DNA from: Akkermansia muciniphila
Lineage (GTDB): Bacteria; Verrucomicrobiota; Verrucomicrobiia; Limisphaerales; UBA9464
Assembly (NCBI GenBank): GCA_945898055.1
Contig: CAMDGV010000004.1
Location: 1-64,000, forward strand
Reading direction: 5' to 3'
Length of the DNA stretch: 64,000 nucleotides
In this document: positions 1 through 64,000 of the stretch, one piece after another
Layout: the number at the start of each line of letters is the position of its first letter
Numbering within the stretch: position 1 is the first letter of the stretch
Notes under the pieces: generated by a model
The model's input: only the letters and a program-made list of their open reading frames with translations
The model's database searches: none
Told to the model about the DNA's origin: nothing
Translations under genes and position numbers: made by a program

Positions 1-1709
1 GGGTTGTCATTGAGTCGAGCACTGATGAACGAGCCGATATTCGGCCATTGATTAGTTGCGACGCCAATAAAAGCACCATAGGTCCTGACCGGTTCGCCAT
101 TGGCGTCGACCCCGCCATTAGGATCAACAGCCGTATCTGGGTTCGCCGCCGTCATCGTGGCGTAACCGTCGGGCTTACCATCCTCACCCAATTTGATATC
201 CGGCCCATCCAACATGTACAAGATCGGGAGCCAAGTAGCACCCTTATCGATGGAGTATTCGACGGCACCGATGTTGTCTTGGTTCTGCTCGTAGATACTA
301 TGGAAAGACAGATAAATGTTGGTCTTGCCGGTCAGATTTTGATCGGGAGAGAAGGCATACTGCACCTGGCTCCCGCCCCGATTGTCGGACTCAGCATAGA
401 GGAAATTACCATCGACGAGCGAAGTAACCAACTGCCCATTGACGAATTGTTCGTTGACATTCAACCGGCGGCCCGCATCCCAACTGGCACTGAGAACGCG
501 GCTCTTTGGAATGACAACCCAGTCGAGGTAAACGTCATTATTCGGATTATTGAAGTCAGGATCTCCACCGGAAGGGTCGCCCGAATAATTTTGCAGAGTC
601 CAGCCCGTCGGCACGGCACCTTCCGCTGTGGACTCGAACTTCTCGATCCAGATCGGGGTTGGCAAAACCAAGTTTCCGGTGGAGGAACTGGTAAAGGAGT
701 AGTCGAGCTTACGGGCCGTTGATCCGTCGAGATACTCCAAAACGACGGTGTGCTTGGAACCCGGTTCCAAAAGCCCGGGAGGATCATAGGAAACTTCGAC
801 CGCACCGCCGGCCGCGGTCACCGCTGCGGTGACACTTGCGCCGTCGAAGGTCAATTTGACCGAACTGACAGGGATTTGAGAAGCGGACCCATTATTTAGG
901 GTCGCTTTAAACACAATACCAGGGCTGACATCGGAGCTTCCAACAGGCGGGAGCAAGACCGAGACATAGGCAGGGGTGGCGGCATTGATCTTATTGTAGG
1001 CCTTAATGCCCGCAGCATCATTGACCAAAACTCGCGCCTCGGGATTTCCGACAGGTGCAGTAAACCAGGAGCAATTTGCACCACCGCCGCCTTCTTGATA
1101 AATCAATCGAAAGGAGTAGACCCCGGATTGAGTAACGGTGAAGTTAAAAATACTATCCCCAGCACCACGACCGCCTTCGTACTTACCGAGTTCAATGGCA
1201 GTGGTTTGATCACGTGATTCCTTGCCGACCGTCACCCGAAAACCATCGTCGGAATTGACGATCATGCTGTGGGTGCCAGTCGGAAGTTCCAACCAAGTCA
1301 GCACTTCCATGGCAATATTATCGGTGTGGCTTTCGGTGCCCGGGATCCCTGGGAAGGACAGCCCAGTGGAACCACCCTGCTCATAATTAATGGCAGTGGT
1401 TTCGGTGTAAACACCGTTCACAAAGGTGGCAGCCGCTAGATCAATAATGTTCTCGTAAGGCAAACCAGTAACCCGATTAACCAACGTACCGGCAAGTTGA
1501 GCCTCAGTGCGGGCCGTGCTGTTGACAAGTTCCCCAGCGGTTGTGGTCGCCTGCTTCACTCGGACAGCGAATCCTCGGTTAGCCTCGCTAACCGTCGTCA
1601 ATGGATAGGCAAAGTCCGCTGGGATAATTGTGGGAGTGGCCGCTTGGAGTCCCATCGCGCTCAAAAGAGCGCCTAGGGTCAGGCGTTTTAGTTTTTGGAT
1701 TGATTTCAT
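1..1709 (-). CDS. Large secreted protein with PA14-like region, partial (3' end outside window)
   Basis: An open frame of about 569 codons runs off the left edge, so the C-terminus is missing. The ATG at 1709 opens a signal peptide (MKSIQKLKRL then LGALLSAMGLQAA), so the product is exported. Roughly residues 95-210 resemble a PA14-type carbohydrate-binding fold: a stretch reading EVLTWLELPTGTHSM, then NSDDGFRVTVG, and later SGVYSFRLIYQEGGG, which is the usual PA14 wording in Verrucomicrobia. Further on come beta-rich segments with VKLTFDGASVTAAVT. No catalytic domain is visible in the part shown. The small lipoprotein and prepilin-like genes upstream have the same orientation. A surface glycan-related or structural role is inference only. 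Confidence 0.75.
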   Translation of the reverse strand, partial: MKSIQKLKRLTLGALLSAMGLQAATPTIIPADFAYPLTTVSEANRGFAVRVKQATTTAGELVNSTARTEAQLAGTLVNRVTGLPYENIIDLAAATFVNGVYTETTAINYEQGGSTGLSFPGIPGTESHTDNIAMEVLTWLELPTGTHSMIVNSDDGFRVTVGKESRDQTTAIELGKYEGGRGAGDSIFNFTVTQSGVYSFRLIYQEGGGGANCSWFTAPVGNPEARVLVNDAAGIKAYNKINAATPAYVSVLLPPVGSSDVSPGIVFKATLNNGSASQIPVSSVKLTFDGASVTAAVTAAGGAVEVSYDPPGLLEPGSKHTVVLEYLDGSTARKLDYSFTSSSTGNLVLPTPIWIEKFESTAEGAVPTGWTLQNYSGDPSGGDPDFNNPNNDVYLDWVVIPKSRVLSASWDAGRRLNVNEQFVNGQLVTSLVDGNFLYAESDNRGGSQVQYAFSPDQNLTGKTNIYLSFHSIYEQNQDNIGAVEYSIDKGATWLPILYMLDGPDIKLGEDGKPDGYATMTAANPDTAVDPNGGVDANGEPVRTYGAFIGVATNQWPNIGSFISARLNDN

Positions 1710-1764
1710 AGTAACAGCATTTTCTAGGTTAATTAATAGGACTGACAGAACCGGCAGAGAGAAA

Positions 1765-2091
1765 TTATTTGGAGGCACGATACCGATCAATCGCACTTTG
1801 CGCTTGAGCGTTACCCGCTGCGGCATCTTCCGCTAATTTTTTTAAGGCTTCTTGCTGAGCCTTGAGAGCGGCGGCTCGATCGGCGCTTGAGACATCATTC
1901 CGGCGATTGAGACTCTCAACCAAAGCGAGGGCATCGGCGGGTTGTTCCATCGCAGCTCTGGTTGTCGCTTCTGCTAAAGCTTTGGCCTCGGCAGAACTAT
2001 CCTTGGGAGTAACAACTTCGGATTGAGGTGCGCAGCCTGAGATAAAAAAAACCAGCGCCAGAAAGGGAGCTAAAATTGAAAATTGACCCAT
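1765..2091 (-). CDS. Small lipoprotein
   Basis: The 108-residue product has a hydrophobic N-terminal segment ending in the lipobox-like FFISGC, so it is probably lipidated on Cys20 and anchored in a membrane. The rest is Ala/Glu/Lys/Gln-rich and predicted helical (AEAKALAEATTRAAMEQ and AALKAQQEALKKLAED), with possible coiled-coil character. I recognise no family. It lies 55 bases upstream of the large secreted protein gene in the same direction and may be transcribed with it. Confidence 0.7.
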   Translation of the reverse strand: MGQFSILAPFLALVFFISGCAPQSEVVTPKDSSAEAKALAEATTRAAMEQPADALALVESLNRRNDVSSADRAAALKAQQEALKKLAEDAAAGNAQAQSAIDRYRASK

Positions 2092-2138
2092 AAAGCAAAG
2101 AAACTAAAAGACTGATCGATGGACTAAAGAGAGGAAGC

Positions 2139-2966
2139 TTAGCGCGGAGTCAGGGTCGCTGGTTCACCGGTGTACCACCGATAATCGATCCCTGGCCCTG
2201 TGGAATAAGGGATAACTGAGACATTCCCCATCGCCCAAAGGGTGTTGCATTTGCGACCATGCCGGAACCACTCGTATTCCATCTTTTTACCTGGATAAAG
2301 TGAGGCCAAGCTAACCCTCCATTGATCTAAATTGACCGGATTACCCCCAGGCCAAGCGGCTAAGGTGTCGGAAGCTCCATCCATCCGTTGCTCCGCTGCA
2401 TCCTGCGCATAAATTAAAGTCGACGGATTATTCAGCGTTGAGATTTTTAGGGGTTTTTCTGTGGCTGACTTATAGTCCAGCACCGCAAACTGGTTAAGTC
2501 CGTAGCTGGAGTCTAACCACCATTCCATCGGCCACTTCGGACGAGCCCCATCATCGCGCCAATCGTCTACGGTTCGGGCACCGGGGCATCGCCCGATTCG
2601 ACGCGCCCCACCAAAATAAGAAATGTAAGCGGTAGCCCAATAGGCTTTACCATCCGATGGGGCCAAGATTATCTGCGACGCTGGGGATGATGTCCATTGA
2701 CCATCATTTGGGGCCGTCCCAGAACGGTTGTGGAAAAAATCAGCATTGTCCTGAGTATACATCGTGGTCCCGATCGATATCTGACGCAGATTACTCATGC
2801 AGGCCGCTTGGGCACCCTTGGCCTTGGCCTTGGCTAAGGCTGGCAGAAGCATACCCGCCAGAATGGCGATAATGGCAATGACCACTAACAATTCGATTAA
2901 GGTAAAGCCCTCCACCGGTGGGCGGTCACATCTCCGCTTGCCTGATCTTCCAAACCTCATAGTCAT
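2139..2966 (-). CDS. Prepilin-type N-terminal cleavage/methylation domain protein
   Basis: The 275-residue protein has a short basic leader followed by [19 protein letters not shown] at about residues 20-38, the class III (type IV pilin/type II pseudopilin) signal cut after Gly by a prepilin peptidase. It continues with [13 protein letters not shown] and [15 protein letters not shown], the standard Verrucomicrobia/Planctomycetes form of these secreted proteins. The C-terminal part has the [16 protein letters not shown] segment that replaces the usual H-x9-DG motif. Such proteins are numerous in these phyla and mostly of unknown job. A second gene of the same family lies upstream (3482-4222). 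The start at 2966 or at the ATG two codons later is equally possible. Confidence 0.85.
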
Positions 2967-3481
2967 ATCAAAAATTTTGTAACAAAAGCCCCTTCGATCA
3001 ACAAGGAAGAACTCTCAATCTGCCCACTCTAAAATAATCTAAAAAGTCTCTCAACACTCTTTTTCGATCATTTCAGCAGTCCTGTCTTATTTCTCTGAGA
3101 TCGCCTAACCGCTGTTAACCATCATGTAAAATTCTAAACTCACTCTTGCCGAAAACGAAAAACGTTTGAGAGACAATCTTGAAACGATTGTTGTGACCGC
3201 GTCGATGATGAACCCTGCGCCAACGAAAGCCGAAAGAGGACAAACTTTCACCTCTTCCGAACCTTCACTTCCTCTCAGGTGATTTAATTATTTTCCTTCG
3301 CGAAGGTGAACTCTCCGCCTCCCCCACGGGGTGTTTGCCCCAGTTTTAAGGTCGAAAAGTCAATTTGAAACCTACCCTCGGTGAACATCGCTGGATACCT
3401 CGACTTCAACCCTGCTAAAGGCCGCACGCATCAAAGGAATCTTGCCGTTAACGACGAGACATCCTTCTACCCGTCAACGCC
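2967..3481. other. Intergenic region, 515 bases
   Basis: I see no convincing gene between the two prepilin-type genes. It contains a perfect 12-base palindrome CCTTCGCGAAGG at 3295-3306 and an AT-rich stretch at about 2970-3060 just upstream of the 2966 start. It most likely holds the promoter of the downstream prepilin gene, but no well-matched -35/-10 pair stands out. Confidence 0.5.
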
Positions 3482-4222
3482 TCACTTGAGATCTTCGCCG
3501 CTCAATCCCCCAGCAGTCCAATCCAGATTGTAAATCTGTTTAGCGCCATCCTTGTGCGTGTAGTTCAGTCGATCATACAGGGCGAATTCCGAATGACCGT
3601 CCACAAACAAAAGAGAAAGCCCCATCGGCCCGTGCCCCGAGGAAGTCGTGCCTTTAAAAATGTCGTTCCACTTGCCCTTTGAACTGGCAAAACAGGGTGA
3701 AATTGCCTTTTTTGTTGCTGATTTCACGTCTTGGATTTTTCGCAAACGCAGCGCTGAACCATCGTCTGTGTGATAAAATTGGTTGTAATAATAGTAGGAA
3801 CAGGGAAAGAGCAGTTCATTCGTTCGCACCGGATAGTTGTTAGCCATCGTCCACTCGATATTGAAGCCGCGCCCCTTCTCAGCCGGGCAAAAATAGAAAG
3901 ACCGAGCATTGGTGCTGATGTAAGGATTCATCAGTTTTAAGACGTCGACGAACCCCATTTGAGGCCAATCTCGACCTGAATAAGGAAACTGATCCTGCGA
4001 ATCACTGGTGTACATCGCATAGGTCAATCCGATCTGACGTAAGTTGGAGATGCACCGCGCTTGGAGGGCCTTGGTTTTGGCCTTGGCGAGAGCCGGCAAA
4101 AGCATTCCGGCAAGGATCGCAATAATTGCCACCACCACCAGAAGCTCAATCAGGGTGAAGGCTCGACTCCAACCCAATTCCCGAGATCGATTTACCCAAA
4201 AACCCCTCTTCTGATTGATCAT
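3482..4222 (-). CDS. Prepilin-type N-terminal cleavage/methylation domain protein
   Basis: The protein carries [19 protein letters not shown] near its N-terminus, then [15 protein letters not shown] and [18 protein letters not shown], the same architecture as the gene at 2139-2966. The C-terminal [18 protein letters not shown] contains the typical H-x9-DG-like element (GHGP...FVDGH). I chose the ATG at 4222 (246 residues, leader [16 protein letters not shown]), because the longer frame to 4297 would add 25 unconserved residues and run towards the divergent gcvH. The protein should be processed by a prepilin peptidase and exported. Its exact role is unknown. Confidence 0.8.
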
Positions 4223-4330
4223 TTGTAATTTTTGCCAAATCTGCGTTGAATGTCGAGGCCTCAAATTTTCTGCGTTTTTTGAGGATTGTTCTGGCATCCA
4301 AAGCCCCCCGCCGATACATCCACTTCCTCT

Positions 4331-4717
4331 ATGAGTTCGCAGGTTCCTTCTGACTTAAAATATAGCCCTTCTCACGAATGGGTCCGCGTTATCGGCGACA
4401 CGGCCACGGTCGGTATTACTGACCATGCACAGATGGAACTGACCGATATTGTGTTCGTCGAACTCCCGCTTGTTGGCCGGAAGGTCAAAGCTGGAGAACC
4501 CTGCGCTGTCGTTGAATCTGTCAAAACAGCGAGCGATATCTATTCTCCGGTTTCGGGAGAAGTCGTTGCGGTCAACACCGCCGCCTCCGATAATCCAGCT
4601 TTGGTCAATTCAGACCCCTTCCTGACCGGTAGCTTTTTTACGGTTCGACTTTCCAATCCGTCAGAATTGGAATCACTCTTGTCTCCCGCAGACTACGCCA
4701 AACAAGTCGGAGCTTAA
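4331..4717 (+). CDS. gcvH: Glycine cleavage system H protein
   Basis: GcvH carries the lipoyl arm that shuttles the aminomethyl group between GcvP, GcvT and lipoamide dehydrogenase. The 128-residue length fits the family. It opens with YSPSHEWV and carries the lipoylation motif [11 protein letters not shown], with the modified lysine at about residue 65, followed by the usual YSPVSGEVV. The ATG at 4331 is chosen over the in-frame ATG at 4286 because the family starts just before KYSPSHEW. gcvT and gcvP are not in the window, so the gene stands alone here, divergent from a prepilin-type gene. Confidence 0.96.
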
Positions 4718-4740
4718 GCTTAGGGAATCAAGCTTCCCCT

Positions 4741-5013
4741 TCAATTTTGTTCGGGAGCATCTCGCCGCAACCCGACCTCATGGGCAATCTCATCAAACTC
4801 TGCCCGACTCACTTCGTGCAGTTCTTTGCCCCGTACTTTGAGTTTTTCATTAATTTTGATGACCTTCTCCGTCATCGCCTCATGCGTCTCTTGCGTCCCA
4901 CCGACCAGCGCAAAATTCTTACCGGTGGTCACCCGCTTATGACCGTCAGAGTCCAACCCGACCCCGACCAGTAAAGCCCGAGCGGGCTCCTCTGACTTCT
5001 TAGCCTTCATCAT
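4741..5013 (-). CDS. Conserved small protein of unknown function
   Basis: About 90 residues, soluble and charged. It contains LLVGVGLDSDGHKRVTTGKN, FALVGGTQETHEAMTEKV and GKELHEVSRAEFDEIA. I recall similar small proteins in Verrucomicrobia and Planctomycetes but no assigned function. The start is set at the first of two adjacent ATGs (5013 or 5010), where the conserved sequence begins; the longer frame to 5058 adds unconserved residues. It is convergent with gcvH, with only 23 bases between the stops. Confidence 0.7.
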   Translation of the reverse strand: MMKAKKSEEPARALLVGVGLDSDGHKRVTTGKNFALVGGTQETHEAMTEKVIKINEKLKVRGKELHEVSRAEFDEIAHEVGLRRDAPEQN

Positions 5014-5132
5014 GGCTAAAAAGATACAGCGAAGATTCAATGACTCCAAGCGAATCAATAAAGTGAATCAATGAAGTGTTGCGTTTGAAGTTAGAACCTT
5101 GGCCCCAGCAGTATCGGTAAACAAACCGTTCT

Positions 5133-5468
5133 TTAGGCAGGAATGGCCACATGATCTTCCCGTTCCTCGGTTTCTTCCGATTCGGATTCGTCCGTCTGTA
5201 CGGGCGCAAAACGTTCACTGTTGAATCCGAGTTCACCATTAAGCCCCTGCATTAACCCTGGATCCCGCGGATTCAAAACCTCTTCTAGCAACACTCCAAT
5301 CTCCCCGTCTTTCTGCCCCGATTGATGCCGAAAATAACTCCCCCGACCAATATAGAGAGCTCGGATGGTATAAATGCTCCCTTTCTTTGGGAAATCGATA
5401 AAGAGCTTCCGCGCTTCGGGTGGAAATTCATCGTTGATGCACACTACCTTCTGGCCTTTGGTAAACAT
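5133..5468 (-). CDS. Conserved protein of unknown function
   Basis: The 111-residue protein begins MFTKGQKVVCINDEFPPEAR and continues with KKGSIYTIRALYIG and ELGFNSERFAPV, then an acidic tail (DESESEETEEREDH). The pattern 'KGQKVVCI.D.FP....PKKGxIYTIR' occurs in small proteins found in phages and bacteria with an SH3-like beta fold, by recall only. No catalytic residues are apparent. It is transcribed divergently from apt, with about 180 bases between the starts. Confidence 0.7.
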   Translation of the reverse strand: MFTKGQKVVCINDEFPPEARKLFIDFPKKGSIYTIRALYIGRGSYFRHQSGQKDGEIGVLLEEVLNPRDPGLMQGLNGELGFNSERFAPVQTDESESEETEEREDHVAIPA

Positions 5469-5649
5469 ACGTCTCGACGACCAGTCTCCTCAAACCCCGA
5501 GCCTTGGGTCAACTCTCACTCACCGTTCGTTTCGCTTTAATTTCGCCAAGCACGAAGCTCTTTTTAGCCGGCCCTCCACCTCAAAATTCAAAGGCTTTTT
5601 CGAACAAGGCTTTGACGTCCGCCTCGACTTGCCCGACAAAGCGCAGGTG

Positions 5650-6180
5650 ATGAAGCGAGCTTCTATCCCCGACCTTGAACAGGCCATCCGTACTGTCCCC
5701 GATTTTCCGAAATCAGGAATCCAATTTAAGGACATCACTCCCGTTCTAGCCGATGGGCATCTTTTCTCCTCGGTGATCGATCATCTTCTCGACGGAATCC
5801 AACCCGACTCTATCGACCTCATCGTCGGAATTGATGCTCGTGGGTTTATCTTGGGAGCTGCTGCCGCAGGTCGCTTGGGGGTCGGCTTTATTCCCATTCG
5901 TAAGAAAGGGAAACTTCCTTGGACCACGATCGAACAAAACTACGATCTCGAATATGGAACCAATACGATGGCGATTCATACCGACGCCATCCAATCGGGG
6001 CAGCGTGTTCTTTTGATCGATGATTTACTAGCCACAGGTGGAACGGCAGCGGCCGCATTAGCCTTGGTTCGTCAGTTAGGCGCGACGGTCGTAGGGGTTC
6101 GCTTTCTAATCGAATTGACCTTCTTGGAAGGTCGCAAACATCTCGGAGCTCACGATATTCGATCCCTGATTTCGTACTGA
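5650..6180 (+). CDS. apt: Adenine phosphoribosyltransferase
   Basis: Apt converts adenine and PRPP into AMP and pyrophosphate in purine salvage. The 176-residue length from ATG 5650 fits the family. Visible motifs are the N-terminal VPDFPKSGIQFKDITPVL, the IVGIDARGFILGAA segment, and the PRPP-binding loop VLLIDDLLATGGTA at about residues 120-133. The open frame extends upstream to 5374, but this N-terminal part is unlike the family, and the start at 5650 has a purine-rich AGGTG directly before it. A small zinc-ribbon gene follows 55 bases downstream. Confidence 0.96.
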   Translation: MKRASIPDLEQAIRTVPDFPKSGIQFKDITPVLADGHLFSSVIDHLLDGIQPDSIDLIVGIDARGFILGAAAAGRLGVGFIPIRKKGKLPWTTIEQNYDLEYGTNTMAIHTDAIQSGQRVLLIDDLLATGGTAAAALALVRQLGATVVGVRFLIELTFLEGRKHLGAHDIRSLISY

Positions 6181-6235
6181 TGCCCCCAGCCTCCTCGCCG
6201 ATGGATTCCACCGCCTTTTTGAATAATATTTCGCC

Positions 6236-6532
6236 GTGACCCGACACTGTCATAAATGCGGATGGATCTGGACTCTCCGGGATCAACCTGGACGTAGTGA
6301 ATCGTGTCCCGAATGCCGATCTGACCTGCGTGCCTGCTTAAACTGCCGGTTCTACGACCGCTCAGCGGCTTTTCAATGTCGAGAACGCCGGGCCGAATCA
6401 GTCGCAGAAAAGGACGCCGCAAATTTTTGCGAATACTTCGATTTTCAAAAACGAATTTGGTCCACCACCCCCAGTCAAGACAACCGCGAGCAAGAGGCGC
6501 GTGCCGCTTTAAAAAATCTCCTCGGAGACTGA
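6236..6532 (+). CDS. Small Cys-rich zinc-ribbon protein
   Basis: The 98-residue protein starts at a GTG and has four regularly placed Cys pairs or singles: C5-x2-C8, C24-x2-C27, C34-x2-C37, and later C48 and C65. This suggests one or two structural metal sites. The core reads SCPECRSDLRACLNCRFYD. Its C-terminus is charged and helical (EQEARAALKNLL). I recognise it as a conserved uncharacterised type rather than a named protein. It follows apt in the same direction and ends just before the convergent permease gene. Confidence 0.7.
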   Translation: MTRHCHKCGWIWTLRDQPGRSESCPECRSDLRACLNCRFYDRSAAFQCRERRAESVAEKDAANFCEYFDFQKRIWSTTPSQDNREQEARAALKNLLGD

Positions 6533-6565
6533 TTCCTTGGCCCGAGTGAATCGCCACCGGCAGAG

Positions 6566-9500
6566 TCACTCTCCGCGCAAAGATGCTAGAAGGTTCCCTC
6601 GGCAAGCACCTCGGGTCGCCAGCCAGGTCCAGAACAGGCCGTTGCAAACAACCCCGCCCAGAATCCATCCAAGAGATTCCCAAGGCAAACCCGCACCAGG
6701 CAGACGCAAAGACGGTAAAATTGCCAGCAGCGCACTGACCCCGCCGAGTATCAATCCAGCCCAGAGCAGACGCAAATGTTCCCTGAGCACCATTGATTGC
6801 AGGCGTCCTGCAGAAAACCCGACAGCCATCAAAAGCCCGAGTTCTCTTCGGCGCTCTTGCACATTTCTTAAGACCACCAGACCTAATCCAAGACTGCCTA
6901 AAATCAGTCCAAGTCCTCCCAGCATTTGAAAAGTGTTTAGATAAGTGTTCTGTACAGCATTAAAGCGGTTCAAACGCACGACTGTTGCTTCAGTTTCAAA
7001 CCCGAAATCCGCTAATCCTCGGGTTAATTCTTCAGCTGCTTGCCTCGTATCGTGGGTCGCATCCACCAGGAAGGTGCGATACCCTGTTTCCCTGGGAAAA
7101 CGACGAACGAACTCACTTTCAGCAATCAAAAGTTGCCCTTGAAGAATCGAGTTGGCCACCGCCCCAACCAATCGTAACCGAAACGGGCGTCCTTGCTCGT
7201 CCACCGAGTCGATCGTATCCCCAACCTTTTTACCGAGGGCCCACTGAATTGAATTCGCATCCCCAATCGCTGCAACTTCGTCCGCCGCCAGTTGGGGGCC
7301 TTGGGTCAAATAAAGCTCTCCGCGCGTCAACGATTTCCACGGTAGGAGTGGATTGGCTCCAGCAACTAATTCCTTAAAGGTAAAGGCTCCTCGCTCATCC
7401 AACAAAGCCGGATCTACACCCAATAAACGAGGACGCTGTGCCCGATTTAAATTCAAACAACTCGCTTCATCGCCATCTCTCACTCGAAAAGGAATAACAG
7501 CTACTCCCTCCAGTTTCTTTGGATTCAAGCCCAACTTCTCTAAACCCCGATCCGTATTGAGGTTTTCAACGAGCGGCAAAGAACTCGAGGCCCAGAGGGC
7601 AAAGCCACCCGTGCCTGATCCCCGCTGTGCGGCGTCGCGGGAAGCATCCAAACGGTTAGCAGCAACGACGACGATCAGAAAAACAGCAATAGCTAATAAC
7701 GCGACCACCGCGGTCGAACGTCCTGGCTGACTGGCTGCAGCGCGGGCAATGACATGGGCCAAAGTGGATGCCTGGGGCTGATTTAAGTTGGCTTGAACCC
7801 GATGCCGATACCCCACAAGAACGCCGGTCAGTACCAGGAATCCAGCACCAAAAAAAATACCCGACTGGCTCGATACCTCCGCTGTTGAACCGCCCAGTGC
7901 GGCTAGCCCCCCCCCTCCGATGAACACGATCGACGTCCAAGACCTCGGTGACCGCTTGGCGACTGAAGGAATTTCCGAAGCGCCTTCATTCAATAAAGCC
8001 AAGTTCGGCCGGCGCATCACTGTCCGCAAAGTCCACGCCTGCGCTGCGATAGCGACACCCACCGCCCCAAGGGCCCCGCCCAAAGTCGATGGCAAGGTCG
8101 GTAGAAAGTTCAGACGCGCCCCCGCCACGGCATCGGACCAAAGAGTGTTCAATCCATAAATCACCGCCCACCCATAGGCCCATCCGCCAACCCCCCCCAA
8201 TAGAGCACCCGCTATCGCTACCAGTGATCCCTCACGAAGATACAACATACCCACCCGAACTGGAGGCCAACCTAGGGCGAGATAAGTTCCAATTTCAGTG
8301 GTCCGCCGTTCCAGTCCGAATCGAAAAAGCAAAGAAATGAGAATCACCGCGGAGACAATCAAAAAGAGACTGAATCCAATAAACAGCCCCCCAAAATCCT
8401 GACCGCCCTCGGCAGCGGCCCTCGCCGGTTCCCGCACGGATTCAAAGCGAAGCCCGACTTTAACCGGATCGATGCCCGCCCGAAGCCCCAAACCAACCGA
8501 ACCCATCAACTCCTGAGCCTTCTCCAAATCCGGAGTAAACCAACGAATCGCGGTAGCATCGCCAAATCGATTTCCCCACATCGCTCGCCCCGCTGCTAAG
8601 GTGACAAACGCTTTGGGAGTTCCTCTCCATGTTTTCCAATAGGACTCGTCTTCCTCCCCGATGGGACGACTTAATTCGAAGCCTGCGTCCCAATCCCGAG
8701 TGCTTTCGGCCTTGGTTAATCCAGGGAATTCGGGCATCAAAGTTCGATCCGCATAGATCCCTCGCAGGGGAACCACGCCACGCACCCGAAATAAATTCGT
8801 CTGCTCCAGCAGTCCCACGCCTCCGTCGACTCGGTAGTAAATGACCCGAACCGAGTCCCCGACTTTCACTCTAAGCCGCCCCGCCAACCATTCGTTCACC
8901 ATAATTTCATCGTCCCGCAGATCCTTGGGCGTGTAAGGGGCACCGACTGCCGTCACCATCGAATAAGGAACAGACCTCTGCCCTGCCTCAAGGGAATTCG
9001 CTAGATAGGTTAAAAGAGGCACCGCTGAGGACAAACCTGGCAGCTGACTGGCCACTTCGGAGACGTTTGGATCAATAAAAATACGGCGAGTCACCAACTC
9101 AACGGCGTTGGACTCTCCATCCTGACTTCCTCTCGGAGGCCCAACTTTAGGAACTAAACGGACGTCCAATTCTGCATCGGCTAAGGTAAATCCGGATCGG
9201 ACCTTTGGGGCCAGTTCGACCGTAGCCCCGCCATTAACCGTCACCCCCACCAAGGCAAGATTGGCTCGGCCGGTCAGCCCAGCGGCTAGAGCGAGGCGTT
9301 CGTGGGGGACAAAAGCATTGAAGGGGATGCTTTGACTCGCCTGAAAACCCACCTCACCCAATTCCGCCGCGCTGAGAATTCGTCCAACAGTCACCCGCAT
9401 AGCCACGTTAGCTCGGTCTCGAGGAGAAATCACTGCATCCTGCGATAACGCCGTCGGCTTATGGATTCGCAAGAGCAACTGATCGCCGACCCGAGCTGAA

Positions 9501-9943
9501 AGATGACTTGCCAGTGCCTCGTTTAAAAACACATTTTCCCCACGAGGCCCGATCACTCCGGATTGCGGCGCCAATCCCCAAAAAGAATCGGGGACACCAT
9601 AAAGGACAACCTGATTCGCTCGGGCCGACCCTTCCTGCCGAACCGCCACGGCGGGGAGTCTCAAGGCGTAGGACGACAGATGGCTCGGATTGGTTCCGGC
9701 AGGGCCCCCGGGGCGAGCCTCAAAAAAACGATCGCGAGAATCCAAAAGAGCGGCTACTTGTCCGGTACGGTTTAGCGCACGTTGCCGGAGGGTGCCCCGG
9801 ACGGAATCTCCCACCACTAAGGCCCCCACTAGGATGATGGCCGCCACAGCAGCACCCAACCCGACGCCCAAATGACTTCGGAAATGGAAGGAGAGACTGC
9901 GTCGGATCAACAATCGTCGATTCATGTAAACGTTTTGCATCAT
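6566..9943 (-). CDS. FtsX-family ABC transporter permease (MacB-like, duplicated)
   Basis: The 1125-residue integral membrane protein has the double-length layout of FtsX/MacB-type permeases. An N-terminal helix (VGLGAAVAAIILVGALVVG, about residues 26-44) is followed by a large extracytoplasmic part, a first FtsX core at about residues 520-640 with LERRTTEIGTYLALGW, further helices around 680-770, a second extracytoplasmic part, and a C-terminal FtsX core with RRELGLLMAVGFSAGRL. Such permeases work with an ATP-binding subunit in lipoprotein or peptide export or mechanotransmission, but no ATPase gene lies beside it. The start may be 9943, 9940 or 9925. It is convergent with the zinc-ribbon gene and divergent from tolQ. 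Confidence 0.9.
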   Translation of the reverse strand: MMQNVYMNRRLLIRRSLSFHFRSHLGVGLGAAVAAIILVGALVVGDSVRGTLRQRALNRTGQVAALLDSRDRFFEARPGGPAGTNPSHLSSYALRLPAVAVRQEGSARANQVVLYGVPDSFWGLAPQSGVIGPRGENVFLNEALASHLSARVGDQLLLRIHKPTALSQDAVISPRDRANVAMRVTVGRILSAAELGEVGFQASQSIPFNAFVPHERLALAAGLTGRANLALVGVTVNGGATVELAPKVRSGFTLADAELDVRLVPKVGPPRGSQDGESNAVELVTRRIFIDPNVSEVASQLPGLSSAVPLLTYLANSLEAGQRSVPYSMVTAVGAPYTPKDLRDDEIMVNEWLAGRLRVKVGDSVRVIYYRVDGGVGLLEQTNLFRVRGVVPLRGIYADRTLMPEFPGLTKAESTRDWDAGFELSRPIGEEDESYWKTWRGTPKAFVTLAAGRAMWGNRFGDATAIRWFTPDLEKAQELMGSVGLGLRAGIDPVKVGLRFESVREPARAAAEGGQDFGGLFIGFSLFLIVSAVILISLLFRFGLERRTTEIGTYLALGWPPVRVGMLYLREGSLVAIAGALLGGVGGWAYGWAVIYGLNTLWSDAVAGARLNFLPTLPSTLGGALGAVGVAIAAQAWTLRTVMRRPNLALLNEGASEIPSVAKRSPRSWTSIVFIGGGGLAALGGSTAEVSSQSGIFFGAGFLVLTGVLVGYRHRVQANLNQPQASTLAHVIARAAASQPGRSTAVVALLAIAVFLIVVVAANRLDASRDAAQRGSGTGGFALWASSSLPLVENLNTDRGLEKLGLNPKKLEGVAVIPFRVRDGDEASCLNLNRAQRPRLLGVDPALLDERGAFTFKELVAGANPLLPWKSLTRGELYLTQGPQLAADEVAAIGDANSIQWALGKKVGDTIDSVDEQGRPFRLRLVGAVANSILQGQLLIAESEFVRRFPRETGYRTFLVDATHDTRQAAEELTRGLADFGFETEATVVRLNRFNAVQNTYLNTFQMLGGLGLILGSLGLGLVVLRNVQERRRELGLLMAVGFSAGRLQSMVLREHLRLLWAGLILGGVSALLAILPSLRLPGAGLPWESLGWILGGVVCNGLFWTWLATRGACRGNLLASLRGE

Positions 9944-10142
9944 GGGGTTAATTGCTCCGCCAGTGAAGCTATCATCTCGTTCCGTTAGGTTTTCTACAAA
10001 AAACTATCTCAAAGAGACTCTATCGAATAAAATTAACCCGTTCATCGTTTTACGTGCAGTTTCCGGCCGAACGGGCTCCGCCCCTTCGCCCCCCTGCACT
10101 CTCGAATGATTTAGCGGCACAACGTTTTCAAAAACTTTTCTA

Positions 10143-10865
10143 ATGATTTTTAGCTCAGGAATACTTGCAGCCGCATCGAGCGGTTCTGACCTCTCCTATA
10201 TCTGGGAAAAGGCCACGCCCGAGGCGAAAGTCATTATTGTCATTCTCGGCGGATTCTCGATTGTCGCTTGGTCACTCATGCTGCAGAAACTCTTCCAAAT
10301 GCGCCGCGCAAAACGGTATAATAGCTTTTTTGAAACGGAATTTCGTCAGCAAAAAACGGTACTCAGTATTTACGACCGCCAACTCCCCGTCGAAGGCTGC
10401 CCACTATTTGCGGTTTACACCGACGGTTGCGTCGACCTGGATGCCCGACTCAAGCAACCCGATAATACCCGGCGCACGCGTCTCTCACTTAAAAGTGTCG
10501 AACATGTCAAACGCCAAATCGAGGGTGCTGTCGCTCGTGAAGCACTCCGCTTGGAATCGGGTCTCATCCTGCTCGCGATTGCCGTCAGTGGCGCCCCCTT
10601 TATGGGCCTGCTCGGTACCGTGTGGGGTGTTATGGATACTTTCAGCGGGATCGCTAAGGCAGGCCGTGCTGACCTCGCTGCGATGGCTCCCGGTGTCGCC
10701 GCAGCACTGATTACCACCGTTGCCGGCCTCCTCGTCGCCATTCCATCCATGTTTGGATACAACTACTTGGTTCATAGCCTACGGGTCTTGACGGTTGAAT
10801 TAGATAATTTTGCCCAAACCCTCGCCTCTCGACTGGAAACTGAATTTTTACCCGATGATGAGTGA
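10143..10865 (+). CDS. tolQ: TolQ/ExbB-type proton channel protein
   Basis: The 240-residue inner-membrane protein has three transmembrane segments: about residues 28-47 (AKVIIVILGGFSIVAWSLML), 140-160 (GLILLAIAVSGAPFMGLLGT) and 175-200. The last carries AALITTVAGLLVAIP with the channel Thr residues, plus the VWGVMDTFSGIAKAG loop typical of MotA/TolQ/ExbB. With TolR it forms the proton-driven motor that energises TolA. The Tol-type neighbours (TolR, TonB/TolA-like, TolB, Pal) decide TolQ over ExbB. Its stop codon overlaps the next gene, indicating an operon with translational coupling. Confidence 0.93.
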   Translation: MIFSSGILAAASSGSDLSYIWEKATPEAKVIIVILGGFSIVAWSLMLQKLFQMRRAKRYNSFFETEFRQQKTVLSIYDRQLPVEGCPLFAVYTDGCVDLDARLKQPDNTRRTRLSLKSVEHVKRQIEGAVAREALRLESGLILLAIAVSGAPFMGLLGTVWGVMDTFSGIAKAGRADLAAMAPGVAAALITTVAGLLVAIPSMFGYNYLVHSLRVLTVELDNFAQTLASRLETEFLPDDE

Positions 10866-11730
10866 TTCAGCGGAAAATAAGGCGATTCCCGCTCCTCTCC
10901 CACGAGAATTACGCCGCGGCAGAGGTATTCTGTGCAAGCGTTGTGAGCACATCAATCCTGAGTCTTTAATCGATTGCGAGTACTGCGCCGACCCTCTGCG
11001 CATTGAGTGTCCTAGCTGTAAAGAAACTAATCCACGGATCTTAACTCAATGTCAGAAATGCAAGGCCATCCTCCAGCCAACTTTAGTCGGGTCTCTCCTC
11101 AGCAAAATCCAGGGTCGCCCCGACCGCAAAAGTCGACCTTCGACCAAGGTCATTCAGGCTGGTAAAGCCATTCTCTGCGCGAACTGTGAACATCTCAATT
11201 CAACTGGATTAGAGAACTGCGAACGTTGCAAAGCTTCCTTGTTTACCAAGTGTCCCACGTGCTCAACTCGTAACAGCCGAGTCTTTGAAAAGTGCAGCGC
11301 TTGCCAAGGTCCTCTTCAGCGGTCTTTGCTGGATCGGGTCATTCAATCGAAACCGTCGGCCAGATTCAGTCAATCTCGCCAAACCTCTGGCACGGGCACA
11401 GTAGATTCCCTCGAGGAAACGGCGAATCAAACGATGGGTCCAGGCATTGCCTGCGCCAAATGTAGCCATGTAAACCCTCTCGACTTGCAACGGTGCACTC
11501 AATGCCGAGGTCATCTCTTTGTCACCTGTCACGAATGTGGAGAAGTCAATGCTCGCAACCAAAGTCGCTGCAATCGATGTGAACGGCGCCTTCATAAAAA
11601 TTCTAAAGCAAAGGAAAAGGTTTTGGACACCAAACCCGTCAATTTGCTTTATTTTGGAATCGCTCTCGCCTCCCTCCTTCTCGGCGGCTTTATCCTCATC
11701 CGAGTCATCGGTCTAAGGCTCTTAAACTAA
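10855..11730 (+). CDS. Membrane-anchored protein with repeated zinc ribbons, in the tol-pal operon
   Basis: The start is at ATG 10855 or 10858, overlapping the tolQ stop. The protein of about 290 residues contains three tandem copies of a double Cys-x2-Cys unit: ILCKRCEHINPES...CEYC with CPSCKETNPR...CQKC, then ILCANCEHLNSTG...CERC with CPTCSTRNSR...CSAC, then IACAKCSHVNPLD...CTQC with CHECGEVNAR...CNRC. Linkers are basic and disordered. A single C-terminal helix (FGIALASLLLGGFILIRVIG) anchors it, so the ribbons probably face the cytoplasm. No such gene belongs to the proteobacterial tol operon. Function unknown; coupling to tolQ and tolR suggests an accessory role in the Tol motor. Confidence 0.85.
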   Translation: MMSDSAENKAIPAPLPRELRRGRGILCKRCEHINPESLIDCEYCADPLRIECPSCKETNPRILTQCQKCKAILQPTLVGSLLSKIQGRPDRKSRPSTKVIQAGKAILCANCEHLNSTGLENCERCKASLFTKCPTCSTRNSRVFEKCSACQGPLQRSLLDRVIQSKPSARFSQSRQTSGTGTVDSLEETANQTMGPGIACAKCSHVNPLDLQRCTQCRGHLFVTCHECGEVNARNQSRCNRCERRLHKNSKAKEKVLDTKPVNLLYFGIALASLLLGGFILIRVIGLRLLN

Positions 11731-11732
11731 GC

Positions 11733-12155
11733 ATGCGCCGATTTTCTCAACGTAATTCCTTGGTCACTCTGAACGACATCAACGTCACTCCGTTGCTGGA
11801 TCTCGCCTTCGTTCTCTTGATCATTTTTATTATTACCACTCCCGCTCTTGAACCGGGATTAAATATGAAACTCCCGGTCGGAGGCGATGCCCGGACTCGG
11901 ACCGACCCCGCTAACGAAGCCACTCTCCAAGGGTTTGCGACTGGTTCATTCTCTTTTCGTGGCGCCAAGCCAGTTGGGGAGAAAGAACTGGAAAACCAAC
12001 TCATTCAGGCTTACCGCGCCAATTCCCAACTCCTCCTTGTCCTCAAAGTCGAAGGTGAAAAACCCGCCCAAATCTTGGTAAGTTTACTCGACATCTGCGG
12101 ACGTAATGGACTCACTCGCTTCCGGATTGCGACCCAACTCCCACGGAAGAAATAG
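11733..12155 (+). CDS. tolR: TolR/ExbD-type biopolymer transport protein
   Basis: The 140-residue protein has a short cytoplasmic N-terminus, one transmembrane helix with the essential Asp at about residue 23 (DINVTPLLDLAFVLLIIFII), and a periplasmic domain ending LDICGRNGLTRFRIATQL. The DxNVTPLxD motif is the ExbD/TolR signature. It pairs with TolQ to convert proton flow into movement of the TolA-like protein encoded next. It starts 2 bases after the zinc-ribbon gene and ends 5 bases before the next gene. Confidence 0.94.
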   Translation: MRRFSQRNSLVTLNDINVTPLLDLAFVLLIIFIITTPALEPGLNMKLPVGGDARTRTDPANEATLQGFATGSFSFRGAKPVGEKELENQLIQAYRANSQLLLVLKVEGEKPAQILVSLLDICGRNGLTRFRIATQLPRKK

Positions 12156-12160
12156 CCCCG

Positions 12161-13174
12161 ATGACCGCCACGCCTCAAACGTGCCTGCTGACTTCCGTCG
12201 GACTTCACTCCGTCGCCGTTCTTTTCTTCTTCGTTTCCACGGCTTTCATTCCTGCCCCGAGTCCCAACCTCTCGAGCCCTGTCCTAGAAATTGTCTCCGA
12301 CTCTGTCCGTCTCACCGACGGTCTCACTGTCGGCGGCCCTGAAACTCCTCCCTCCAATCCAGCGACCGGCACCCCACCGACCGCGCCACCCTCTGCCCCC
12401 GTCCCTCCGCTCAGACAAGGAACCCGACCTAAACCACCACCGCCCCAGACCGAAGCCTTGCCGATTGAAAAAAAGCATCCGCCAAAAAAAGAGGCTGAGG
12501 TCTCCTCAGAACTGAAGCAGATTGAAACAGTTAAATCGCCGAAGAACGCTCAAGATATTGACCCGAATCTCCCCGCCCCAAGCGCCACTAAAAAAACCAT
12601 TCAAGTTGCACAGAAAACTGTAAAATCAAGCAAAACAGAAACCGACGCCAACGACGCGCTGCGTCGTGCTGAAGCCAGGAAAACTGCGGCCAAAATCGAA
12701 CGCGAACGAGCGGCTAAAGCCGAAGAAGCAGCCGAAATAGCAGAAGCGGCTGAATCGGCACGGCAAGAGGCGTGGAATAAAAATCAACGAGTACGGATCG
12801 ATGCTCTCCGCGGGGCGGCCGGATCTCTCAGTTCAACTCTCTCGGGCAAGTTCCAATTCAGCACGCCAGGCAAAGGCGGGGAAGCCTACGCGCCCTACAC
12901 CTCATACCTTTCCAGTTTCTATAAACTGCGCTGGAGGAAACCCACTACTCTCAATGTCGACCGTGGCGAGGTTGGAGCCGAAATTGTCATCCTTCGCAAT
13001 GGTACAGTAAAATCTTTCCGCATAACCGACCCATCACGAATCCGAGCCCTCGACGACTCCGTGCGCGAAGTCCTCGATCGGAACCGTCAACTCCGCCCTC
13101 TACCCGACGGCACCGAGGACGCCGAACGAACAATTTCTATCCGGTTTGACCTCTCCGCAGCGGCGGCCATGTGA
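12161..13174 (+). CDS. TolA/TonB-like energy transducer
   Basis: The 337-residue protein has an N-terminal membrane anchor (LHSVAVLFFFVSTAFIPAP), a long Pro-rich then Lys/Glu/Ala-rich periplasm-spanning linker (about residues 60-215, with runs such as KAEEAAEIAEAAESARQEA), and a C-terminal TonB_C-like domain from about residue 240 (YTSYLSSFYKLRWRKP, then GAEIVILRNGTVKSFRITD and LRPLPDGTEDAERTISIRF). The Ala/Lys helical linker and the tol gene context favour a TolA role linking TolQR to TolB/Pal. Sequence alone does not separate TolA from TonB. Confidence 0.88.
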   Translation: MTATPQTCLLTSVGLHSVAVLFFFVSTAFIPAPSPNLSSPVLEIVSDSVRLTDGLTVGGPETPPSNPATGTPPTAPPSAPVPPLRQGTRPKPPPPQTEALPIEKKHPPKKEAEVSSELKQIETVKSPKNAQDIDPNLPAPSATKKTIQVAQKTVKSSKTETDANDALRRAEARKTAAKIERERAAKAEEAAEIAEAAESARQEAWNKNQRVRIDALRGAAGSLSSTLSGKFQFSTPGKGGEAYAPYTSYLSSFYKLRWRKPTTLNVDRGEVGAEIVILRNGTVKSFRITDPSRIRALDDSVREVLDRNRQLRPLPDGTEDAERTISIRFDLSAAAAM

Positions 13175-13234
13175 CCAATCGCGCACCTTACTCATTCCTG
13201 ACCTCTATCCGTTCCGCATTCATTCACTGCCCTT

Positions 13235-14389
13235 ATGAACTTCCCTCTGAAATTCTTCGCTTCACTTGCTTTAACTTTCTCCCTGCAGGCAGCTCCGCAG
13301 GTGAATGTCACCGATACGACTTCCCGATCTATTCCTATTTCACTCACGGGATTCTCAGGTGAAACACGAAAAGTTCTGGAGTTCGATCTCTTCGTAGCTG
13401 GTTTTGATCTCGTGGACGTTTCACAAGCGCAATACGATCTCAACGGCCGAGTTGAAGGTAAAACGGAGGGGACGCTTTCAGACACTGCCAATAAGGCTTC
13501 TCTTTTTAATCGAGCCTATCCGGGCGGCACGACTCGGACTCAGGCTCATGCTCTGGCCGACGATGTCGTTCAAGCCATCACCGGACGCAAAGGGCTCCGA
13601 GGAACGAAGATCGTTTTTAAGGTTCAACGCGCTCGGACCAGTGAGATATATGCCTGCGACTTCGATGGCTCAAACCCCGTCCAGTTGACCTCTGACAATA
13701 ATATTGTCGCGGCACCTGCTTGGAAATCCGGTTCGCGCTCGATTTACTATACCAGCTACCGCGCTGGAAACGCCGATATTTACCAGCAAGATCTCAATAC
13801 CGGCGCCCGCACTGCCATCGTTCGGTTCTCCGGTTCCAACATCAGCCCATCGCCCTCGGCCGACGGTTCAAAACTCGCCATGATCCTGAGCAAAGCAGGG
13901 AGCCCAGACCTCTGGATCTCCGACTCGAGTGGCGGTAGTCTAAAAAGGCTGACCTCAACACCCGCCGATGAATCCTCCCCCTGCTGGTCCCCTGATGGAT
14001 CCACTCTCTGCGTCGTTTCTCGGGAAAGCGGTTACCCGCTGCTCTACACGATTCCAGCTTCCGGCGGCACTCTGCGGAAGCTAACCACGGGTAATGTCCG
14101 CAATACCACCGAACCCGACTGGTCGCCGGATGGAAAATGGATTGCCTTCACTCGGCAACGGGGTGAAACCTTCGATATTTGTATTGTTTCAGCCACTGGG
14201 GGCGATGCTAAAGTGATCACTGAAGGCGAAGATCCTTCATGGTCACCCAATTCTCGAACACTTATTTTTACGCGTCGAACCGGAAAGTACGGATCAAAAC
14301 ATCTCTCGCTGCTTGACTGGCCAACCGGTCATGTAAAGGATTCGTCACGGGTCGATGGCAGTAGCTCACAACCCAGTTGGAGTCGCTAA
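13235..14389 (+). CDS. tolB: Tol-Pal system protein TolB
   Basis: The 384-residue periplasmic protein has a signal peptide (FASLALTFSLQAAPQ), an N-terminal TolB domain (about residues 22-140, with VLEFDLFVAGFDLVD), and a six-bladed propeller with PD40/WD40-like repeats: SEIYACDFDGSNPVQLT, ADIYQQDLNTGARTAI, PDLWISDSSGGSLKRLT, and the SPSPSADGSKLA, SPCWSPDGSTLC, EPDWSPDGKWIA and DPSWSPNSRTLI turns. TolB binds Pal and is the hub between outer membrane and motor. pal begins just after it. Confidence 0.95.
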   Translation: MNFPLKFFASLALTFSLQAAPQVNVTDTTSRSIPISLTGFSGETRKVLEFDLFVAGFDLVDVSQAQYDLNGRVEGKTEGTLSDTANKASLFNRAYPGGTTRTQAHALADDVVQAITGRKGLRGTKIVFKVQRARTSEIYACDFDGSNPVQLTSDNNIVAAPAWKSGSRSIYYTSYRAGNADIYQQDLNTGARTAIVRFSGSNISPSPSADGSKLAMILSKAGSPDLWISDSSGGSLKRLTSTPADESSPCWSPDGSTLCVVSRESGYPLLYTIPASGGTLRKLTTGNVRNTTEPDWSPDGKWIAFTRQRGETFDICIVSATGGDAKVITEGEDPSWSPNSRTLIFTRRTGKYGSKHLSLLDWPTGHVKDSSRVDGSSSQPSWSR

Positions 14390-14415
14390 TTGTTGTACAA
14401 CCTAATCTCACCCAA

Positions 14416-15072
14416 ATGAAGTCTTTCTCCAAGCTCGCCACTCTCACGCTGTTGGCCTTGCTCTCAAGCTCCGCTGGTTGCAAAAAGGGTACAAAAAATA
14501 TTACTCCGCTGCCCGGCTATACCAAGCCGCCGATCTCCGGCCCTATCACCCCAGGTAATCCGCTCGGCGGTGCTAATGGAAACAATGGCTCTGGCCGACC
14601 TCTGCCCACCGATTCCGGTGGTTCGGTTCCTCAGGATATCATTGATAAACCGAAATCAACAGACCTCGCCGGTCAGACAGACCGAGAAGTTATCGACGGT
14701 ATGGTCGCTGATCGTGAGCATTTCAAGGCTAATACGGTTTACTTTGAATTCGATAAGGCCTCTGTTAAAGCTTCGGAAAAAGGCAATGTCACCACTGTCG
14801 CTGATTTCCTAAAGTCTAAACCAGAGGCTCGTCTCGCAGTCGAAGGTCATTGCGACGAACGCGGCACCGAAGAATACAATCGTTCCCTCGGTGAACGCCG
14901 TGCTCTCTCTGTTCGCGAAATGCTTCTCAATATGGGCATCGCTGCAGATCGCGTCGTCACCCGCAGCTTCGGTGAAGACAAACCTTCAGAACTTGGTCAC
15001 GACGAAGCCGCTTGGGGTAAAAATCGCCGTGGCGAATTTATCCTCCTTCTCCCACCAGCCTCCGTCCGCTAA
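14416..15072 (+). CDS. pal: Peptidoglycan-associated lipoprotein
   Basis: From ATG 14416 the protein of about 218 residues has a lipoprotein signal peptide (LTLLALLSSSAGC), a Gly/Pro/Ser-rich linker and a C-terminal OmpA-like peptidoglycan-binding domain. The domain shows VYFEFDKASVKASEKG, LAVEGHCDERGTEEYNRSLG ERRA, and ending NRRGEFILLLPP, which includes the conserved Asp/Arg that contact meso-diaminopimelate. The longer frame to 14377 would place 13 extra residues before the lipoprotein signal. It is the last gene of the tol operon and is followed by a terminator. Confidence 0.96.
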   Translation: MKSFSKLATLTLLALLSSSAGCKKGTKNITPLPGYTKPPISGPITPGNPLGGANGNNGSGRPLPTDSGGSVPQDIIDKPKSTDLAGQTDREVIDGMVADREHFKANTVYFEFDKASVKASEKGNVTTVADFLKSKPEARLAVEGHCDERGTEEYNRSLGERRALSVREMLLNMGIAADRVVTRSFGEDKPSELGHDEAAWGKNRRGEFILLLPPASVR

Positions 15073-15110
15073 TCCTTTAGCTCGAGCACATTCGACGTTC
15101 TAATCTCTCA

Positions 15111-15136
15111 AAACCCCGCCCTCGGCGGGGTTTTTG
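15111..15136 (+). terminator. Intrinsic terminator after pal
   Basis: A short stable hairpin ACCCCGCC-CTC-GGCGGGGT is followed immediately by TTTTT. It ends the tolQ-to-pal operon 40 bases after the pal stop. Confidence 0.93.
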
Positions 15137-15204
15137 CCTCCTAAACTCAGCCAACCCATCTCTTCGCCATTGAGATTTAGCGCTTCTTTAAGGAAACTCC
15201 CACG

Positions 15205-16455
15205 ATGATCCTGATGGCTGCGACCCGTTTCGCTCTCACACTCTCGGTCGGAAATCAATGGCCCGAATTTCGTGGCCCCTCCCATCAAGGCGTTTCTGTC
15301 GCGACAAATATTCCAGTCCATTGGTCTTCCACGGAAAACATCGCGTGGACCCGCCCTCTCCTCGGTTCCGGTTGGTCCTCTCCTTCGATCGCTAATAACG
15401 TCCTTTATCTCTCCTCCGCTACCGGTGATGGCAAATCAGATCCTTTAGCCCTAGCAGTCTCTGCTTACTCAACTCACGACGGAACTGAACTCTGGCGCAC
15501 CCCTGTCTTGCCTCGCGGAACAAGTCCTCTCCCCTCTATCCACGACAAAAATGGCCAGGCCAGCCCCACCATTCTTGTCGATTCGTCGCGCCAACGATTG
15601 TTCGCTCACTTCGGTCATCTCGGAACGGTTGCCCTCGACTCGCAAGGCCGACTCCTCTGGGAACAAACTACTCTCGGTTACACGCCCATTCACGGTAATG
15701 GAGGATCACCCGCTCTGGTCGATGAAACTCTTCTCTTTTCTTGCGATGGTGGTAGCGATCCGTTCGTCGTCGGTCTGGATGCCAATACTGGCAAAGTTCG
15801 CTGGAAAACACCGCGTCGAACCTCGGCTAAACGAACTTTCTCGTTCTCCACTCCGCTCGCCGTAACGGTGGATGGCGCAACTCAAGTCATTCTCCCAGGA
15901 AGCGGCTTCGTCGGCGCTTACAATCCAATCACCGGCTCCGAACTGTGGAGGGTCAACTATGGCGAAGGCTACTCGGTCATCCCAAGACCTGTTTTTGCCG
16001 ACGGTCTACTCTTTATCGGGACCGGCTACGATGCCCCAACTCTCCTTGCTATTAATCCGTCTAAGGCTTCAGGCGATGCCACATCAACGGCGATCGCTTG
16101 GCGAATTAATAAGGGTGCTCCCAATACACCCTCGGTCGTGGTTCATAATGGCTATCTATTTTTTGTCTCCGATGCCGGTATCGCCTCCTGCGCCGAGAGT
16201 GCTACAGGTAAAATCCTCTGGAATGAACGCCTTGGCGGCGGCTTTTCGGCCTCTCCTATTCTCGCCGAAGGTCGACTCTATTTTATTAACGAAGAAGGAA
16301 TTACCACGGTGATCAATGCCTCTTCCACCTTCCAGATCCTCTCTCGCAATGACCTTAAGGAACGGGTCCTTGCCTCACTCGGGGTCATCGATAATGCCCT
16401 CTTTATCCGAACGCGAACCCAACTTCTGCGGATAGGTTCTAAACCGAAAATCTGA
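15205..16455 (+). CDS. PQQ-like beta-propeller protein
   Basis: The 416-residue protein begins its conserved part with NQWPEFRGPSHQGVS, a standard opening of secreted quinoprotein-like propellers in Verrucomicrobia and Planctomycetes. It then has repeated propeller blades: IAWTRPLLGSGWSSPSI, GRLLWEQTTLGYTPIHGNGG, GKVRWKTPRRTSAKRTFSF, GSELWRVNYGEGYSVIPRPV and GKILWNERLGGGFSASPIL. A purine-rich AAGGAA lies 8 bases before ATG 15205. The N-terminus is a short hydrophobic stretch, so export is plausible but not certain. Related proteins include PQQ dehydrogenases and BamB; no substrate can be assigned. Confidence 0.85.
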   Translation: MILMAATRFALTLSVGNQWPEFRGPSHQGVSVATNIPVHWSSTENIAWTRPLLGSGWSSPSIANNVLYLSSATGDGKSDPLALAVSAYSTHDGTELWRTPVLPRGTSPLPSIHDKNGQASPTILVDSSRQRLFAHFGHLGTVALDSQGRLLWEQTTLGYTPIHGNGGSPALVDETLLFSCDGGSDPFVVGLDANTGKVRWKTPRRTSAKRTFSFSTPLAVTVDGATQVILPGSGFVGAYNPITGSELWRVNYGEGYSVIPRPVFADGLLFIGTGYDAPTLLAINPSKASGDATSTAIAWRINKGAPNTPSVVVHNGYLFFVSDAGIASCAESATGKILWNERLGGGFSASPILAEGRLYFINEEGITTVINASSTFQILSRNDLKERVLASLGVIDNALFIRTRTQLLRIGSKPKI

Positions 16456-16524
16456 ACTCTGGATCTCTCTCAATTCCAAAGCTCTGGTGAACCGGCGTCA
16501 ACCCGCCAGCAATTCCTTCAACGG

Positions 16525-17469
16525 ATGATCCCGATCAAATCACCTCAGACTCTCATCGATATCGGTACCAACTCCGTAAAAATGCTCGTTGCTGATCTCT
16601 CCTCGTCCTCTATCACTCCGATCCTTGATTGCACAGAACAGACCCGTCTTGGGGAAGGGTTCTACGCGCAGCACCTTCTGCAACCTGAAGCGATCCGCCG
16701 CACCACAGCAACTGTCGCACGCTTCGTCGCCCACGCCACTGCACTCAAAACAACCTCCATCCGAATCATCGCCACCAGCGCGGCAAGAGATGCCTCCAAT
16801 TCCACCGCCTTAATCGATGCCGTTCGACTTGAGACGGGCCTCGAAATCCAGATTATATCGGGCGAGCGCGAGGCAGAATGGAGCTTCTCTGGCGCCACTT
16901 TCAATCCAACCTATTCCACTCATCAACGCCTCGTCCTCGATGTCGGGGGAGGATCTACGGAATTTATTATTGGGACTTTTGACCAAATCCGGTTCCGCCA
17001 TAGTTTTGAAATCGGCAGTGTCCGACTCCTCGAACATCTCTCCCTGCCTCAGTCACCCGATCATTCACTTCTTCTAGAGGCACGGTCTTTTCTCGATCAC
17101 TTCATTCAATCCCAAATCCTTCCAGTCATTAAGGACCATACTGCTGGTATCGAAACTGCCGTCGGGGTGGGCGGAAGCACCGCGATTCTTGCGATGATTG
17201 ACGAAGGTCTAAAGGACTTTGATCGAGAGCGTATCGAAGCAAAAAGCTTCACTCTTTTATCACTCGAAAAACTCGTCGAGCTCTTATGGTCCTTACCTCT
17301 TAAGGAACGTCAATGCCTCACCGGCCTCCCACCCGAACGCGCCGATGTCATCCTGACCGGTGCAGTGATTTACGAATCGATTCTCCGTGCCCTTTCCCCC
17401 TTACGCCTTGGCATCAGTACACGGGGACTCCGCTTCGGTGCCCTCCGTCATTTCAATCGTCTCCCCTAA
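16525..17469 (+). CDS. ppx: Ppx/GppA family phosphatase (short form)
   Basis: This ASKHA-fold phosphatase (exopolyphosphatase or pppGpp phosphatase) has the phosphate-1 loop LIDIGTNSVKMLVADL at residues 10-25, the ISGEREAEWSFSGA segment, the phosphate-2 loop LVLDVGGGSTEFIIG at about 132-146, and AVGVGGSTAILAM further on. At 314 residues it contains only the catalytic Ppx/GppA core and lacks the C-terminal HD-like domain of two-domain enzymes such as E. coli Ppx. A separate HD gene follows 108 bases downstream. Whether it prefers polyphosphate or pppGpp cannot be read from sequence. Confidence 0.92.
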   Translation: MIPIKSPQTLIDIGTNSVKMLVADLSSSSITPILDCTEQTRLGEGFYAQHLLQPEAIRRTTATVARFVAHATALKTTSIRIIATSAARDASNSTALIDAVRLETGLEIQIISGEREAEWSFSGATFNPTYSTHQRLVLDVGGGSTEFIIGTFDQIRFRHSFEIGSVRLLEHLSLPQSPDHSLLLEARSFLDHFIQSQILPVIKDHTAGIETAVGVGGSTAILAMIDEGLKDFDRERIEAKSFTLLSLEKLVELLWSLPLKERQCLTGLPPERADVILTGAVIYESILRALSPLRLGISTRGLRFGALRHFNRLP

Positions 17470-17577
17470 GCCACCTAAAAAGAGGTCTCGAAGAGTCGGT
17501 AAGAACCTGACTGCTGATTGCGAAGCGACGCCTTTCTCAACCGCTCCGGCAAATCTAAGACCTGTAAGCCTGCCGGT

Positions 17578-18225
17578 ATGAACATCCCCTTACTTGATCA
17601 AGAAACGGAGCAACTGCTGCTTAAGCACGAAAGTGAACCGGAACATACCCACCATGTCGCACGGCTTGCCAATGACCTCTTAGAAGGGTTCTCAGTTCGG
17701 TTCCAACCCTGCGGAGATGATCGACTTCTTCTCCGCTGTGCCGCGTTGCTCCACGATACCGGTTGGTCACTCACTCAACCCGATGGAAAAGCTCACCACA
17801 AAGCTTCCGCTTTAATTATCTCAGACTTTCCGTGGCAATCGCTTAACCCAGACCAAATCCATCAAGTAGCCGCTGTTGCACGGTATCACCGCAAGGCTCT
17901 TCCCTCGGATGATCATCTGGAATTCTTTCGCCTGCGCGAGGGTCTCCGTTCTCGGACTCTCTGGCTCGCTGCCTGTCTAAGGCTCGCCGATGGATTAGAT
18001 TGTCGGCATCTGCAGAGGGTCGAAGCGGTGCGGATTGAACCTTGGGGCGACGGATGGACTCTCCGAATCTATGCCAAAGCTGAGATTGGACCTGAGCTAT
18101 TGGCCGCTGAAAAGAAATCAGATCTCCTACTCCAACTCACCGAGGCTCCCTTACGAATTTGCCTAAGTGAAGTCAGTGTCACTGTTAAAAAACCGAGCGA
18201 GACGAATCTCTCGCAACTACCCTAA
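17578..18225 (+). CDS. HD-domain protein, probable companion of the Ppx phosphatase
   Basis: The 215-residue protein has HD-superfamily metal motifs: HTHHVARLA (first His), AALLHDTGW (His-Asp), AHHKASALI and AAVARYHRKALP (further His), and later CLRLADGLDCRH (Asp). The arrangement resembles the C-terminal HD-like domain that is fused to the Ppx core in long exopolyphosphatases. The start at 17578 gives MNIPLLDQETEQLLLKHESE; an upstream in-frame start at 17518 adds unconserved residues. It follows ppx in the same direction. Function as a separate subunit is inferred. Confidence 0.8.
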   Translation: MNIPLLDQETEQLLLKHESEPEHTHHVARLANDLLEGFSVRFQPCGDDRLLLRCAALLHDTGWSLTQPDGKAHHKASALIISDFPWQSLNPDQIHQVAAVARYHRKALPSDDHLEFFRLREGLRSRTLWLAACLRLADGLDCRHLQRVEAVRIEPWGDGWTLRIYAKAEIGPELLAAEKKSDLLLQLTEAPLRICLSEVSVTVKKPSETNLSQLP

Positions 18226-18236
18226 GAATTTATAAG

Positions 18237-18264
18237 AAAAAGCCCGCCGGAAGCCGGCGGGCTC
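18237..18264 (-). terminator. Intrinsic terminator of the RRM protein gene
   Basis: The sequence GCCCGCCGG-AAG-CCGGCGGGC forms a perfect 9-bp stem. Read on the minus strand it is followed by TTTTTC, so it terminates the RNA-binding protein gene. It lies between two converging genes and may also act on the HD gene from the other side, although the U-tract is poor in that direction. Confidence 0.88.
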
Positions 18265-18286
18265 TGTAAATTAAACGAAAGCTCGA

Positions 18287-18772
<486 letters not shown>

Positions 18773-18978
18773 ACTAATTACTTTAAGCCGCTCTACAACC
18801 GAGTGAGGGAGTCTGCACTAGCAAACCTCTATTTTTGGGGACACCGAACTGAGATCCTCCGCAAACCGTCAACGCGACGCCGGCACTGAATGTTAAAAAC
18901 GGACGCCGTATGTGGACAGACTGCGGACCGACCGTCAACGGAATAAATATAAATATAAATAAATATAAATAGTTAGAA

Positions 18979-19944
18979 TTAGCTAGCACGCCCTCCCCGA
19001 ACCCAGGTTGACGCCGCCGGTTCAGGAAGTCCAAGCACTCGGTACGCTGTTCTAAAATGCATTTTGGCAATCTTGGGAAGAACTTCCGCGCCATGCTTGG
19101 CCATCGCAGTTCGTCCCGCTACTTCAACTCCCTTGGCTGCGCCTTTCGGCAAAGGTACCTCATACTCTCGCTCCAATCGTTCCATGCGTGTCACATACTC
19201 GTCCCGAGCTAAAATCGAAGCCGCCGCGACCGCCATGTCCGATTCCGCCTTATGTCTTTGCACCAATTCTAGGGTTCGCCCCTTCTCCATCAACGCCCTC
19301 TCCACAGTCGTCTTGCTCGATGCAAACTGATCACTGATCGCTCGCACCGGTAACGGAACCATCAGGGGGCTCTGCTCCATCAGATTCTCAATCACTCGCG
19401 CATGTCCCCAGGCCAGAACGGTGTTCACTGACCCATACCGAGAATGCATACGGTTATAAGCTTCGTTGCCAATCACCACCACATCGTAAACACATCCTAG
19501 GGTCGACCGAATGATTTTAGCTAATCGTCCAATCTGCACATCGCTGCTGACACTCTTCGAATCTTTGATCCCAGCGTCGCTCCATGCCCCGAGTATCTTC
19601 GCATTGACATAAACTCCAGCAATACACAGTGGCCCAAAAAAATCTCCCTTTCCTGATTCATCGACTCCAATCCGCGGATCCATCAATGTTGGATCCAGCA
19701 CCTGCTCATAACCCAAGGCCACTTTTTGCAGAATCTCAGGCTCCAATATGAACTCGACAAAGTCTCGGGTCCCCTTCCCTTGTACCACTAACTTACCGCT
19801 TAAATAAAATGTCACGTTGTACTCTTTTCTTACCCCACTAAATCGAGCATAGGGCACCTCTCTCAAAAGATAGTTTCCTGCTCGAACATGCCTCTCCAGT
19901 CGGTCCGCCTGCTCTGCGGTTAAGGTTGCTGTGTAGATCGTCAT
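18979..19944 (-). CDS. rnhC: Ribonuclease HIII
   Basis: The 321-residue enzyme removes RNA from RNA-DNA hybrids. It has the N-terminal TBP-like substrate-binding domain of HIII (residues 1-85, with GKLVVQGKGTRDFVEFIL), then the catalytic core starting RIGVDESGKGDFFGPLCIAG, whose DEsGkGD motif and following acidic residues (IKDSKSVS, AISDQF) match the D-E-D-E site. The N-terminal domain and the GKGDFFGP wording separate HIII from HII. It ends just upstream of the RRM leader. Confidence 0.95.
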   Translation of the reverse strand: MTIYTATLTAEQADRLERHVRAGNYLLREVPYARFSGVRKEYNVTFYLSGKLVVQGKGTRDFVEFILEPEILQKVALGYEQVLDPTLMDPRIGVDESGKGDFFGPLCIAGVYVNAKILGAWSDAGIKDSKSVSSDVQIGRLAKIIRSTLGCVYDVVVIGNEAYNRMHSRYGSVNTVLAWGHARVIENLMEQSPLMVPLPVRAISDQFASSKTTVERALMEKGRTLELVQRHKAESDMAVAAASILARDEYVTRMERLEREYEVPLPKGAAKGVEVAGRTAMAKHGAEVLPKIAKMHFRTAYRVLGLPEPAASTWVRGGRAS

Positions 19945-20042
19945 GTCCCTACCTTTCCTCGCTGAGACCCTCTCAAGTCCAGTCGGAACTTACCTTCTTC
20001 TTTCTCTCAGGTTCTTGATAATTCAGAGTCTGCCGCCTCGAT

Positions 20043-21149
20043 ATGGCCCTCCCTAGCCTCATCCCCAAATTGCAGTACTTGCCTCTGGTCTCCCAGTTGC
20101 TCGGTTGGTTCGATACCCACGCTCGACCTCTTCCTTGGCGTCTCTCTCGCGATCCTTATGCCATCTGGATCTCCGAAATTATGCTCCAGCAGACCCAAGT
20201 TAAGACGGTGATCCCCTACTGGACGCGCTGGATGAACTCGCTGCCTGATGTCAACTCTCTCGCCGCCGCTTCTGAAGATCAGGTCTTAAAACTCTGGGAA
20301 GGCCTCGGCTACTATTCCCGTGCCCGTAATCTCCAGAAGGCTGCTCGCAAAATTAGCGTGCGAACTGACGGTTGCTTTCCTAGGTCCCTGGCCGATCTCC
20401 TCGATCTTCCAGGCGTTGGCCCTTACACCGCTGGAGCCATCGCTTCGATCGCCTTCGATCAGCCAGAGCCAATTCTTGATGGAAATGTCATCCGTGTCCT
20501 CACTCGCCTTCTTGCTCTCTCGGGAGATCCCAAATCGAAGGCGATCAACCAACAACTTTGGACAACAGCCTCTGCCCTCGTCGAGGAAGCGAATGTCGCC
20601 TCTCGCTGCGGCACCCAACGGTGCGCTCGTTTTAATCAAGCTTTGATGGAACTGGGGGCCATCGTGTGTACCCCAAACCAACCTCTCTGCCACCTCTGTC
20701 CTTGGCTCTCGCATTGCGCAGCCCAGCGCCTCGGCCAAGCTCAACACTTCCCCGAAACGCCCCCACGCCCCCCGACCACCCCTCGCTTCTTCGCCACCGC
20801 TCTGCTTTCGTCTTCGGGTCGCTTTCTTCTCCGCAAACGCACCACCGTTGAGGTCAATGCCGGCCTCTGGGAATTTCCAAATCTAGAAACTGAACCTGAT
20901 GCCAACCCAATCAATCAACTCGAAGACTGGCTGGGACTTCCTTCGCTCAAGTGGGTTCGCAAAGCGGATCTTCGTCATTCAATCACCCGCTATCGAATTA
21001 CTCAAAGAATCCTCGTTGCCGAAGCGTCTCCTGACCTTCGCGGTCTCCCCAGCGAATGGCTCTGGGTCGCTCCAAACGACCTTCAACACTTCGCTCTCAC
21101 TGGACCGCATCGGCGGCTTGTCCAACGACTCCGACTTGACTCCGCATGA
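20043..21149 (+). CDS. mutY: A/G-specific adenine glycosylase
   Basis: MutY removes adenine paired with 8-oxoguanine. The 368-residue protein has WISEIMLQQTQVKTVIPYW with the catalytic Glu, the helix-hairpin-helix LLDLPGVGPYTAGAI, the catalytic-Asp segment PILDGNVIRVL, and a 4Fe-4S motif C-x6-C-x2-C-x5-C (CTPNQPLCHLCPWLSHC, about residues 210-226). The C-terminal part with FLLRKRTTVEVNAGLWEFP is the NUDIX-like domain that reads the 8-oxoG. Its TGA overlaps the ATG of the RF3-like gene, so the two are coupled. Confidence 0.96.
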   Translation: MALPSLIPKLQYLPLVSQLLGWFDTHARPLPWRLSRDPYAIWISEIMLQQTQVKTVIPYWTRWMNSLPDVNSLAAASEDQVLKLWEGLGYYSRARNLQKAARKISVRTDGCFPRSLADLLDLPGVGPYTAGAIASIAFDQPEPILDGNVIRVLTRLLALSGDPKSKAINQQLWTTASALVEEANVASRCGTQRCARFNQALMELGAIVCTPNQPLCHLCPWLSHCAAQRLGQAQHFPETPPRPPTTPRFFATALLSSSGRFLLRKRTTVEVNAGLWEFPNLETEPDANPINQLEDWLGLPSLKWVRKADLRHSITRYRITQRILVAEASPDLRGLPSEWLWVAPNDLQHFALTGPHRRLVQRLRLDSA

Positions 21150-21973
21150 TCACCCTCACAAGCCGCATTGTCACCGGTACCCCGACAGTGGCACCCTACT
21201 CGCACGTGAACGAAGACAGCCTCATCGAACCGGAACATCCGCACTTCTCCGGATTCATCTTCAAGATCCAAGCCAATATGGATCCAAAACATCGCGATCG
21301 TATCGCCTTCGTTCGGGTGGTAAGCGGGAGATTTGAACGTGATATGACCGTTCTTCATGTTCAATCCGGTAAAAAAGTTCGACTAAGCTCCTCTCACAAA
21401 CTGTTTGGCAACGAACGGGAAACCATCAATGAAGCCTTTCCTGGAGACATTATTGGCTTGGTCGGTCACGACGGATTTGGCATCGGGGACACATTAACCT
21501 GCGATCCGTCGATCCGCTACGACGAGATTCCTCGCTTCACCCCAGAAGTCTTCGAATATTTTCACAATCCCAATACCGCCAAGTTTAAGCAGTTTCGTCA
21601 GGGCCTCGACCAATTACTCCTCGAGGGGGTCGCCCAAGCCTTTCTCCTCAAGGATACCGCAAGTCGAGTTCCCCTGCTGGCAGCCGTCGGTCCCCTTCAG
21701 TTCGAAGTGCTTCAATACCGGATGGAAACGGAATACACAGCCGAAACCCGTCGTGAAACCGCCCCTTTTAACTGCGTTCGCTGGCTTCCAGTTGGCACTC
21801 TCCCCGAAGATCTCGATTCCATTTCACTTCCAACGGGCGGGCGCTTTGCTTTCGATATCGACAACAATCCGGTTGCACTCTTCCCGTCTGAGTGGAGTCT
21901 AAACTATTTCCGACAAAACAATCCTAACATTTCCCTAAATAGCCTCGCCCCAGCGCGGTCCAGCGATCGCTAA
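21146..21973 (+). CDS. prfC: Peptide chain release factor 3, domains II-III only (GTPase domain absent)
   Basis: The 275-residue product matches the C-terminal half of RF3 (E. coli RF3 is about 529 residues). It reads [68 protein letters not shown], and [19 protein letters not shown]. The N-terminal GTP-binding domain (P-loop, switch regions, NKxD) is missing: the frame opens at ATG 21146 inside the mutY stop, and the similarity begins right at the interdomain linker. The frame is intact throughout with no stop. Either it is a truncated relic, or a G-domain-free protein that may act with a GTPase encoded elsewhere. Confidence 0.9.
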
Positions 21974-22002
21974 ATTTCTCTTTAACCTACCCCCAGCTTT
22001 CC

Positions 22003-23223
22003 ATGTCATCGACGCAGTATGCCACCCCATCGATGCCGGACGCCCAAGGCCATTTTGGCCCTTTTGGCGGACGGTACGTCCCTGAAACCCTTGTTCATCC
22101 ACTTCAACAACTAGAGGATGAATACTGGCGCGCCCAACAAGACCCCGATTTCCAACAAGAATTAGACTATTACCTCCGTGAATTTGTCGGACGCCCCACG
22201 CCATTGTATTACGCCGAACGTCTGACCCGCGAACTGGGCGGCGCCAAGATTTATCTGAAGCGCGAAGACCTCCTCCATACCGGCGCTCACAAAATTAATA
22301 ACGCCATGGGACAGGTCCTCCTCGCTCGCCGCATGGGTAAAACGCGTATCATTGGCGAAACTGGAGCCGGTCAACACGGTGTCGCGACCGCCACCGTCGC
22401 GGCCATGTTCGGGATGCAGTGCGTCATCTACATGGGCGCAGTCGATTGCAAACGTCAGGAATTAAATGTCTACCGCATGAAAATGCTGGGGGCTGAAGTA
22501 GTCGCAGTTAAAGCAGGTCAACAGACCCTGAAAGAGGCAGTCAATGAAGCCATGCGCGACTGGGTCACCCACGTCCGTTCCACGCATTATATTCTTGGGA
22601 CCGCCTACGGTGCTCATCCTTATCCGGTCATGGTGCGCAACTTTCACCGGATCATCGGCGATGAAGCGCGTCGTCAAATTCTCGAACAAGAAAAACGACT
22701 ACCCGACATTTTGATCGCCTGCGTCGGTGGCGGTTCCAACGCCATCGGCCTCTTCTACCCTTTCCTCAATGATCCCTCGGTCAGGATGCTCGGTATTGAG
22801 GCCGGCGGTGAAGGTATATTGCCCGAACGACACGCAGCACGCTTTCAAGGAGGTTCTCTAGGCGTTCTCCAAGGAACCCGCAGCTATATTTTACAAGATG
22901 CGTTCGGCCAGATCCAACTCACCCACTCGGTGAGTGCCGGCCTCGATTACGCGGCGGTCGGACCTGAGCACGCTTGGCTCCGCGACGAAAAACGGGTGGA
23001 TTACGATTACGCGACCGACACAGAAGCCCTCGATGCCTTCATGCGATTGGCGCGGCTCGAAGGAATTATTCCAGCCCTAGAAAGTGCTCATGCGGTCGCC
23101 GGCGCGATCAAGGTAGCTCCGAATCTTTCCAAAGACGCCCTGATCATTGTCAATCTATCGGGTCGCGGAGACAAAGATGTCATGCATGCAGCCCAGCAAA
23201 TCGGCCTGAAACTGCCAGACTAA
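22003..23223 (+). CDS. trpB: Tryptophan synthase beta chain
   Basis: TrpB condenses indole and serine with PLP to make tryptophan. The 406-residue protein has [15 protein letters not shown], the PLP-lysine motif [33 protein letters not shown], the phosphate-binding VGGGSNAIG, and the conserved [14 protein letters not shown] and ALESAHAV segments. This is the TrpB1 type that pairs with TrpA, but trpA is not adjacent: RF3-like lies upstream and tmRNA downstream. Confidence 0.97.
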
Positions 23224-23339
23224 GTGAGCAACAAAGCAGAGAGCAAGCGGTGCGGCCTGCAACACCGACTCTAAAACAAATTGGAACGTCCCTTGCTCTG
23301 ATCGAAAAGACCTGTCAGTTTTTGGCTTCCGCAACGTGG

Positions 23340-23693
23340 GGGGGCGCACCGGTTTCGACTGGGTTAGCCTGCACGAGACGGCATGCCGAGGATGGTACGT
23401 TGGCCTCGTAAATCATCGAACCAAAAAATAAAAGCTAACGAAGAGTTGGCCCTCGCAGCCTAATTGGCTCGACGTTTCGCCCTGAACACCTGCTACAGGA
23501 ACGAAACGCATTTAGCAGGTAGGGTCGCCGGCGGAGTTCGCGCGTTGGCGGCCGAGAAACTTCATGCGAGCTGGGAGTTGGCGATCCATGTCAGCCGGTT
23601 ACGACAACTCCAAGACAAAAAGGCTGACTAAGCATGTAGTCGTTTCGGGTTGAATGATCTAGGACGCGGGTTCAATTCCCGCCGCCTCCACCA
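23340..23693 (+). ncRNA. ssrA: Transfer-messenger RNA (tmRNA)
   Basis: The one-piece tmRNA of about 354 nt rescues stalled ribosomes. The 5' acceptor strand GGGGGCG (23340-23346) pairs with CGCCTCC (23683-23689), followed by encoded ACCA. The usual ACCGGTTTCGACTGGG follows the 5' end, and a T-arm GCGGGTTCAATTCCCGC lies at 23666-23682. The tag frame runs GCT at 23434 to TAA at 23461-23463 and encodes ANEELALAA, ending in the protease signal ALAA. The 3' end is the left attachment site of the islet described next. Confidence 0.96.
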
Positions 23694-23698
23694 CTTTT
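23684..23698 (+). repeat. Left attachment-site repeat (attL), 15 bp, in tmRNA 3' end
   Basis: GCCTCCACCACTTTT spans the tmRNA acceptor 3' strand, its CCA and five bases beyond. The identical 15 bases occur at 28373-28387. Confidence 0.85.
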
Positions 23699-23726
23699 TC
23701 CTCAACAAAATTGGGTATTTGGTTGA

Positions 23727-23748
23727 ATTCCTGACAGATTCCTGACAG
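23727..23748 (+). repeat. Tandem 11-bp repeat before the integrase
   Basis: ATTCCTGACAG occurs twice head to tail (23727-23737 and 23738-23748), between the attachment site and the integrase start. Position and form fit integrase arm-binding sites, but this is inference. Confidence 0.6.
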
Positions 23749-23757
23749 ATCCGCCCC

Positions 23758-25038
23758 ATGTCGAAACCGAAGTTTCCCATGGTGGTGAAACGGGTCCACA
23801 CAGCCGTGAAAATCTACCGCACGCCAACCAATGGCTGCGACTCCTACACGGTTGTCCACTACGTCGGAGAAAAACGTCAACGCAAGACCTTCGCCGATTT
23901 GGATTTGGCCGTCACGGAAGCGGAGGTCACCGCAAACAAGTTGTCCACGGGTGAACTGGATGTGCTCACGCTGACGAGCCAAGATCGCTTGGCGTCTGTT
24001 CGCGCGGTCGAGGCGCTCAAGCCAACGGGCGTCCATTTGGAAATGGCTGCCCTCCAGTTTGCGGAAGCAGTCAAAGTGATGGATGGCGGGTCGATACTCG
24101 AATCCGCGCGGTTTTACGCCAAGCAAAACCCTCACAGGTTTCCCCGAAAACTCCTGCCTGAAGTGGTGGAGGAATTGTTCGCCGCAAAACAGACCGACGG
24201 GATGAGCGCGGTTTACCTCAAAGATTTGCGCGGACGCTTGGGTCGATTCGCTCAAGCCTTCAAAATAACCATCGCGATGGTCACCACCGCCGAGATTGAG
24301 GACGTCCTCCGGTCCCTCGGGTTGTCGGGGCGTTCGCCGAACAATTACCGGCGCGCCATCGCCACTCTGTTCTAATTCGCGGAAACGCGCGGGTATGTCG
24401 CCAAAGGCGCGGCGCAGGTCGAATCGGTGGCCGTCGCCAAGGAGGATGAAGGCGCCATCGAGATTTTCACGCCGGAGGAAATGGCGCGAGTCTTGGAACA
24501 TGCCGAGCCGGCACTGATTCCCTTCCTGACGATTGGAGCATTTGCAGGGTTGCGGCGCGCGGAGATTGCTCGACTGGAATGGCCGCAAGTCCGGCCCGAC
24601 GACTGCTTCATCGAAATAAAAGCAAGCAACGCCAAGACGGCAAGCCGCCGACTCGTGCCAATCTCCGAAAATCTGAAACAGTGGCTGGCGCCGCATAAGC
24701 AATCGCAGGGAAAAGGTTGCCCTTACGCCAGCAGGTCAAAGCAACTGCTCTGGATCGCTGAGGGCGTGCATGAGAAGTGCCAGCAGGAAACGCCGCCGGG
24801 AGAGTTTGTTTGGAAACACAATGCACTGCGACATTCTTTCATCAGCTACCGCGTGGCACAAACTCAGAACGTGGCCCAAGTGGCGCTGGAGGCTGGGAAC
24901 TCACCGCGTATGGTTTTCTCAAACTATCGCGAGTTGGTGCGTCCCGCAGACGCGGTGAAGTGGTTTTCGATTGCTCCTGCCTCTGGCCCGGTTCTCGCAA
25001 CCTTACCCGAGCAGGCGTCGGTTGAAACCGCACTTTGA
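23758..25038 (+). pseudogene. Tyrosine recombinase/integrase, interrupted by an in-frame stop
   Basis: One continuous frame of 427 codons from ATG 23758 to the stop at 25036-25038 is broken by a TAA at 24373-24375 (ATLF-stop-FAETRGYVAKG). The N-terminal arm and core-binding domain lie before the stop. The catalytic domain lies after it with AGLRRAEIARLEW (Arg I), IKASNAKTASRRLVP (Lys), HNALRHSFISY (His-x-x-Arg) and EAGNSPRMVFSNYREL (Asn in place of the usual His, then the Tyr). The stop separates DNA-arm binding from catalysis, so the enzyme is probably inactive. The gene starts 65 bases beyond the tmRNA end, as expected for the islet's own integrase. Confidence 0.88.
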
Positions 25039-25289
25039 ACTGCCTCATTGCCGGTATTCACATCCGGCGAGTGATACTTGATGCTGTTCAGTCCAACTTG
25101 AGCTGAACGTCCCCGGCGCTCCACTCGAAAGTGTTCGGTCAGATAAGCGTCAACGTCGCTGACTTTGAACCTTACGGTCCGTCCAATCTTGAAGTAGGGC
25201 AAGTAGCCGAGCTTCATCCAATTGTCGATGCACCGCGTCGTGCATTGCGCGTAGGCGGCGACTTCGGACTTCGTGAGTAGCTGGCTCAT
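24924..25289 (-). CDS. Excisionase-like helix-turn-helix protein
   Basis: The first 65 residues read MSQLLTKSEVAAYAQCTTRC, then IDNWMKLGYLPYFKIGRTVR and FKVSDVDAYLTEHFRVERR. This is the winged-helix/MerR-like excisionase family that binds next to attachment sites and directs integrase towards excision. The C-terminal half is low in similarity to anything I know and overlaps the 3' end of the convergent integrase by 115 bases. I use ATG 25289; a GTG at 25313 is possible. It is probably the islet's directionality factor. Confidence 0.75.
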   Translation of the reverse strand: MSQLLTKSEVAAYAQCTTRCIDNWMKLGYLPYFKIGRTVRFKVSDVDAYLTEHFRVERRGRSAQVGLNSIKYHSPDVNTGNEAVQSAVSTDACSGKVARTGPEAGAIENHFTASAGRTNSR

Positions 25290-25433
25290 AAGGTGATTCT
25301 TTTTCGGTCGCACAGCGAACTTGCTCGCCCAATATGCGCTTCACATTTTGCAGTCGGCCAGGAGGCTCAATCCGAACAAACAAAATGAGAACACTTTCAG
25401 AAGGCATCGCGCCGCCAAGGATTTTGACCCGCT

Positions 25434-26219
25434 GTGCCTCCGCCAAGCTTGGGTCGAAGGAATGTGGTGGAGCGCCACGACTCCCCTTGGTCGCCGCAAC
25501 GTCTTGAAGCGCCAAAACGTTTCGATTTACCTTTGGCTGGCCATGATGAAGACCATCATCAGTGGATCGCCTTCTGGTTCCAAGTCCGGAAACTCCACTT
25601 GCCACTGGACATCACCTACCGGAGCGTACTCGGATACATCGACTGGCGGACGGCCTACAAAAAGGAAAGCGGGAAGACCGTTGGACGGAACACCGCGATC
25701 TTCGAGCTCAAGACGCTTACGATGATCATCGGGGAAGCCGTGCGGCTGGGGCACACCGAAGGCAACCCCCTAGTCAGCCTCACGCTCCGAAAGGACAAGG
25801 CCCCGAAGAAACCGGAGCTCGCTGACGCGGAAATTGTGGCGATCAAGGCGGCACTTGCCGAGGAACCCGAGTGGATGCAAACCGCCTTCAAAATCGCGCT
25901 TCACACCGGCTGTCGCCTCCGCGAAACCCGCATCCCCATGAGCTGTGTCGATTTCGCCGAGAACAAGATCACCTTCCCGTCGCCGAAAGGCGGAGAGGCC
26001 CGTGCGTTTTCCATTCCGATGCCGACCGCGCTCCGGCCTCTTTTGGAGAAGATTGCCAAGACCAAGCAAAAATTCACCGTGGAGTTCCCGTTCCAGCCGT
26101 CTCGCCGGTGGCAGCAATTCTTCATCAAGATCAAGATGCCCCACCTCTGCTTCCATTGCCTCCGCGTGCCCACATTACTGTCTACTACCTATGGCGATTC
26201 GCCTCGAACTATTCCTTAG
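25434..26219 (+). pseudogene. Second tyrosine recombinase, truncated at the C-terminus
   Basis: The frame encodes a core-binding-like domain (YRSVLGYIDWRTAYKKESGK, then NTAIFELKTLTMIIGEAVRL) and part of a catalytic domain with LHTGCRLRETRIP (Arg I), FPSPKGGEARAFS (Lys) and LCFHCLRVP (His-x-x-Arg). After this point the frame changes to unrelated sequence, so the second His/Trp and the catalytic Tyr are missing. The N-terminus has no clear start. It is a decayed recombinase unrelated in detail to the first one, suggesting that the islet is composite. Confidence 0.7.
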
Positions 26220-26363
26220 CGCAGGAGTCAATTCGCCGCCGACAAAAATTACCATCGGCACGGCATGGACGATACTTGGGGGGGGCAAGCCTTGAAATTC
26301 GCGCGGCCAAAGAATGGCTCCTTTCCAGCGATGTTGAAGTGCCCCCACCCACCCCCCGAACCG

Positions 26364-27206
26364 TCATGGACACAACTCTTCGAGCAGGCTCCGAACAAAC
26401 CCCACGACGTCGGCTTGGGTCTCCGGATCGGGCCGACCGTAAAGAAACGTCGCCACCCGCCTTGGACCCACCGCCTCCGGATCGAGAAAATCCTCCCTCA
26501 AATAGCCAATCGCGGCCTGCGTGCTCGGGTCCTGGAGCAGCGGCTTCAGCAGCGTCGATACGTCCGCGACACCGCTTCCGTAGTTGCGCAAGAGATAGAA
26601 GAGATCATAGGCGTCCTTGTTCTCACCGCGAATGCGAAAGGCAAGGGCCTTGAGCACGACATAAGCGCCTGCTCCGCAGACCCGGATTTTGCGGGTGGCC
26701 TTTTCCCCGGCGATTGTTCGGCCATCGATTACCACAACCTGCTGGTCCAGAAACGCGAGATGAAGGCCCGGCGCGATGATTGCAGCCCAATCCTTGGTCA
26801 GCGGGAAAAGGCTTCCAGGCTTCCCCTCCACGCCCTCCGGTTCGATGAGGAAATCGACGGTCACGGGCGGTTCGCTGATGCGCCAGCGTTGTCGAGTAGT
26901 TTTACCCTCGTCGTTGGTGTCCGCCTGGAAACCGGCCTCGCGGAGTCGCCCGGCGACTTCCTTGTAGCGCTCCCCGCCAACGAGCGCGAAGGCCAATCCC
27001 AGGTCGAGGTCCAGCGTGCCGACGTGCCGAGTCACGTTTTCCGGGAGGTGCTCCTGGTCGATGATCAGGGAGGGCACAAGTCCTCCCACGACGACGAGTT
27101 CGTCCATGAGGTCACCGAGTTTTGTGGCAAGGTAAAGGCAAGTCGCCTTGACTCGTTCGGCCTGATCACGCGGGTATCCGGCGGCTGTGGTTGGTTTGTC
27201 AGGCAT
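26364..27206 (-). CDS. AbiEii-type nucleotidyltransferase toxin
   Basis: The 280-residue protein has the nucleotidyltransferase-fold motifs of AbiEii/MenT-type toxins: ELVVVGGLVPSLIID, then VGTLDLDLGLAF with the metal-binding Asp pair (about 66 and 68), and the C-terminal VVLKALAFRIRGENKDAYDL with the conserved Lys and KDxYDL. Such toxins modify an RNA target and cause growth arrest or abortive infection, countered by the AbiEi partner without direct contact (type IV). Its start overlaps the end of the antitoxin gene by 8 bases. It is the last gene of the pair within the islet. Confidence 0.85.
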   Translation of the reverse strand: MPDKPTTAAGYPRDQAERVKATCLYLATKLGDLMDELVVVGGLVPSLIIDQEHLPENVTRHVGTLDLDLGLAFALVGGERYKEVAGRLREAGFQADTNDEGKTTRQRWRISEPPVTVDFLIEPEGVEGKPGSLFPLTKDWAAIIAPGLHLAFLDQQVVVIDGRTIAGEKATRKIRVCGAGAYVVLKALAFRIRGENKDAYDLFYLLRNYGSGVADVSTLLKPLLQDPSTQAAIGYLREDFLDPEAVGPRRVATFLYGRPDPETQADVVGFVRSLLEELCP

Positions 27207-28260
27207 GGGGGGATGGATTCAAAAGCTTGCCACGGAGGTTCGCCGCCGCATCGGCGGATCGTTCAGGGTGGTCCTTCAGATCCAGATACACCTGCACCGG
27301 ATTCGCGCAGGAGATTCCATCGCGAACCTCGCTGCCGTGAAACACCCCGGAATCGTTCGGCCTCACGAGCCAAACATTCTCGCCGCGTTCCGTCTCGTGG
27401 AAGCCGATCCGTCCGAGCGCGTTGGCGTCGGGCAACTCGGCGACGAACATCGTCACCAACCGGTAGCCCGCGAAGCCACACCACTGCCACGCACCGGCAA
27501 GGGCGGTTGCGGCGTGTTCGATCTTCTCGGCTTGCAGGGTCTCCGCCAATCGCCTCAACAACTCGTCGCTGGAACGCGAGGCCACATGGCCGCGCACGAC
27601 TTGATGCATCGAGAAGTCGTGGGCCTCGAACAACGCATCCAGCAGAGCGCCATATTCAGTGACGCGGACGAGGCCGTCGGCTTGCCGCGAGACAAGCTGT
27701 TGTTCCGACAACCCCCGCACTATCCGGCTCGTGGATCCCTCATCGAGCCCGCTGAGCCTGGCCAACTCGCGCTGGGTAAAAACTTCGCGGTGCCTCATGA
27801 GCAGCCACCGCGCTATTCGAGCGCTTTTGGGAGCAAACAGACTCCGGGGCCGCCCTACACGCTTGAATCGGTTCGGCTTGCCCTCGATCTGAACCCGCAT
27901 TCCTGGAGCCACGATGTGGGCGTTCCCGGAGAGATCAAGCCAGCCGACGCCCGCTTCCTCGCACATCCTCCGCCCCACGTCGCCCATGAAAGGCACCGCC
28001 ACCAGCGGGATGGCTTTCCTGCCTAGGGTTTCGGCATCGCCGCGAGCGCGCCGCGCCGCCATGGCCACCGTAGCAGCCTGACCGCTCGCCTTGTAGTTGA
28101 CCACCCACACGCGGTCGCCCGATGAAACCACCAAGTCCACCTCCGCAGACCGTGCCGTCGAACCCTTCCTGACCTTCAATTGATTTGCCGGAATGTTCAA
28201 CAATTCCGCCAGACACGACGGGACGTCACCTATGCGCGGCTGTGTGCGTACGCTATTCAT
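27199..28260 (-). CDS. AbiEi-type antitoxin/regulator with extra N-terminal domain
   Basis: The 353-residue protein has three parts. Residues 1-130 look like a restriction-endonuclease-type fold (EVDLVVSSGDRVWVVNYKAS with E/D and K placed as in PD-(D/E)xK, then VGWLDLSGNAHIVAPGM). Residues about 150-215 are a winged HTH (FTQRELARLSGLDEGSTSRI). The rest is an AbiEi-like C-terminal domain. The protein should repress its own promoter and neutralise the toxin. It sits upstream of the toxin with an 8-base overlap. The nuclease-like domain may be a fold without activity. Confidence 0.75.
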   Translation of the reverse strand: MNSVRTQPRIGDVPSCLAELLNIPANQLKVRKGSTARSAEVDLVVSSGDRVWVVNYKASGQAATVAMAARRARGDAETLGRKAIPLVAVPFMGDVGRRMCEEAGVGWLDLSGNAHIVAPGMRVQIEGKPNRFKRVGRPRSLFAPKSARIARWLLMRHREVFTQRELARLSGLDEGSTSRIVRGLSEQQLVSRQADGLVRVTEYGALLDALFEAHDFSMHQVVRGHVASRSSDELLRRLAETLQAEKIEHAATALAGAWQWCGFAGYRLVTMFVAELPDANALGRIGFHETERGENVWLVRPNDSGVFHGSEVRDGISCANPVQVYLDLKDHPERSADAAANLRGKLLNPSPHA

Positions 28261-28266
28261 AGTGAT

Positions 28267-28295
28267 AGTTTACTGCGATTTGAACACGCGTTCAA
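28267..28295 (-). promoter_or_regulatory. Promoter and operator of the AbiE-type pair
   Basis: On the minus strand TTGAAC (28295-28290) and TAAACT (28272-28267) are 17 bases apart, a good -35/-10 pair. The -35 is one arm of the inverted repeat TTGAAC-ACGC-GTTCAA (28280-28295), a likely operator for autorepression. The ATG at 28260 is only 6 bases beyond the -10, so the transcript would be leaderless. Confidence 0.6.
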
Positions 28296-28372
28296 GGAGG
28301 TTAATTTTCACAAACACACAACCTCGCCCTCAGGTATCATCACGGTCGTCCGGCTGACTGGGACACCAAACG

Positions 28373-28387
28373 GCCTCCACCACTTTT
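28373..28387 (+). repeat. Right attachment-site repeat (attR), 15 bp
   Basis: This is an exact copy of the tmRNA-end repeat GCCTCCACCACTTTT. The bases on both sides differ from those of the left copy, so the identity is confined to the core. The T-rich CTTTGGGTTTTTT just beyond may be the original tmRNA terminator region displaced by the insertion. Confidence 0.85.
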
Positions 28388-28441
28388 CTTTGGGTTTTTT
28401 GGATCTCGCTTGATCGTTCCCACCAATTTCCTGCACTTCCC

Positions 28442-28757
28442 TCTATTTTAAAGGGCAAAGATCGGAACCAAGGGGCCAATCGGAGGAAGCAAAGGAGCTT
28501 CACAGGCACTATCGACACACGGACGAAGAAGGTATACGGTCGAAATTCCACGGTGTACCGCGCCGGGTATTATTGCCCGGATGGGAAAAGGGTCATTAGG
28601 AAACTGCGACGACCTGATCCGCGCTCAGGACATCCTCCGAGAAGCGGCCCAAGCCTTTGGCCGATCAAGGCCCGATTCGCTCTCCTTCACGCCAGAAGAG
28701 CAAAGGGACGCAGAGGCCGCCATGGCGCTCTTGGCTCCATCCAAGCTCAGCTTGTAT
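28442..28757 (+). pseudogene. Remnant of a further tyrosine recombinase (N-terminal part, frameshifted)
   Basis: Translation gives RSFTGTIDTRTKKVYGRNST, VYRAGYYCPDGKRVIRK in one frame, then from about 28595 in another frame DDLIRAQDILREAAQAFGRS, RPDSLSFTPEEQRDAEAAMA and LLAPSKLSLY. The order of elements parallels the N-terminal domain of the integrase at 23758. There is no catalytic domain. It starts about 55 bases beyond the right attachment repeat, as the first integrase does from the left one, suggesting an older insertion in tandem. Confidence 0.55.
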
Positions 28758-28959
28758 GTAAAAGTACGCCGAACCTCATGGTTCCCTAGTTGCCGAAAGT
28801 AGGATATTCGACGAACGAAGGCGGGGCGAAAGGTCGGCCAAAGTCGCGTGGACATCTCTGACTCCTCCTTTGATTCAATAGTGCTGCGACTGGCTTTCAA
28901 CAAAGTCGCGCTCCGAACGTCCGCCGCAGCCACTTCAAAACTTTATCCGCCGAGCTAGG

Positions 28960-29217
28960 CTAACTCAGATTGCCTGATTCTAGGCGCTGAGCGCAAAGCC
29001 ACCCACCGGACTTATCCCAGAAAAGAATTTTGACCCGATGACGACGTTGCTTGCTGAAGACAAAAAGGCGACCCGAAAGAGGAGCCAATTGCAGCGAACT
29101 GCGAACAATCCCGGCCAGCAGATCGAAGGACTTGTGTACGGCGACGATTATTATTCCCAGCACAGGCTTCCCACCCACGGAATACCGATTGGGATCGATG
29201 AGATTGGAGTACGCTTA
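28960..29217 (-). mobile_element. IS66-family remnant (TnpB/Orf2 fragment with one terminal inverted repeat)
   Basis: The minus-strand frame 28960-29178 encodes HKSFDLLAGIVRSSLQL, APLSGRLFVFSKQRRHRVKI and LFWDKSGGWLCAQRLESG, the IS66 Orf2 (TnpB) core. At 29217-29205 the sequence GTAAGCGTACTCC matches the usual GTAAGCG start of IS66 terminal repeats. TnpA, TnpC and the other end are absent, so this is a dead fragment. The 202 bases between it and the integrase remnant (28758-28959) hold nothing I can identify. Confidence 0.75.
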
Positions 29218-29643
29218 CACACTACTTCCGCCCGAATTGCGGCGATACAAATCCGCAACGAAATGAGGCTTCTGACGATTAGCCGAAGGCAAATGTTTAG
29301 GCGGAACTAATCCTCGGCGTAACAGCAACTGCTCGTTCTCACGTTCCAAAACAATCAAACGTAAAATCAAATCCATATTCTGGCGCAACAAAGCTCGAAC
29401 CTCAGGTTGCATCGCACGCTCTTCGGGGCTCAAACCCAACCAAGCCATGCGGTGGGACCGAATCCGACCTAGAGAACCCTCCAACCGCGCTAAGACCTCA
29501 CTCCGAATCTGACACTCGTCCAGTGGGCCAGCCCCCTCTTCCTGTCGGAGCAGCTGAGATCTCCGTTCAATCCAAACTAGAAGTTCCATATGCAGGGTCA
29601 GATGACTTCTCAAATCACTCTCGATGGAACTTGTTACATTCAT
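29215..29643 (-). CDS. FlgN-like helical protein, 3' end at an IS66 remnant
   Basis: The 142-residue protein is almost wholly helical and charged, with ERENEQLLLRRGLVPPKHLP and PHFVADLYRRNS near the end. Length, helicity and the C-terminal layout resemble FlgN-type flagellar chaperones, but this is a weak assignment. Its stop codon TAA is part of the GTAAGCG end of the IS66 remnant, so the last residues (GSSV) may be altered. Its ATG overlaps the stop of the TPR gene (ATGA type), so it ends the signalling operon. Confidence 0.65.
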   Translation of the reverse strand: MNVTSSIESDLRSHLTLHMELLVWIERRSQLLRQEEGAGPLDECQIRSEVLARLEGSLGRIRSHRMAWLGLSPEERAMQPEVRALLRQNMDLILRLIVLERENEQLLLRRGLVPPKHLPSANRQKPHFVADLYRRNSGGSSV

Positions 29644-31127
29644 TTCTTTGACGGTCCTAAATCCGGGGGAGTCTTGGACGGAACGCCGATCTTCGCCGGA
29701 TCAGACTCTTTCGGCCCCACTTTAACAGCCTCAGGCCGGACAGAATTAGTGGTACCCTTAGCCAATCGAATCTCCTTTTCGGTTACGTCCGTCCAACGAA
29801 TGTTCTCAAGTCGCCATTTTGCGCTATCGAAAATAATCTGTAATGAGGGCGACAGCTCTTTCTCATCAATTTCTTTTACCTTTAGCAGAATATTCTCATA
29901 AATATTTGTCGACTCCTTAGTCTGACCTAGTCGCTCATAAACAAGGCCTACCTGATACCAAGCAGGGACCTGCCAGATCAGCGAATCTTGCAAGTTCGCC
30001 AAAGTTTTATAAACCTGCAATGCATTTAGATAATCCCCCTCGTTATAGAGTTGATTTGCTAAATCATTACCAGTTCGCTGTTGCCAATATACCCACAAAT
30101 CCTCATTGGTATCAGTGTTGTGCCTAGCAAACGTAAGAAGTCTGAGAGTTTGTTCTAATGCGTCACGGACGCGTCCCGTCCTCCGAAAGGAATCCGACAT
30201 CATAAATCGCACCTCAGCTGATTCGATAATGTTTGTATATTTAGAAATAAATTGCCTCCCCTCAGCAATTACCTCTTGATGCAACCCTAACTGCGCAACA
30301 GATTTTATTAACTTATACCTAATTTTTGCCTCATTTAACTCAGGATCCTGAAGCTTAAGAATCCTCTTAAAAAAAACTGCGGCCTCCTTAAAATTACCCT
30401 CTAAAAAATACGATTCTGCGATTTCAGTCTGAGCTAACAAAACGAGTGTCTTATAACGATTTGTTTTACCGTTAGGAACAACCAACACTGTAGACAAAAC
30501 GGCATAGAATTTAGAAATAGCCAAGGCATCAGCCCCCATTTTTCGGTGGAGTCGCCCTTGGCGAAATAATATTTCTGGAACTTCAATCCCCTTGGGAAAG
30601 CGAGCGATTAACTGACTATAAATTTGCTGTGCTCGACTATATTTTTTCTCTATCTCAGCAAAATTTGCTAGATTTTTAAGACACTCAATCTGAATAACAT
30701 AATTGGTACTTTCCCGAAGAATATTCTGCAATAAACCCTCGGCCTTAACCTGATTGTTGAGTTTATATTGCGATAAAGCCTCTCTTATCTTTAAACGCCA
30801 GCGATAAATCTCATCCGGCGCTACTGAGGCAATTGTCGTAGTCAAAAGGTTCCCCGAATCATTTAATTCTGACTGAGGGTCACTTTGATCTAATCTATCC
30901 TCTTCAATAGAGGAACTCTGCACCCTCTCATCTAATTTGTTTGTTAGAATAGTGGATTGACCCGATATTAAATTAGAGCTTTGCTTTTGAACTGTCCCGC
31001 TCGAATCCAGCTTCCCAGTCGATTTTATACTGAAATCATTGTTAGTAGAATCAGAGCCTCGAAGATGAGTCAAAGATAAACCAAAAATTAAAATCAAAAA
31101 GAATGGCATAATAATACTTATAAACAC
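29640..31127 (-). CDS. Secreted tetratricopeptide-repeat protein
   Basis: The 495-residue protein has an N-terminal membrane or signal segment (MPFFLILIFGLSLTHLRG), a Ser/Thr-rich linker of about 80 residues, then helical repeats of TPR type: ALSQYKLNNQVKAEGLLQNI, AEIEKKYSRAQQIYSQLIAR, AESYFLEGNFKEAAVFFKRI, ANQLYNEGDYLNALQVYKTL and VGLVYERLGQTKESTNIYEN. The C-terminus is Pro/Lys-rich. It probably acts as a periplasmic scaffold. The gene is visibly AT-richer than the chromosome around it and lies in the operon after the response regulator. Confidence 0.8.
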   Translation of the reverse strand: MFISIIMPFFLILIFGLSLTHLRGSDSTNNDFSIKSTGKLDSSGTVQKQSSNLISGQSTILTNKLDERVQSSSIEEDRLDQSDPQSELNDSGNLLTTTIASVAPDEIYRWRLKIREALSQYKLNNQVKAEGLLQNILRESTNYVIQIECLKNLANFAEIEKKYSRAQQIYSQLIARFPKGIEVPEILFRQGRLHRKMGADALAISKFYAVLSTVLVVPNGKTNRYKTLVLLAQTEIAESYFLEGNFKEAAVFFKRILKLQDPELNEAKIRYKLIKSVAQLGLHQEVIAEGRQFISKYTNIIESAEVRFMMSDSFRRTGRVRDALEQTLRLLTFARHNTDTNEDLWVYWQQRTGNDLANQLYNEGDYLNALQVYKTLANLQDSLIWQVPAWYQVGLVYERLGQTKESTNIYENILLKVKEIDEKELSPSLQIIFDSAKWRLENIRWTDVTEKEIRLAKGTTNSVRPEAVKVGPKESDPAKIGVPSKTPPDLGPSKK

Positions 31128-31151
31128 ATTCCCATTGCGCGCATAATCGAA

Positions 31152-31691
31152 TTATTGACGCTCATACGTTGCTGAACTCGACGCCTCAGATGAGGGACGG
31201 CCCGGCTGAAAATCTGGAATCCCAACTGAAATCTTCTTCCGCCCCTTACCATTTGCCGGCCTAAAAAATGGCATCAAACTTTGGGGACTAAGATCCGTTG
31301 GAACCGACTCCAACCCACCATCAAAATCAGATCCGCCTGAAGACAGGTCCGTCGAATTTTCTCCAGACTGAGCCCTATCTATGGGACTTTTTCTGTTTGG
31401 AAATCCGGCATTCAACGTTTGATTTGTTGCCGATTTGCCCACGTTCAGTCCCGCCAAACTTAACACCGCCGAGTTTGTCGACGGGCTAGGAAAAATTGTC
31501 CGAGGATCCGGAGTCACCTTTTGAAGCGGAGGGAGTTGAGCTAGCACTCGAGCAATAGATAAAACAGGCCTATCAAAACTGAGAGGCTTAGACCCTACCT
31601 TAGCTAAATATCCTTCCCTCGCTTGAATAGTAAATATACAACTCAACGAGAGAACCAGAATTTTAATTTGATTGTTTTGCATCACGTCCAT
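31152..31691 (-). CDS. Secreted protein of unknown function, low complexity
   Basis: The protein of 176-179 residues (ATG 31691 or 31682) has a signal peptide (KILVLSLSCIFTIQARE) and a Pro/Ser/Asn-rich, probably disordered mature part. No domain is recognised. It lies between the response regulator and the TPR protein, 24 bases from the latter, all in one direction, which suggests a shared transcript and a common envelope function. Confidence 0.6.
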   Translation of the reverse strand: MDVMQNNQIKILVLSLSCIFTIQAREGYLAKVGSKPLSFDRPVLSIARVLAQLPPLQKVTPDPRTIFPSPSTNSAVLSLAGLNVGKSATNQTLNAGFPNRKSPIDRAQSGENSTDLSSGGSDFDGGLESVPTDLSPQSLMPFFRPANGKGRKKISVGIPDFQPGRPSSEASSSATYERQ

Positions 31692-31722
31692 GCGATACCG
31701 GCAATTTACCTAATTTCTTCCC

Positions 31723-32859
31723 TTAAACATATGAACCATTTAAAGCTAATACAGCCTCATCAAATGTTTCAACAAACTGCCACTCATTTGTCTCCTCATA
31801 ATTGGAACATTCCTCCTGAACCGACACTGTTCCAACTAGGCGATGCTTCAACCCTAACTCACTACAGAGTTGAATCGCCGAAATACCTAAGCGAACTAAA
31901 TTGACATCCGCAACTCGTGTCTGGCTCATATCGACAACCATCTTAATAAGACCTGAATCTACGGCATCGGCAACTTTCGGCCGGAGGTGAAGATTAATTT
32001 CGTTAACAATGACGGGCGTCAGAACCTGAGGCAGAATCAGAGTTAAAATTCCCTGACGATGCTGGAAATATTTATAAGATGTATCTAAGTTGAGCGAGCG
32101 ACAAATCTTCATTTTGAGCTCCTCCGGATCAAGGGGTTTTGTGACAATACCCGTAAAACCAAGGCTTACAGCGCGTGCTTGTTCATCATTCGCTGTTTTG
32201 ACAGACATTCCAAAAATCGGAGTTATCTTAGTTTTTGCGCTGGCTCGAAACATTTGGAACAGGACGAAGCCAGCTGCATCGGGCAAAGTTAGGCTTACTA
32301 TAATTACATCAGGGAGATTCTGAGAACAATAGTCAACTGCCTCTCCAGTTTGGGTCCTTCCGTGCACAACCCAATTTGTATCCGCCAAAGCGGATTTGAT
32401 CTGATCGATAATTGCAGGCTTATCGTCAACAACTAGAATGTTCAGCACATCGTCATACCGCTTTAATTTTTTACTATCCTCACCTTTTGCTTTTAGTTCA
32501 ATAATGCGACCAACGCGCTCGACCAGGAGTTCTTCTTTGAAAGGTTTAACTAGGTAATCTTTTATACCCATTTTTGCAATTTTGAGGACATTTTCTCGAC
32601 CCGATTCCGCAGTCAACATAATGACTGGAATTGCCTTCAAATTCGAGCTGGATTTTAGCTTCGCAATACATTCAGCCCCATCCATAACAGGCATTGTGAT
32701 ATCTAAGATGATAATATCTGGCTTTTCACGTGCAGCGACCGCAAGCCCCTCAATACCATTAGCAGCCTCAAAAATATCAACGTCAAACTGTTTAAAAGCT
32801 TTCGCAACAATTAGACGAATTGTTTTACTATCATCAACCGTTAAAATCTTAGATTTCAT
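31723..32859 (-). CDS. Response regulator REC-REC-STAS
   Basis: The 378-residue protein has a first receiver (residues 1-122) with the acidic pair DD9-10, phosphoacceptor Asp53 (DIIILDITMPVMDG) and Lys105 (YLVKPF). The second receiver (about 138-260) has DD145-146 and a late Lys (IVTKPL) but Ser189 at the phosphoacceptor position (DVIIVSLTLPDAAG), so it cannot be phosphorylated in the normal way. A C-terminal STAS-like domain (about 275-378, MVVDMSQTRVADVNLVRLGI) follows. STAS domains bind anti-sigma or partner-switch proteins. The CheX-like gene begins 15 bases upstream. Confidence 0.88.
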   Translation of the reverse strand: MKSKILTVDDSKTIRLIVAKAFKQFDVDIFEAANGIEGLAVAAREKPDIIILDITMPVMDGAECIAKLKSSSNLKAIPVIMLTAESGRENVLKIAKMGIKDYLVKPFKEELLVERVGRIIELKAKGEDSKKLKRYDDVLNILVVDDKPAIIDQIKSALADTNWVVHGRTQTGEAVDYCSQNLPDVIIVSLTLPDAAGFVLFQMFRASAKTKITPIFGMSVKTANDEQARAVSLGFTGIVTKPLDPEELKMKICRSLNLDTSYKYFQHRQGILTLILPQVLTPVIVNEINLHLRPKVADAVDSGLIKMVVDMSQTRVADVNLVRLGISAIQLCSELGLKHRLVGTVSVQEECSNYEETNEWQFVETFDEAVLALNGSYV

Positions 32860-32874
32860 TTTAACTAAAATAAA

Positions 32875-33375
32875 TTAACGGTTCTTGGCTGTTAGTTTTG
32901 AGTCAGTTAATTTGAGCATGATTTCGACAGTAAGAGAATTTCCATCGCAAGTAAAATTCATAACTCTCCGCTCACTTAGGCTCAGTGATTCAATACTAAA
33001 GGTTCCGCGCACCACAGACGGAGTGCCTAAAACACAAATCAATCCTCGATCGCACAGCCCAGATTTTAGTTTACCGACAACCATATTTGCAATTTCACCC
33101 ATCATATCGTTAACAATCTCGTCGGCAGAGGTATCTCTAATCGTCGATCCTAGCAGGACAGCTGAGCATTGAACCGCAAAAGAACTCGAACAATAAATAT
33201 AGGCGACGCCGGTCACAGCACCACTGAAACCCACAGCAGCGGCTACCTGCTGCTCTCTGTCCTTAAGTGCTCGATTGACTGTCCCAGGGGCAAATGGGAC
33301 AACGTCGAGATTCAACATCGTCCTAAACACACCTGATACGCACGATAGAACGAGTTGATCAATGTCTCCAATCAC
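32875..33375 (-). CDS. CheX-like chemotaxis phosphatase
   Basis: The 166-residue protein carries the CheX/CheC/FliY phosphatase signature in DEIVNDMMGEIANMVVGKLK, with the catalytic pair Glu94 and Asn97 (E-x2-N), plus a VGFSGAVTGVAYIYCSSSFA beta region. CheX dephosphorylates phospho-CheY. The likely target here is the first receiver of the protein encoded next (31723-32859). It starts at a GTG, with the octamer TAACCGAT 9 bases before it, and is the first gene of the operon. Confidence 0.85.
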   Translation of the reverse strand: MIGDIDQLVLSCVSGVFRTMLNLDVVPFAPGTVNRALKDREQQVAAAVGFSGAVTGVAYIYCSSSFAVQCSAVLLGSTIRDTSADEIVNDMMGEIANMVVGKLKSGLCDRGLICVLGTPSVVRGTFSIESLSLSERRVMNFTCDGNSLTVEIMLKLTDSKLTAKNR

Positions 33376-33428
33376 CGTCAGCCCATCGGTTATTTAAGAA
33401 AATACTTAAGGAAGAATCTGATCATTAC

Positions 33429-33446
33429 CACTTATTTCAACAGGAT
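33429..33446 (+). repeat. 18-bp direct repeat, copy 1
   Basis: CACTTATTTCAACAGGAT matches copy 2 at 33870-33887 in 17 of 18 positions. It lies about 36 bases upstream of the octamer on the cheX-like side. Confidence 0.6.
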
Positions 33447-33709
33447 GGTTGGCGACGGGCTTACTTTGAAGTGACAGAAAGAGTGGGAGAAAGGAGTGAG
33501 TCTCTGGGAGCTATGTGCCGCGGTGATCTCCGCCACTCGGGCCAGTCGGCCAGACCTTTTGGTTCTTTAACCAAGTCGCGCGAGGCTTGGCAAGAGGGGC
33601 CTCGGCAAGGTCCAGAAGATGCGCGGACTCAGAGCCAAGTCGGAGCCGGGAATTGAGATCTAAGCCTACATTGTGAACAAAATCTTGAGACAGGCGAAGG
33701 AAAATTTGT

Positions 33710-33774
33710 TCCCTTTCGAGAGGGAGATATGCACGGCGCGAAGCCCCATTGCGAGGCCGTGCCCCCTCTTTTTT
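33710..33774 (+). terminator. Intrinsic-terminator-like structure inside the spacer
   Basis: TCCCT-TTCGAG-AGGGA (33710-33725) is followed by the 7-bp stem GCACGGC (33731-33737) with GCCGTGC (33756-33762), which AGAGGG and CCCTCT can extend, and then TTTTTT. No plus-strand gene lies before it, so it may end a small RNA. Confidence 0.5.
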
Positions 33775-33869
33775 GCGGCGTTCGCCTTCGGCCTGCGGTG
33801 AGGCGGCGCGGAGGGGGGGGCAACGCTAATAACCACTCAAAAGAAGCTCCGATTTTGTTTCGTTCCCGA

Positions 33870-33887
33870 CACTTATTTCAACCGGAT
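33870..33887 (+). repeat. 18-bp direct repeat, copy 2
   Basis: CACTTATTTCAACCGGAT differs from copy 1 (33429-33446) at one position. It lies about 30 bases before the octamer on the HDOD side. Confidence 0.6.
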
Positions 33888-33933
33888 TCACTTTTTCATT
33901 TTAGTCAGACGCGATTTAACCGATAGAACTTTG

Positions 33934-34851
33934 ATGTCGGTTGGTTCCTCTGTCTCAAAACTAGCCTTGAAACCGTTTTCCGCGGCGGAACTCGCAACTC
34001 GGGTCCGCTTGTGTCCTCGCTTGCCCTCTTTGCGCAGTATTCAAGGCGCGCTTCGCGAGTTACTGGCGGCCGAGGAACGGTATGCAGGGCAGATCTCGGA
34101 GGTGATTCGGCGGGATCCAGGACTGACCTCCCGTTTGCTTCGTTTGGTTAACTCGGCTCACTTTGGACTCTCCGATAAGGTAACTAACCTTGAAGAAGCG
34201 GTCTTTTTTGTTGGAGTTCGGCAGGTTCGAGAGCTAGCGATGATGACACCCGTCATCGACGATTTTAAAAAACTCGCTGGGAACAGTGACTCTAATTGGA
34301 GGCAACTTTGGAAACACAGCATTGGGACAGCAATGGTTACCAAGGAATTGATGATGGCTACCACTGAGCCTGGGGACGATTTAGATTATGTGGCTGGGCT
34401 CGTTCACGATGTGGGTTGGATTGTTTCTGGGTCCCTGTTTCCAGAGCATCATCAGGAGATTCTAAGACTTATCCCCCAATCAAATGGCTCGGCCCGTCAT
34501 ATTGAGACGGACACTTTAGGATGCGACCATGCTCACTTGGGATCTCTCTATCTGCGAACTCAGGAACTGAGTCCGTCTTTGATTCTAGCCGTTCAGAACC
34601 ACCATACTCCTGCTGGAGCCGGGGCTCGAAATCGGCTCGCGGCAGCCATTCAGATTGCAGACTATTTTACTAATTCAATCGGACTCGGGCATCTGGGCGA
34701 AGGTCCTACGATGCTCAACACTGGGTGGCAGGATGTCTCCGGCTGGGACATACTTTTCCCTGAAGGCACCGAGATGAATCGGAACTTCGCAGTCAAAGTT
34801 TTGGAACGTACAGCCGAAAATCTCCCTGGCATGGTCGATTGCCTCGTCTAA
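33934..34851 (+). CDS. HDOD-domain signalling protein
   Basis: The protein of about 305 residues has an HDOD domain (residues about 20-220). It reads RLCPRLPSLRSIQGALREL, IRRDPGLTSRLLRLVNSAHF, LEEAVFFVGVRQVRELAM, and HSIGTAMVTKELM, then YVAGLVHDVGWIV with an HD pair. HDOD proteins act in signalling, often near chemotaxis or cyclic-di-GMP modules. The ATG at 33934 follows an in-frame TTG. It is divergent from the CheX-like/response-regulator operon and has normal GC compared with it. It shares the octamer TAACCGAT at equal distance. Confidence 0.88.
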   Translation: MSVGSSVSKLALKPFSAAELATRVRLCPRLPSLRSIQGALRELLAAEERYAGQISEVIRRDPGLTSRLLRLVNSAHFGLSDKVTNLEEAVFFVGVRQVRELAMMTPVIDDFKKLAGNSDSNWRQLWKHSIGTAMVTKELMMATTEPGDDLDYVAGLVHDVGWIVSGSLFPEHHQEILRLIPQSNGSARHIETDTLGCDHAHLGSLYLRTQELSPSLILAVQNHHTPAGAGARNRLAAAIQIADYFTNSIGLGHLGEGPTMLNTGWQDVSGWDILFPEGTEMNRNFAVKVLERTAENLPGMVDCLV

Positions 34852-34915
34852 TCGAGTCGATAATGGCTCAAATGGAGCCCTCCGCACTTTTCTGACAAAC
34901 AGGCTGGCCTAGCGC

Positions 34916-35965
34916 CTAGTCATCGCTTGGTTCGAGCGGAGGGCGAACTCCAAATTTCTTTTTCAACGCCTCCACCTGAGCAAGGGACTTCATCCCGCCA
35001 GTACAAGTCGGATCACTCAAGGAGGCCGCTGCTGCGCAAACTCCGATAAAGAGCGACCTCTGTAATTCCCAGCCTTCATGCATTCCCAAGAGCACTCCCG
35101 CTGCAAAAGCATCACCCGCTCCGGCTGCCCCGGCTATAGCCTTGTCCGGAACCTTAAGAGAAGGTTGCCAATGGTCCTTTCCATCGCGAGTACGTGCAAA
35201 ACAACCCTCAGGAAAATGAATGACCACCAATTCTTTCACCCCTAATTGGAGAATAGCTCCAGCCGCATGCCGAAGCGAGACCGTGTCGAGAACCCCTTCC
35301 TTACGAATGCGAAATCCAGTCACCATCCCAGCCTCATATTCATTGATGACCGCGTAATCGCAGAACTTTAAAGCGGGAGTTATCACCGTCTTGAATCGGT
35401 CTCCTACCTCGCTGACCACGTCTATGCTGGTCTTCAAACCGGCCGCCTGTGCCGCTGCGAGAATCTTCGCCGCTCCTGTCACTCCCTCCTTGTTCACGAC
35501 ATCCAGTTTGTCTAGCAACAGGAGATACCCGAGATGAAAAATACGGGCCTTCGTCTTGCTGAAATCCAACTCCTTGCCATCCCAAAGTGAATTCGCACCT
35601 CGATAATGGAAGAAGGTGCGCTTGCCTCTGGCTTGCACCGTCATAACGTCGGTGTAACTCGTCGCCGCGTCTACCGTCGTTTTCAGGAACTTCGTCTCGA
35701 TTTTGAGTTTGGAACAGTCATCCAAAATTGATTGTCCCAAGGCGTCTTTTCCAACCAATCCAGCTCCTGCGAGGGGAAAGGTCACGCCTAGTTTTGCTAG
35801 ATTTACGAGGATATTATAGGGAGATCCGCCTGTGCCTTGATGCTGGCTTCGAATGGTGGAAAGTTGCTCAAGACTCGGATAACTATCGATGATCTTGACC
35901 TGGTCGATGATCCAGTTGCCTCCAGCAAGAATGCCGGAGCGCTTGGAAACGGAATGACTCTTCAT
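34916..35965 (-). CDS. PfkB-family sugar kinase
   Basis: The 349-residue protein has the ribokinase-family layout: N-terminal GGNWIIDQVKIID, the GTGGSPYNILVNLAKLG glycine signature, and C-terminal AIAGAAGAGDAFAAGVLLG with the GAGD catalytic Asp and anion hole. ATP-dependent phosphorylation of a sugar or nucleoside follows from the family, but the substrate is not readable. It is convergent with the HDOD gene and has no sugar-pathway genes next to it. Confidence 0.9.
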   Translation of the reverse strand: MKSHSVSKRSGILAGGNWIIDQVKIIDSYPSLEQLSTIRSQHQGTGGSPYNILVNLAKLGVTFPLAGAGLVGKDALGQSILDDCSKLKIETKFLKTTVDAATSYTDVMTVQARGKRTFFHYRGANSLWDGKELDFSKTKARIFHLGYLLLLDKLDVVNKEGVTGAAKILAAAQAAGLKTSIDVVSEVGDRFKTVITPALKFCDYAVINEYEAGMVTGFRIRKEGVLDTVSLRHAAGAILQLGVKELVVIHFPEGCFARTRDGKDHWQPSLKVPDKAIAGAAGAGDAFAAGVLLGMHEGWELQRSLFIGVCAAAASLSDPTCTGGMKSLAQVEALKKKFGVRPPLEPSDD

Positions 35966-36108
35966 CTCAATGGGCAGAAACTTAACTGTGACCGATGCTC
36001 TGTGTGAGAAAACATTACCCCGATTGGTTCCCCATTGTCTCTAACGAATTCGTCAACAAGTGAAGACGCTCGCTTGCCTCCGCTGGGGGAGTTCCTAGAG
36101 TTAACCAC

Positions 36109-37011
36109 ATGCGCGTCCGGTTGCTACTACCTCTTCTCCTGTGTTCCCTCTTCGTCACTGCTCGTGCTCAGGTAGAGATCCAATTGGAGTTTGATCAAAA
36201 TCAGTTCCTACCCCACGAAAAGACCGAACTCATTCTTCGGATGATTAACTACACCGGTGAACCGCTCCGACTCGGTGAACAACCGGGGTGGATCAGGTTC
36301 AGTGTCGAGAACATTGATGGGACAGTGGTCAATCGAATTGAGGATCTTGAGGAGACAGGCGCCTTTACTCTTAAGCCTTCGGCGAGGGGAACTCTCCGCT
36401 TTAATTTAGCCCCCCTTTTTAAACTAGACCAAATTGGCAGATATAGAGTTACCGCGACCGTGAACACCGGATCTCGCAACGAACATATCGTCAGTGCCCC
36501 CGTCGAATTTGAGATCATGAGCGGGGTGGTACTCTGGGAGCGTGAATTTGGATTTGCCGGTTCTCAAGGAACGCGACGGAAATACATGATTCAACAGGCG
36601 AACTACCTGAATCGCCCCCGCCTTTACGCGTCGGTAACCGATCCACTCGATGCTTCAGCATGCCGGGTTATTCGACTTGGAACGGTTGTTTCATTTAACC
36701 CCCCTTCCGACTTCATGCTCGACGCCACCAACCGACTGCACGTCATTCATCAAGTGGGTGCCGATGACTTTATTCATCACTGTATCGGCTCCCACGGGGA
36801 TGTCATAATTCGAAATATTTATGCCAATCGCTCGGGTCGCCCCTCACTCGGCATGAATGACGACGGAGAAGTCACCGTCATCCATGGTCGTCGAAAGCCG
36901 AATCCCGGCGATATCCCTTCACCGCCGTCCTCGAAAACAGTTTCTAATGCAACAACAACTGCTTCACCCGTTGTGCTACCGAAGGCGAAACCCGTTCCGC
37001 CCTCGCCTTAG
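36109..37011 (+). CDS. Secreted protein of unknown function
   Basis: The 300-residue protein has a clear signal peptide (MRVRLLLPLLLCSLFVTARA) and beta-rich sequence resembling an Ig-like/CARDB-type domain (ELILRMINYTGEPLRLGEQP, GRYRVTATVNTGS). The end is Pro/Ser/Thr-rich. No enzyme motif is seen. The last 65 bases overlap the next gene in another frame, pointing to coupled expression of two envelope proteins. Confidence 0.75.
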   Translation: MRVRLLLPLLLCSLFVTARAQVEIQLEFDQNQFLPHEKTELILRMINYTGEPLRLGEQPGWIRFSVENIDGTVVNRIEDLEETGAFTLKPSARGTLRFNLAPLFKLDQIGRYRVTATVNTGSRNEHIVSAPVEFEIMSGVVLWEREFGFAGSQGTRRKYMIQQANYLNRPRLYASVTDPLDASACRVIRLGTVVSFNPPSDFMLDATNRLHVIHQVGADDFIHHCIGSHGDVIIRNIYANRSGRPSLGMNDDGEVTVIHGRRKPNPGDIPSPPSSKTVSNATTTASPVVLPKAKPVPPSP

Positions 37012-38035
37012 AAAAGATTTTTACGATCTCTTTCTATACCTTCTACTGACTCTTATCTGCAGTCAGAACTCTTTCCTGTCGGCTTCAACGGTGTTCTATC
37101 TCCAGAACGGCGACCGAATTACCGGGGATATTATTTCTGAGAGAGCCGATAGCGTCTTGATCCGTTCACTCGCTGGAGAAATCTCCATCCCCTTAAACCA
37201 AATCGATCATCGGGAAAGTTCGCTGAAGAATTTAAGTAGTTCACTGAAACCACCTCTGATCCAACCCGTCGCAGGTGCCCAAAAGCAGGCTACCAACCCA
37301 GTTGCCGCGGTTACAGTGGTTCCCCTTGAATCACCGATCACTAATCACCTCACTCCGACTTGGTTTGCACCGCTCCTGACTAACTGGAGTGTCAGCCTTC
37401 AAATCGGGAGTGATCTCGGATTTGGAAATTCAGATCGCCAAAACTTTTATGCCAACGGGACTGCTCTACACCGCTGGGATCGAGTCCGTGAAGCCATCAC
37501 CTACACCGCCGCTTTCGGTCAATTACAGAACGTCGAATCAGCTAACCGAATGGAGGGAACCATCAAAACCGACATCGATTTGGGATCCAGGCGCCGAATC
37601 TACGCATTCAATTTGGCTGGGATTGGCTACGATGAAGTGCGTCGATTAGACCTTCAATATCAGGAGGGAGCTGGACTGGGCTACAAACTTATCCAACGTC
37701 CAAAACTAACGCTAAATACGGAAATCGGGACTCAATTTCAGCACTTCGACTTTGCTTCAACCGGCCAGGATCGGAGTCTGATTTCAGCTCGGTTCGGTGA
37801 GGATTTAGTCTGGGAAATTAACAAGAAACTGAAACTCCGACAGTCCTTTGCTTTTATGCCAAACTTTGCCGACTTCACCGATTTTCGGGCGCATTACTCA
37901 ATGAATTTTTCTTATCCACTGCTCGATCATACTTCAATCAATCTTAACCTAATTGATGACTACGACACCAATCCTGTCCAAGGTGTCAAAAATAACGACA
38001 TGACCGTGCAGACCACGATTGGCATCTCGTTTTAG
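36947..38035 (+). CDS. DUF481-type outer-membrane protein
   Basis: From ATG 36947 the protein of 362 residues has a hydrophobic export segment (FLYLLLTLICSQNSFLSAS) after a basic N-terminus. Next comes a small module with TVFYLQNGDRITGDIISE and VLIRSLAGEISIPLNQI, then a DUF481 (YdiY-like) beta-barrel with alternating strands such as REAITYTAAFGQLQNVESAN, PKLTLNTEIGTQFQHFDF and SINLNLIDDYDTNPVQGVKN, ending TTIGISF with a terminal Phe typical of outer-membrane barrels. The start is uncertain, as the frame is open upstream to 36857 inside the preceding gene. It is convergent with recF. Confidence 0.82.
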   Translation: MQQQLLHPLCYRRRNPFRPRLRKDFYDLFLYLLLTLICSQNSFLSASTVFYLQNGDRITGDIISERADSVLIRSLAGEISIPLNQIDHRESSLKNLSSSLKPPLIQPVAGAQKQATNPVAAVTVVPLESPITNHLTPTWFAPLLTNWSVSLQIGSDLGFGNSDRQNFYANGTALHRWDRVREAITYTAAFGQLQNVESANRMEGTIKTDIDLGSRRRIYAFNLAGIGYDEVRRLDLQYQEGAGLGYKLIQRPKLTLNTEIGTQFQHFDFASTGQDRSLISARFGEDLVWEINKKLKLRQSFAFMPNFADFTDFRAHYSMNFSYPLLDHTSINLNLIDDYDTNPVQGVKNNDMTVQTTIGISF

Positions 38036-38053
38036 AGACCGTGTAGCCTGTCG

Positions 38054-39130
38054 TTAGCGTGCCACAAGTTTTCCTTCCTGAACCGTCCAGCGAATTAAAT
38101 CCTGACTAAGTTCCCGTGGCCAATTCTCCTCGGTACAGGTCATAAAAACCTGCCCTCCCGACCGAAATACTTGGTTTAACAAAGGAACAAAGGCTGCACG
38201 GCGCTCAGCATCTAGTTCGCCCATCACGTCATCAATCAACAAAACCGGCGGCGAACCGTGTACCTCCGACAAATATTCAGCTTGGGCCAATTTTAAAGCG
38301 ACTGCCAGAGTTCGCTTCTGACCTTCACTGGTATATTGCAAGGCAGACCGGTCATTTACCTGAATCAGGAGATCATCCCGGTGGGGACCGACCACCGTCG
38401 TCCTCACTAGGCGTTCCCGAGCACGAGCATTAGCTAAGGCTACGGCAAGATCGCCACGGAACCCTGGCTGATACACTACAGACATATCATCCGCGTCGCC
38501 GGCCACGCGGCGGAAAGCAAATCGAACCAACGGAGCAATCCTTGGAACTAGGAGATTTCGTGCTTCCATCACAGCTGTCCCAGCCAAGACTAATTCCGCA
38601 GTAAACGCTTCTAATTCTGCCTCCGGCGGATTGACCTGCTTTAACAAAGCATTTCGCGACTTCAGGGACTTCGCAAACCGCAGCAACAAGACCAGATAAC
38701 CTGGGACCGTTTGCGAAAGGATTAAATCCAAAAACCGACGACGACCTTGGGATGAGCCTTTGACCAAATTTAAATCTTCAGAACAAAAAATAACCGCCCG
38801 CAAAATCCCTAAATATTCTGATAATCGCCGCACCGGGCGTTCATTGACCGAGAGCTTTCGTTCGCGAGGAGACCAGTAGGCTTTGATTTCCGAGACGCCT
38901 TGTCCGACCACCTGAGCTCCAACGAAATATCCCCTCGCTTCATGGCGAATCATTTGCGATCCACCCACTCCCCGAAAGGATCGAAGAGTGGCCATCAAAT
39001 AGAGGGCTTCAAGTATATTGGTCTTTCCTTGGGCATTATTTCCCAACAACAAATGGCAACCGGGGGAGAACTCGACATCTAACCGAGCGTAATTCCGAAA
39101 ATCCCTTAATTTCAAGCTAGCCACATGCAC
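38054..39130 (-). CDS. recF: DNA replication and repair protein RecF
   Basis: The 358-residue SMC-like ATPase assists RecA loading at gaps. It shows MHVASLKLRDFRNYARLDVE, Walker A LLLGNNAQGKTNILEALYLM (residues about 28-47), the signature region SEGQKRTLAVALKLAQAEYL, and Walker B PPVLLIDDVMGELDAERR. dnaA, dnaN and gyrB, its usual partners, are not beside it. It is divergent from thiL. Confidence 0.95.
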   Translation of the reverse strand: MHVASLKLRDFRNYARLDVEFSPGCHLLLGNNAQGKTNILEALYLMATLRSFRGVGGSQMIRHEARGYFVGAQVVGQGVSEIKAYWSPRERKLSVNERPVRRLSEYLGILRAVIFCSEDLNLVKGSSQGRRRFLDLILSQTVPGYLVLLLRFAKSLKSRNALLKQVNPPEAELEAFTAELVLAGTAVMEARNLLVPRIAPLVRFAFRRVAGDADDMSVVYQPGFRGDLAVALANARARERLVRTTVVGPHRDDLLIQVNDRSALQYTSEGQKRTLAVALKLAQAEYLSEVHGSPPVLLIDDVMGELDAERRAAFVPLLNQVFRSGGQVFMTCTEENWPRELSQDLIRWTVQEGKLVAR

Positions 39131-39297
39131 TGCCTTATTTTGGACCGTTCAACTTGGATTGTCGAACCGGTTCAGAAGGTCGATCGCATTCCCTTGAATG
39201 GAAAGCGATCTCGCCGACGCCCCCCTGCCCTGTCAACCTCCTCACCTCAAGATCCGCTGTGGGCACCGACTTCCAGTCTTGCCCGCCAACTCTTTCC

Positions 39298-40233
39298 ATG
39301 AACGAATTTGATCTCATCAGACGGCTTAAGCCGCTTCTCACCGTCACTTCATCGGTGGTGACCGGTGCCGGTGACGATTGTGCGGTGCTCGCAAATCCGG
39401 GTTCCGGACGAGAAATTCTGCTAAAAACCGACATCATCGTGGAGAACATCCACTTTACACCCACAACAGAACCGACACGTATCGGTCGAAAAGCCCTGGC
39501 AAGAGTCATCAGCGACATCGCCGCTATGGGCGGCGTTCCAACGGCCGCTGTGATAACTCTGGGATTGCCAGTAGACTTTGTCCCAGAGCGGATCGAGGCC
39601 ATTTATGCGGGAATGGCTGAGCTAGCCCGTCAGTACCATATCGCTCTCGTTGGAGGGGAAACATCACGATCTCCGGGCGTTTTCTTTATCAATATCGCCC
39701 TGACTGGTTGGATCGAAACGGGCCGCGCCATTCTCCGGTCTGGCGCTCAACTGGGCGATGCTCTCTTTGTCTCCGGTGAACTCGGTGGCTCGATCGAAGG
39801 TCATCATCTGGATTTCACTCCTCGGCTCGAGGAAGGACGCTGGCTCGCCGAACAAAGGACGGTCCATGCCATGATCGATTTAAGTGACGGTCTCGCGGGC
39901 GATCTTCCTCACCTCCTCGAATCGAGCGGAATACCGGGTGCAGAAATTCATGCTTCGGCACTGCCCATCCGCCGCGCTGCACGCCTGCGTGCGCGCAGTG
40001 CTGATACTGCAAAACCCGCAGTCGCAGCGGCGCTGACCGATGGCGAAGACTTCGAATTACTCCTCGCAGTGGCGCCGGCAAATGCCATCCGCCTTCTGGA
40101 CGGATGGAAATCTCAGTTTCCAAATGTTCGAATTTCCTGCATTGGCCGTTTAATCTCCCAGCCTGGAATCTTTTTGAGAAATGAACGCGGTTTGGTGCCG
40201 GTGACCGCGAAGGGATTTCAGCACTTTTCCTAA
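39298..40233 (+). CDS. thiL: Thiamine-monophosphate kinase
   Basis: ThiL phosphorylates thiamine monophosphate to the active diphosphate. The start at 39298 gives MNEFDLIRRLKPLL, the family's normal N-terminus; the frame is open further upstream. Motifs are GAGDDCAVL, LLKTDIIVENIHF, ALARVISDIAAMGGVPTAAV, LVGGETSRSPGVFFINIALT and MIDLSDGLAGDLPHLLE with metal-binding Asp residues. Its TAA overlaps the ATG of tsaE (TAATG). Confidence 0.95.
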   Translation: MNEFDLIRRLKPLLTVTSSVVTGAGDDCAVLANPGSGREILLKTDIIVENIHFTPTTEPTRIGRKALARVISDIAAMGGVPTAAVITLGLPVDFVPERIEAIYAGMAELARQYHIALVGGETSRSPGVFFINIALTGWIETGRAILRSGAQLGDALFVSGELGGSIEGHHLDFTPRLEEGRWLAEQRTVHAMIDLSDGLAGDLPHLLESSGIPGAEIHASALPIRRAARLRARSADTAKPAVAAALTDGEDFELLLAVAPANAIRLLDGWKSQFPNVRISCIGRLISQPGIFLRNERGLVPVTAKGFQHFS

Positions 40234-40661
40234 TGCCCCTCTTTTCCTCCCATTCTCCGACCGAGACCGAAGATTTTGGACAGCGTGTGGCCCAAATAGT
40301 TCACGCCGGCTGGGTCCTCGGCCTCGAGGGAGATCTAGGTGCCGGCAAGACAGCTTTTGTTCGAGGGCTCGTTCAAGGTCTAGGATCATCAGCACGAGTC
40401 CATTCCCCGACCTTCGCTCTCATCAATCAATACAGCGGCGGCCGTCTTCCGGTGGCGCATATCGACCTCTACCGACTTCATTCCTCGACTGATCTGCAGG
40501 AAGCTGGTTTGGAAGATTTCTTCCAACAACCGGAGATTCTTACCGTTGTCGAGTGGATATCGCGAGCAAACCTTGGATCTAGATCCAAGGTGTATTATCT
40601 AAACTTCCATTGGACTGGCGAAACAACCCGAGACATTGCCTATGATCTCCCTGGCCTTTGA
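40233..40661 (+). CDS. tsaE: tRNA threonylcarbamoyladenosine biosynthesis ATPase TsaE
   Basis: The 142-residue P-loop protein drives the TsaBD complex in t6A37 tRNA modification. It has Walker A LEGDLGAGKTAFVRGLVQGL (about residues 32-51), SPTFALINQYSG, and the AHIDLYRL and ILTVVEWISRA segments. It starts on the thiL stop and overlaps the start of tsaB by 20 bases. Confidence 0.95.
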   Translation: MPLFSSHSPTETEDFGQRVAQIVHAGWVLGLEGDLGAGKTAFVRGLVQGLGSSARVHSPTFALINQYSGGRLPVAHIDLYRLHSSTDLQEAGLEDFFQQPEILTVVEWISRANLGSRSKVYYLNFHWTGETTRDIAYDLPGL

Positions 40662-41325
40662 CTTCACCAGCAATCGGCGATCCATCGCGGTTGCTACTTC
40701 AACGCAACTTTTAGCGGAGGTCGTCCACGCTGAGACCCGCGAAACGCCTGCCTTTGCCTTGATCGACACGGTTTTGACCGAAGCGAGTGTGGACAGGTCC
40801 CAGATCCAGCGATTAATCATCGCCATCGGGCCCGGGAGCTATACCGGTATCCGTATCGCTATTTCCCTTGCTCAAGGCTGGCATCTAGCAACGGGAGTGG
40901 AGGTGGTTCCTATCGACACATTCGAAGCCCTTCGCCTCGCAGCGACTCGGGAAGCGCGTTTCCCCGCGCCGTGGACTTTTGCGATCGATGCTCAACGTCA
41001 TGAATTTGCCACCCGAACTTGGACGGGTAGTTATTGGGAAGCTCCTGTAAAATTGATCGAAGCAGCGCGTCTGGTTGAGATGCTAGCCAACGGCCAAGTT
41101 CTTCTCGGTCCCGAACTAGGGCGCTGGTTCCGAGGTTTAGGCGATTCCCATACCGGAGGTGCCTCGGCTGAAATGTGCGAACTTTATTCCTCTGCCCGCG
41201 ACACCTTCAATGCCGCAGTCGGCATTAATCCGGTTTCGCCTGAATTGCTGACCCCAATTTATCTCAGAAAATCTGAATTTGTTAAGTCAATCCCGTCGCG
41301 AGACCTTTCCGGAATTACGTTATAA
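40642..41325 (+). CDS. tsaB: tRNA threonylcarbamoyladenosine biosynthesis protein TsaB
   Basis: From ATG 40642 the protein of 227 residues has an ASKHA-fold N-terminal half with MISLAFDFTSNRRSIAVA, LTEASVDRSQIQRLIIAIGP and GSYTGIRIAISLAQGWHLAT, the TsaB signature. It is the scaffold that dimerises with TsaD. The 20-base overlap with tsaE supports coupled expression of the t6A genes; tsaD is not in this window. Confidence 0.93.
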   Translation: MISLAFDFTSNRRSIAVATSTQLLAEVVHAETRETPAFALIDTVLTEASVDRSQIQRLIIAIGPGSYTGIRIAISLAQGWHLATGVEVVPIDTFEALRLAATREARFPAPWTFAIDAQRHEFATRTWTGSYWEAPVKLIEAARLVEMLANGQVLLGPELGRWFRGLGDSHTGGASAEMCELYSSARDTFNAAVGINPVSPELLTPIYLRKSEFVKSIPSRDLSGITL

Positions 41326-41328
41326 ACT

Positions 41329-41724
41329 ATGCCTATTTTCTGGCAATGCGATCGCTGTACCGCCTGCTGCCGTTGGCCTGGGGAGGTGCGAGTTTCCGAA
41401 GAGCAAATGAACCAAATCGCCGGTCACCTAGGTATCTCGGTAGCCGCATTTATCAGAGACTACACCCGACTTACTGTGCAACGAGACGGCCTCGCCCTCA
41501 CCGATCAATCGGATGGATCTTGTGTTTTTCTAGACGGGCAAAATTGCCGCATACAAGCGGTCAAACCCCAACAATGTCGTGATTTTCCGAACCTCTGGAA
41601 TTTCCCTGGATTCGAGGAAATTTGCCGAGCTAAACCTCTAAATGTTCCTGCCGACCAGTGGCGCGAACGTATCAGAAATGCCACAGGAAAATCCGTTGAT
41701 CCATTCGATGTCTCGCCTTCATGA
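41329..41724 (+). CDS. YkgJ-type Cys-cluster protein
   Basis: The 131-residue protein has the CxxCxxCC motif at C7, C10, C13 and C14 (WQCDRCTACCRWPGEV) and later CVFLDGQNCRIQAVKPQQCR, typical of the YkgJ zinc/iron-chelating family (formerly UPF0153). It has no confirmed function. It follows tsaB by 3 bases and overlaps the next start (ATGA), so it belongs to the same transcript. Confidence 0.88.
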   Translation: MPIFWQCDRCTACCRWPGEVRVSEEQMNQIAGHLGISVAAFIRDYTRLTVQRDGLALTDQSDGSCVFLDGQNCRIQAVKPQQCRDFPNLWNFPGFEEICRAKPLNVPADQWRERIRNATGKSVDPFDVSPS

Positions 41725-42728
41725 CACGATTTATATATCTCTTCCCAATGATCCCATTTTTGCGCCCACTTACCTCGCTCGCGACCCTTTCTCTTTGTCT
41801 CAGTTCCCTCCTGTCGGCAGCAGACCTTCGCATTGGACTGATCGGACTCGACACCTCGCATGCAACGGCTTTCACCGAAATTCTCAATGATCCAAAATCA
41901 AAGGAGTATGTCCCGGGCGCACGGGTGGTTGCCGCTTTCCAAGGGGGAAGTGCTGACATCGAAACCAGTATTTCGCGAGTCGAAGGTTACACAAAAACCC
42001 TCAAGGAAAAATACGGAGTGAAGATTGTCGAAACAATTGCCGAGCTTTGTCGCGAAGTGGATGCGGTGATGTTACTGAGTGTCGACGGACGTCCTCATCT
42101 TGCTCAGGCGCGTCCGGTAATTGCAGCGCGCAAGCCACTCTACATTGATAAGCCCATGGCCGGTTCCCTGCGAGATGTGTTGGAGCTAGCGCGTTTAGCG
42201 AAAGAAGCTAAGGTGCCGCTCTTCAGTTCTTCATCCCTGAGGTTTAGTAAAGCCAATGCCGCCATTCGCTCTGGTTCAATTGGGACAGTCACCAATGCTT
42301 GGTGTGGCAGTCCCGCTAAAACCGAAAAAACCCATCCAGACCTGTTCTGGTACGGCATTCATGGCTGTGAGTCGCTCTTCGCTGTCATGGGCGAAGGATG
42401 CCTCTCCGCCCAACGTCAAAAAACAGCGACCGGCACGATCGAGACCGTAGGACGCTGGAAAGAAGGTAGAACTGGAATATTCCGCGAAATCGAAGGGTAC
42501 GGAGGCTCCGCATCAGGGACCATCGGCACGGCTGCAGCGGGGACGTTCGATGGGTATGCGCCGTTGGTAACTCAAGTGATTCATTTTTTTCAGTCGGGTC
42601 TAGTTCCCGTCCCAATCGAAGAAACCATTGAGCTATTCGCCTTTATGGAGGCCGACAACGAGAGCCGCATTCGTCAGGGTGCAGAAGTAACGCTCAAGGA
42701 AGTTCTGCTCCGTGCCACTCGACCCTAA
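41721..42728 (+). CDS. Exported Gfo/Idh/MocA-family oxidoreductase
   Basis: The 335-residue protein starts at 41721 or 41748 with an export signal (LTSLATLSLCLSSLLSAAD). A Rossmann-type N-terminus follows (LRIGLIGLDTSHATAFTEIL), then AVMLLSVDGRPHLAQARPVI, the family's KPLYIDKPMAGSL motif with its conserved Lys, and a C-terminal beta region. Family members use NAD(P) on sugars. The GLDTSHATAF form instead of GxGxxG is common in exported Verrucomicrobia/Planctomycetes members. It overlaps the preceding stop. Confidence 0.88.
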   Translation: MTRFIYLFPMIPFLRPLTSLATLSLCLSSLLSAADLRIGLIGLDTSHATAFTEILNDPKSKEYVPGARVVAAFQGGSADIETSISRVEGYTKTLKEKYGVKIVETIAELCREVDAVMLLSVDGRPHLAQARPVIAARKPLYIDKPMAGSLRDVLELARLAKEAKVPLFSSSSLRFSKANAAIRSGSIGTVTNAWCGSPAKTEKTHPDLFWYGIHGCESLFAVMGEGCLSAQRQKTATGTIETVGRWKEGRTGIFREIEGYGGSASGTIGTAAAGTFDGYAPLVTQVIHFFQSGLVPVPIEETIELFAFMEADNESRIRQGAEVTLKEVLLRATRP

Positions 42729-42863
42729 TTGAAAAGACACTCAGGCTTGCTCAGTGACCCGCAGAACGCTTTGCTTGTGGCGAGTCGATCCAAATCTGCC
42801 TCGAAACGATTAGAGAGACTCGGTGTTTCGAAGCCGACTTAATTGACCTTAATACTCCTGACC

Positions 42864-43262
42864 ATGAACACGCGCCAGACATCACGCCGCGCCCTGCGCC
42901 GCTCCGGTTTCACTCTCGTCGAAGTCATGATTGCCGTCATGATTGTCGGACTCCTCACTATGATCGCAGTACCCAACGTAAAGAAGTTTATGGAAACGGG
43001 AAAATACAACGCGATCCTCGCCAACTTAAAGGCAATTGAACTCGCCAAGACCACTTGGCAAAACGAATACCGAAAACCAGATACAGCTGAACCGTCCACC
43101 GAGGAACTCGCCCCTTACTTTCAAGGCGGTAAATTCCCAATGTCAGTCATGGGTGAGACCTATAATATCGGTAATTGCCTCGACGCAAGTCGTCCCACGG
43201 CCACTAGTCCAAACAAAATCCGCAATATCGAAGCGGGCGGGCATATTACTCTCAACGAATAA
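42864..43262 (+). CDS. Type IV pilin/pseudopilin-like protein
   Basis: The product of 132 residues from ATG 42864 has a short basic leader and the pilin signal GFTLVEVMIAVMIVGLLTMI (Gly/Phe cleavage, Glu5), then VPNVKKFMETGKYNAILANL. The C-terminal part is small with one Cys. It is shorter than the other prepilin-type proteins and closer to true type IV pilins; a pilT gene lies 2.5 kb further on, so a T4P-like machine exists in this organism. Confidence 0.85.
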   Translation: MNTRQTSRRALRRSGFTLVEVMIAVMIVGLLTMIAVPNVKKFMETGKYNAILANLKAIELAKTTWQNEYRKPDTAEPSTEELAPYFQGGKFPMSVMGETYNIGNCLDASRPTATSPNKIRNIEAGGHITLNE

Positions 43263-43348
43263 CCTGACTGCTCGCCTCGAAGGAGCCCAGACTTACGTTC
43301 TGGCTCCTCTTAGAGACACGCTAGTCCAGTTCGATCAAAAAGAGTAGC

Positions 43349-43384
43349 GGCCACAACGGCCACAACGGCCACCACGGCCACAAC
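43349..43384 (+). repeat. 9-bp tandem repeat, four copies
   Basis: GGCCACAAC is repeated four times head to tail, with one substitution in the third unit (GGCCACCAC). It lies between the pilin and hisS stops, in non-coding DNA. Confidence 0.85.
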
Positions 43385-43389
43385 GGAGC

Positions 43390-44640
43390 TTAAGCGGTCG
43401 CAGCAATGGCGGCCGACAGATCAAAAATCGTCTCCGAGCGATTGGAAATATTCTTCAATCGGACCTGTTTTGTTCCGTTAAGATCAGGTTCAACGCGTGC
43501 CGTAAAGCGCGCGGCTAATTCAACCGCTCGCTTGTATTGTTTGTCCGACTTGGCCGGCGTCAGACTGTACTCCACAACCCGTCCCGCATCCCTTAACGCT
43601 TGGACCAGAGCGAGAGAACTAGCTCGCAAGGACTCCTCTTCCACTAAGACCACGACGTCGACGCCAGCAGTAAACTTAGGAAGTTTTCCTCGGGCCTTCA
43701 GTAATTCCAGCAAAACCACATCTCCCATACCAAAACCGAGAGCAGGAAGATCCACCTTACCTTGGCTCAGTAGCTTAACTAACTGATCGTACCGACCTCC
43801 ACCCGCAATCGCGCGAAATTCTCCCTTACGATCAAAGGCCTCAAACACGACCCCTGTGTAATAAGCCAAACCGCGAATCACATAATAATCGACCTTCACA
43901 AAAGCCCCAAGGCCGCGCGCCTTCAAATTATCGAGGAGAATAGCCAATTCTGGCGTGGGTTCACCCGCACGAATGAAGTCTTGAACCGCAGCGTACTCAA
44001 TTCCGAGCAACTTCAACTTTGCCGATGAAACCTCCGGAAGCTCTCGCTCTACCTTATCGATCACTTGGTAAAACTCATATTCCTGATCAGATCTACCGTT
44101 GTTTAAGGCAAAGAAACGCTGCCAAGCCTGCCGACTGCTCAATCGAATAACAAAGTCGTCTTCCGTCAATCCCAGCGCCCTCAGAGTATCGATTAGTAAG
44201 GCCACGATCTCTGCATCCGCTCCGGGATCTGCTTCACCAAAAATATCGCAATTTAACTGGAAATGTTCGCGTAAACGACCTTTCTGCTGTTTTTCGTAAC
44301 GGAAGAGTTGAGGAATAGAAAACCACTTAATCGGCTTTTTATAAGCGCGCTCGGCCGCAGCGACCATCCGAGCCACGGTTGGAGTCATCTCGGGACGCAT
44401 CGATACGGCCCGCTCGCCCTTGTCTACGAAATTAAATAACTGCCCCACGATCTCCGCTCCGGACTTGGCCGTGTACAAATCCAAAGGCTCCAGCGGAGGA
44501 CCATCAAATTCTCGAAAACCATAACGGCGCGCTGTCGCCCGCCAAGTATCAAAAATATGTTGTCGCGCATCGGCAGACCAAGCGTCCTTGTGCGGTAAAG
44601 GTTCAGGATAAAATTCACGGAAACCGGGTAGACACTCCAT
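43390..44640 (-). CDS. hisS: Histidyl-tRNA synthetase
   Basis: The 416-residue class II synthetase charges tRNA-His. It shows motif 1 region KDAWSADARQHIFDTWR, the histidine-binding segment RPEMTPTVARMV, motif 2 FRYEKQQKGRLREHFQLN, the histidine-specific RGLAYYTG and motif 3 GGGRYDQLVKLL, and a C-terminal anticodon-binding domain (VVVLVEEESLRASSLALVQA). The start at 44640 (MECLPGFREFYPEPL) is preferred, since the frame's upstream part to 44703 is not family-like. Confidence 0.96.
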   Translation of the reverse strand: MECLPGFREFYPEPLPHKDAWSADARQHIFDTWRATARRYGFREFDGPPLEPLDLYTAKSGAEIVGQLFNFVDKGERAVSMRPEMTPTVARMVAAAERAYKKPIKWFSIPQLFRYEKQQKGRLREHFQLNCDIFGEADPGADAEIVALLIDTLRALGLTEDDFVIRLSSRQAWQRFFALNNGRSDQEYEFYQVIDKVERELPEVSSAKLKLLGIEYAAVQDFIRAGEPTPELAILLDNLKARGLGAFVKVDYYVIRGLAYYTGVVFEAFDRKGEFRAIAGGGRYDQLVKLLSQGKVDLPALGFGMGDVVLLELLKARGKLPKFTAGVDVVVLVEEESLRASSLALVQALRDAGRVVEYSLTPAKSDKQYKRAVELAARFTARVEPDLNGTKQVRLKNISNRSETIFDLSAAIAATA

Positions 44641-44750
44641 AGGAACGACGATTGAACCCTTGCCGAGGTCTCCGCCGCAAGAAGCGGAATCAACTAAGTG
44701 CAAAAATCAGCCGTGGGATCTCTGACCCTCGAACCTTTGCCAGTCCACAA

Positions 44751-45704
44751 TTAACCGCTCACAGCCTGCACCGCTTCTAATCGAACCATGTTAGTCTCAA
44801 TTCGTGCTAAATAGGGGTTTTCACCGTCCGCTTCGGGCCATCTTAAAAAACGAAAAACACCCTCAAAATCACGCTCAATCTTTGGTATGACATAGTTCTT
44901 CCAAAATCTAGGAGTCTTCAACTTGAGATCTTCGACACTCAAAAAAGCTCCGACCGCTTGGCCTTGAAAATGTCTAGACTCCTCAAATTCTTCAAATAAC
45001 GCAGGTAATTTTTCCACGTAATCATCGGCTGCCATTTGCCCTAACAGATCCGCTGTACCGACCGAATAACCCGCAATGCGTTCTTCTTCTGAAGCAAAGC
45101 GGAGCGTTCTAATATCAACACCCATCGCCGTGCAACGAATCATGTTTTGCACAGCTTCAATTTTATCGATCAAAAAACCCTTAGCCCTCAGTAAATCAGA
45201 GGCGAAATCACAACTTCGCGAAACATGGACGTGGGTATATTTAGCTCCTGTACCAACCGGATCCGAGACCTTTTTCAAGTACCCTGTGTCGTGGAGAAGC
45301 ACCGCAATGATAGCTAATTCGAACGTCCGCCGACTTAATTCAGGTCGTTCACCCGACAAAGCACGCCCCCTCAGTAACTGGCTCAAGCAGAGGGTTCCCT
45401 GCAGCATATGCCCCAGATCATGATAAGAAGTATCGATCGGCAAATAGCCCAGCATCCGACCTTCAAATGCATCCATTAACCAACCAAACACGCGCGGCAC
45501 AAAATCAGGGGTAGCATCGGAAAATAAAGCCCGATAATCCTCCGAAATTTGAACCGCCACCTTCAATGGGTCCTTTGAATCTGCCCATGCAGTAAGTCTC
45601 ATCATCGCTTTTGATCCAGTATCCCCCAGTTTCAAGGCCCAAATAGGACCGGAAGTCAGGTTATTTAAATTTGCCTGCGAAGAACTCCCGAATCTCAAGC
45701 CCAA
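44751..45704 (-). CDS. HD-domain metal-dependent phosphohydrolase
   Basis: The 317-residue protein has HD motifs YHDLGHMLQG and AVLLHDTGYLKK plus HVHVSRSCDFAS and a later Asp in VGTADLLGQMA, fitting a metal-dependent phosphohydrolase. Substrate unknown. It starts 15 bases after pilT's stop in the same direction and may be a signalling partner of the retraction motor. No cyclic-di-GMP HD-GYP signature is seen. Confidence 0.78.
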   Translation of the reverse strand: MGLRFGSSSQANLNNLTSGPIWALKLGDTGSKAMMRLTAWADSKDPLKVAVQISEDYRALFSDATPDFVPRVFGWLMDAFEGRMLGYLPIDTSYHDLGHMLQGTLCLSQLLRGRALSGERPELSRRTFELAIIAVLLHDTGYLKKVSDPVGTGAKYTHVHVSRSCDFASDLLRAKGFLIDKIEAVQNMIRCTAMGVDIRTLRFASEEERIAGYSVGTADLLGQMAADDYVEKLPALFEEFEESRHFQGQAVGAFLSVEDLKLKTPRFWKNYVIPKIERDFEGVFRFLRWPEADGENPYLARIETNMVRLEAVQAVSG

Positions 45705-45719
45705 CCAAAAAATGAGATC

Positions 45720-46820
45720 CTAAGAAAGAATTCTGCGCCCCTCATCCAAGAATATCCCTTTGAACATCATCTCCAAAGCTTGAGGATTTGAAGCCTTTGC
45801 GAGGCCTTCTTTCTCGGATATCTTACCCTCTTTAACCAGATCGTAAAGGGCTTGATTAAAACTCTGCATCCCATCCTCACGCCCAGTTTCAATCGCTGCC
45901 CCTAACTTCTCGAGGCGATTCTCCTCAAGCATCTTCCGAACCGTTGGCGTATTGATCAAAATCTCTAACGCCGGTATCACCCCCCCCACACTCGAAGCCA
46001 CCATCCGCTGACAAACCACCGCCCGTAAGGTTGCTGCTAATTGACGTCGTGTCTGTTCTCGTTCGTCGGGTTTGAAAAAATCCAGAATGCGCCCGACCGA
46101 CTGGGCTGCGTTCTGAGTATGAAGGGTCGAAAGCACCAAATGCCCGGTATCGGCCGAACTAATCGCCGCTTGAAATGAGACAGCATCCCGCATTTCACCT
46201 ACCATAATTATGTCAGGATCCTGCCGCAGGACATGCTTTAACCCAGCTTCAAAGCTCCCTGTGTCCAATCCGATTTCGCGCTGCTCAACCACCGATTGAT
46301 TATCCTCAAAAACAAATTCAATCGGATCCTCAAGAGTGATGATATGTTTTTTTACACTGGCATTGATGTGCTCAATCATCGCCGCGAGAGTCGTCGACTT
46401 ACCTGACCCGGTCGCTCCCGCCACAAGAACGATCCCGCGTTGCGAGCTTGCAATAGCCTTCAAAATGGGCAGAAGTCCCAATTCTTCAAAACTCGGTACC
46501 TGCGTCTTCACATACCGCATAGCCAGCGCATAAGTTCCTCGCTGCTGAAAGGCATTCGTCCGAAACCGGCCCACTCCAGGCTCAAAATAGCTAAAATCAA
46601 CTTCACGATCCTCATCCAAACGACGTCTAGCATGAATGGGAACCAACACCTTCAAAATTTGATCCATCCACTCGATCGTCGGTATAGGAGCCTCGATAGA
46701 CACGAGTTGACGGTTAATGCGGAAGACAATAGGGCTTCCCACTTTGATGTGCACATCAGAAGCCCCACCCTCGACAGCGGCTTTAAGAATACCTCGAAAA
46801 AGATCTGTATCGTAGCTCAT
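45720..46820 (-). CDS. pilT: PilT-type pilus retraction ATPase
   Basis: The 366-residue hexameric secretion-type ATPase powers retraction of type IV pili. It has the N-terminal GGASDVHIKVGSPIVFRIN, Walker A LVAGATGSGKSTTLAAMI (about residues 132-149), the Asp box ITLEDPIEFVF, Walker B DIIMVGEMRDAVSF, and the His box HLVLSTLHTQNAAQSVGRI. The ending is closer to PilT/PilU than to PilB. No pilus-assembly genes adjoin it; a pilin-like gene is 2.5 kb away. Confidence 0.93.
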   Translation of the reverse strand: MSYDTDLFRGILKAAVEGGASDVHIKVGSPIVFRINRQLVSIEAPIPTIEWMDQILKVLVPIHARRRLDEDREVDFSYFEPGVGRFRTNAFQQRGTYALAMRYVKTQVPSFEELGLLPILKAIASSQRGIVLVAGATGSGKSTTLAAMIEHINASVKKHIITLEDPIEFVFEDNQSVVEQREIGLDTGSFEAGLKHVLRQDPDIIMVGEMRDAVSFQAAISSADTGHLVLSTLHTQNAAQSVGRILDFFKPDEREQTRRQLAATLRAVVCQRMVASSVGGVIPALEILINTPTVRKMLEENRLEKLGAAIETGREDGMQSFNQALYDLVKEGKISEKEGLAKASNPQALEMMFKGIFLDEGRRILS

Positions 46821-46923
46821 TAGTAGGATTCGAGGTTAGCAATTACAGGGCCAGACGGCATCTTTTTTCGTAGCCGAGAGGGTAAGTCATGAACGCTAAA
46901 AGCCGCGAAACGAACAAGGGTGC

Positions 46924-46954
46924 AAAAAACGGGGGGCCCACAAGGGGCGCCCCG
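46924..46954 (-). terminator. Intrinsic terminator after rpoC
   Basis: On the minus strand the stem CGGGGCGCCC-CTTGT-GGGCCCCCCG (one mismatch) is followed by TTTTTT. It lies 21 bases past the rpoC stop and ends the ribosomal-protein/RNA-polymerase operon. Confidence 0.88.
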
Positions 46955-46975
46955 TTTGAAACTTATCGAAGCCGA

Positions 46976-49900
46976 TTAGGCCAGCGTGCGGGGTTCTTCC
47001 GCTGTCAGATCAATCGTCGGCGCGGGGGCATCCTCGGGGATTTCCACCATCGCCTTGATCTTAATATTCCGATGTAAGTCGAAACCTGTACCAGCCGGGA
47101 TGATATGACCCATAATGACATTCTCCTTAAAGCCTCGGAGATAATCACGCTTACCATTAGTCGCAGCCTCGGTCAGAACACGGGTCGTGTCTTGGAAGGA
47201 AGCGGCACTGAGGAAGGACTCTGTCTCCAAAGAAGCTTTGGTGATGCCAAGCAAGACTGGCGCCGCCTCAGCCGGCTTTCCACCCATCTTGTCAACCCGA
47301 GAGTTCTCTTCCTCAAAGACCAACTTGTCGATCTGCTCACCCCAAAGGAATAGCGTATCGCCCGGTTCGGTAATCCGCACCTTACGAAGCATCTGCCGGA
47401 TAATGATCTCAATGTGCTTATCATTGATGGTAACACCCTGAAGGCGGTAAACCTCCTGAATCTCATTTACCAAATGCTCCTGCAACTCGTGGGGTCCGCA
47501 GACCTCAAGAATCTCATGGGGAACAACCGGCCCGTCGGTAAGTTGTTGCCCCTTCTTCACGAAATCGCCCTTGTAGACAATGATGTGCTTACCAATTGGA
47601 ATAAGATGCTCCTCTTCCGTGCCCGTGTGAACATCCTTGACCACAATACAGCGCTTACCTCGGACCGAGGATCCAAAATCCACTACCCCATCAATGCGGG
47701 CTATTTCGGCAGCATCCTTCGGACGTCGGGCTTCGAATAATTCGGCAACCCGCGGCAAACCACCAGTAATGTCCTTGGTCTTCGAGGCCTTACGCGGCGT
47801 CTTGGCCAAGAGTGAGCCAGCAGTGCTTTCGTCACCCTCAGCGACGACCAAATGGGCGCCTGCTGGGATCGGATATTGTGCCAAAGGTTGACCGGTAGAC
47901 ACGTCCTCAATGATCACGGTCGGATGCAGATCCTCCTTGTGCTCAATGATCACCATATCCTCTGAACCAGTAGCCTCATCGACCTCCTGTTTCATGGTCA
48001 CACCTTCAATGATGTCCACAAATCGGACAACACCGGACTTCTCCGAAATAATCGGAACGTTGTAGGCATCCCATTCAACAAAGACTTCACCCTTCTTCAC
48101 TTGGCCGCCGTCGAGAACAGCGATAATGGAGCCAATGACGATGGTGTGTGTTTCAATCTCTTTACCATCCTCAGAATGAAGACTAACCGTACCATTCTTG
48201 TTCAGAACAATGTTGTTACCATCGCCCAAAGGCACGACACGCAAATCGTTGTATCGAATCTTCGCATCTTGTTTAGCCTTGATCTGAGGTTGCTTGTAAG
48301 TACCGGTCGCCACACCACCTACGTGGAATGTACGCATCGTCAACTGAGTACCCGGTTCACCGATGGATTGGGCTGCAACAATGCCAACGGCCTCACCCTT
48401 CTTAATCAAGGTACCCGTGCTTAAGTTGCGTCCGTAACATTTAGCGCAAATACCAACCTTGGTCTCGCAGGTCAGTACTGAGCGGATTTTAATCGTCTCC
48501 AGCCCAGCTCGCTCCACCAGACGTGACTTAATCTCGTCAAACTCATCGCCCGCACCGATCAGTCTAGTCTTAATATCAGCGGGATCGAAGATGTCACCGG
48601 CCGAATATCGACCGACAACACGTTCACTAATTTTAACAACCTCTTCCTCACCCTCGTAGATCGATTGGACAGAAATGCCATTGGTCGTACCGCAATCGTC
48701 GGCCCGAATAATCACATCCTGAGCTGCATCTACCAACTTCCGGGTCATATACCCCGAGTCAGCGGTTTTCAGCGCCGTATCTGCCAAACCTTTCCGCGCA
48801 CCGTGGGTGGAAATAAAGTACTCAAGAACGGTTAAACCCTCGCGGAAGCTCGAAAGAATTGGCTTCTCGATGATCTCACCAGAAGGCTTGGCCATCAAAC
48901 CACGAAGACCAGCTAACTGACGTACCTGAGCCTTGTTACCACGGGCACCGGAGTCGACCATCAGGCTGACTGGATTGTATTCTTTCTTGCCCTGATTTAG
49001 CTCCAGAGTTTTGAGCATCACCGCGCCGATCTGATCGGTACAATGAGTCCAAATATCAACAACCTTGTTGTAACGCTCTTGATTGGTGATGACACCTTTC
49101 TTGTGCTGCTTTTCGACCTCGGAGATTTGATGAAGCGCCTCACGAATCTCCTTCTGCTTCTCCGCCGGCACGATCATATCATCGATACCGATGGAAACGC
49201 CGGCCCGAGTTGCTTGTTCAAAGCCAACTTCCTTTAGTTTATCCAGTGTAACGACGGTTCTCTCCTGACCTACCGTCTTATAGCAGTTCAGAATCAACTC
49301 ACCGAGTTTGCTCTTGCCCACTGAGAAATTGGCAAAACCAAGTTCATCGGGCCAAATCTCAGAGAACAAAACACGCCCAACCGTTGTCTCAATAACTCGC
49401 AACTCAGAGTTACCATAAACCGTCTTACGTCCCACATCCGGATTGGCCATGCGGATACGATCATGAGTCTTCACCGCTCCATCGAGGTGAGCGAAAATGA
49501 CCTCTGACTTCGAACCAAACAGCATGACATGCTCCCCTTCCTTACGTGCCTTCCGCGGTTCGGCACAAAGATAGTAGCAACCCAAAGTAATATCCTGGGT
49601 TGGGGTCATAATCGGCTTGCCGCTCGACGGACTGAAGATGTTCAGCGGAGCCATCATCAGCAGACGGGCCTCCAATTGAGCTTCAACGGAAAGCGGTACA
49701 TGGACCGCCATCTGATCGCCATCGAAGTCAGCGTTGTAGGCGGTACACACCAATGGATGAATCCGGATTGCTTCACCTTCGATCAGGACAGGTTCGAAAG
49801 CCTGAACCGACAGACGGTGAAGTGTCGGAGCGCGATTCAACAACACTGGATGACCACGGGTTACTTCCTCTAGGATATCCCAAACTTCCTTGGTCTGACG

Positions 49901-51118
49901 CTCAATCATCTTCTTGGCTGAACGAACCGTATGGACATAGCCCAACTCCTTCAATCGACGGATGATAAAAGGCTCGAATAGAACCAAGGCCATCTTCTTT
50001 GGCAATCCACACTGGTGAAGCTTCAATTCGGGACCGATTACGATCACCGAACGACCCGAATAATCGACCCGTTTTCCGAGCAAATTCTGACGGAATCGAC
50101 CCGACTTTCCCTTGAGCATATCGGACAAGGATTTTAATGCCCGATTGCCGGCACCGGTAACAGCACGTCCGTGACGTCCATTATCAAAAAGCGCATCGAC
50201 CGCCTCTTGCAGCATCCGTTTTTCGTTGCGGATGATGACCTCAGGGGTCTTCAACTGCAGCAGATTCTTCAACCGATTATTCCGATTGATGACCCGTCGA
50301 TAAAGATCGTTGAGATCTGAGGTAGCGAACCGACCGCCCTCCAAGGGGACTAACGGACGCAAGTCTGGCGGAATCACCGGCAACACCGTCAGGATCATCC
50401 ACTCGGGCCGCATCTTGGACTTGCTAAAGCCCTGAAACAGCTTAATTCGCTTGGCGATCTTCTTGCGGTTTTGCTTCGACTTTGTCTCGGTCATTCCGAT
50501 CTGGAGTTCGTCAATTGTCTTCTCCAGTTGGATATTGCAAAGAGCATCCCGCACGGCCTCCGCACCCATCTTAGCGACAAAGGAATCGGCACCATAAGTA
50601 CTCCGAGCCTCTCGATACTCATGTTCGGAGAGCAACTGATGCACCTTGAGCGCTGTGCTGCCCCCATCAATAACCAGATAATCCTCGTAGTAGATAATCC
50701 GTTCCAAGTTGCGGGCGGTCATATCCAGCATCAAACCCAACCGGGAGGGCATGCACTTGAAGAACCAAATATGTGAAACAGGCACTGCCAGTTCAATGTG
50801 TCCCATTCGCTCACGGCGGACGCGAGCGAGAGTCACCTCAACCCCGCATCGATCGCAAACAACGCCACGATGTTTAATGCGTTTGTACTTTCCGCAGGAA
50901 CATTCCCAATCCTTAACAGGACCAAAAATTCGTTCGCAGAACAGGCCCCCTTTCTCAGGCTTGAAGGTGCGGTAATTGATCGTCTCGGGGTTTTTAACCT
51001 CACCCTTGGACCACGACCTTATGATTTCTGGAGACGCCACTTGGATAGCGACGTGATCCACTAAGTTGACTTTATCCAGGCCCAGCATCTCGCGGGCGGA
51101 ATCCTTGGAGCTCAGCAT
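46976..51118 (-). CDS. rpoC: RNA polymerase beta' subunit
   Basis: The 1380-residue subunit forms one side of the active-site cleft. It has the N-terminal zinc-ribbon Cys set (CSCGKYK...CDRCG, about residues 73-91), the catalytic [14 protein letters not shown] near residue 460 whose three Asp residues hold Mg, the bridge-helix region and a second Cys cluster ([13 protein letters not shown], about residue 880). The start ATG is 24 bases after rpoB. It has no large insertion and is near the usual length. Confidence 0.98.
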
Positions 51119-51142
51119 AGTTCTGTGTTCGTTGGTCGATGA

Positions 51143-54100
51143 TCAGGTGAAGGCTGCGAGCGCATTAGCAACAGTCTGTGGCGCATCCGCAGGATTAGTG
51201 TAACCGACGGTGACATCGAGGCTGAGAGATTGCATCTCCTTAACCAAGACGTTGAACGATTCAGGAACACCGGCCTCCAGCGAATTATCGCCTTTGACGA
51301 TGCTCTCGTAGATCCGAGTGCGGCCTTGGACGTCATCCGACTTCACAGTCAGCAACTCCTGTAACATATAGGCCGCGCCATAGGCTTCCATCGCCCAAAC
51401 TTCCATTTCGCCGAAGCGCTGCCCACCGTACTGAGCCTTACCACCCAGCGGCTGCTGGGTTACAAGCGAGTACGGTCCGACGGCGCGGGCGTGAATCTTA
51501 TCTGCAACCAAATGGCCTAACTTGAGCATATAGATGTAACCCACAACAATCTCTTGATCGAAGCGCTCACCGCTCCGTCCATCAAAGAGATGCACCTTGC
51601 CGTGCTCAGGTAGTTTAGCCTCCTTAAGATAGCCGCGAATTTCCTTCTCACGAATACCATCAAAGACCGGAGTTGCGATTCGAATCCCGAGGAACTTACA
51701 GGCCCAACCCAAATGGGTTTCCAGCAATTGACCCACGTTCATTCGAGACGGCACCCCTAACGGATTCAGGACAATTTCAACAGGTGTCCCATCCTCCAAA
51801 TAAGGCATGTCTTCCTCGGCAACAATCTTGGCGACAACGCCTTTGTTACCGTGACGACCGGCCATCTTGTCACCGACCGAAAGCTTGCGCTTCGAAGCAA
51901 CAAAAACCTTCACCTGTTTCACGATACCGGAATCCATTTCTTCGCCCGCCTCAGCACGATCCATCTCTTCCTCGTGCTGCGCCTGCAATTCATCGAACCG
52001 TTTCTTAAACTGGCTAATAATCTCGTTGATCTTATTACGGATCGGAGAGGGGTCTATGTCGATCCGATCGTACACGTCGGCTAGCTTTTTCAGCAGCGTC
52101 TTGGTGATCTTCCGGTTAGCCGGAATAATGATCTCACCGGTTTCACTGTTGATAACATCCAAGGGAATCTTTTCACCCAACAGTATATTAGACAACGCCT
52201 CAGTCAACTGATCGAGAAGTTCTGATCGCTTCTGCTTGAAGCCGTCATCGATCTCCTTGGCTGCCTTTCTCGGACCGTCTTTAGCCTCTTTGGGCGCCCC
52301 CATCTCGCTCTTCTTCGAAGATATCTTAACATCCATCACGATGCCGTAAGTACCGGAAGGAACCTTGAGCGACGTATCCTTCACATCGGCGGCTTTCTCA
52401 CCGAAGATGGCTCGCAACAGTCGCTCTTCTGGAGCCAATTCTGTCTCAGATTTGGGAGTAATCTTGCCGACAAGAATATCCCCAGGCTTCACCTCTGCCC
52501 CGACCCGAATAACACCGTCAGCACCCAAATTTCTCAGCGCGTCATCACCCAAATTAGGGATATCGCGAGTAATTTCTTCAGGTCCCAACTTTGTATCACG
52601 GGCGACCACTTCGAATTCGTCGATATGAATCGAGGTGAAAATATCGTCCTTAACGATCTTCTGTGAAATTAGGATCGCGTCTTCGAAATTATACCCATTC
52701 CAAGGCATAAAGGCGACCAGCACATTTCGGCCTAACGCCAGTTCTCCACCCTGAGTACAGGGTCCGTCGGCCAATATCTGGCCCTTTTGAACGGTATCAC
52801 CCTTGGCAACCAGAATCTTCTGGTTGATACAGGTTGCCGCGTTCGATCGCATAAACTTTCGTACTGGATAAACCCAAACGCCTTCTTCAGGGGAGTGTTT
52901 TAGACGTTTCTTTGTCTCAGGGATTCTTCCGTCACGAGTGATAATGATCTGGTTGCCAGTGACACTCGCCACCTTACCGACTTCATCCGAGACGATCACC
53001 GCACGCGAATCCAAGGCAACCCGACCCTCTAGACCCGTAGCAACCAACGGTGCTTCGGTAACTAGAAGGGGAACTCCTTGACGCTGCATGTTCGAACCCA
53101 TGAGGGCACGATTCGCATCGTCATGCTCAAGGAAGGGAATCAAACCCGCAGCCACTGAGACTAACTGTTTCGGCGAAACATCCATGTAGTCCACACGGGA
53201 AGGCTCCACGTCAATAAAGTCACCCTTGCAACGGCAGGTCACTCGGTCGCCAATAAACTTTCCCTTATCATCGATGAGGGAGTTCGCTTGAGCGATCACA
53301 AAACCTTCCTCGCGATCACCGGTGAGGTAATCTAACTGACCGGTCACTCGACCTCCGTCGGCTTTACGATACGGAGTTTCGATAAAACCGAAGTCATTCA
53401 CACGGGCATAGGTTGCCAGTGAGGCAATCAAGCCGATGTTCGGACCTTCAGGCGTCTCAATTGGACAAATACGTCCATAATGGGAGGGATGAACGTCTCG
53501 CACTTCAAATCCGGCGCGATCACGTGAAAGTCCCCCGGGCCCGAGGGCGGACAACCGGCGCTTATGAGTCAACTCAGCCAGAGGATTAATCTGGTCCATA
53601 AACTGGCTCAATTGGCTACGACCAAAGAAGTCGCGAACCACCGCCGAGAGAGCTTTGGGGTTGATGAGCTTCTGCGGGGTCATCGTGTCCAAACTCTGAT
53701 CGAAGAGAGTCATACGCTCCTTAACCAAGCGCTCGGTCCGGGCAAGCCCGACTCGACACTGGTTCGCGAGGAGTTCACCCACCGTACGAATACGACGGCT
53801 TCCAAGATGATCAATATCGTCCACACTTCCTTCACCCTTTTTCAGGCGCAAAAGGTACTTAGTCGCTTCCAATAGATCGCGTCCTCGGAGAATACGATCC
53901 TCGCCGCTATCCTTGAAGTTGAGCTTTTGGTTGATTTTGTAGCGACCGACTCGGCCCAAGTCATAACGCTTTGCATCAAAGAAAAGCCGCTTGATAAGTG
54001 CCTTGGCGTTGGCCGCGGTCGGAGGATCCCCAGGACGCAGACGACGATAAATATCCTTCAGAGCCTCTTCTGCATTCTTGGTCGGATCTTTCTTGAGGCA

Positions 54101-55015
54101 TTTAATCACAATGCCGTCATCGGTTGAAGTATCGACGACTCGGATTTTGCTCACCCCAAGTTCAGCGATCTGCTTCACAACCGCCTTAGAAAGCGGCTCG
54201 AAAGCCCGAGCCACAACGATATTCTTGTCATGGTCTAAAGCATCCTCGACCAGAACCAGATTCTGGATCTCCTCAATTTTCTCAGCGTCCTTAACTGCCA
54301 CATCGCGAATCGAATAGAACAGATTTAAGATGTCACCATCGCCACCTAGTTTCTCAGGAGAGGTCTTTGGGTCAGCATCAAACTTAGCCTCTGCCAAAGT
54401 GAAGAGGGCGCGAAAGAAAGTAGTGGTGAGGAATTTACGACGACGTTTCTTTCGGTCAAGATAGACATACAACAGGTCGCTCGTATCGAACTGAGCCTCG
54501 TACCAAGATCCTCGGTCCGGGATAATTCGAAAACTGTGTAGCGTCTTACCATTGGGATGCTGCGTCGTTTCGAAAGCGAGGCCCGGGGACCGGTGCAACT
54601 GGCTCACAATGACCCGTTCAGCCCCGTTGATAACAAAAGTGCCTTGGGGGGTCATCAGGGGGATTTCACCCATGAATACCTTTTCCTCCTTGGTCCCTTT
54701 TTCTTCCTTTAACAGGAAAGTGACATACAGGGGGGCCCCGTAAGTCAAACCCTCACGAAGGCATTCCAGCCAATCGATTTTGGGTTCTTGGATATCGTAG
54801 GAATGAAAATCAAGGACTGTTTTGCCATCATAACTTTCAATCGGAAAAACCTCTGTAAAAACAGCCTGCAACCCTAGGTTGCGGCGTTTCGACGAAGGCA
54901 CGTCGGATTGAAGGAACTCGCGATACGAGTCGATTTGAATCTCGATCAAGTTCGGCGGGGAGATGACTTCCTTGATCTTGCCGAAATTAATGCGTTCGGA
55001 GTATTTCGTTGACAT
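51143..55015 (-). CDS. rpoB: RNA polymerase beta subunit
   Basis: The 1290-residue subunit contains the rifampicin-pocket region SQLSQFMDQINPLAELTHKR followed by RLSALGPGGLSRDR (about residues 465-500), the ATP/NTP-contacting MPWNGYNFEDAI, and the C-terminal GKAQYGGQRFGEMEVWAMEA. The wild-type pocket Asp, His and Ser are present. It follows rplL after a 293-base spacer with two hairpins, and rpoC follows 24 bases later. Confidence 0.98.
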   Translation of the reverse strand: MSTKYSERINFGKIKEVISPPNLIEIQIDSYREFLQSDVPSSKRRNLGLQAVFTEVFPIESYDGKTVLDFHSYDIQEPKIDWLECLREGLTYGAPLYVTFLLKEEKGTKEEKVFMGEIPLMTPQGTFVINGAERVIVSQLHRSPGLAFETTQHPNGKTLHSFRIIPDRGSWYEAQFDTSDLLYVYLDRKKRRRKFLTTTFFRALFTLAEAKFDADPKTSPEKLGGDGDILNLFYSIRDVAVKDAEKIEEIQNLVLVEDALDHDKNIVVARAFEPLSKAVVKQIAELGVSKIRVVDTSTDDGIVIKCLKKDPTKNAEEALKDIYRRLRPGDPPTAANAKALIKRLFFDAKRYDLGRVGRYKINQKLNFKDSGEDRILRGRDLLEATKYLLRLKKGEGSVDDIDHLGSRRIRTVGELLANQCRVGLARTERLVKERMTLFDQSLDTMTPQKLINPKALSAVVRDFFGRSQLSQFMDQINPLAELTHKRRLSALGPGGLSRDRAGFEVRDVHPSHYGRICPIETPEGPNIGLIASLATYARVNDFGFIETPYRKADGGRVTGQLDYLTGDREEGFVIAQANSLIDDKGKFIGDRVTCRCKGDFIDVEPSRVDYMDVSPKQLVSVAAGLIPFLEHDDANRALMGSNMQRQGVPLLVTEAPLVATGLEGRVALDSRAVIVSDEVGKVASVTGNQIIITRDGRIPETKKRLKHSPEEGVWVYPVRKFMRSNAATCINQKILVAKGDTVQKGQILADGPCTQGGELALGRNVLVAFMPWNGYNFEDAILISQKIVKDDIFTSIHIDEFEVVARDTKLGPEEITRDIPNLGDDALRNLGADGVIRVGAEVKPGDILVGKITPKSETELAPEERLLRAIFGEKAADVKDTSLKVPSGTYGIVMDVKISSKKSEMGAPKEAKDGPRKAAKEIDDGFKQKRSELLDQLTEALSNILLGEKIPLDVINSETGEIIIPANRKITKTLLKKLADVYDRIDIDPSPIRNKINEIISQFKKRFDELQAQHEEEMDRAEAGEEMDSGIVKQVKVFVASKRKLSVGDKMAGRHGNKGVVAKIVAEEDMPYLEDGTPVEIVLNPLGVPSRMNVGQLLETHLGWACKFLGIRIATPVFDGIREKEIRGYLKEAKLPEHGKVHLFDGRSGERFDQEIVVGYIYMLKLGHLVADKIHARAVGPYSLVTQQPLGGKAQYGGQRFGEMEVWAMEAYGAAYMLQELLTVKSDDVQGRTRIYESIVKGDNSLEAGVPESFNVLVKEMQSLSLDVTVGYTNPADAPQTVANALAAFT

Positions 55016-55092
55016 TGCGACCTCAGGAACTCGGATTTCTGCTTGTCTACCGTTCAGTGAACTATATGCGCCGTAAAGACAATACGACGAAC

Positions 55093-55120
55093 TCCAGCGA
55101 AGGTTAGAATCTTCGCTGGA
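55093..55120 (-). promoter_or_regulatory. Hairpin upstream of rpoB
   Basis: TCCAGCGAAG and CTTCGCTGGA form a perfect 10-bp stem with an 8-base loop, in the rplL-rpoB spacer 78 bases before the rpoB start. No U-tract follows, so it may be a processing site or a 5'-UTR structure. Confidence 0.6.
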
Positions 55121-55259
55121 ACTCGCCCTACTGAGTGCCTATTTCAATTTTTCGGACAAAGTTTGTTACAAGATGTCTTAAAAATTTGAACCTGCAAGTC
55201 TGCAACATTTGGTTAGACTTGAGGTCTGTAGTGACGTATCGAGCCACTCTGAAGAGAAA

Positions 55260-55295
55260 ATCTTGGCTGACCTTGAAGACAAAGCCAGCCAAGAT
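55260..55295 (-). terminator. Attenuator-like hairpin between rplL and rpoB
   Basis: Directly after the rplL stop, ATCTTGGCTG and CAGCCAAGAT form a 10-bp stem with a 16-base loop, followed on the minus strand by TTTTCTCTTC. This fits a partial terminator that lowers rpoBC expression relative to ribosomal proteins, as known for this spacer in other bacteria. Confidence 0.68.
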
Positions 55296-55308
55296 CCGAA
55301 AGAGAAGA

Positions 55309-55692
55309 TTACTTGAGCTCGACTTTGGCACCTGCCTCTTCGAGTTTCTTCTTAGCGGCATCTGCGTCAGCCTTGGGGGCGCCTTCAAGAACCATCTTAG
55401 GAGCACCCTCAACCAAAGCCTTGGCTTCAGCGAGGCCCAAACCAGCCTTCACTTCACGGACCGCCTTGATGACAGCGATCTTCTTATCAGCTGGGACGGA
55501 CTCCAACACGACATCGAAAATGGTCTTGGCTTCAGCCACAGGTGCGGCGGCGGCACCTGCAGGTGCGGCAGCAGCGGCAGCAGGTGCCGCGGCGGTAACG
55601 CCCCACTTTGTCTCGAGGGCTTTGACGAGTTCAGCGGCTTCCAAAACGGTGAGCTTGCTGAGTTCTTCTACGAATTGATTGATATCTGCCAT
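55309..55692 (-). CDS. rplL: 50S ribosomal protein L7/L12
   Basis: The 127-residue stalk protein starts at 55692 ([20 protein letters not shown]). It has the helical dimerisation domain, an Ala/Pro hinge ([17 protein letters not shown]), and the factor-binding C-terminal domain with [20 protein letters not shown] and [17 protein letters not shown]. The longer frame to 55812 is the untranslated spacer. Confidence 0.97.
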
Positions 55693-55723
55693 AATATGTT
55701 CTTTTTTTGTCGTCTCGTCGACA

Positions 55724-55760
55724 GGACGGCCGTCCCGTATTGGTCCACTGCCTGTGGACC
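55724..55760 (-). promoter_or_regulatory. Hairpins in the rplJ-rplL spacer
   Basis: The 128-base spacer carries GGTCCAC-TGCCT-GTGGACC (55742-55760) and the perfect palindrome GGACGGCCGTCC (55724-55735). Both lie 30-70 bases before the rplL start and may set L12 output, which must be about four times that of L10. Confidence 0.55.
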
Positions 55761-55820
55761 GACGATTTACTTTTTTGTTGGTGAATGCCCTTAGGAAATC
55801 TCCTTCAGGCAAGAGTGAAA

Positions 55821-56333
55821 TCAGGAACCCTTCTGAGCGTAAGCGTCAATGACGCGCGCCAGTTGTGAACCTGGAGTATTGATAAGTGCCGCCAATTTCT
55901 GAGCGGGCGCTTGAAGGACTCCGAGGAGTTTGCCTTGCAGTTCGGCCAGAGGAGGAAGATCAGCAATGATCCGGATTTCCGCGGCAGAGAGTGCCTTATT
56001 TCCTAAATAACCAAATTGCAGTTTCGGCTTATCGAACTCCGTCTGGAATCCTTTAATAACTTTGGCAACCGCAGCAATGTCCCCTTTACCCGTGACTGCA
56101 GCCAGTTGCCCAGTCAAACGACCGCTCAGATCGGCAAGACCGGCCTCCTTAGCAACAATCCGGAAAATGGTATTTTTGACGACGTGAACCTCTCCACCCG
56201 CCTTGATAAGACGTTTGCGGAGTTGGGTGAACCCGCCGACCGAGAGTCCCTTATAGTCCACCACCAAAAAGAAGGGGGAGGCGTTGAGGCGAGCCAGATA
56301 CTCGGCTGAAATGAACTTTTTTTCTTCGCGCAT
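55821..56333 (-). CDS. rplJ: 50S ribosomal protein L10
   Basis: The 170-residue stalk base protein reads [39 protein letters not shown] and [19 protein letters not shown]. It ends with the helical part that binds L12 dimers ([20 protein letters not shown]). It lies 19 bases after rplA in the same operon. Confidence 0.96.
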
Positions 56334-56352
56334 GATTTTGTTCGGTTGAAGC

Positions 56353-57051
56353 TCAGACAGCTGCGATAAACTCCTTGAGGTCGACTGAGACCGGAGGACT
56401 CATGGTGAGCGAAAGGGTCACTGACTTAATGTAGACGCCCTTCACGCTCGACGGGCGAGCTTTATAAACGGCTTCAATGACTGAACGCGCGTTGTCTCCA
56501 ATCTGCTCGGCAGTAAAGCTCGCTTTCCCGACTGGCACATGAATGTTACCTGATTTGTCGACCTTAAATTCCACGCGACCTGCTTTGACCTCGCGGACAG
56601 CACGACCGGTGTCGTCAGTCACTGTGCCGGTCTTTGGGTTGGGCATTAAACCGCGGGGCCCAAGAACCTTACCCAATTTTCGAACTTCAGTCATCGCTTC
56701 CGGCGTAGCGATCGCCACGTCAAAGTCAGTCCAACCATCGACGCACTTCTTAATCATGTCCTCAAACCCAACGAACTCAGCACCCGCAGCCCGAGCCGCC
56801 TCAGCGGGCGCACCCGGCTTGCTGAACACGAGAACGCGAACCACTTTGCCGGAACCATGGGGAAGTGGAGTCGTCCCACGAACCATTTGATCGGATTGCT
56901 TCGGATCAACTCCAAGGCGAAACGAAAGATCAATCGTTTCGTTGAACTTAGCGCGAGGAAGTTTGGTGAGGAGGGAAACAGCTGAAGTCAGCGTGGTTAC
57001 CTTGCTGGCATTTACTAAGGCCAGAGCTTTTTTATATCGTTTACTAGGCAT
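56353..57051 (-). CDS. rplA: 50S ribosomal protein L1
   Basis: The 232-residue protein has the family segments FNETIDLSFRLGVDPKQSDQ, MVRGTTPLPHGSGKVVRVLV, VLGPRGLMPNPKTGTVTDD and GNIHVPVGKASFTAEQIGDN. It binds 23S rRNA at the L1 stalk. It is the first gene of this operon here; rplK, which commonly precedes it, is absent, and the LAB_N gene starts divergently 97 bases away. Confidence 0.97.
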   Translation of the reverse strand: MPSKRYKKALALVNASKVTTLTSAVSLLTKLPRAKFNETIDLSFRLGVDPKQSDQMVRGTTPLPHGSGKVVRVLVFSKPGAPAEAARAAGAEFVGFEDMIKKCVDGWTDFDVAIATPEAMTEVRKLGKVLGPRGLMPNPKTGTVTDDTGRAVREVKAGRVEFKVDKSGNIHVPVGKASFTAEQIGDNARSVIEAVYKARPSSVKGVYIKSVTLSLTMSPPVSVDLKEFIAAV

Positions 57052-57147
57052 CTCAGGTGCGGTTCAGACGGGCCGAAGCCCTCCCGCGGTTGGGATTTTA
57101 ATCAGCGAACCAACGAATTGGAACGACCGAGTTGAGATTTGTAGCAG

Positions 57148-57618
57148 ATGGCTGGAATGATGGTCAAAAGAATTTGCGGGAATTTTCTTCAAAGCCTTTG
57201 CATTCTCCTCTCAATGATTGCTTCTATCATCCTCAATCCGCTTCTGTTCAATGGTCGTTTTCTCGGGATTGAATGGCATCTTTGGAAGGTAATCGGGTGG
57301 GCCGGGACACTCATTTTCTTTAGTCGTTTCCTCGTCCAATGGTATGCCACTGAACGCCAGAAGAAAGTCGTCGTGCCTCAGGCTTTCTGGTGGCTGAGCC
57401 TCTGCGGTTCGCTCGTTCTTTTATCCTACGCCATTCATAAACGCGACAGCGTTTTTATCGTAGGCCAAGCCTTATCTTGGGTCCCTTACTTAAGAAATCT
57501 TTTCATCCACCGAAAAAATAAGGCCGCCCAAGTCACTTGCTCGGGTTGTGGAACATTGAACCCACCGAGCCATCAATTTTGCCCTTCCTGCGGAGGTGTT
57601 CTGGGCCCTCACCCTTAA
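57148..57618 (+). CDS. LAB_N membrane protein fused to a C-terminal zinc ribbon
   Basis: The 156-residue protein has an N-terminal helix, then the lipid-A-biosynthesis N-terminal (LAB_N) domain: WKVIGWAGTLIFFSRFLVQW, TERQKKVVVPQAFWWLSLCG, VLLSYAIHKRDSVFIVGQAL and SWVPYLRNLFIHRK, three to four helices in all. Residues about 130-152 form a zinc ribbon CSGCGTLNPPSHQFCPSCGG with two CxxC knuckles. The exact start (57148, 57157, 57160 or later) is uncertain. LAB_N domains occur in LpxB-linked and sugar-lipid proteins; the ribbon is unusual here. Confidence 0.85.
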   Translation: MAGMMVKRICGNFLQSLCILLSMIASIILNPLLFNGRFLGIEWHLWKVIGWAGTLIFFSRFLVQWYATERQKKVVVPQAFWWLSLCGSLVLLSYAIHKRDSVFIVGQALSWVPYLRNLFIHRKNKAAQVTCSGCGTLNPPSHQFCPSCGGVLGPHP

Positions 57619-57663
57619 TCAACTAAGAACCCCTCCAATCCCCTTCTCTTAATCGGCAATCCA

Positions 57664-58944
57664 CTAATCCTTTCCACCGCTCGAGGATGAATTACAAACT
57701 GGGTACTCCACCGGCAATCCAGTTCCTTCTGGATACTCATAAACTTGCCCCTCAAAATTGCGTAAAATGACTTTGTCTGCCGTCTTTCTTAGAATGTATC
57801 CGGGATTGATGGGCACTTTCCCGCCCCCACCTGGAGCGTCGATGACATACTGCGGGACCCCATAGCCGGTCGTATGTCCCCGTAGCCCATCCATAATCTC
57901 TAGCCCGCGAGTCACCGTCGACCTCAGATGCGCACTCCCAGAGATCAGATCACATTGGTAAATATAGTAGGGTTTCACCCGACACATCAGGAGTTTCTGC
58001 ACGAGGGCGCGCATCGTCTCGATATCGTCGTTAACCTTGTGTAAAAGTACTGACTGATTTCCGAGTGGAATCCCAGCATCGGCTAGACGCCCCAATGCCT
58101 CCCTGACTTCCGTGGTCAATTCACGCGGATGATTGACATGGATACTCATGAAAAGCGGATGAAACTGCCGGAGCATTGCACAAAGCTCGGGAGTAATTCG
58201 CTGGGGCAAAAAGACAGGGATTCGCGATCCGATTCGCAGGAATTCGATATGAGGAATCGCTCGCAAGCGACTCAGCAGATATTCTAATTTTTCGTCATTG
58301 AAAAGGAGCGGATCTCCGCCACTCAACAGCACGTCGCGAATCTCTGGATGTGCTGCAATATAGGCGATTTGTCGGTCAAATTCAGGGTGAAAATCATAAC
58401 CACTCGCGTTGCTCACTAGCCGTGACCGTGTGCAGTAGCGGCAGTAGGCGGCGCAACGGTCGGTGACCAAGAATAACACCCTATCTGGATATCGATGAAC
58501 CAAACCTGGCACAGGTGAATGGGTGTCCTCACCCACCGGATCCAAAGTCTCCCAAGCTGCAGTAACCGTCTCTTCAATTCGAGGGATCACCTGACGTCGC
58601 ACCGGGCAAGCCTCGTCGTCGATATCGATCAGGTTAAAAAAATACGGGGTTATTGCCATGGCCAACTTGGATTCGCCGGCCAGAATTGCTCCCTCACGTT
58701 CTTCGGGGGCCAGTTTGGGCATCAAACGCTCCAATTGAGCCACAGTGGTAATCCGATTTTTTAACTGCCAACGCCAATCATTCCAGTCTTTATCCGACAC
58801 AGCATGCCAGGAACCTCGCCCCGCGGTGCTAAATGCTTTCATCGAAATAAAAGAAGCGGCGAGGGACTCGCTGGTGGAAGAATCAAACTGCATGACGGAG
58901 AGCAAATTACGAGGAGACTCCTGCGAGTCAAGGATTGGGCTCAT
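57664..58944 (-). CDS. kamA: Lysine 2,3-aminomutase family radical SAM protein
   Basis: The protein of about 426 residues (start 58944, alternatively 58893) has the SAM-cluster motif TDRCAAYCRYCTRSR (CxxxCxxC), the SGGDPLLFNDEKLEYLLSRL segment, and the PLP-lysine motif YVIDAPGGGGKVPINPGY near its C-terminus. It would convert L-lysine to beta-lysine using SAM, PLP and 4Fe-4S. The PLP motif and length favour KamA over the shorter EpmB. Its start overlaps the end of the UlaG-like gene. Confidence 0.9.
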   Translation of the reverse strand: MSPILDSQESPRNLLSVMQFDSSTSESLAASFISMKAFSTAGRGSWHAVSDKDWNDWRWQLKNRITTVAQLERLMPKLAPEEREGAILAGESKLAMAITPYFFNLIDIDDEACPVRRQVIPRIEETVTAAWETLDPVGEDTHSPVPGLVHRYPDRVLFLVTDRCAAYCRYCTRSRLVSNASGYDFHPEFDRQIAYIAAHPEIRDVLLSGGDPLLFNDEKLEYLLSRLRAIPHIEFLRIGSRIPVFLPQRITPELCAMLRQFHPLFMSIHVNHPRELTTEVREALGRLADAGIPLGNQSVLLHKVNDDIETMRALVQKLLMCRVKPYYIYQCDLISGSAHLRSTVTRGLEIMDGLRGHTTGYGVPQYVIDAPGGGGKVPINPGYILRKTADKVILRNFEGQVYEYPEGTGLPVEYPVCNSSSSGGKD

Positions 58945-59830
58945 TTGGATAAATTGAGCCCTCAGGAAAGGTCCACCTTTCACCCGCCCGCAAGACCGCA
59001 TATCCCTGTCCAGATTGCTGACAGGCCATCACAAAGTCATCGGGGGTTGCTGTATTAAATTTAAAAAGATCGTAATGACAGGGTATGGCAATTTTAGCAC
59101 CGATCTGCCAAGCCAAGTGGGCCGCTTCCTGTCCCCATAAATTTCCAGCAACTCGACGCTCCTCGGCCCGACCGTTCACCGGAAGAAGCGCGAGGTCGAC
59201 TCGCAGCGATCGTAGGAGTTCCACCTGTCCATCATACATAACGGTATCCCCCGAATGATATATCGTCCACGGCCCCATACTTACGACGTAGCCGAGGCAA
59301 ATGAGACGACCCGCCGCATCGGTCTCTAAGGTCTCATGAGCTGCAGGCACCGCGCGAATCTGTAAGCCCTCAACTTGAACCTCCTCCACTCCATGACATG
59401 GCCCAGAGCCTGGGACCGCAGACTCAAGACCCAGTAACTGCGATTCCGGCAAGCCGCTTCGCTGCCTGACCGCCCCACGGATCGCCTCAGGAAACACCAT
59501 CCGTATTCTTGGGTTAGCTCTCACCAGCGGCTTGAGTGTCTCCGGATCGAGATGATCGGTATGTCCGTGGCTGGAGGTGACCAGACTAATTCCAGTCAAC
59601 CGCGCTGGATCGATCACTCGCTCAGTCATACGGACATGGGGTTTATCCGTCTCAGCATATTTTGCGGTTAAGGAATCCGAAAGGTAAGGATCTAACAGAA
59701 TCCTCTTACCGCCCCACGCCAGCAGATAGCCGCTCTGGCCCAACCACCAGAGATGAAGGCGGTCGCCCGCCAAACAGGCGTCTTCCACATCAGCCAAGAA
59801 TCGGTCGTCCTGCAAGGCGGGGCAGATCAT
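58928..59830 (-). CDS. Metallo-beta-lactamase-fold hydrolase (UlaG-like)
   Basis: From ATG 59830 the protein of 300 residues shows LHLWWLGQSGYLLAWGGKRI, LLDPYLSDSL, the zinc motif SSHGHTDHLDPE (HxHxDH), IYHSGDTVMYDG and AIPCHYDLFKFN. This is the L-ascorbate-6-phosphate lactonase/UlaG-type branch. The substrate is not readable. It lies 7 bases after the MetE-like gene and overlaps kamA, so the three form one operon. Confidence 0.86.
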   Translation of the reverse strand: MICPALQDDRFLADVEDACLAGDRLHLWWLGQSGYLLAWGGKRILLDPYLSDSLTAKYAETDKPHVRMTERVIDPARLTGISLVTSSHGHTDHLDPETLKPLVRANPRIRMVFPEAIRGAVRQRSGLPESQLLGLESAVPGSGPCHGVEEVQVEGLQIRAVPAAHETLETDAAGRLICLGYVVSMGPWTIYHSGDTVMYDGQVELLRSLRVDLALLPVNGRAEERRVAGNLWGQEAAHLAWQIGAKIAIPCHYDLFKFNTATPDDFVMACQQSGQGYAVLRAGERWTFPEGSIYPNEPNP

Positions 59831-59837
59831 GCTCTTT

Positions 59838-60884
59838 TTAAAGTTTCTGCCGAGCCAAGGCCACACCGTCACAGAGTGATTGCAACTTGCGAACTGCCGC
59901 CCAGCGTGCCGTCTGACTAAGACCGCAATCCGGCGCCAACACCAATCGATCCGCTGGAACAAACTCCAAACATCGAGCGACTCGGTTGGCAACATCCTCC
60001 GCAGTCTCAATGTAATAGCTCTTCACATCAATAATACCGACGGCCACATCCCGACTGCGCGCGATAGATCCGATGCACTCCAACTCAGCAAATTCTCGAC
60101 TGGCCATTTCGACATGCATTTCATCACATTTCATCTCAAGAAACTCAGGAAATAAGGGAGCCAACCGACGTGGCCCCACCGCTCGGGCTTTGTAATTACC
60201 AAAGCACAAGTGCATGCAAACCCGGGTTCGACCAGTCACCGTTTCAATGGTCCGATTATAAATATCGACAAACCGGCGAACATCTTCTCGATGAGCATAA
60301 CAACTCATTGAAGGCTCATCGACACTGATTTCCCGGCATCCTGCAGCGACGAGATCTTCCAACTCCTTTCGGACAATTGGCAGAAGTGCTTCGGTTAATG
60401 ACCAGCGATCTGGATAACCCAAATGAGGATTAGCGAGGAGACGACCTGAAAGAGTGTAAGGACCGGGCACAGAGGCCTTCAGGGTGACTGGCCGGGTTAA
60501 CATGCCCTCCATCACAGACTGCAACCGCTGAAACTCTCCGACCGCTCCCAACCCACGGGATGCTTGCAAAGGACCCACCACAGCATGTTTTCCTCGTTGA
60601 TCATGCGCAGGAGGGCCGAATCGTCGAGGCGACACCGATTCCAAATCAATGCCCTGAATAAATCCATAGAAGCTGAGGTTAAAATCCAAACGCGTTTGTT
60701 CTCCATCGGTGATCACATCTAACCCTGCTTTCAACTGATCGCGCACGGCACACGTGACCGCGTCCCTTTGCAGTTCCGCCAAGTCTTCTGAGCCAAAACG
60801 GTCGAGATGAGCGGAGGCCAATTCAAGCCAACTCGGAAACGGATGACTCCCGATAACCGAAGTTCTCAACGGACATTCTTTCAT
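59838..60884 (-). CDS. MetE/UroD-superfamily methyltransferase (short, core only)
   Basis: The 348-residue TIM-barrel protein resembles the C-terminal catalytic half of cobalamin-independent methionine synthase: TSVIGSHPFPSWLELA, LDVITDGEQTRLDFNLSFYG, VTLKASVPGPYTLSGRLL, EISVDEPSMSCYAHREDVRR, MHLCFGNYKARA, DVAVGIIDVKSYYIETAEDV, and APDCGLSQTARWAAVRKL. The H-x-C, Glu and late Cys fit a zinc site. It lacks the N-terminal MetE half, so it may transfer methyl groups from a corrinoid or other donor. It heads the three-gene cluster. Confidence 0.86.
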   Translation of the reverse strand: MKECPLRTSVIGSHPFPSWLELASAHLDRFGSEDLAELQRDAVTCAVRDQLKAGLDVITDGEQTRLDFNLSFYGFIQGIDLESVSPRRFGPPAHDQRGKHAVVGPLQASRGLGAVGEFQRLQSVMEGMLTRPVTLKASVPGPYTLSGRLLANPHLGYPDRWSLTEALLPIVRKELEDLVAAGCREISVDEPSMSCYAHREDVRRFVDIYNRTIETVTGRTRVCMHLCFGNYKARAVGPRRLAPLFPEFLEMKCDEMHVEMASREFAELECIGSIARSRDVAVGIIDVKSYYIETAEDVANRVARCLEFVPADRLVLAPDCGLSQTARWAAVRKLQSLCDGVALARQKL

Positions 60885-60958
60885 AATAAATAAGGGGCAG
60901 ATCTGCCTAGGAACACCTTGCTTGATCGATTAACTGAAATTGAAAAGGTAGATTGGGG

Positions 60959-61810
60959 TTACCTTGAGATTAATGGGTGGTCAGTCAAAAAGGATCGTCC
61001 GATTTCCGCAAAGAAAGACTCGATCTTCAAAACCAATTGCCGGGCTTGAGCTAAAGCAAACTGCTCGACATCCCGACCTGATCGGGCGGGAGCTTCTGCA
61101 CTCCGAGTAGGGTCTACAGGTAAAACCTGCTGAACCAAAATCGGGCCTTGATCTAGGGCATCGGTCACAAAGTGAGCAGTGGCACCGGTCACTTTAACTC
61201 CATGCTGAAAGGCCTGCTGAGAAGGTCTGGCCCCAACGAACGCGGGCAGAAAAGAAGGGTGAATATTTATAATTCGAGAGGGATCTCTCGACACAAATTC
61301 GGGACTGAGAATCCGCAGGTAGTTGGCTAGGACAATAAAATCAGGTGCAGCTTCCTCGAGACACGCCTGCAAGGACGCCTCGTGAGCAACAGGCTCTCTT
61401 CCCGTGGCGGACCCAGAGGAAAAGGGCACGCCGAATTGCCCAACTGATTCACCTAAATCGAGATGATTACCAACCACCGCCTCGATGCGGGCCTTCCATG
61501 TGCCAAACTGGTTTCGAATCAGTAAGTCCGCGAGACAGTGATGCTCACGAGAAACCAACACCATAATCCGTTTGGGCAGCGGCGACGCCACTCGCACCGC
61601 CACCCCCTCCGGTAATACGCCTTTATTTTGCTCGACCAAACAGGCCGAATCCACTGCTCCGTCAAATTCCGTCCGCCTAAAAAACCGGCCAGACTCGCGA
61701 TCCACGAATTCTTGACTCTGCACGACATTAAACCCGTGGTCGAAAAGAACACGGCTGATAGCAAGCATCAGATCTCGGCGATCTAAACACTCAACAAGCA
61801 GCACAGACAT
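60959..61810 (-). CDS. purU: Formyltetrahydrofolate deformylase
   Basis: The 283-residue protein has an N-terminal ACT-like domain (LVECLDRRDLMLAISRVLFD, then DHGFNVVQSQEFVDRE) and the C-terminal formyltransferase-fold domain with YLRILSPEFVSRDPSRIINI, HPSFLPAFVGARPSQQAF and VTGATAHFVTDALDQGPILV, which includes the catalytic Asn/His/Asp. It releases formate from 10-formyl-THF. The ATG at 61810 is 2 bases after the stop of the SIS gene. The TTG at 61816 is also possible. Confidence 0.93.
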   Translation of the reverse strand: MSVLLVECLDRRDLMLAISRVLFDHGFNVVQSQEFVDRESGRFFRRTEFDGAVDSACLVEQNKGVLPEGVAVRVASPLPKRIMVLVSREHHCLADLLIRNQFGTWKARIEAVVGNHLDLGESVGQFGVPFSSGSATGREPVAHEASLQACLEEAAPDFIVLANYLRILSPEFVSRDPSRIINIHPSFLPAFVGARPSQQAFQHGVKVTGATAHFVTDALDQGPILVQQVLPVDPTRSAEAPARSGRDVEQFALAQARQLVLKIESFFAEIGRSFLTDHPLISR

Positions 61811-61812
61811 GG

Positions 61813-63210
61813 TCAACGACGAGACGAATCGCGACCTCCGCGCCGCTCAGGTCTACGTTGCCCATCTGAACTTCCACCCGCTTCAGAGCCTCTCCCTCGG
61901 GAATCAGCCGATCTACCACCACTCGGGGCAGAGGGGGCCTGCCCATTCTCACGCAACCACATCCGGCGCTCGATATCATCCATACGATCCCAGTTACTTG
62001 GCTTAAGAACTTCCTGCGACTGAGGCACGATCGGCGGCGGCACCTCTTGGCGGACAACCGGTTCGGCTTGCCGACGCGGTTCCTCAATTTCACGCGCGTC
62101 ACGCGTCGGACGTGCCTCGCGCGCCTCGCGCGCCGGACGTGCCTCGCGTGCCGGACGGGGCTCGCGCGGTTCGCGTGCCGGACGAACCTCGCGCGCCGAC
62201 TCCACATCAGGCGTCCGTCGGATTGATCGATCATCAGAACGACCCCGTTCACTATCCAATCTACCACGGGACTCATCACGGCCTCCTCGATTGGATCGAC
62301 TCTCTCGTGGCTCGCGGCGTTCCCTAGAAACGCTTTCGGATCGATCGCCGCGCGGAGCGGGTTCGGAGGGATCAGTCCGATCAGTCCGATTCACCCCCCG
62401 CCCTTCTGATCGGCCAACCGGTCGAGACGCGGGAGCGGTTTCACCTAAGGTCGCATAGAGCTTTGAGAGGCGACGTCCGTGCTCATCATAAGCCCGATCA
62501 AACAAGTCTTCGGAACGGTCGCGCCCTACCAAAACAGGGGCGGTTAATACCGTCGGAGGGTGGCCCGCTTCGGTTAGAAGGGCCGCCACCTCAACTTTAA
62601 TGGCATTGATCAAAAGACATCCACCGATCGTAGAACCAGGGCCAACTGGAGTTTCCAAACCGGGGATCTCGATCATTGCGTCCCCAACAGGAGCCCCCGT
62701 ATCCAAGATTATATCGGCAAAATCTTGCAACTTGCGACCGTCCCGTCGCTGACTCCGGCTTGCTTCGCTGTGTGCCTTGGAGAGGATGGCCACCACCTTG
62801 ATTCCTCGGCGCTTGAACTCTTCGGCCATTTCAATGGGAACCAAATTACACCCGCTGGACGAGGCAATCAGCGCGCAGTCTTGGGGTGTTGTCTCAAAGT
62901 TCCGCAAGATGCGACCGGCTAGTCCGTGCACATTTTCCAAAAACATCGCCTGCCGCTGGCCATTGGCCCCAACGACCTGGTTATGGAAGCTCAGTGACAA
63001 CTCCACGATCGGATTGAAACCTGGGAAGGATCCATACCGCGGCCACATCTCTTCGACCAGAATCCGACTATGGCCGGACCCGAAAAGATGGACCATACGG
63101 CCCGCTAAAATTGTCTCGGAAAACAGGCCAGCAGCCTTGGCAATGGCGTTTTCCTGGGCGGATACCGTATCGATAAGTCCACGGCAGAGGTCCAAATATT
63201 CGTCTATCAC
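61813..63210 (-). CDS. SIS-domain protein with long Arg-rich tail
   Basis: The N-terminal 260 residues form a SIS sugar-phosphate-binding domain of the UPF0309 type: AGRMVHLFGSGHSRILVEEM, VHGLAGRILRNFE, CALIASSSGCNLVPIEMAEE and VVAILSKAHSEASRSQRRDG. The remaining 200 residues are Arg/Glu/Pro/Ser-rich repeats such as RPAREARPAREAREARP and end RRGGRDSSRR, predicted disordered and possibly nucleic-acid-binding. The start is uncertain: GTG 63210 fits the conserved edge, while TTG 63234 and 63309 are upstream options. purU follows directly. Confidence 0.8.
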   Translation of the reverse strand: MIDEYLDLCRGLIDTVSAQENAIAKAAGLFSETILAGRMVHLFGSGHSRILVEEMWPRYGSFPGFNPIVELSLSFHNQVVGANGQRQAMFLENVHGLAGRILRNFETTPQDCALIASSSGCNLVPIEMAEEFKRRGIKVVAILSKAHSEASRSQRRDGRKLQDFADIILDTGAPVGDAMIEIPGLETPVGPGSTIGGCLLINAIKVEVAALLTEAGHPPTVLTAPVLVGRDRSEDLFDRAYDEHGRRLSKLYATLGETAPASRPVGRSEGRGVNRTDRTDPSEPAPRGDRSESVSRERREPRESRSNRGGRDESRGRLDSERGRSDDRSIRRTPDVESAREVRPAREPREPRPAREARPAREAREARPTRDAREIEEPRRQAEPVVRQEVPPPIVPQSQEVLKPSNWDRMDDIERRMWLRENGQAPSAPSGGRSADSRGRGSEAGGSSDGQRRPERRGGRDSSRR

Positions 63211-63409
63211 TGGGCGGAGAGTAACAAGATCCAAAGGCCGATGGGGATACGAAAGATTAAAATTGAGACAGAATTTACAAAACTGCCATTTGAGGTAAAA
63301 CCGCCCCAAATCCCGACCGTTTTCCCTTTGGACAGACTTTTTTCTGTCAAAAAAAGAAAAAAAGAACTGCTTCCACTCCTATCGCTCGCCTTCAGAAAGG
63401 ACGTTTGGA

Positions 63410-64000
63410 TCAATTTTCCGGCAGGACAAAGCGCTCGAATTCGTGACGGACATACGGCGGAATCCGAACCCGGAACCAAGCCTCCGGCCCAGAATAGTTC
63501 TGCTCGACAATCTGCCCCAAGGCATGCAGTCGACTGATCGCTTTTTGTTCCCCGTGCGGAATCCGAACCTCCACAAAATCTCGGATTGGTTTTAACATCG
63601 CCCCCAGTTCAGCGAAGAGACTATCAAATCCTATCTTCTCCCGAGACGAAACGGCAACCGCCTTGGGAAACTGCTGCCCCAGAAGTTCAGCGGCTTCCCG
63701 AGCCCCCTGTTTATCCACCTTATTAAAAACCATTAAAACCGGCTTTTCCATGGCGCCAATTTCCGACAAGACGCTATTGACGGCTTCAATTTGCTGAGCG
63801 CATTGCGGATGACTGGAGTCCACCACATGGATTAGTAATTCTGCTTCAACGACTTCTTCTAAAGTAGCCTTAAAAGCTTCCACCAAACCGTGGGGTAGTT
63901 TGCGAATAAAACCAACAGTGTCACTGAGCAGAACATTCTGATTTGACGGCAAGCGTAACCGGCGAGTGGTGGGGTCCAAGGTGGCGAAGAGCATATCTGC
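63410..64000 (-). CDS. hflX: Ribosome-splitting GTPase HflX, C-terminal part (5' end outside window)
   Basis: The visible 196 codons continue past the right edge. They encode ADMLFATLDPTTRRLRLP, LLSDTVGFIRKLPHGLVEAF (switch II DTVGFI), KATLEEVVEAELLIHVVDSS, MVFNKVDKQG (NKxD) and VSSREKIGFDSLFAEL, then the C-terminal HflX domain. P-loop and N-terminal domain lie outside the window. HflX splits stalled 70S ribosomes after heat stress. About 200 bases separate its stop from the SIS gene. Confidence 0.95.
   Translation of the reverse strand, partial: ADMLFATLDPTTRRLRLPSNQNVLLSDTVGFIRKLPHGLVEAFKATLEEVVEAELLIHVVDSSHPQCAQQIEAVNSVLSEIGAMEKPVLMVFNKVDKQGAREAAELLGQQFPKAVAVSSREKIGFDSLFAELGAMLKPIRDFVEVRIPHGEQKAISRLHALGQIVEQNYSGPEAWFRVRIPPYVRHEFERFVLPEN

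What the first reader, a model, noticed from the sequence alone, without database searches (positions are those of the whole stretch)
21146..21973. RF3 gene lacking its GTPase domain, coupled to mutY
The frame has 275 codons of RF3 domains II and III, well conserved including [14 protein letters not shown], but it opens at the interdomain linker on an ATG inside the mutY stop codon. RF3 is defined by its GTPase cycle, so a G-domain-less version is either a recent deletion or a split or repurposed factor. The intact frame and coupling to mutY argue against rapid decay.
Basis: partly seen in the sequence, partly recalled or inferred. Interest (0 to 1): 0.65.

Follow-up and report, generated by a model that had tools for sequence, protein, structure and literature searches.

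The report
Release factor 3 split into two genes
In one family of uncultured Verrucomicrobiota, the protein that clears release factors off the ribosome (RF3) is encoded as two separate genes, its GTP-burning motor and its ribosome-binding body, which probably come together again as a two-part machine.

Summary
Window 21206-21973 (+) encodes RF3 domains II-III without the G domain. It is not a deletion or decay. The same genome carries the missing RF3 G domain as a separate 285-codon gene on another contig (G000:C2:134749-135606). The two products align to E. coli RF3 residues 8-283 and 288-519.

Of 50 genomes of the GTDB family searched, 39 hold both parts: 31 as separate genes and 8 as one prfC. 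Among 121 RF3-bearing genomes of the class outside the family, the one G-less frame is cut by a contig end. Both halves keep their motifs and evolve under strong purifying selection.

The ATG inside the mutY stop is found in 1 of 15 congeneric loci; a GTG at 21206 is found in 15 of 15, behind a TTGTC box. Coupling to mutY is not supported.

Most likely this is a two-subunit RF3 that reassembles without a covalent bond (inferred, about 0.8). History is unresolved: at least one fission, with one-chain prfC also found inside the split clade.

The parts
21206..21973 (+). RF3 C subunit (domains II and III), 255 codons from GTG plus TAA stop
   Evidence: Pfam RF3_C and EF-G_D2; NF001964 positions 277-526; GTG conserved in 15 of 15 congeneric loci; dN/dS 0.02-0.10 in 12 split pairs
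21146..21205 (+). 5' part of the frame as first read, from the ATG that overlaps the mutY stop; probably not translated as part of the gene
   Evidence: ATG in 1 of 15 congeneric loci; in-frame stop within 20 codons of the GTG in 8 of 15
21168..21173 (+). TTGTCA box, candidate -35 element 38 bases before the GTG
   Evidence: TTGTC starting at -39 or -38 in 15 of 15 congeneric loci; function inferred
20043..21149 (+). mutY, upstream neighbour; conserved within the genus only, not shown to be functionally linked
   Evidence: TIGR01084 over cut-off; found in 13 of 15 congeneric loci and 0 of 15 loci of other genera
22003..23223 (+). trpB-like gene, downstream neighbour; conserved within the genus only
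   Evidence: Pfam PALP; found in 14 of 15 congeneric loci and 0 of 15 loci of other genera; the name trpB is recalled, Pfam gives only the fold family

Best explanation
The frame is one half of a split release factor 3. The genome encodes RF3 as two polypeptides from separate loci: a stand-alone G subunit (285 residues, outside the window at G000:C2:134749-135606) with the five GTPase motifs, and a stand-alone C subunit (255 residues, in the window) with domains II and III. The break lies in the linker between the G domain and domain II. Shown by sequence: the two genes, their co-occurrence, intact motifs and purifying selection. Inferred: the subunits bind each other through the ordinary interface of the G domain with domains II-III and, with GTP, act as one-chain RF3 does, binding the terminating ribosome, favouring its rotated state and ejecting RF1 or RF2. 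The covalent linker would then be dispensable for the RF3 cycle.
For: Free RF3 G gene in the same genome, 85% identical to the G domain of a one-chain relative. The products cover residues 8-283 and 288-519 of E. coli RF3 2h5e. Of 50 family genomes 39 hold both parts, 31 of them as separate genes; of 28 good-quality genomes G is found in 27 and C in 28. In 22 of 22 split G genes whose ends were read the stop comes 4-9 residues after the P-x-G-R motif. Motifs G1-G3 in 30 of 30 split G sequences, G4 and G5 in 29 of 30, the miss being a 128-residue fragment. dN/dS 0.009-0.126 for split G (10 pairs) and 0.020-0.100 for split C (12 pairs), against 0.009-0.117 in six fused pairs. One of 107 fused-conserved C columns deviates in over a tenth of split rows, with no split-specific C residue. 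The C part models alone with mean pLDDT 85.0, and its 21 best PDB matches are all RF3. One-chain prfC occurs in genus g6 beside split congeners.
Against: No binding, expression or activity data. Mirror-tree test of G with C after removing the species signal is uninformative: r 0.158, p 0.086, no higher than for some unrelated pairs. Three G positions carry split-specific residues, L>M, P>A and L>I, and three of 155 fused-conserved G columns deviate. Eleven of 50 family genomes lack one or both parts: five G only, three C only, three neither; all are draft genomes, most under 90% complete, but G015 is listed at 90% and lacks G. RF3 is dispensable in many bacteria (PMC1780047 passages), so retention alone does not prove RF3 function.
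Confidence: 0.8

Rival explanations
1. The halves have parted function: the C subunit acts alone at the ribosome, for example as an A-site competitor or regulator, and the G subunit is a free GTPase with another role.
For: Two unlinked loci allow separate regulation. Three mild split-specific residues in G. Eight of 50 genomes show only one part.
Against: The two parts co-occur in 39 of 50 family genomes and in nearly all good-quality ones; rates and conserved columns of split and fused forms are alike; one-chain forms occur among close relatives.
Confidence: 0.13
2. The two genes are joined again after transcription or translation, by a split intein or trans-splicing, so the working factor is one chain.
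For: The break is at one fixed place, the interdomain linker, as it would be for a joining system.
Against: Only 4-9 residues follow the P-x-G-R motif of G (22 genes) and 13-19 residues precede domain II in the 15 genus loci and 9 other loci read (L017 from a GTG), which leaves no room for an intein half. Intron ends were not searched for.
Confidence: 0.03
3. Decaying remnant or assembly artefact.
For: All family genomes searched are drafts of many contigs; some G or C parts do end at contig edges (for example G021 C part and G005).
Against: dN/dS at or below 0.13 in every scored split pair. Both halves lie apart on one contig in G004 (about 173 kb), G023, G035 and G061 (about 4-9 kb). In 22 of 22 split G genes read, an in-contig stop closes the G gene.
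Confidence: 0.02

Closest known systems
One-chain bacterial RF3 / PrfC (NF001964, TIGR00503; PDB 2h5e, 3tr5, 3vqt, 7siq)
   Same: Same G domain, domain II and RF3_C domain by sequence and, for the C part, by predicted fold
   Different: Encoded by two genes at separate loci. Each half misses the curated 473-bit cut-off (436.7 and 263.1 bits), while a one-chain family member scores 713.4
One-chain prfC of the same GTDB family (g2, g5 and part of g6: G019, G026, G022, G028, G034, G029, G059, G063)
   Same: 81-86% identical in the C part and 83-100% to the G query, itself from G029
   Different: One frame; linker 19-25 residues after P-x-G-R, against 13 in 12 of 13 outgroup genomes of the order and 16 in the other
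EF-G (family of translational GTPases)
   Same: Related G domain and domain II
   Different: EF-G matches are far weaker than RF3 matches for both halves
Naturally split proteins by gene fission, e.g. Split-Doa10 (PMC3464245; search listing and start of abstract only)
   Same: A one-chain protein encoded as two fragments by fission
   Different: There a polytopic eukaryotic membrane protein; here a soluble GTPase whose motor domain is parted from its effector domains

Membership tests
Release factor 3 (PrfC) | RF3-specific C-terminal domain (Pfam RF3_C) behind domain II | tested here: met
   RF3_C 123 bits, cut-off 40.1; EF-G_D2 89.2 bits, cut-off 27
Release factor 3 (PrfC) | GTPase domain with G1-G5 motifs of RF3 type | tested here: met
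   Present in the genome as a separate gene; G1-G3 in 30 of 30 and G4, G5 in 29 of 30 split G sequences; best PDB matches RF3
Release factor 3 (PrfC) | G domain and domains II-III in one polypeptide | tested here: not met
   Separate loci in the window's genome and in 31 of 39 family genomes that hold both parts. I therefore call it a two-gene variant of RF3, not an ordinary PrfC
Release factor 3 (PrfC) | Curated NCBIfam cut-off of 473 bits (NF001964) | tested here: not met
   C 263.1 bits, G 436.7 bits, each below the cut-off; the one-chain relative 713.4
Release factor 3 (PrfC) | Physical association of the two parts | not testable with these tools
   Indirect mirror-tree test uninformative
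Release factor 3 (PrfC) | GTP-dependent dissociation of RF1 or RF2 from the ribosome | not testable with these tools
   Known for E. coli RF3 (PMC3988563, passages)
Elongation factor G | EF-G domains III-V after domain II | tested here: not met
   C half carries RF3_C; EF-G models score 44-47 bits against 227-263 for RF3 models

The most novel reading that the evidence does not exclude
The split is functional rather than neutral. RF3 activity in this family is set by the supply and docking of a separate GTPase subunit onto a C subunit, so GTP binding by one protein drives movement of another without a covalent link, and the cell can tune termination and quality control by subunit ratio.
Probability: 0.25. 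Interest if true: 0.88.

Novelty: new variant of a known kind. Interest (0 to 1): 0.72.

Why it matters
Translational GTPases are treated as one-chain switches: a G domain changes state and, through a short linker, moves domains II and beyond (general knowledge). A bacterial family that keeps the motor and the effector domains of RF3 as separate proteins is a natural test of whether that covalent link is needed, with one-chain versions in close relatives as controls (8 of the 39 family genomes that hold both parts). In the window's genome neither half passes the curated RF3 cut-off, so annotation that relies on it would miss the factor here, and surveys of RF3 presence could be biased.

Tried and rejected
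Local deletion or pseudogene: rejected by the separate G gene and dN/dS. Artefact: rejected by same-contig cases and in-contig stops. Translational coupling to mutY: not supported.

Short frames elsewhere as further splits: in the class, G246 (312 codons) is cut by the end of its 3,594-base contig. In the order listing, which the tool cut short so that not every match was seen, G383 and G508 run to a contig end and G395 holds a masked N run inside a frame that still shows the G domain. G037 and G536 begin 18 and 385 bases from a contig start and, by the length of their open frames, reach it; they were not read further.

History. Split rows as one clade are rejected on five markers (AU p 2.2e-05) but not on RF3 itself (p 0.194). 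The number of fissions and refusions stays open: 3 changes on the five-marker tree, 4 on RpoB alone, 2, 2 and 3 on RF3 trees. By my hand count, one fission plus two refusions (3 steps) beats fissions only (4 steps) by one step. The RF3 tree groups g2 with g5, against the markers, so transfer of a one-chain gene into g2 is possible. g6 as one clade in RF3 gave p 0.028, a test named after the tree was seen. The RF3 trees had 51, 46 and 47 rows; five long outgroup rows were dropped. G345, of another family, has a one-chain RF3 that falls inside the family in the RF3 tree without good support for its place; its RpoB was not found, so it is not in the marker tree.

Longer linkers of one-chain family members (19-25 residues; 13 in 12 of 13 outgroups, 16 in one) fit refusion, but also a linker that grew before fission; G345 has 17. 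Mirror-tree: uninformative. First AlphaFold2 model on 12 rows: poor, pLDDT 63.8, replaced by a 56-row one. One search printed nothing because of a bad pattern and was replaced. Gene neighbourhoods showed no C-gene context that I could follow across genera; within g6 a G6PD gene lies beside split G in G035 and G060 and beside one-chain prfC in G029.

Literature: eight searches of open-licence PMC papers listed no title or abstract start on a split RF3; most of the papers listed were not opened. Passages only were seen of PMC1780047, PMC4342817 and PMC3988563; the rest only as listings. Subscription papers and preprints were not searched.

Full report
What is in the window. The frame at 21146-21973 (+) is open. 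It carries EF-G_D2, GTP_EFTU_D2 and the RF3 domain RF3_C, with no GTPase-domain match, and matches only positions 277-526 of the 529-position RF3 model. Upstream is mutY; downstream is a PALP-family gene that I name trpB from recall.

The start. Eight of the 15 have an in-frame stop within the 20 codons before the gene. The GTG at 21206 is present in all 15, 13 codons before the FSGF motif. A TTGTC box begins 38 or 39 bases before it in all 15; TTG falls in other 6-base windows in 0.25 of 15 on average. TTG also begins 36-41 bases before the start of 26 of 43 G genes or one-chain prfC genes, against a mean of 3.62 of 43 in other windows. In 14 C genes of other genera it does so in only 3 (mean elsewhere 1.12), so the box is not general for the C gene. 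I infer own promoters and leaderless or nearly leaderless mRNAs for the genus C gene and many G genes; the rows are related, so they are not independent observations.

The missing half. A search of the window's genome with the G domain of a one-chain relative gave seven matches. One is strong (5e-162, 85% identity) at G000:C2:134749-135594; the next is 7.5e-25 at 36%. Read from its GTG to its stop the gene has 285 codons and ends 6 residues after P-x-G-R; a slightly longer frame carries GTP_EFTU. The same genome searched with the C part gave the window gene and three weak matches (E 6e-12 to 6e-4) in frames of 490-617 codons. Against solved structures G covers residues 8-283 of E. coli RF3 2h5e and C covers 288-519. 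Their NCBIfam scores of 436.7 and 263.1 bits each miss the 473-bit cut-off; a one-chain relative scores 713.4.

Spread. Of 50 genomes of the GTDB family, 44 hold the G domain at E 1e-60 and 42 the C part at 1e-20. Thirty-nine hold both; five G only (G001, G006, G018, G067, G071), three C only (G015, G070, G072), three neither (G011, G032, G062). Of the 39, eight have one long frame (G019, G026, G022, G028, G034, G029, G063, and G059, cut by a contig end) and 31 have the parts apart, in seven genera. In 22 of 22 split G genes whose ends were read, the stop comes 4-9 residues after P-x-G-R. Both halves lie on one contig but apart in G004 (about 173 kb) and in G023, G035 and G061 (about 4-9 kb). 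In the class, 131 of 286 genomes have an RF3 C part; 121 of these are outside the family, and their open frames are 464 codons or longer except G246, which is cut by a contig end. In the order 206 of 293 have it (listing cut by the tool); of the short frames seen there, G383 and G508 reach a contig end and G395 a masked run, and G037 and G536 start near a contig start. So in what was searched and listed the split was seen only in this family. A titled record, L138, 'Verrucomicrobia bacterium isolate RE-27jun17-205', has the contig length and gene place of congener G002, which puts the genus in Verrucomicrobiota (inferred).

Is it functional? A Nei-Gojobori count gives dN/dS of 0.020-0.100 for the C part in 12 split pairs and 0.009-0.126 for the G part in 10, against 0.009-0.117 in six fused pairs, two of them outgroup pairs. 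One further split pair was saturated, G was not scored in two pairs, and two fused pairs have dS above 1.5 and are unreliable. Motifs G1-G3 are found in 30 of 30 split G sequences and G4 and G5 in 29 of 30, the miss being a fragment. My G4 pattern misses many outgroup RF3s, so it is no yardstick there. The [16 protein letters not shown] motif is in 32 of 33 split C parts; the miss, G021, is cut by a contig end. Of 107 C columns conserved in fused RF3 one deviates in more than a tenth of split rows, and no position has a split-specific residue; of 155 G columns three deviate, and three G positions carry mild split-specific residues. Mean identity to eight outgroup RF3s is 73.8% (split) and 72.5% (fused) for G, 71.5% and 70.1% for C. 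AlphaFold2 on 56 rows folds the C part alone with mean pLDDT 85.0, and the 21 best PDB matches are all RF3, with TM-scores of 0.62-0.75 by query length, which I take to reflect a different domain orientation.

History. On RpoC, RpoB and three neighbouring genes, one-chain genus g5 branches first in the family (98 SH-aLRT for the rest), and the other one-chain groups, g2 and part of g6, lie among split genomes: three changes of state. Holding all split genomes together is rejected (p 2.2e-05). RpoB alone gives four changes. RF3 trees need two or three changes, group g2 with g5 and have a weak backbone; RF3 does not reject one split clade (p 0.194). I conclude at least one fission, then refusion, transfer of a one-chain gene, or repeated fission; the data do not decide. 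One-chain family members have longer linkers than outgroups, which fits refusion but also earlier linker growth.

Mechanism. E. coli RF3 with GTP speeds RF1 dissociation more than 500-fold, with RF3 thought to bind RF1-bound ribosomes and promote their rotated state (PMC3988563, passages). The simplest reading is that the two subunits rebuild this factor by their native interface. Motifs, selection, co-occurrence and one-chain relatives support it; no binding data exist, and the mirror-tree test was uninformative. Published surveys seen in passages describe patchy loss of RF3 (PMC1780047; PMC4342817); no split RF3 showed in the listings.

Verdict. A real, family-level split of a translational GTPase between its G domain and its effector domains: a new variant of a known factor.

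Noticed in passing
window 21168-21173; G, prfC and C genes of the order: TTG box 36-41 bases before the GTG start of 26 of 43 G/prfC genes and 15 of 15 genus C genes: possible promoters of leaderless GTG-started mRNAs.
   Followed up: partly
window 23758-25313: Downstream of trpB: a frame (24427-25038 +) with a weak Phage_integrase match below Pfam's cut-off (22.3 bits, cut-off 27.1) and a helix-turn-helix HTH_17 protein (24924-25313 -), perhaps a small mobile element remnant.
   Followed up: partly
L312 (G013:C352) 3096-3499 and 4754-5156: A 94-97% identical direct repeat, 1657-1658 bases apart, holds the upstream region and first 58 codons of the C gene: a partial duplication or an assembly fault.
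   Followed up: partly
L107, L109, L111 (genus g6): A glucose-6-phosphate dehydrogenase gene lies beside the split G gene in G035 and G060 and beside one-chain prfC in G029, so split G and fused prfC share a locus within one genus.
   Followed up: partly
class-wide search: An RF3 C part was found in only 131 of 286 genomes of the class at E 1e-25, so RF3 is missing or too distant to find in much of it.
   Followed up: no
G345 (family f79), L314: A genome assigned to another family has a one-chain RF3 that falls inside this family's RF3 tree: close sister or gene transfer.
   Followed up: partly
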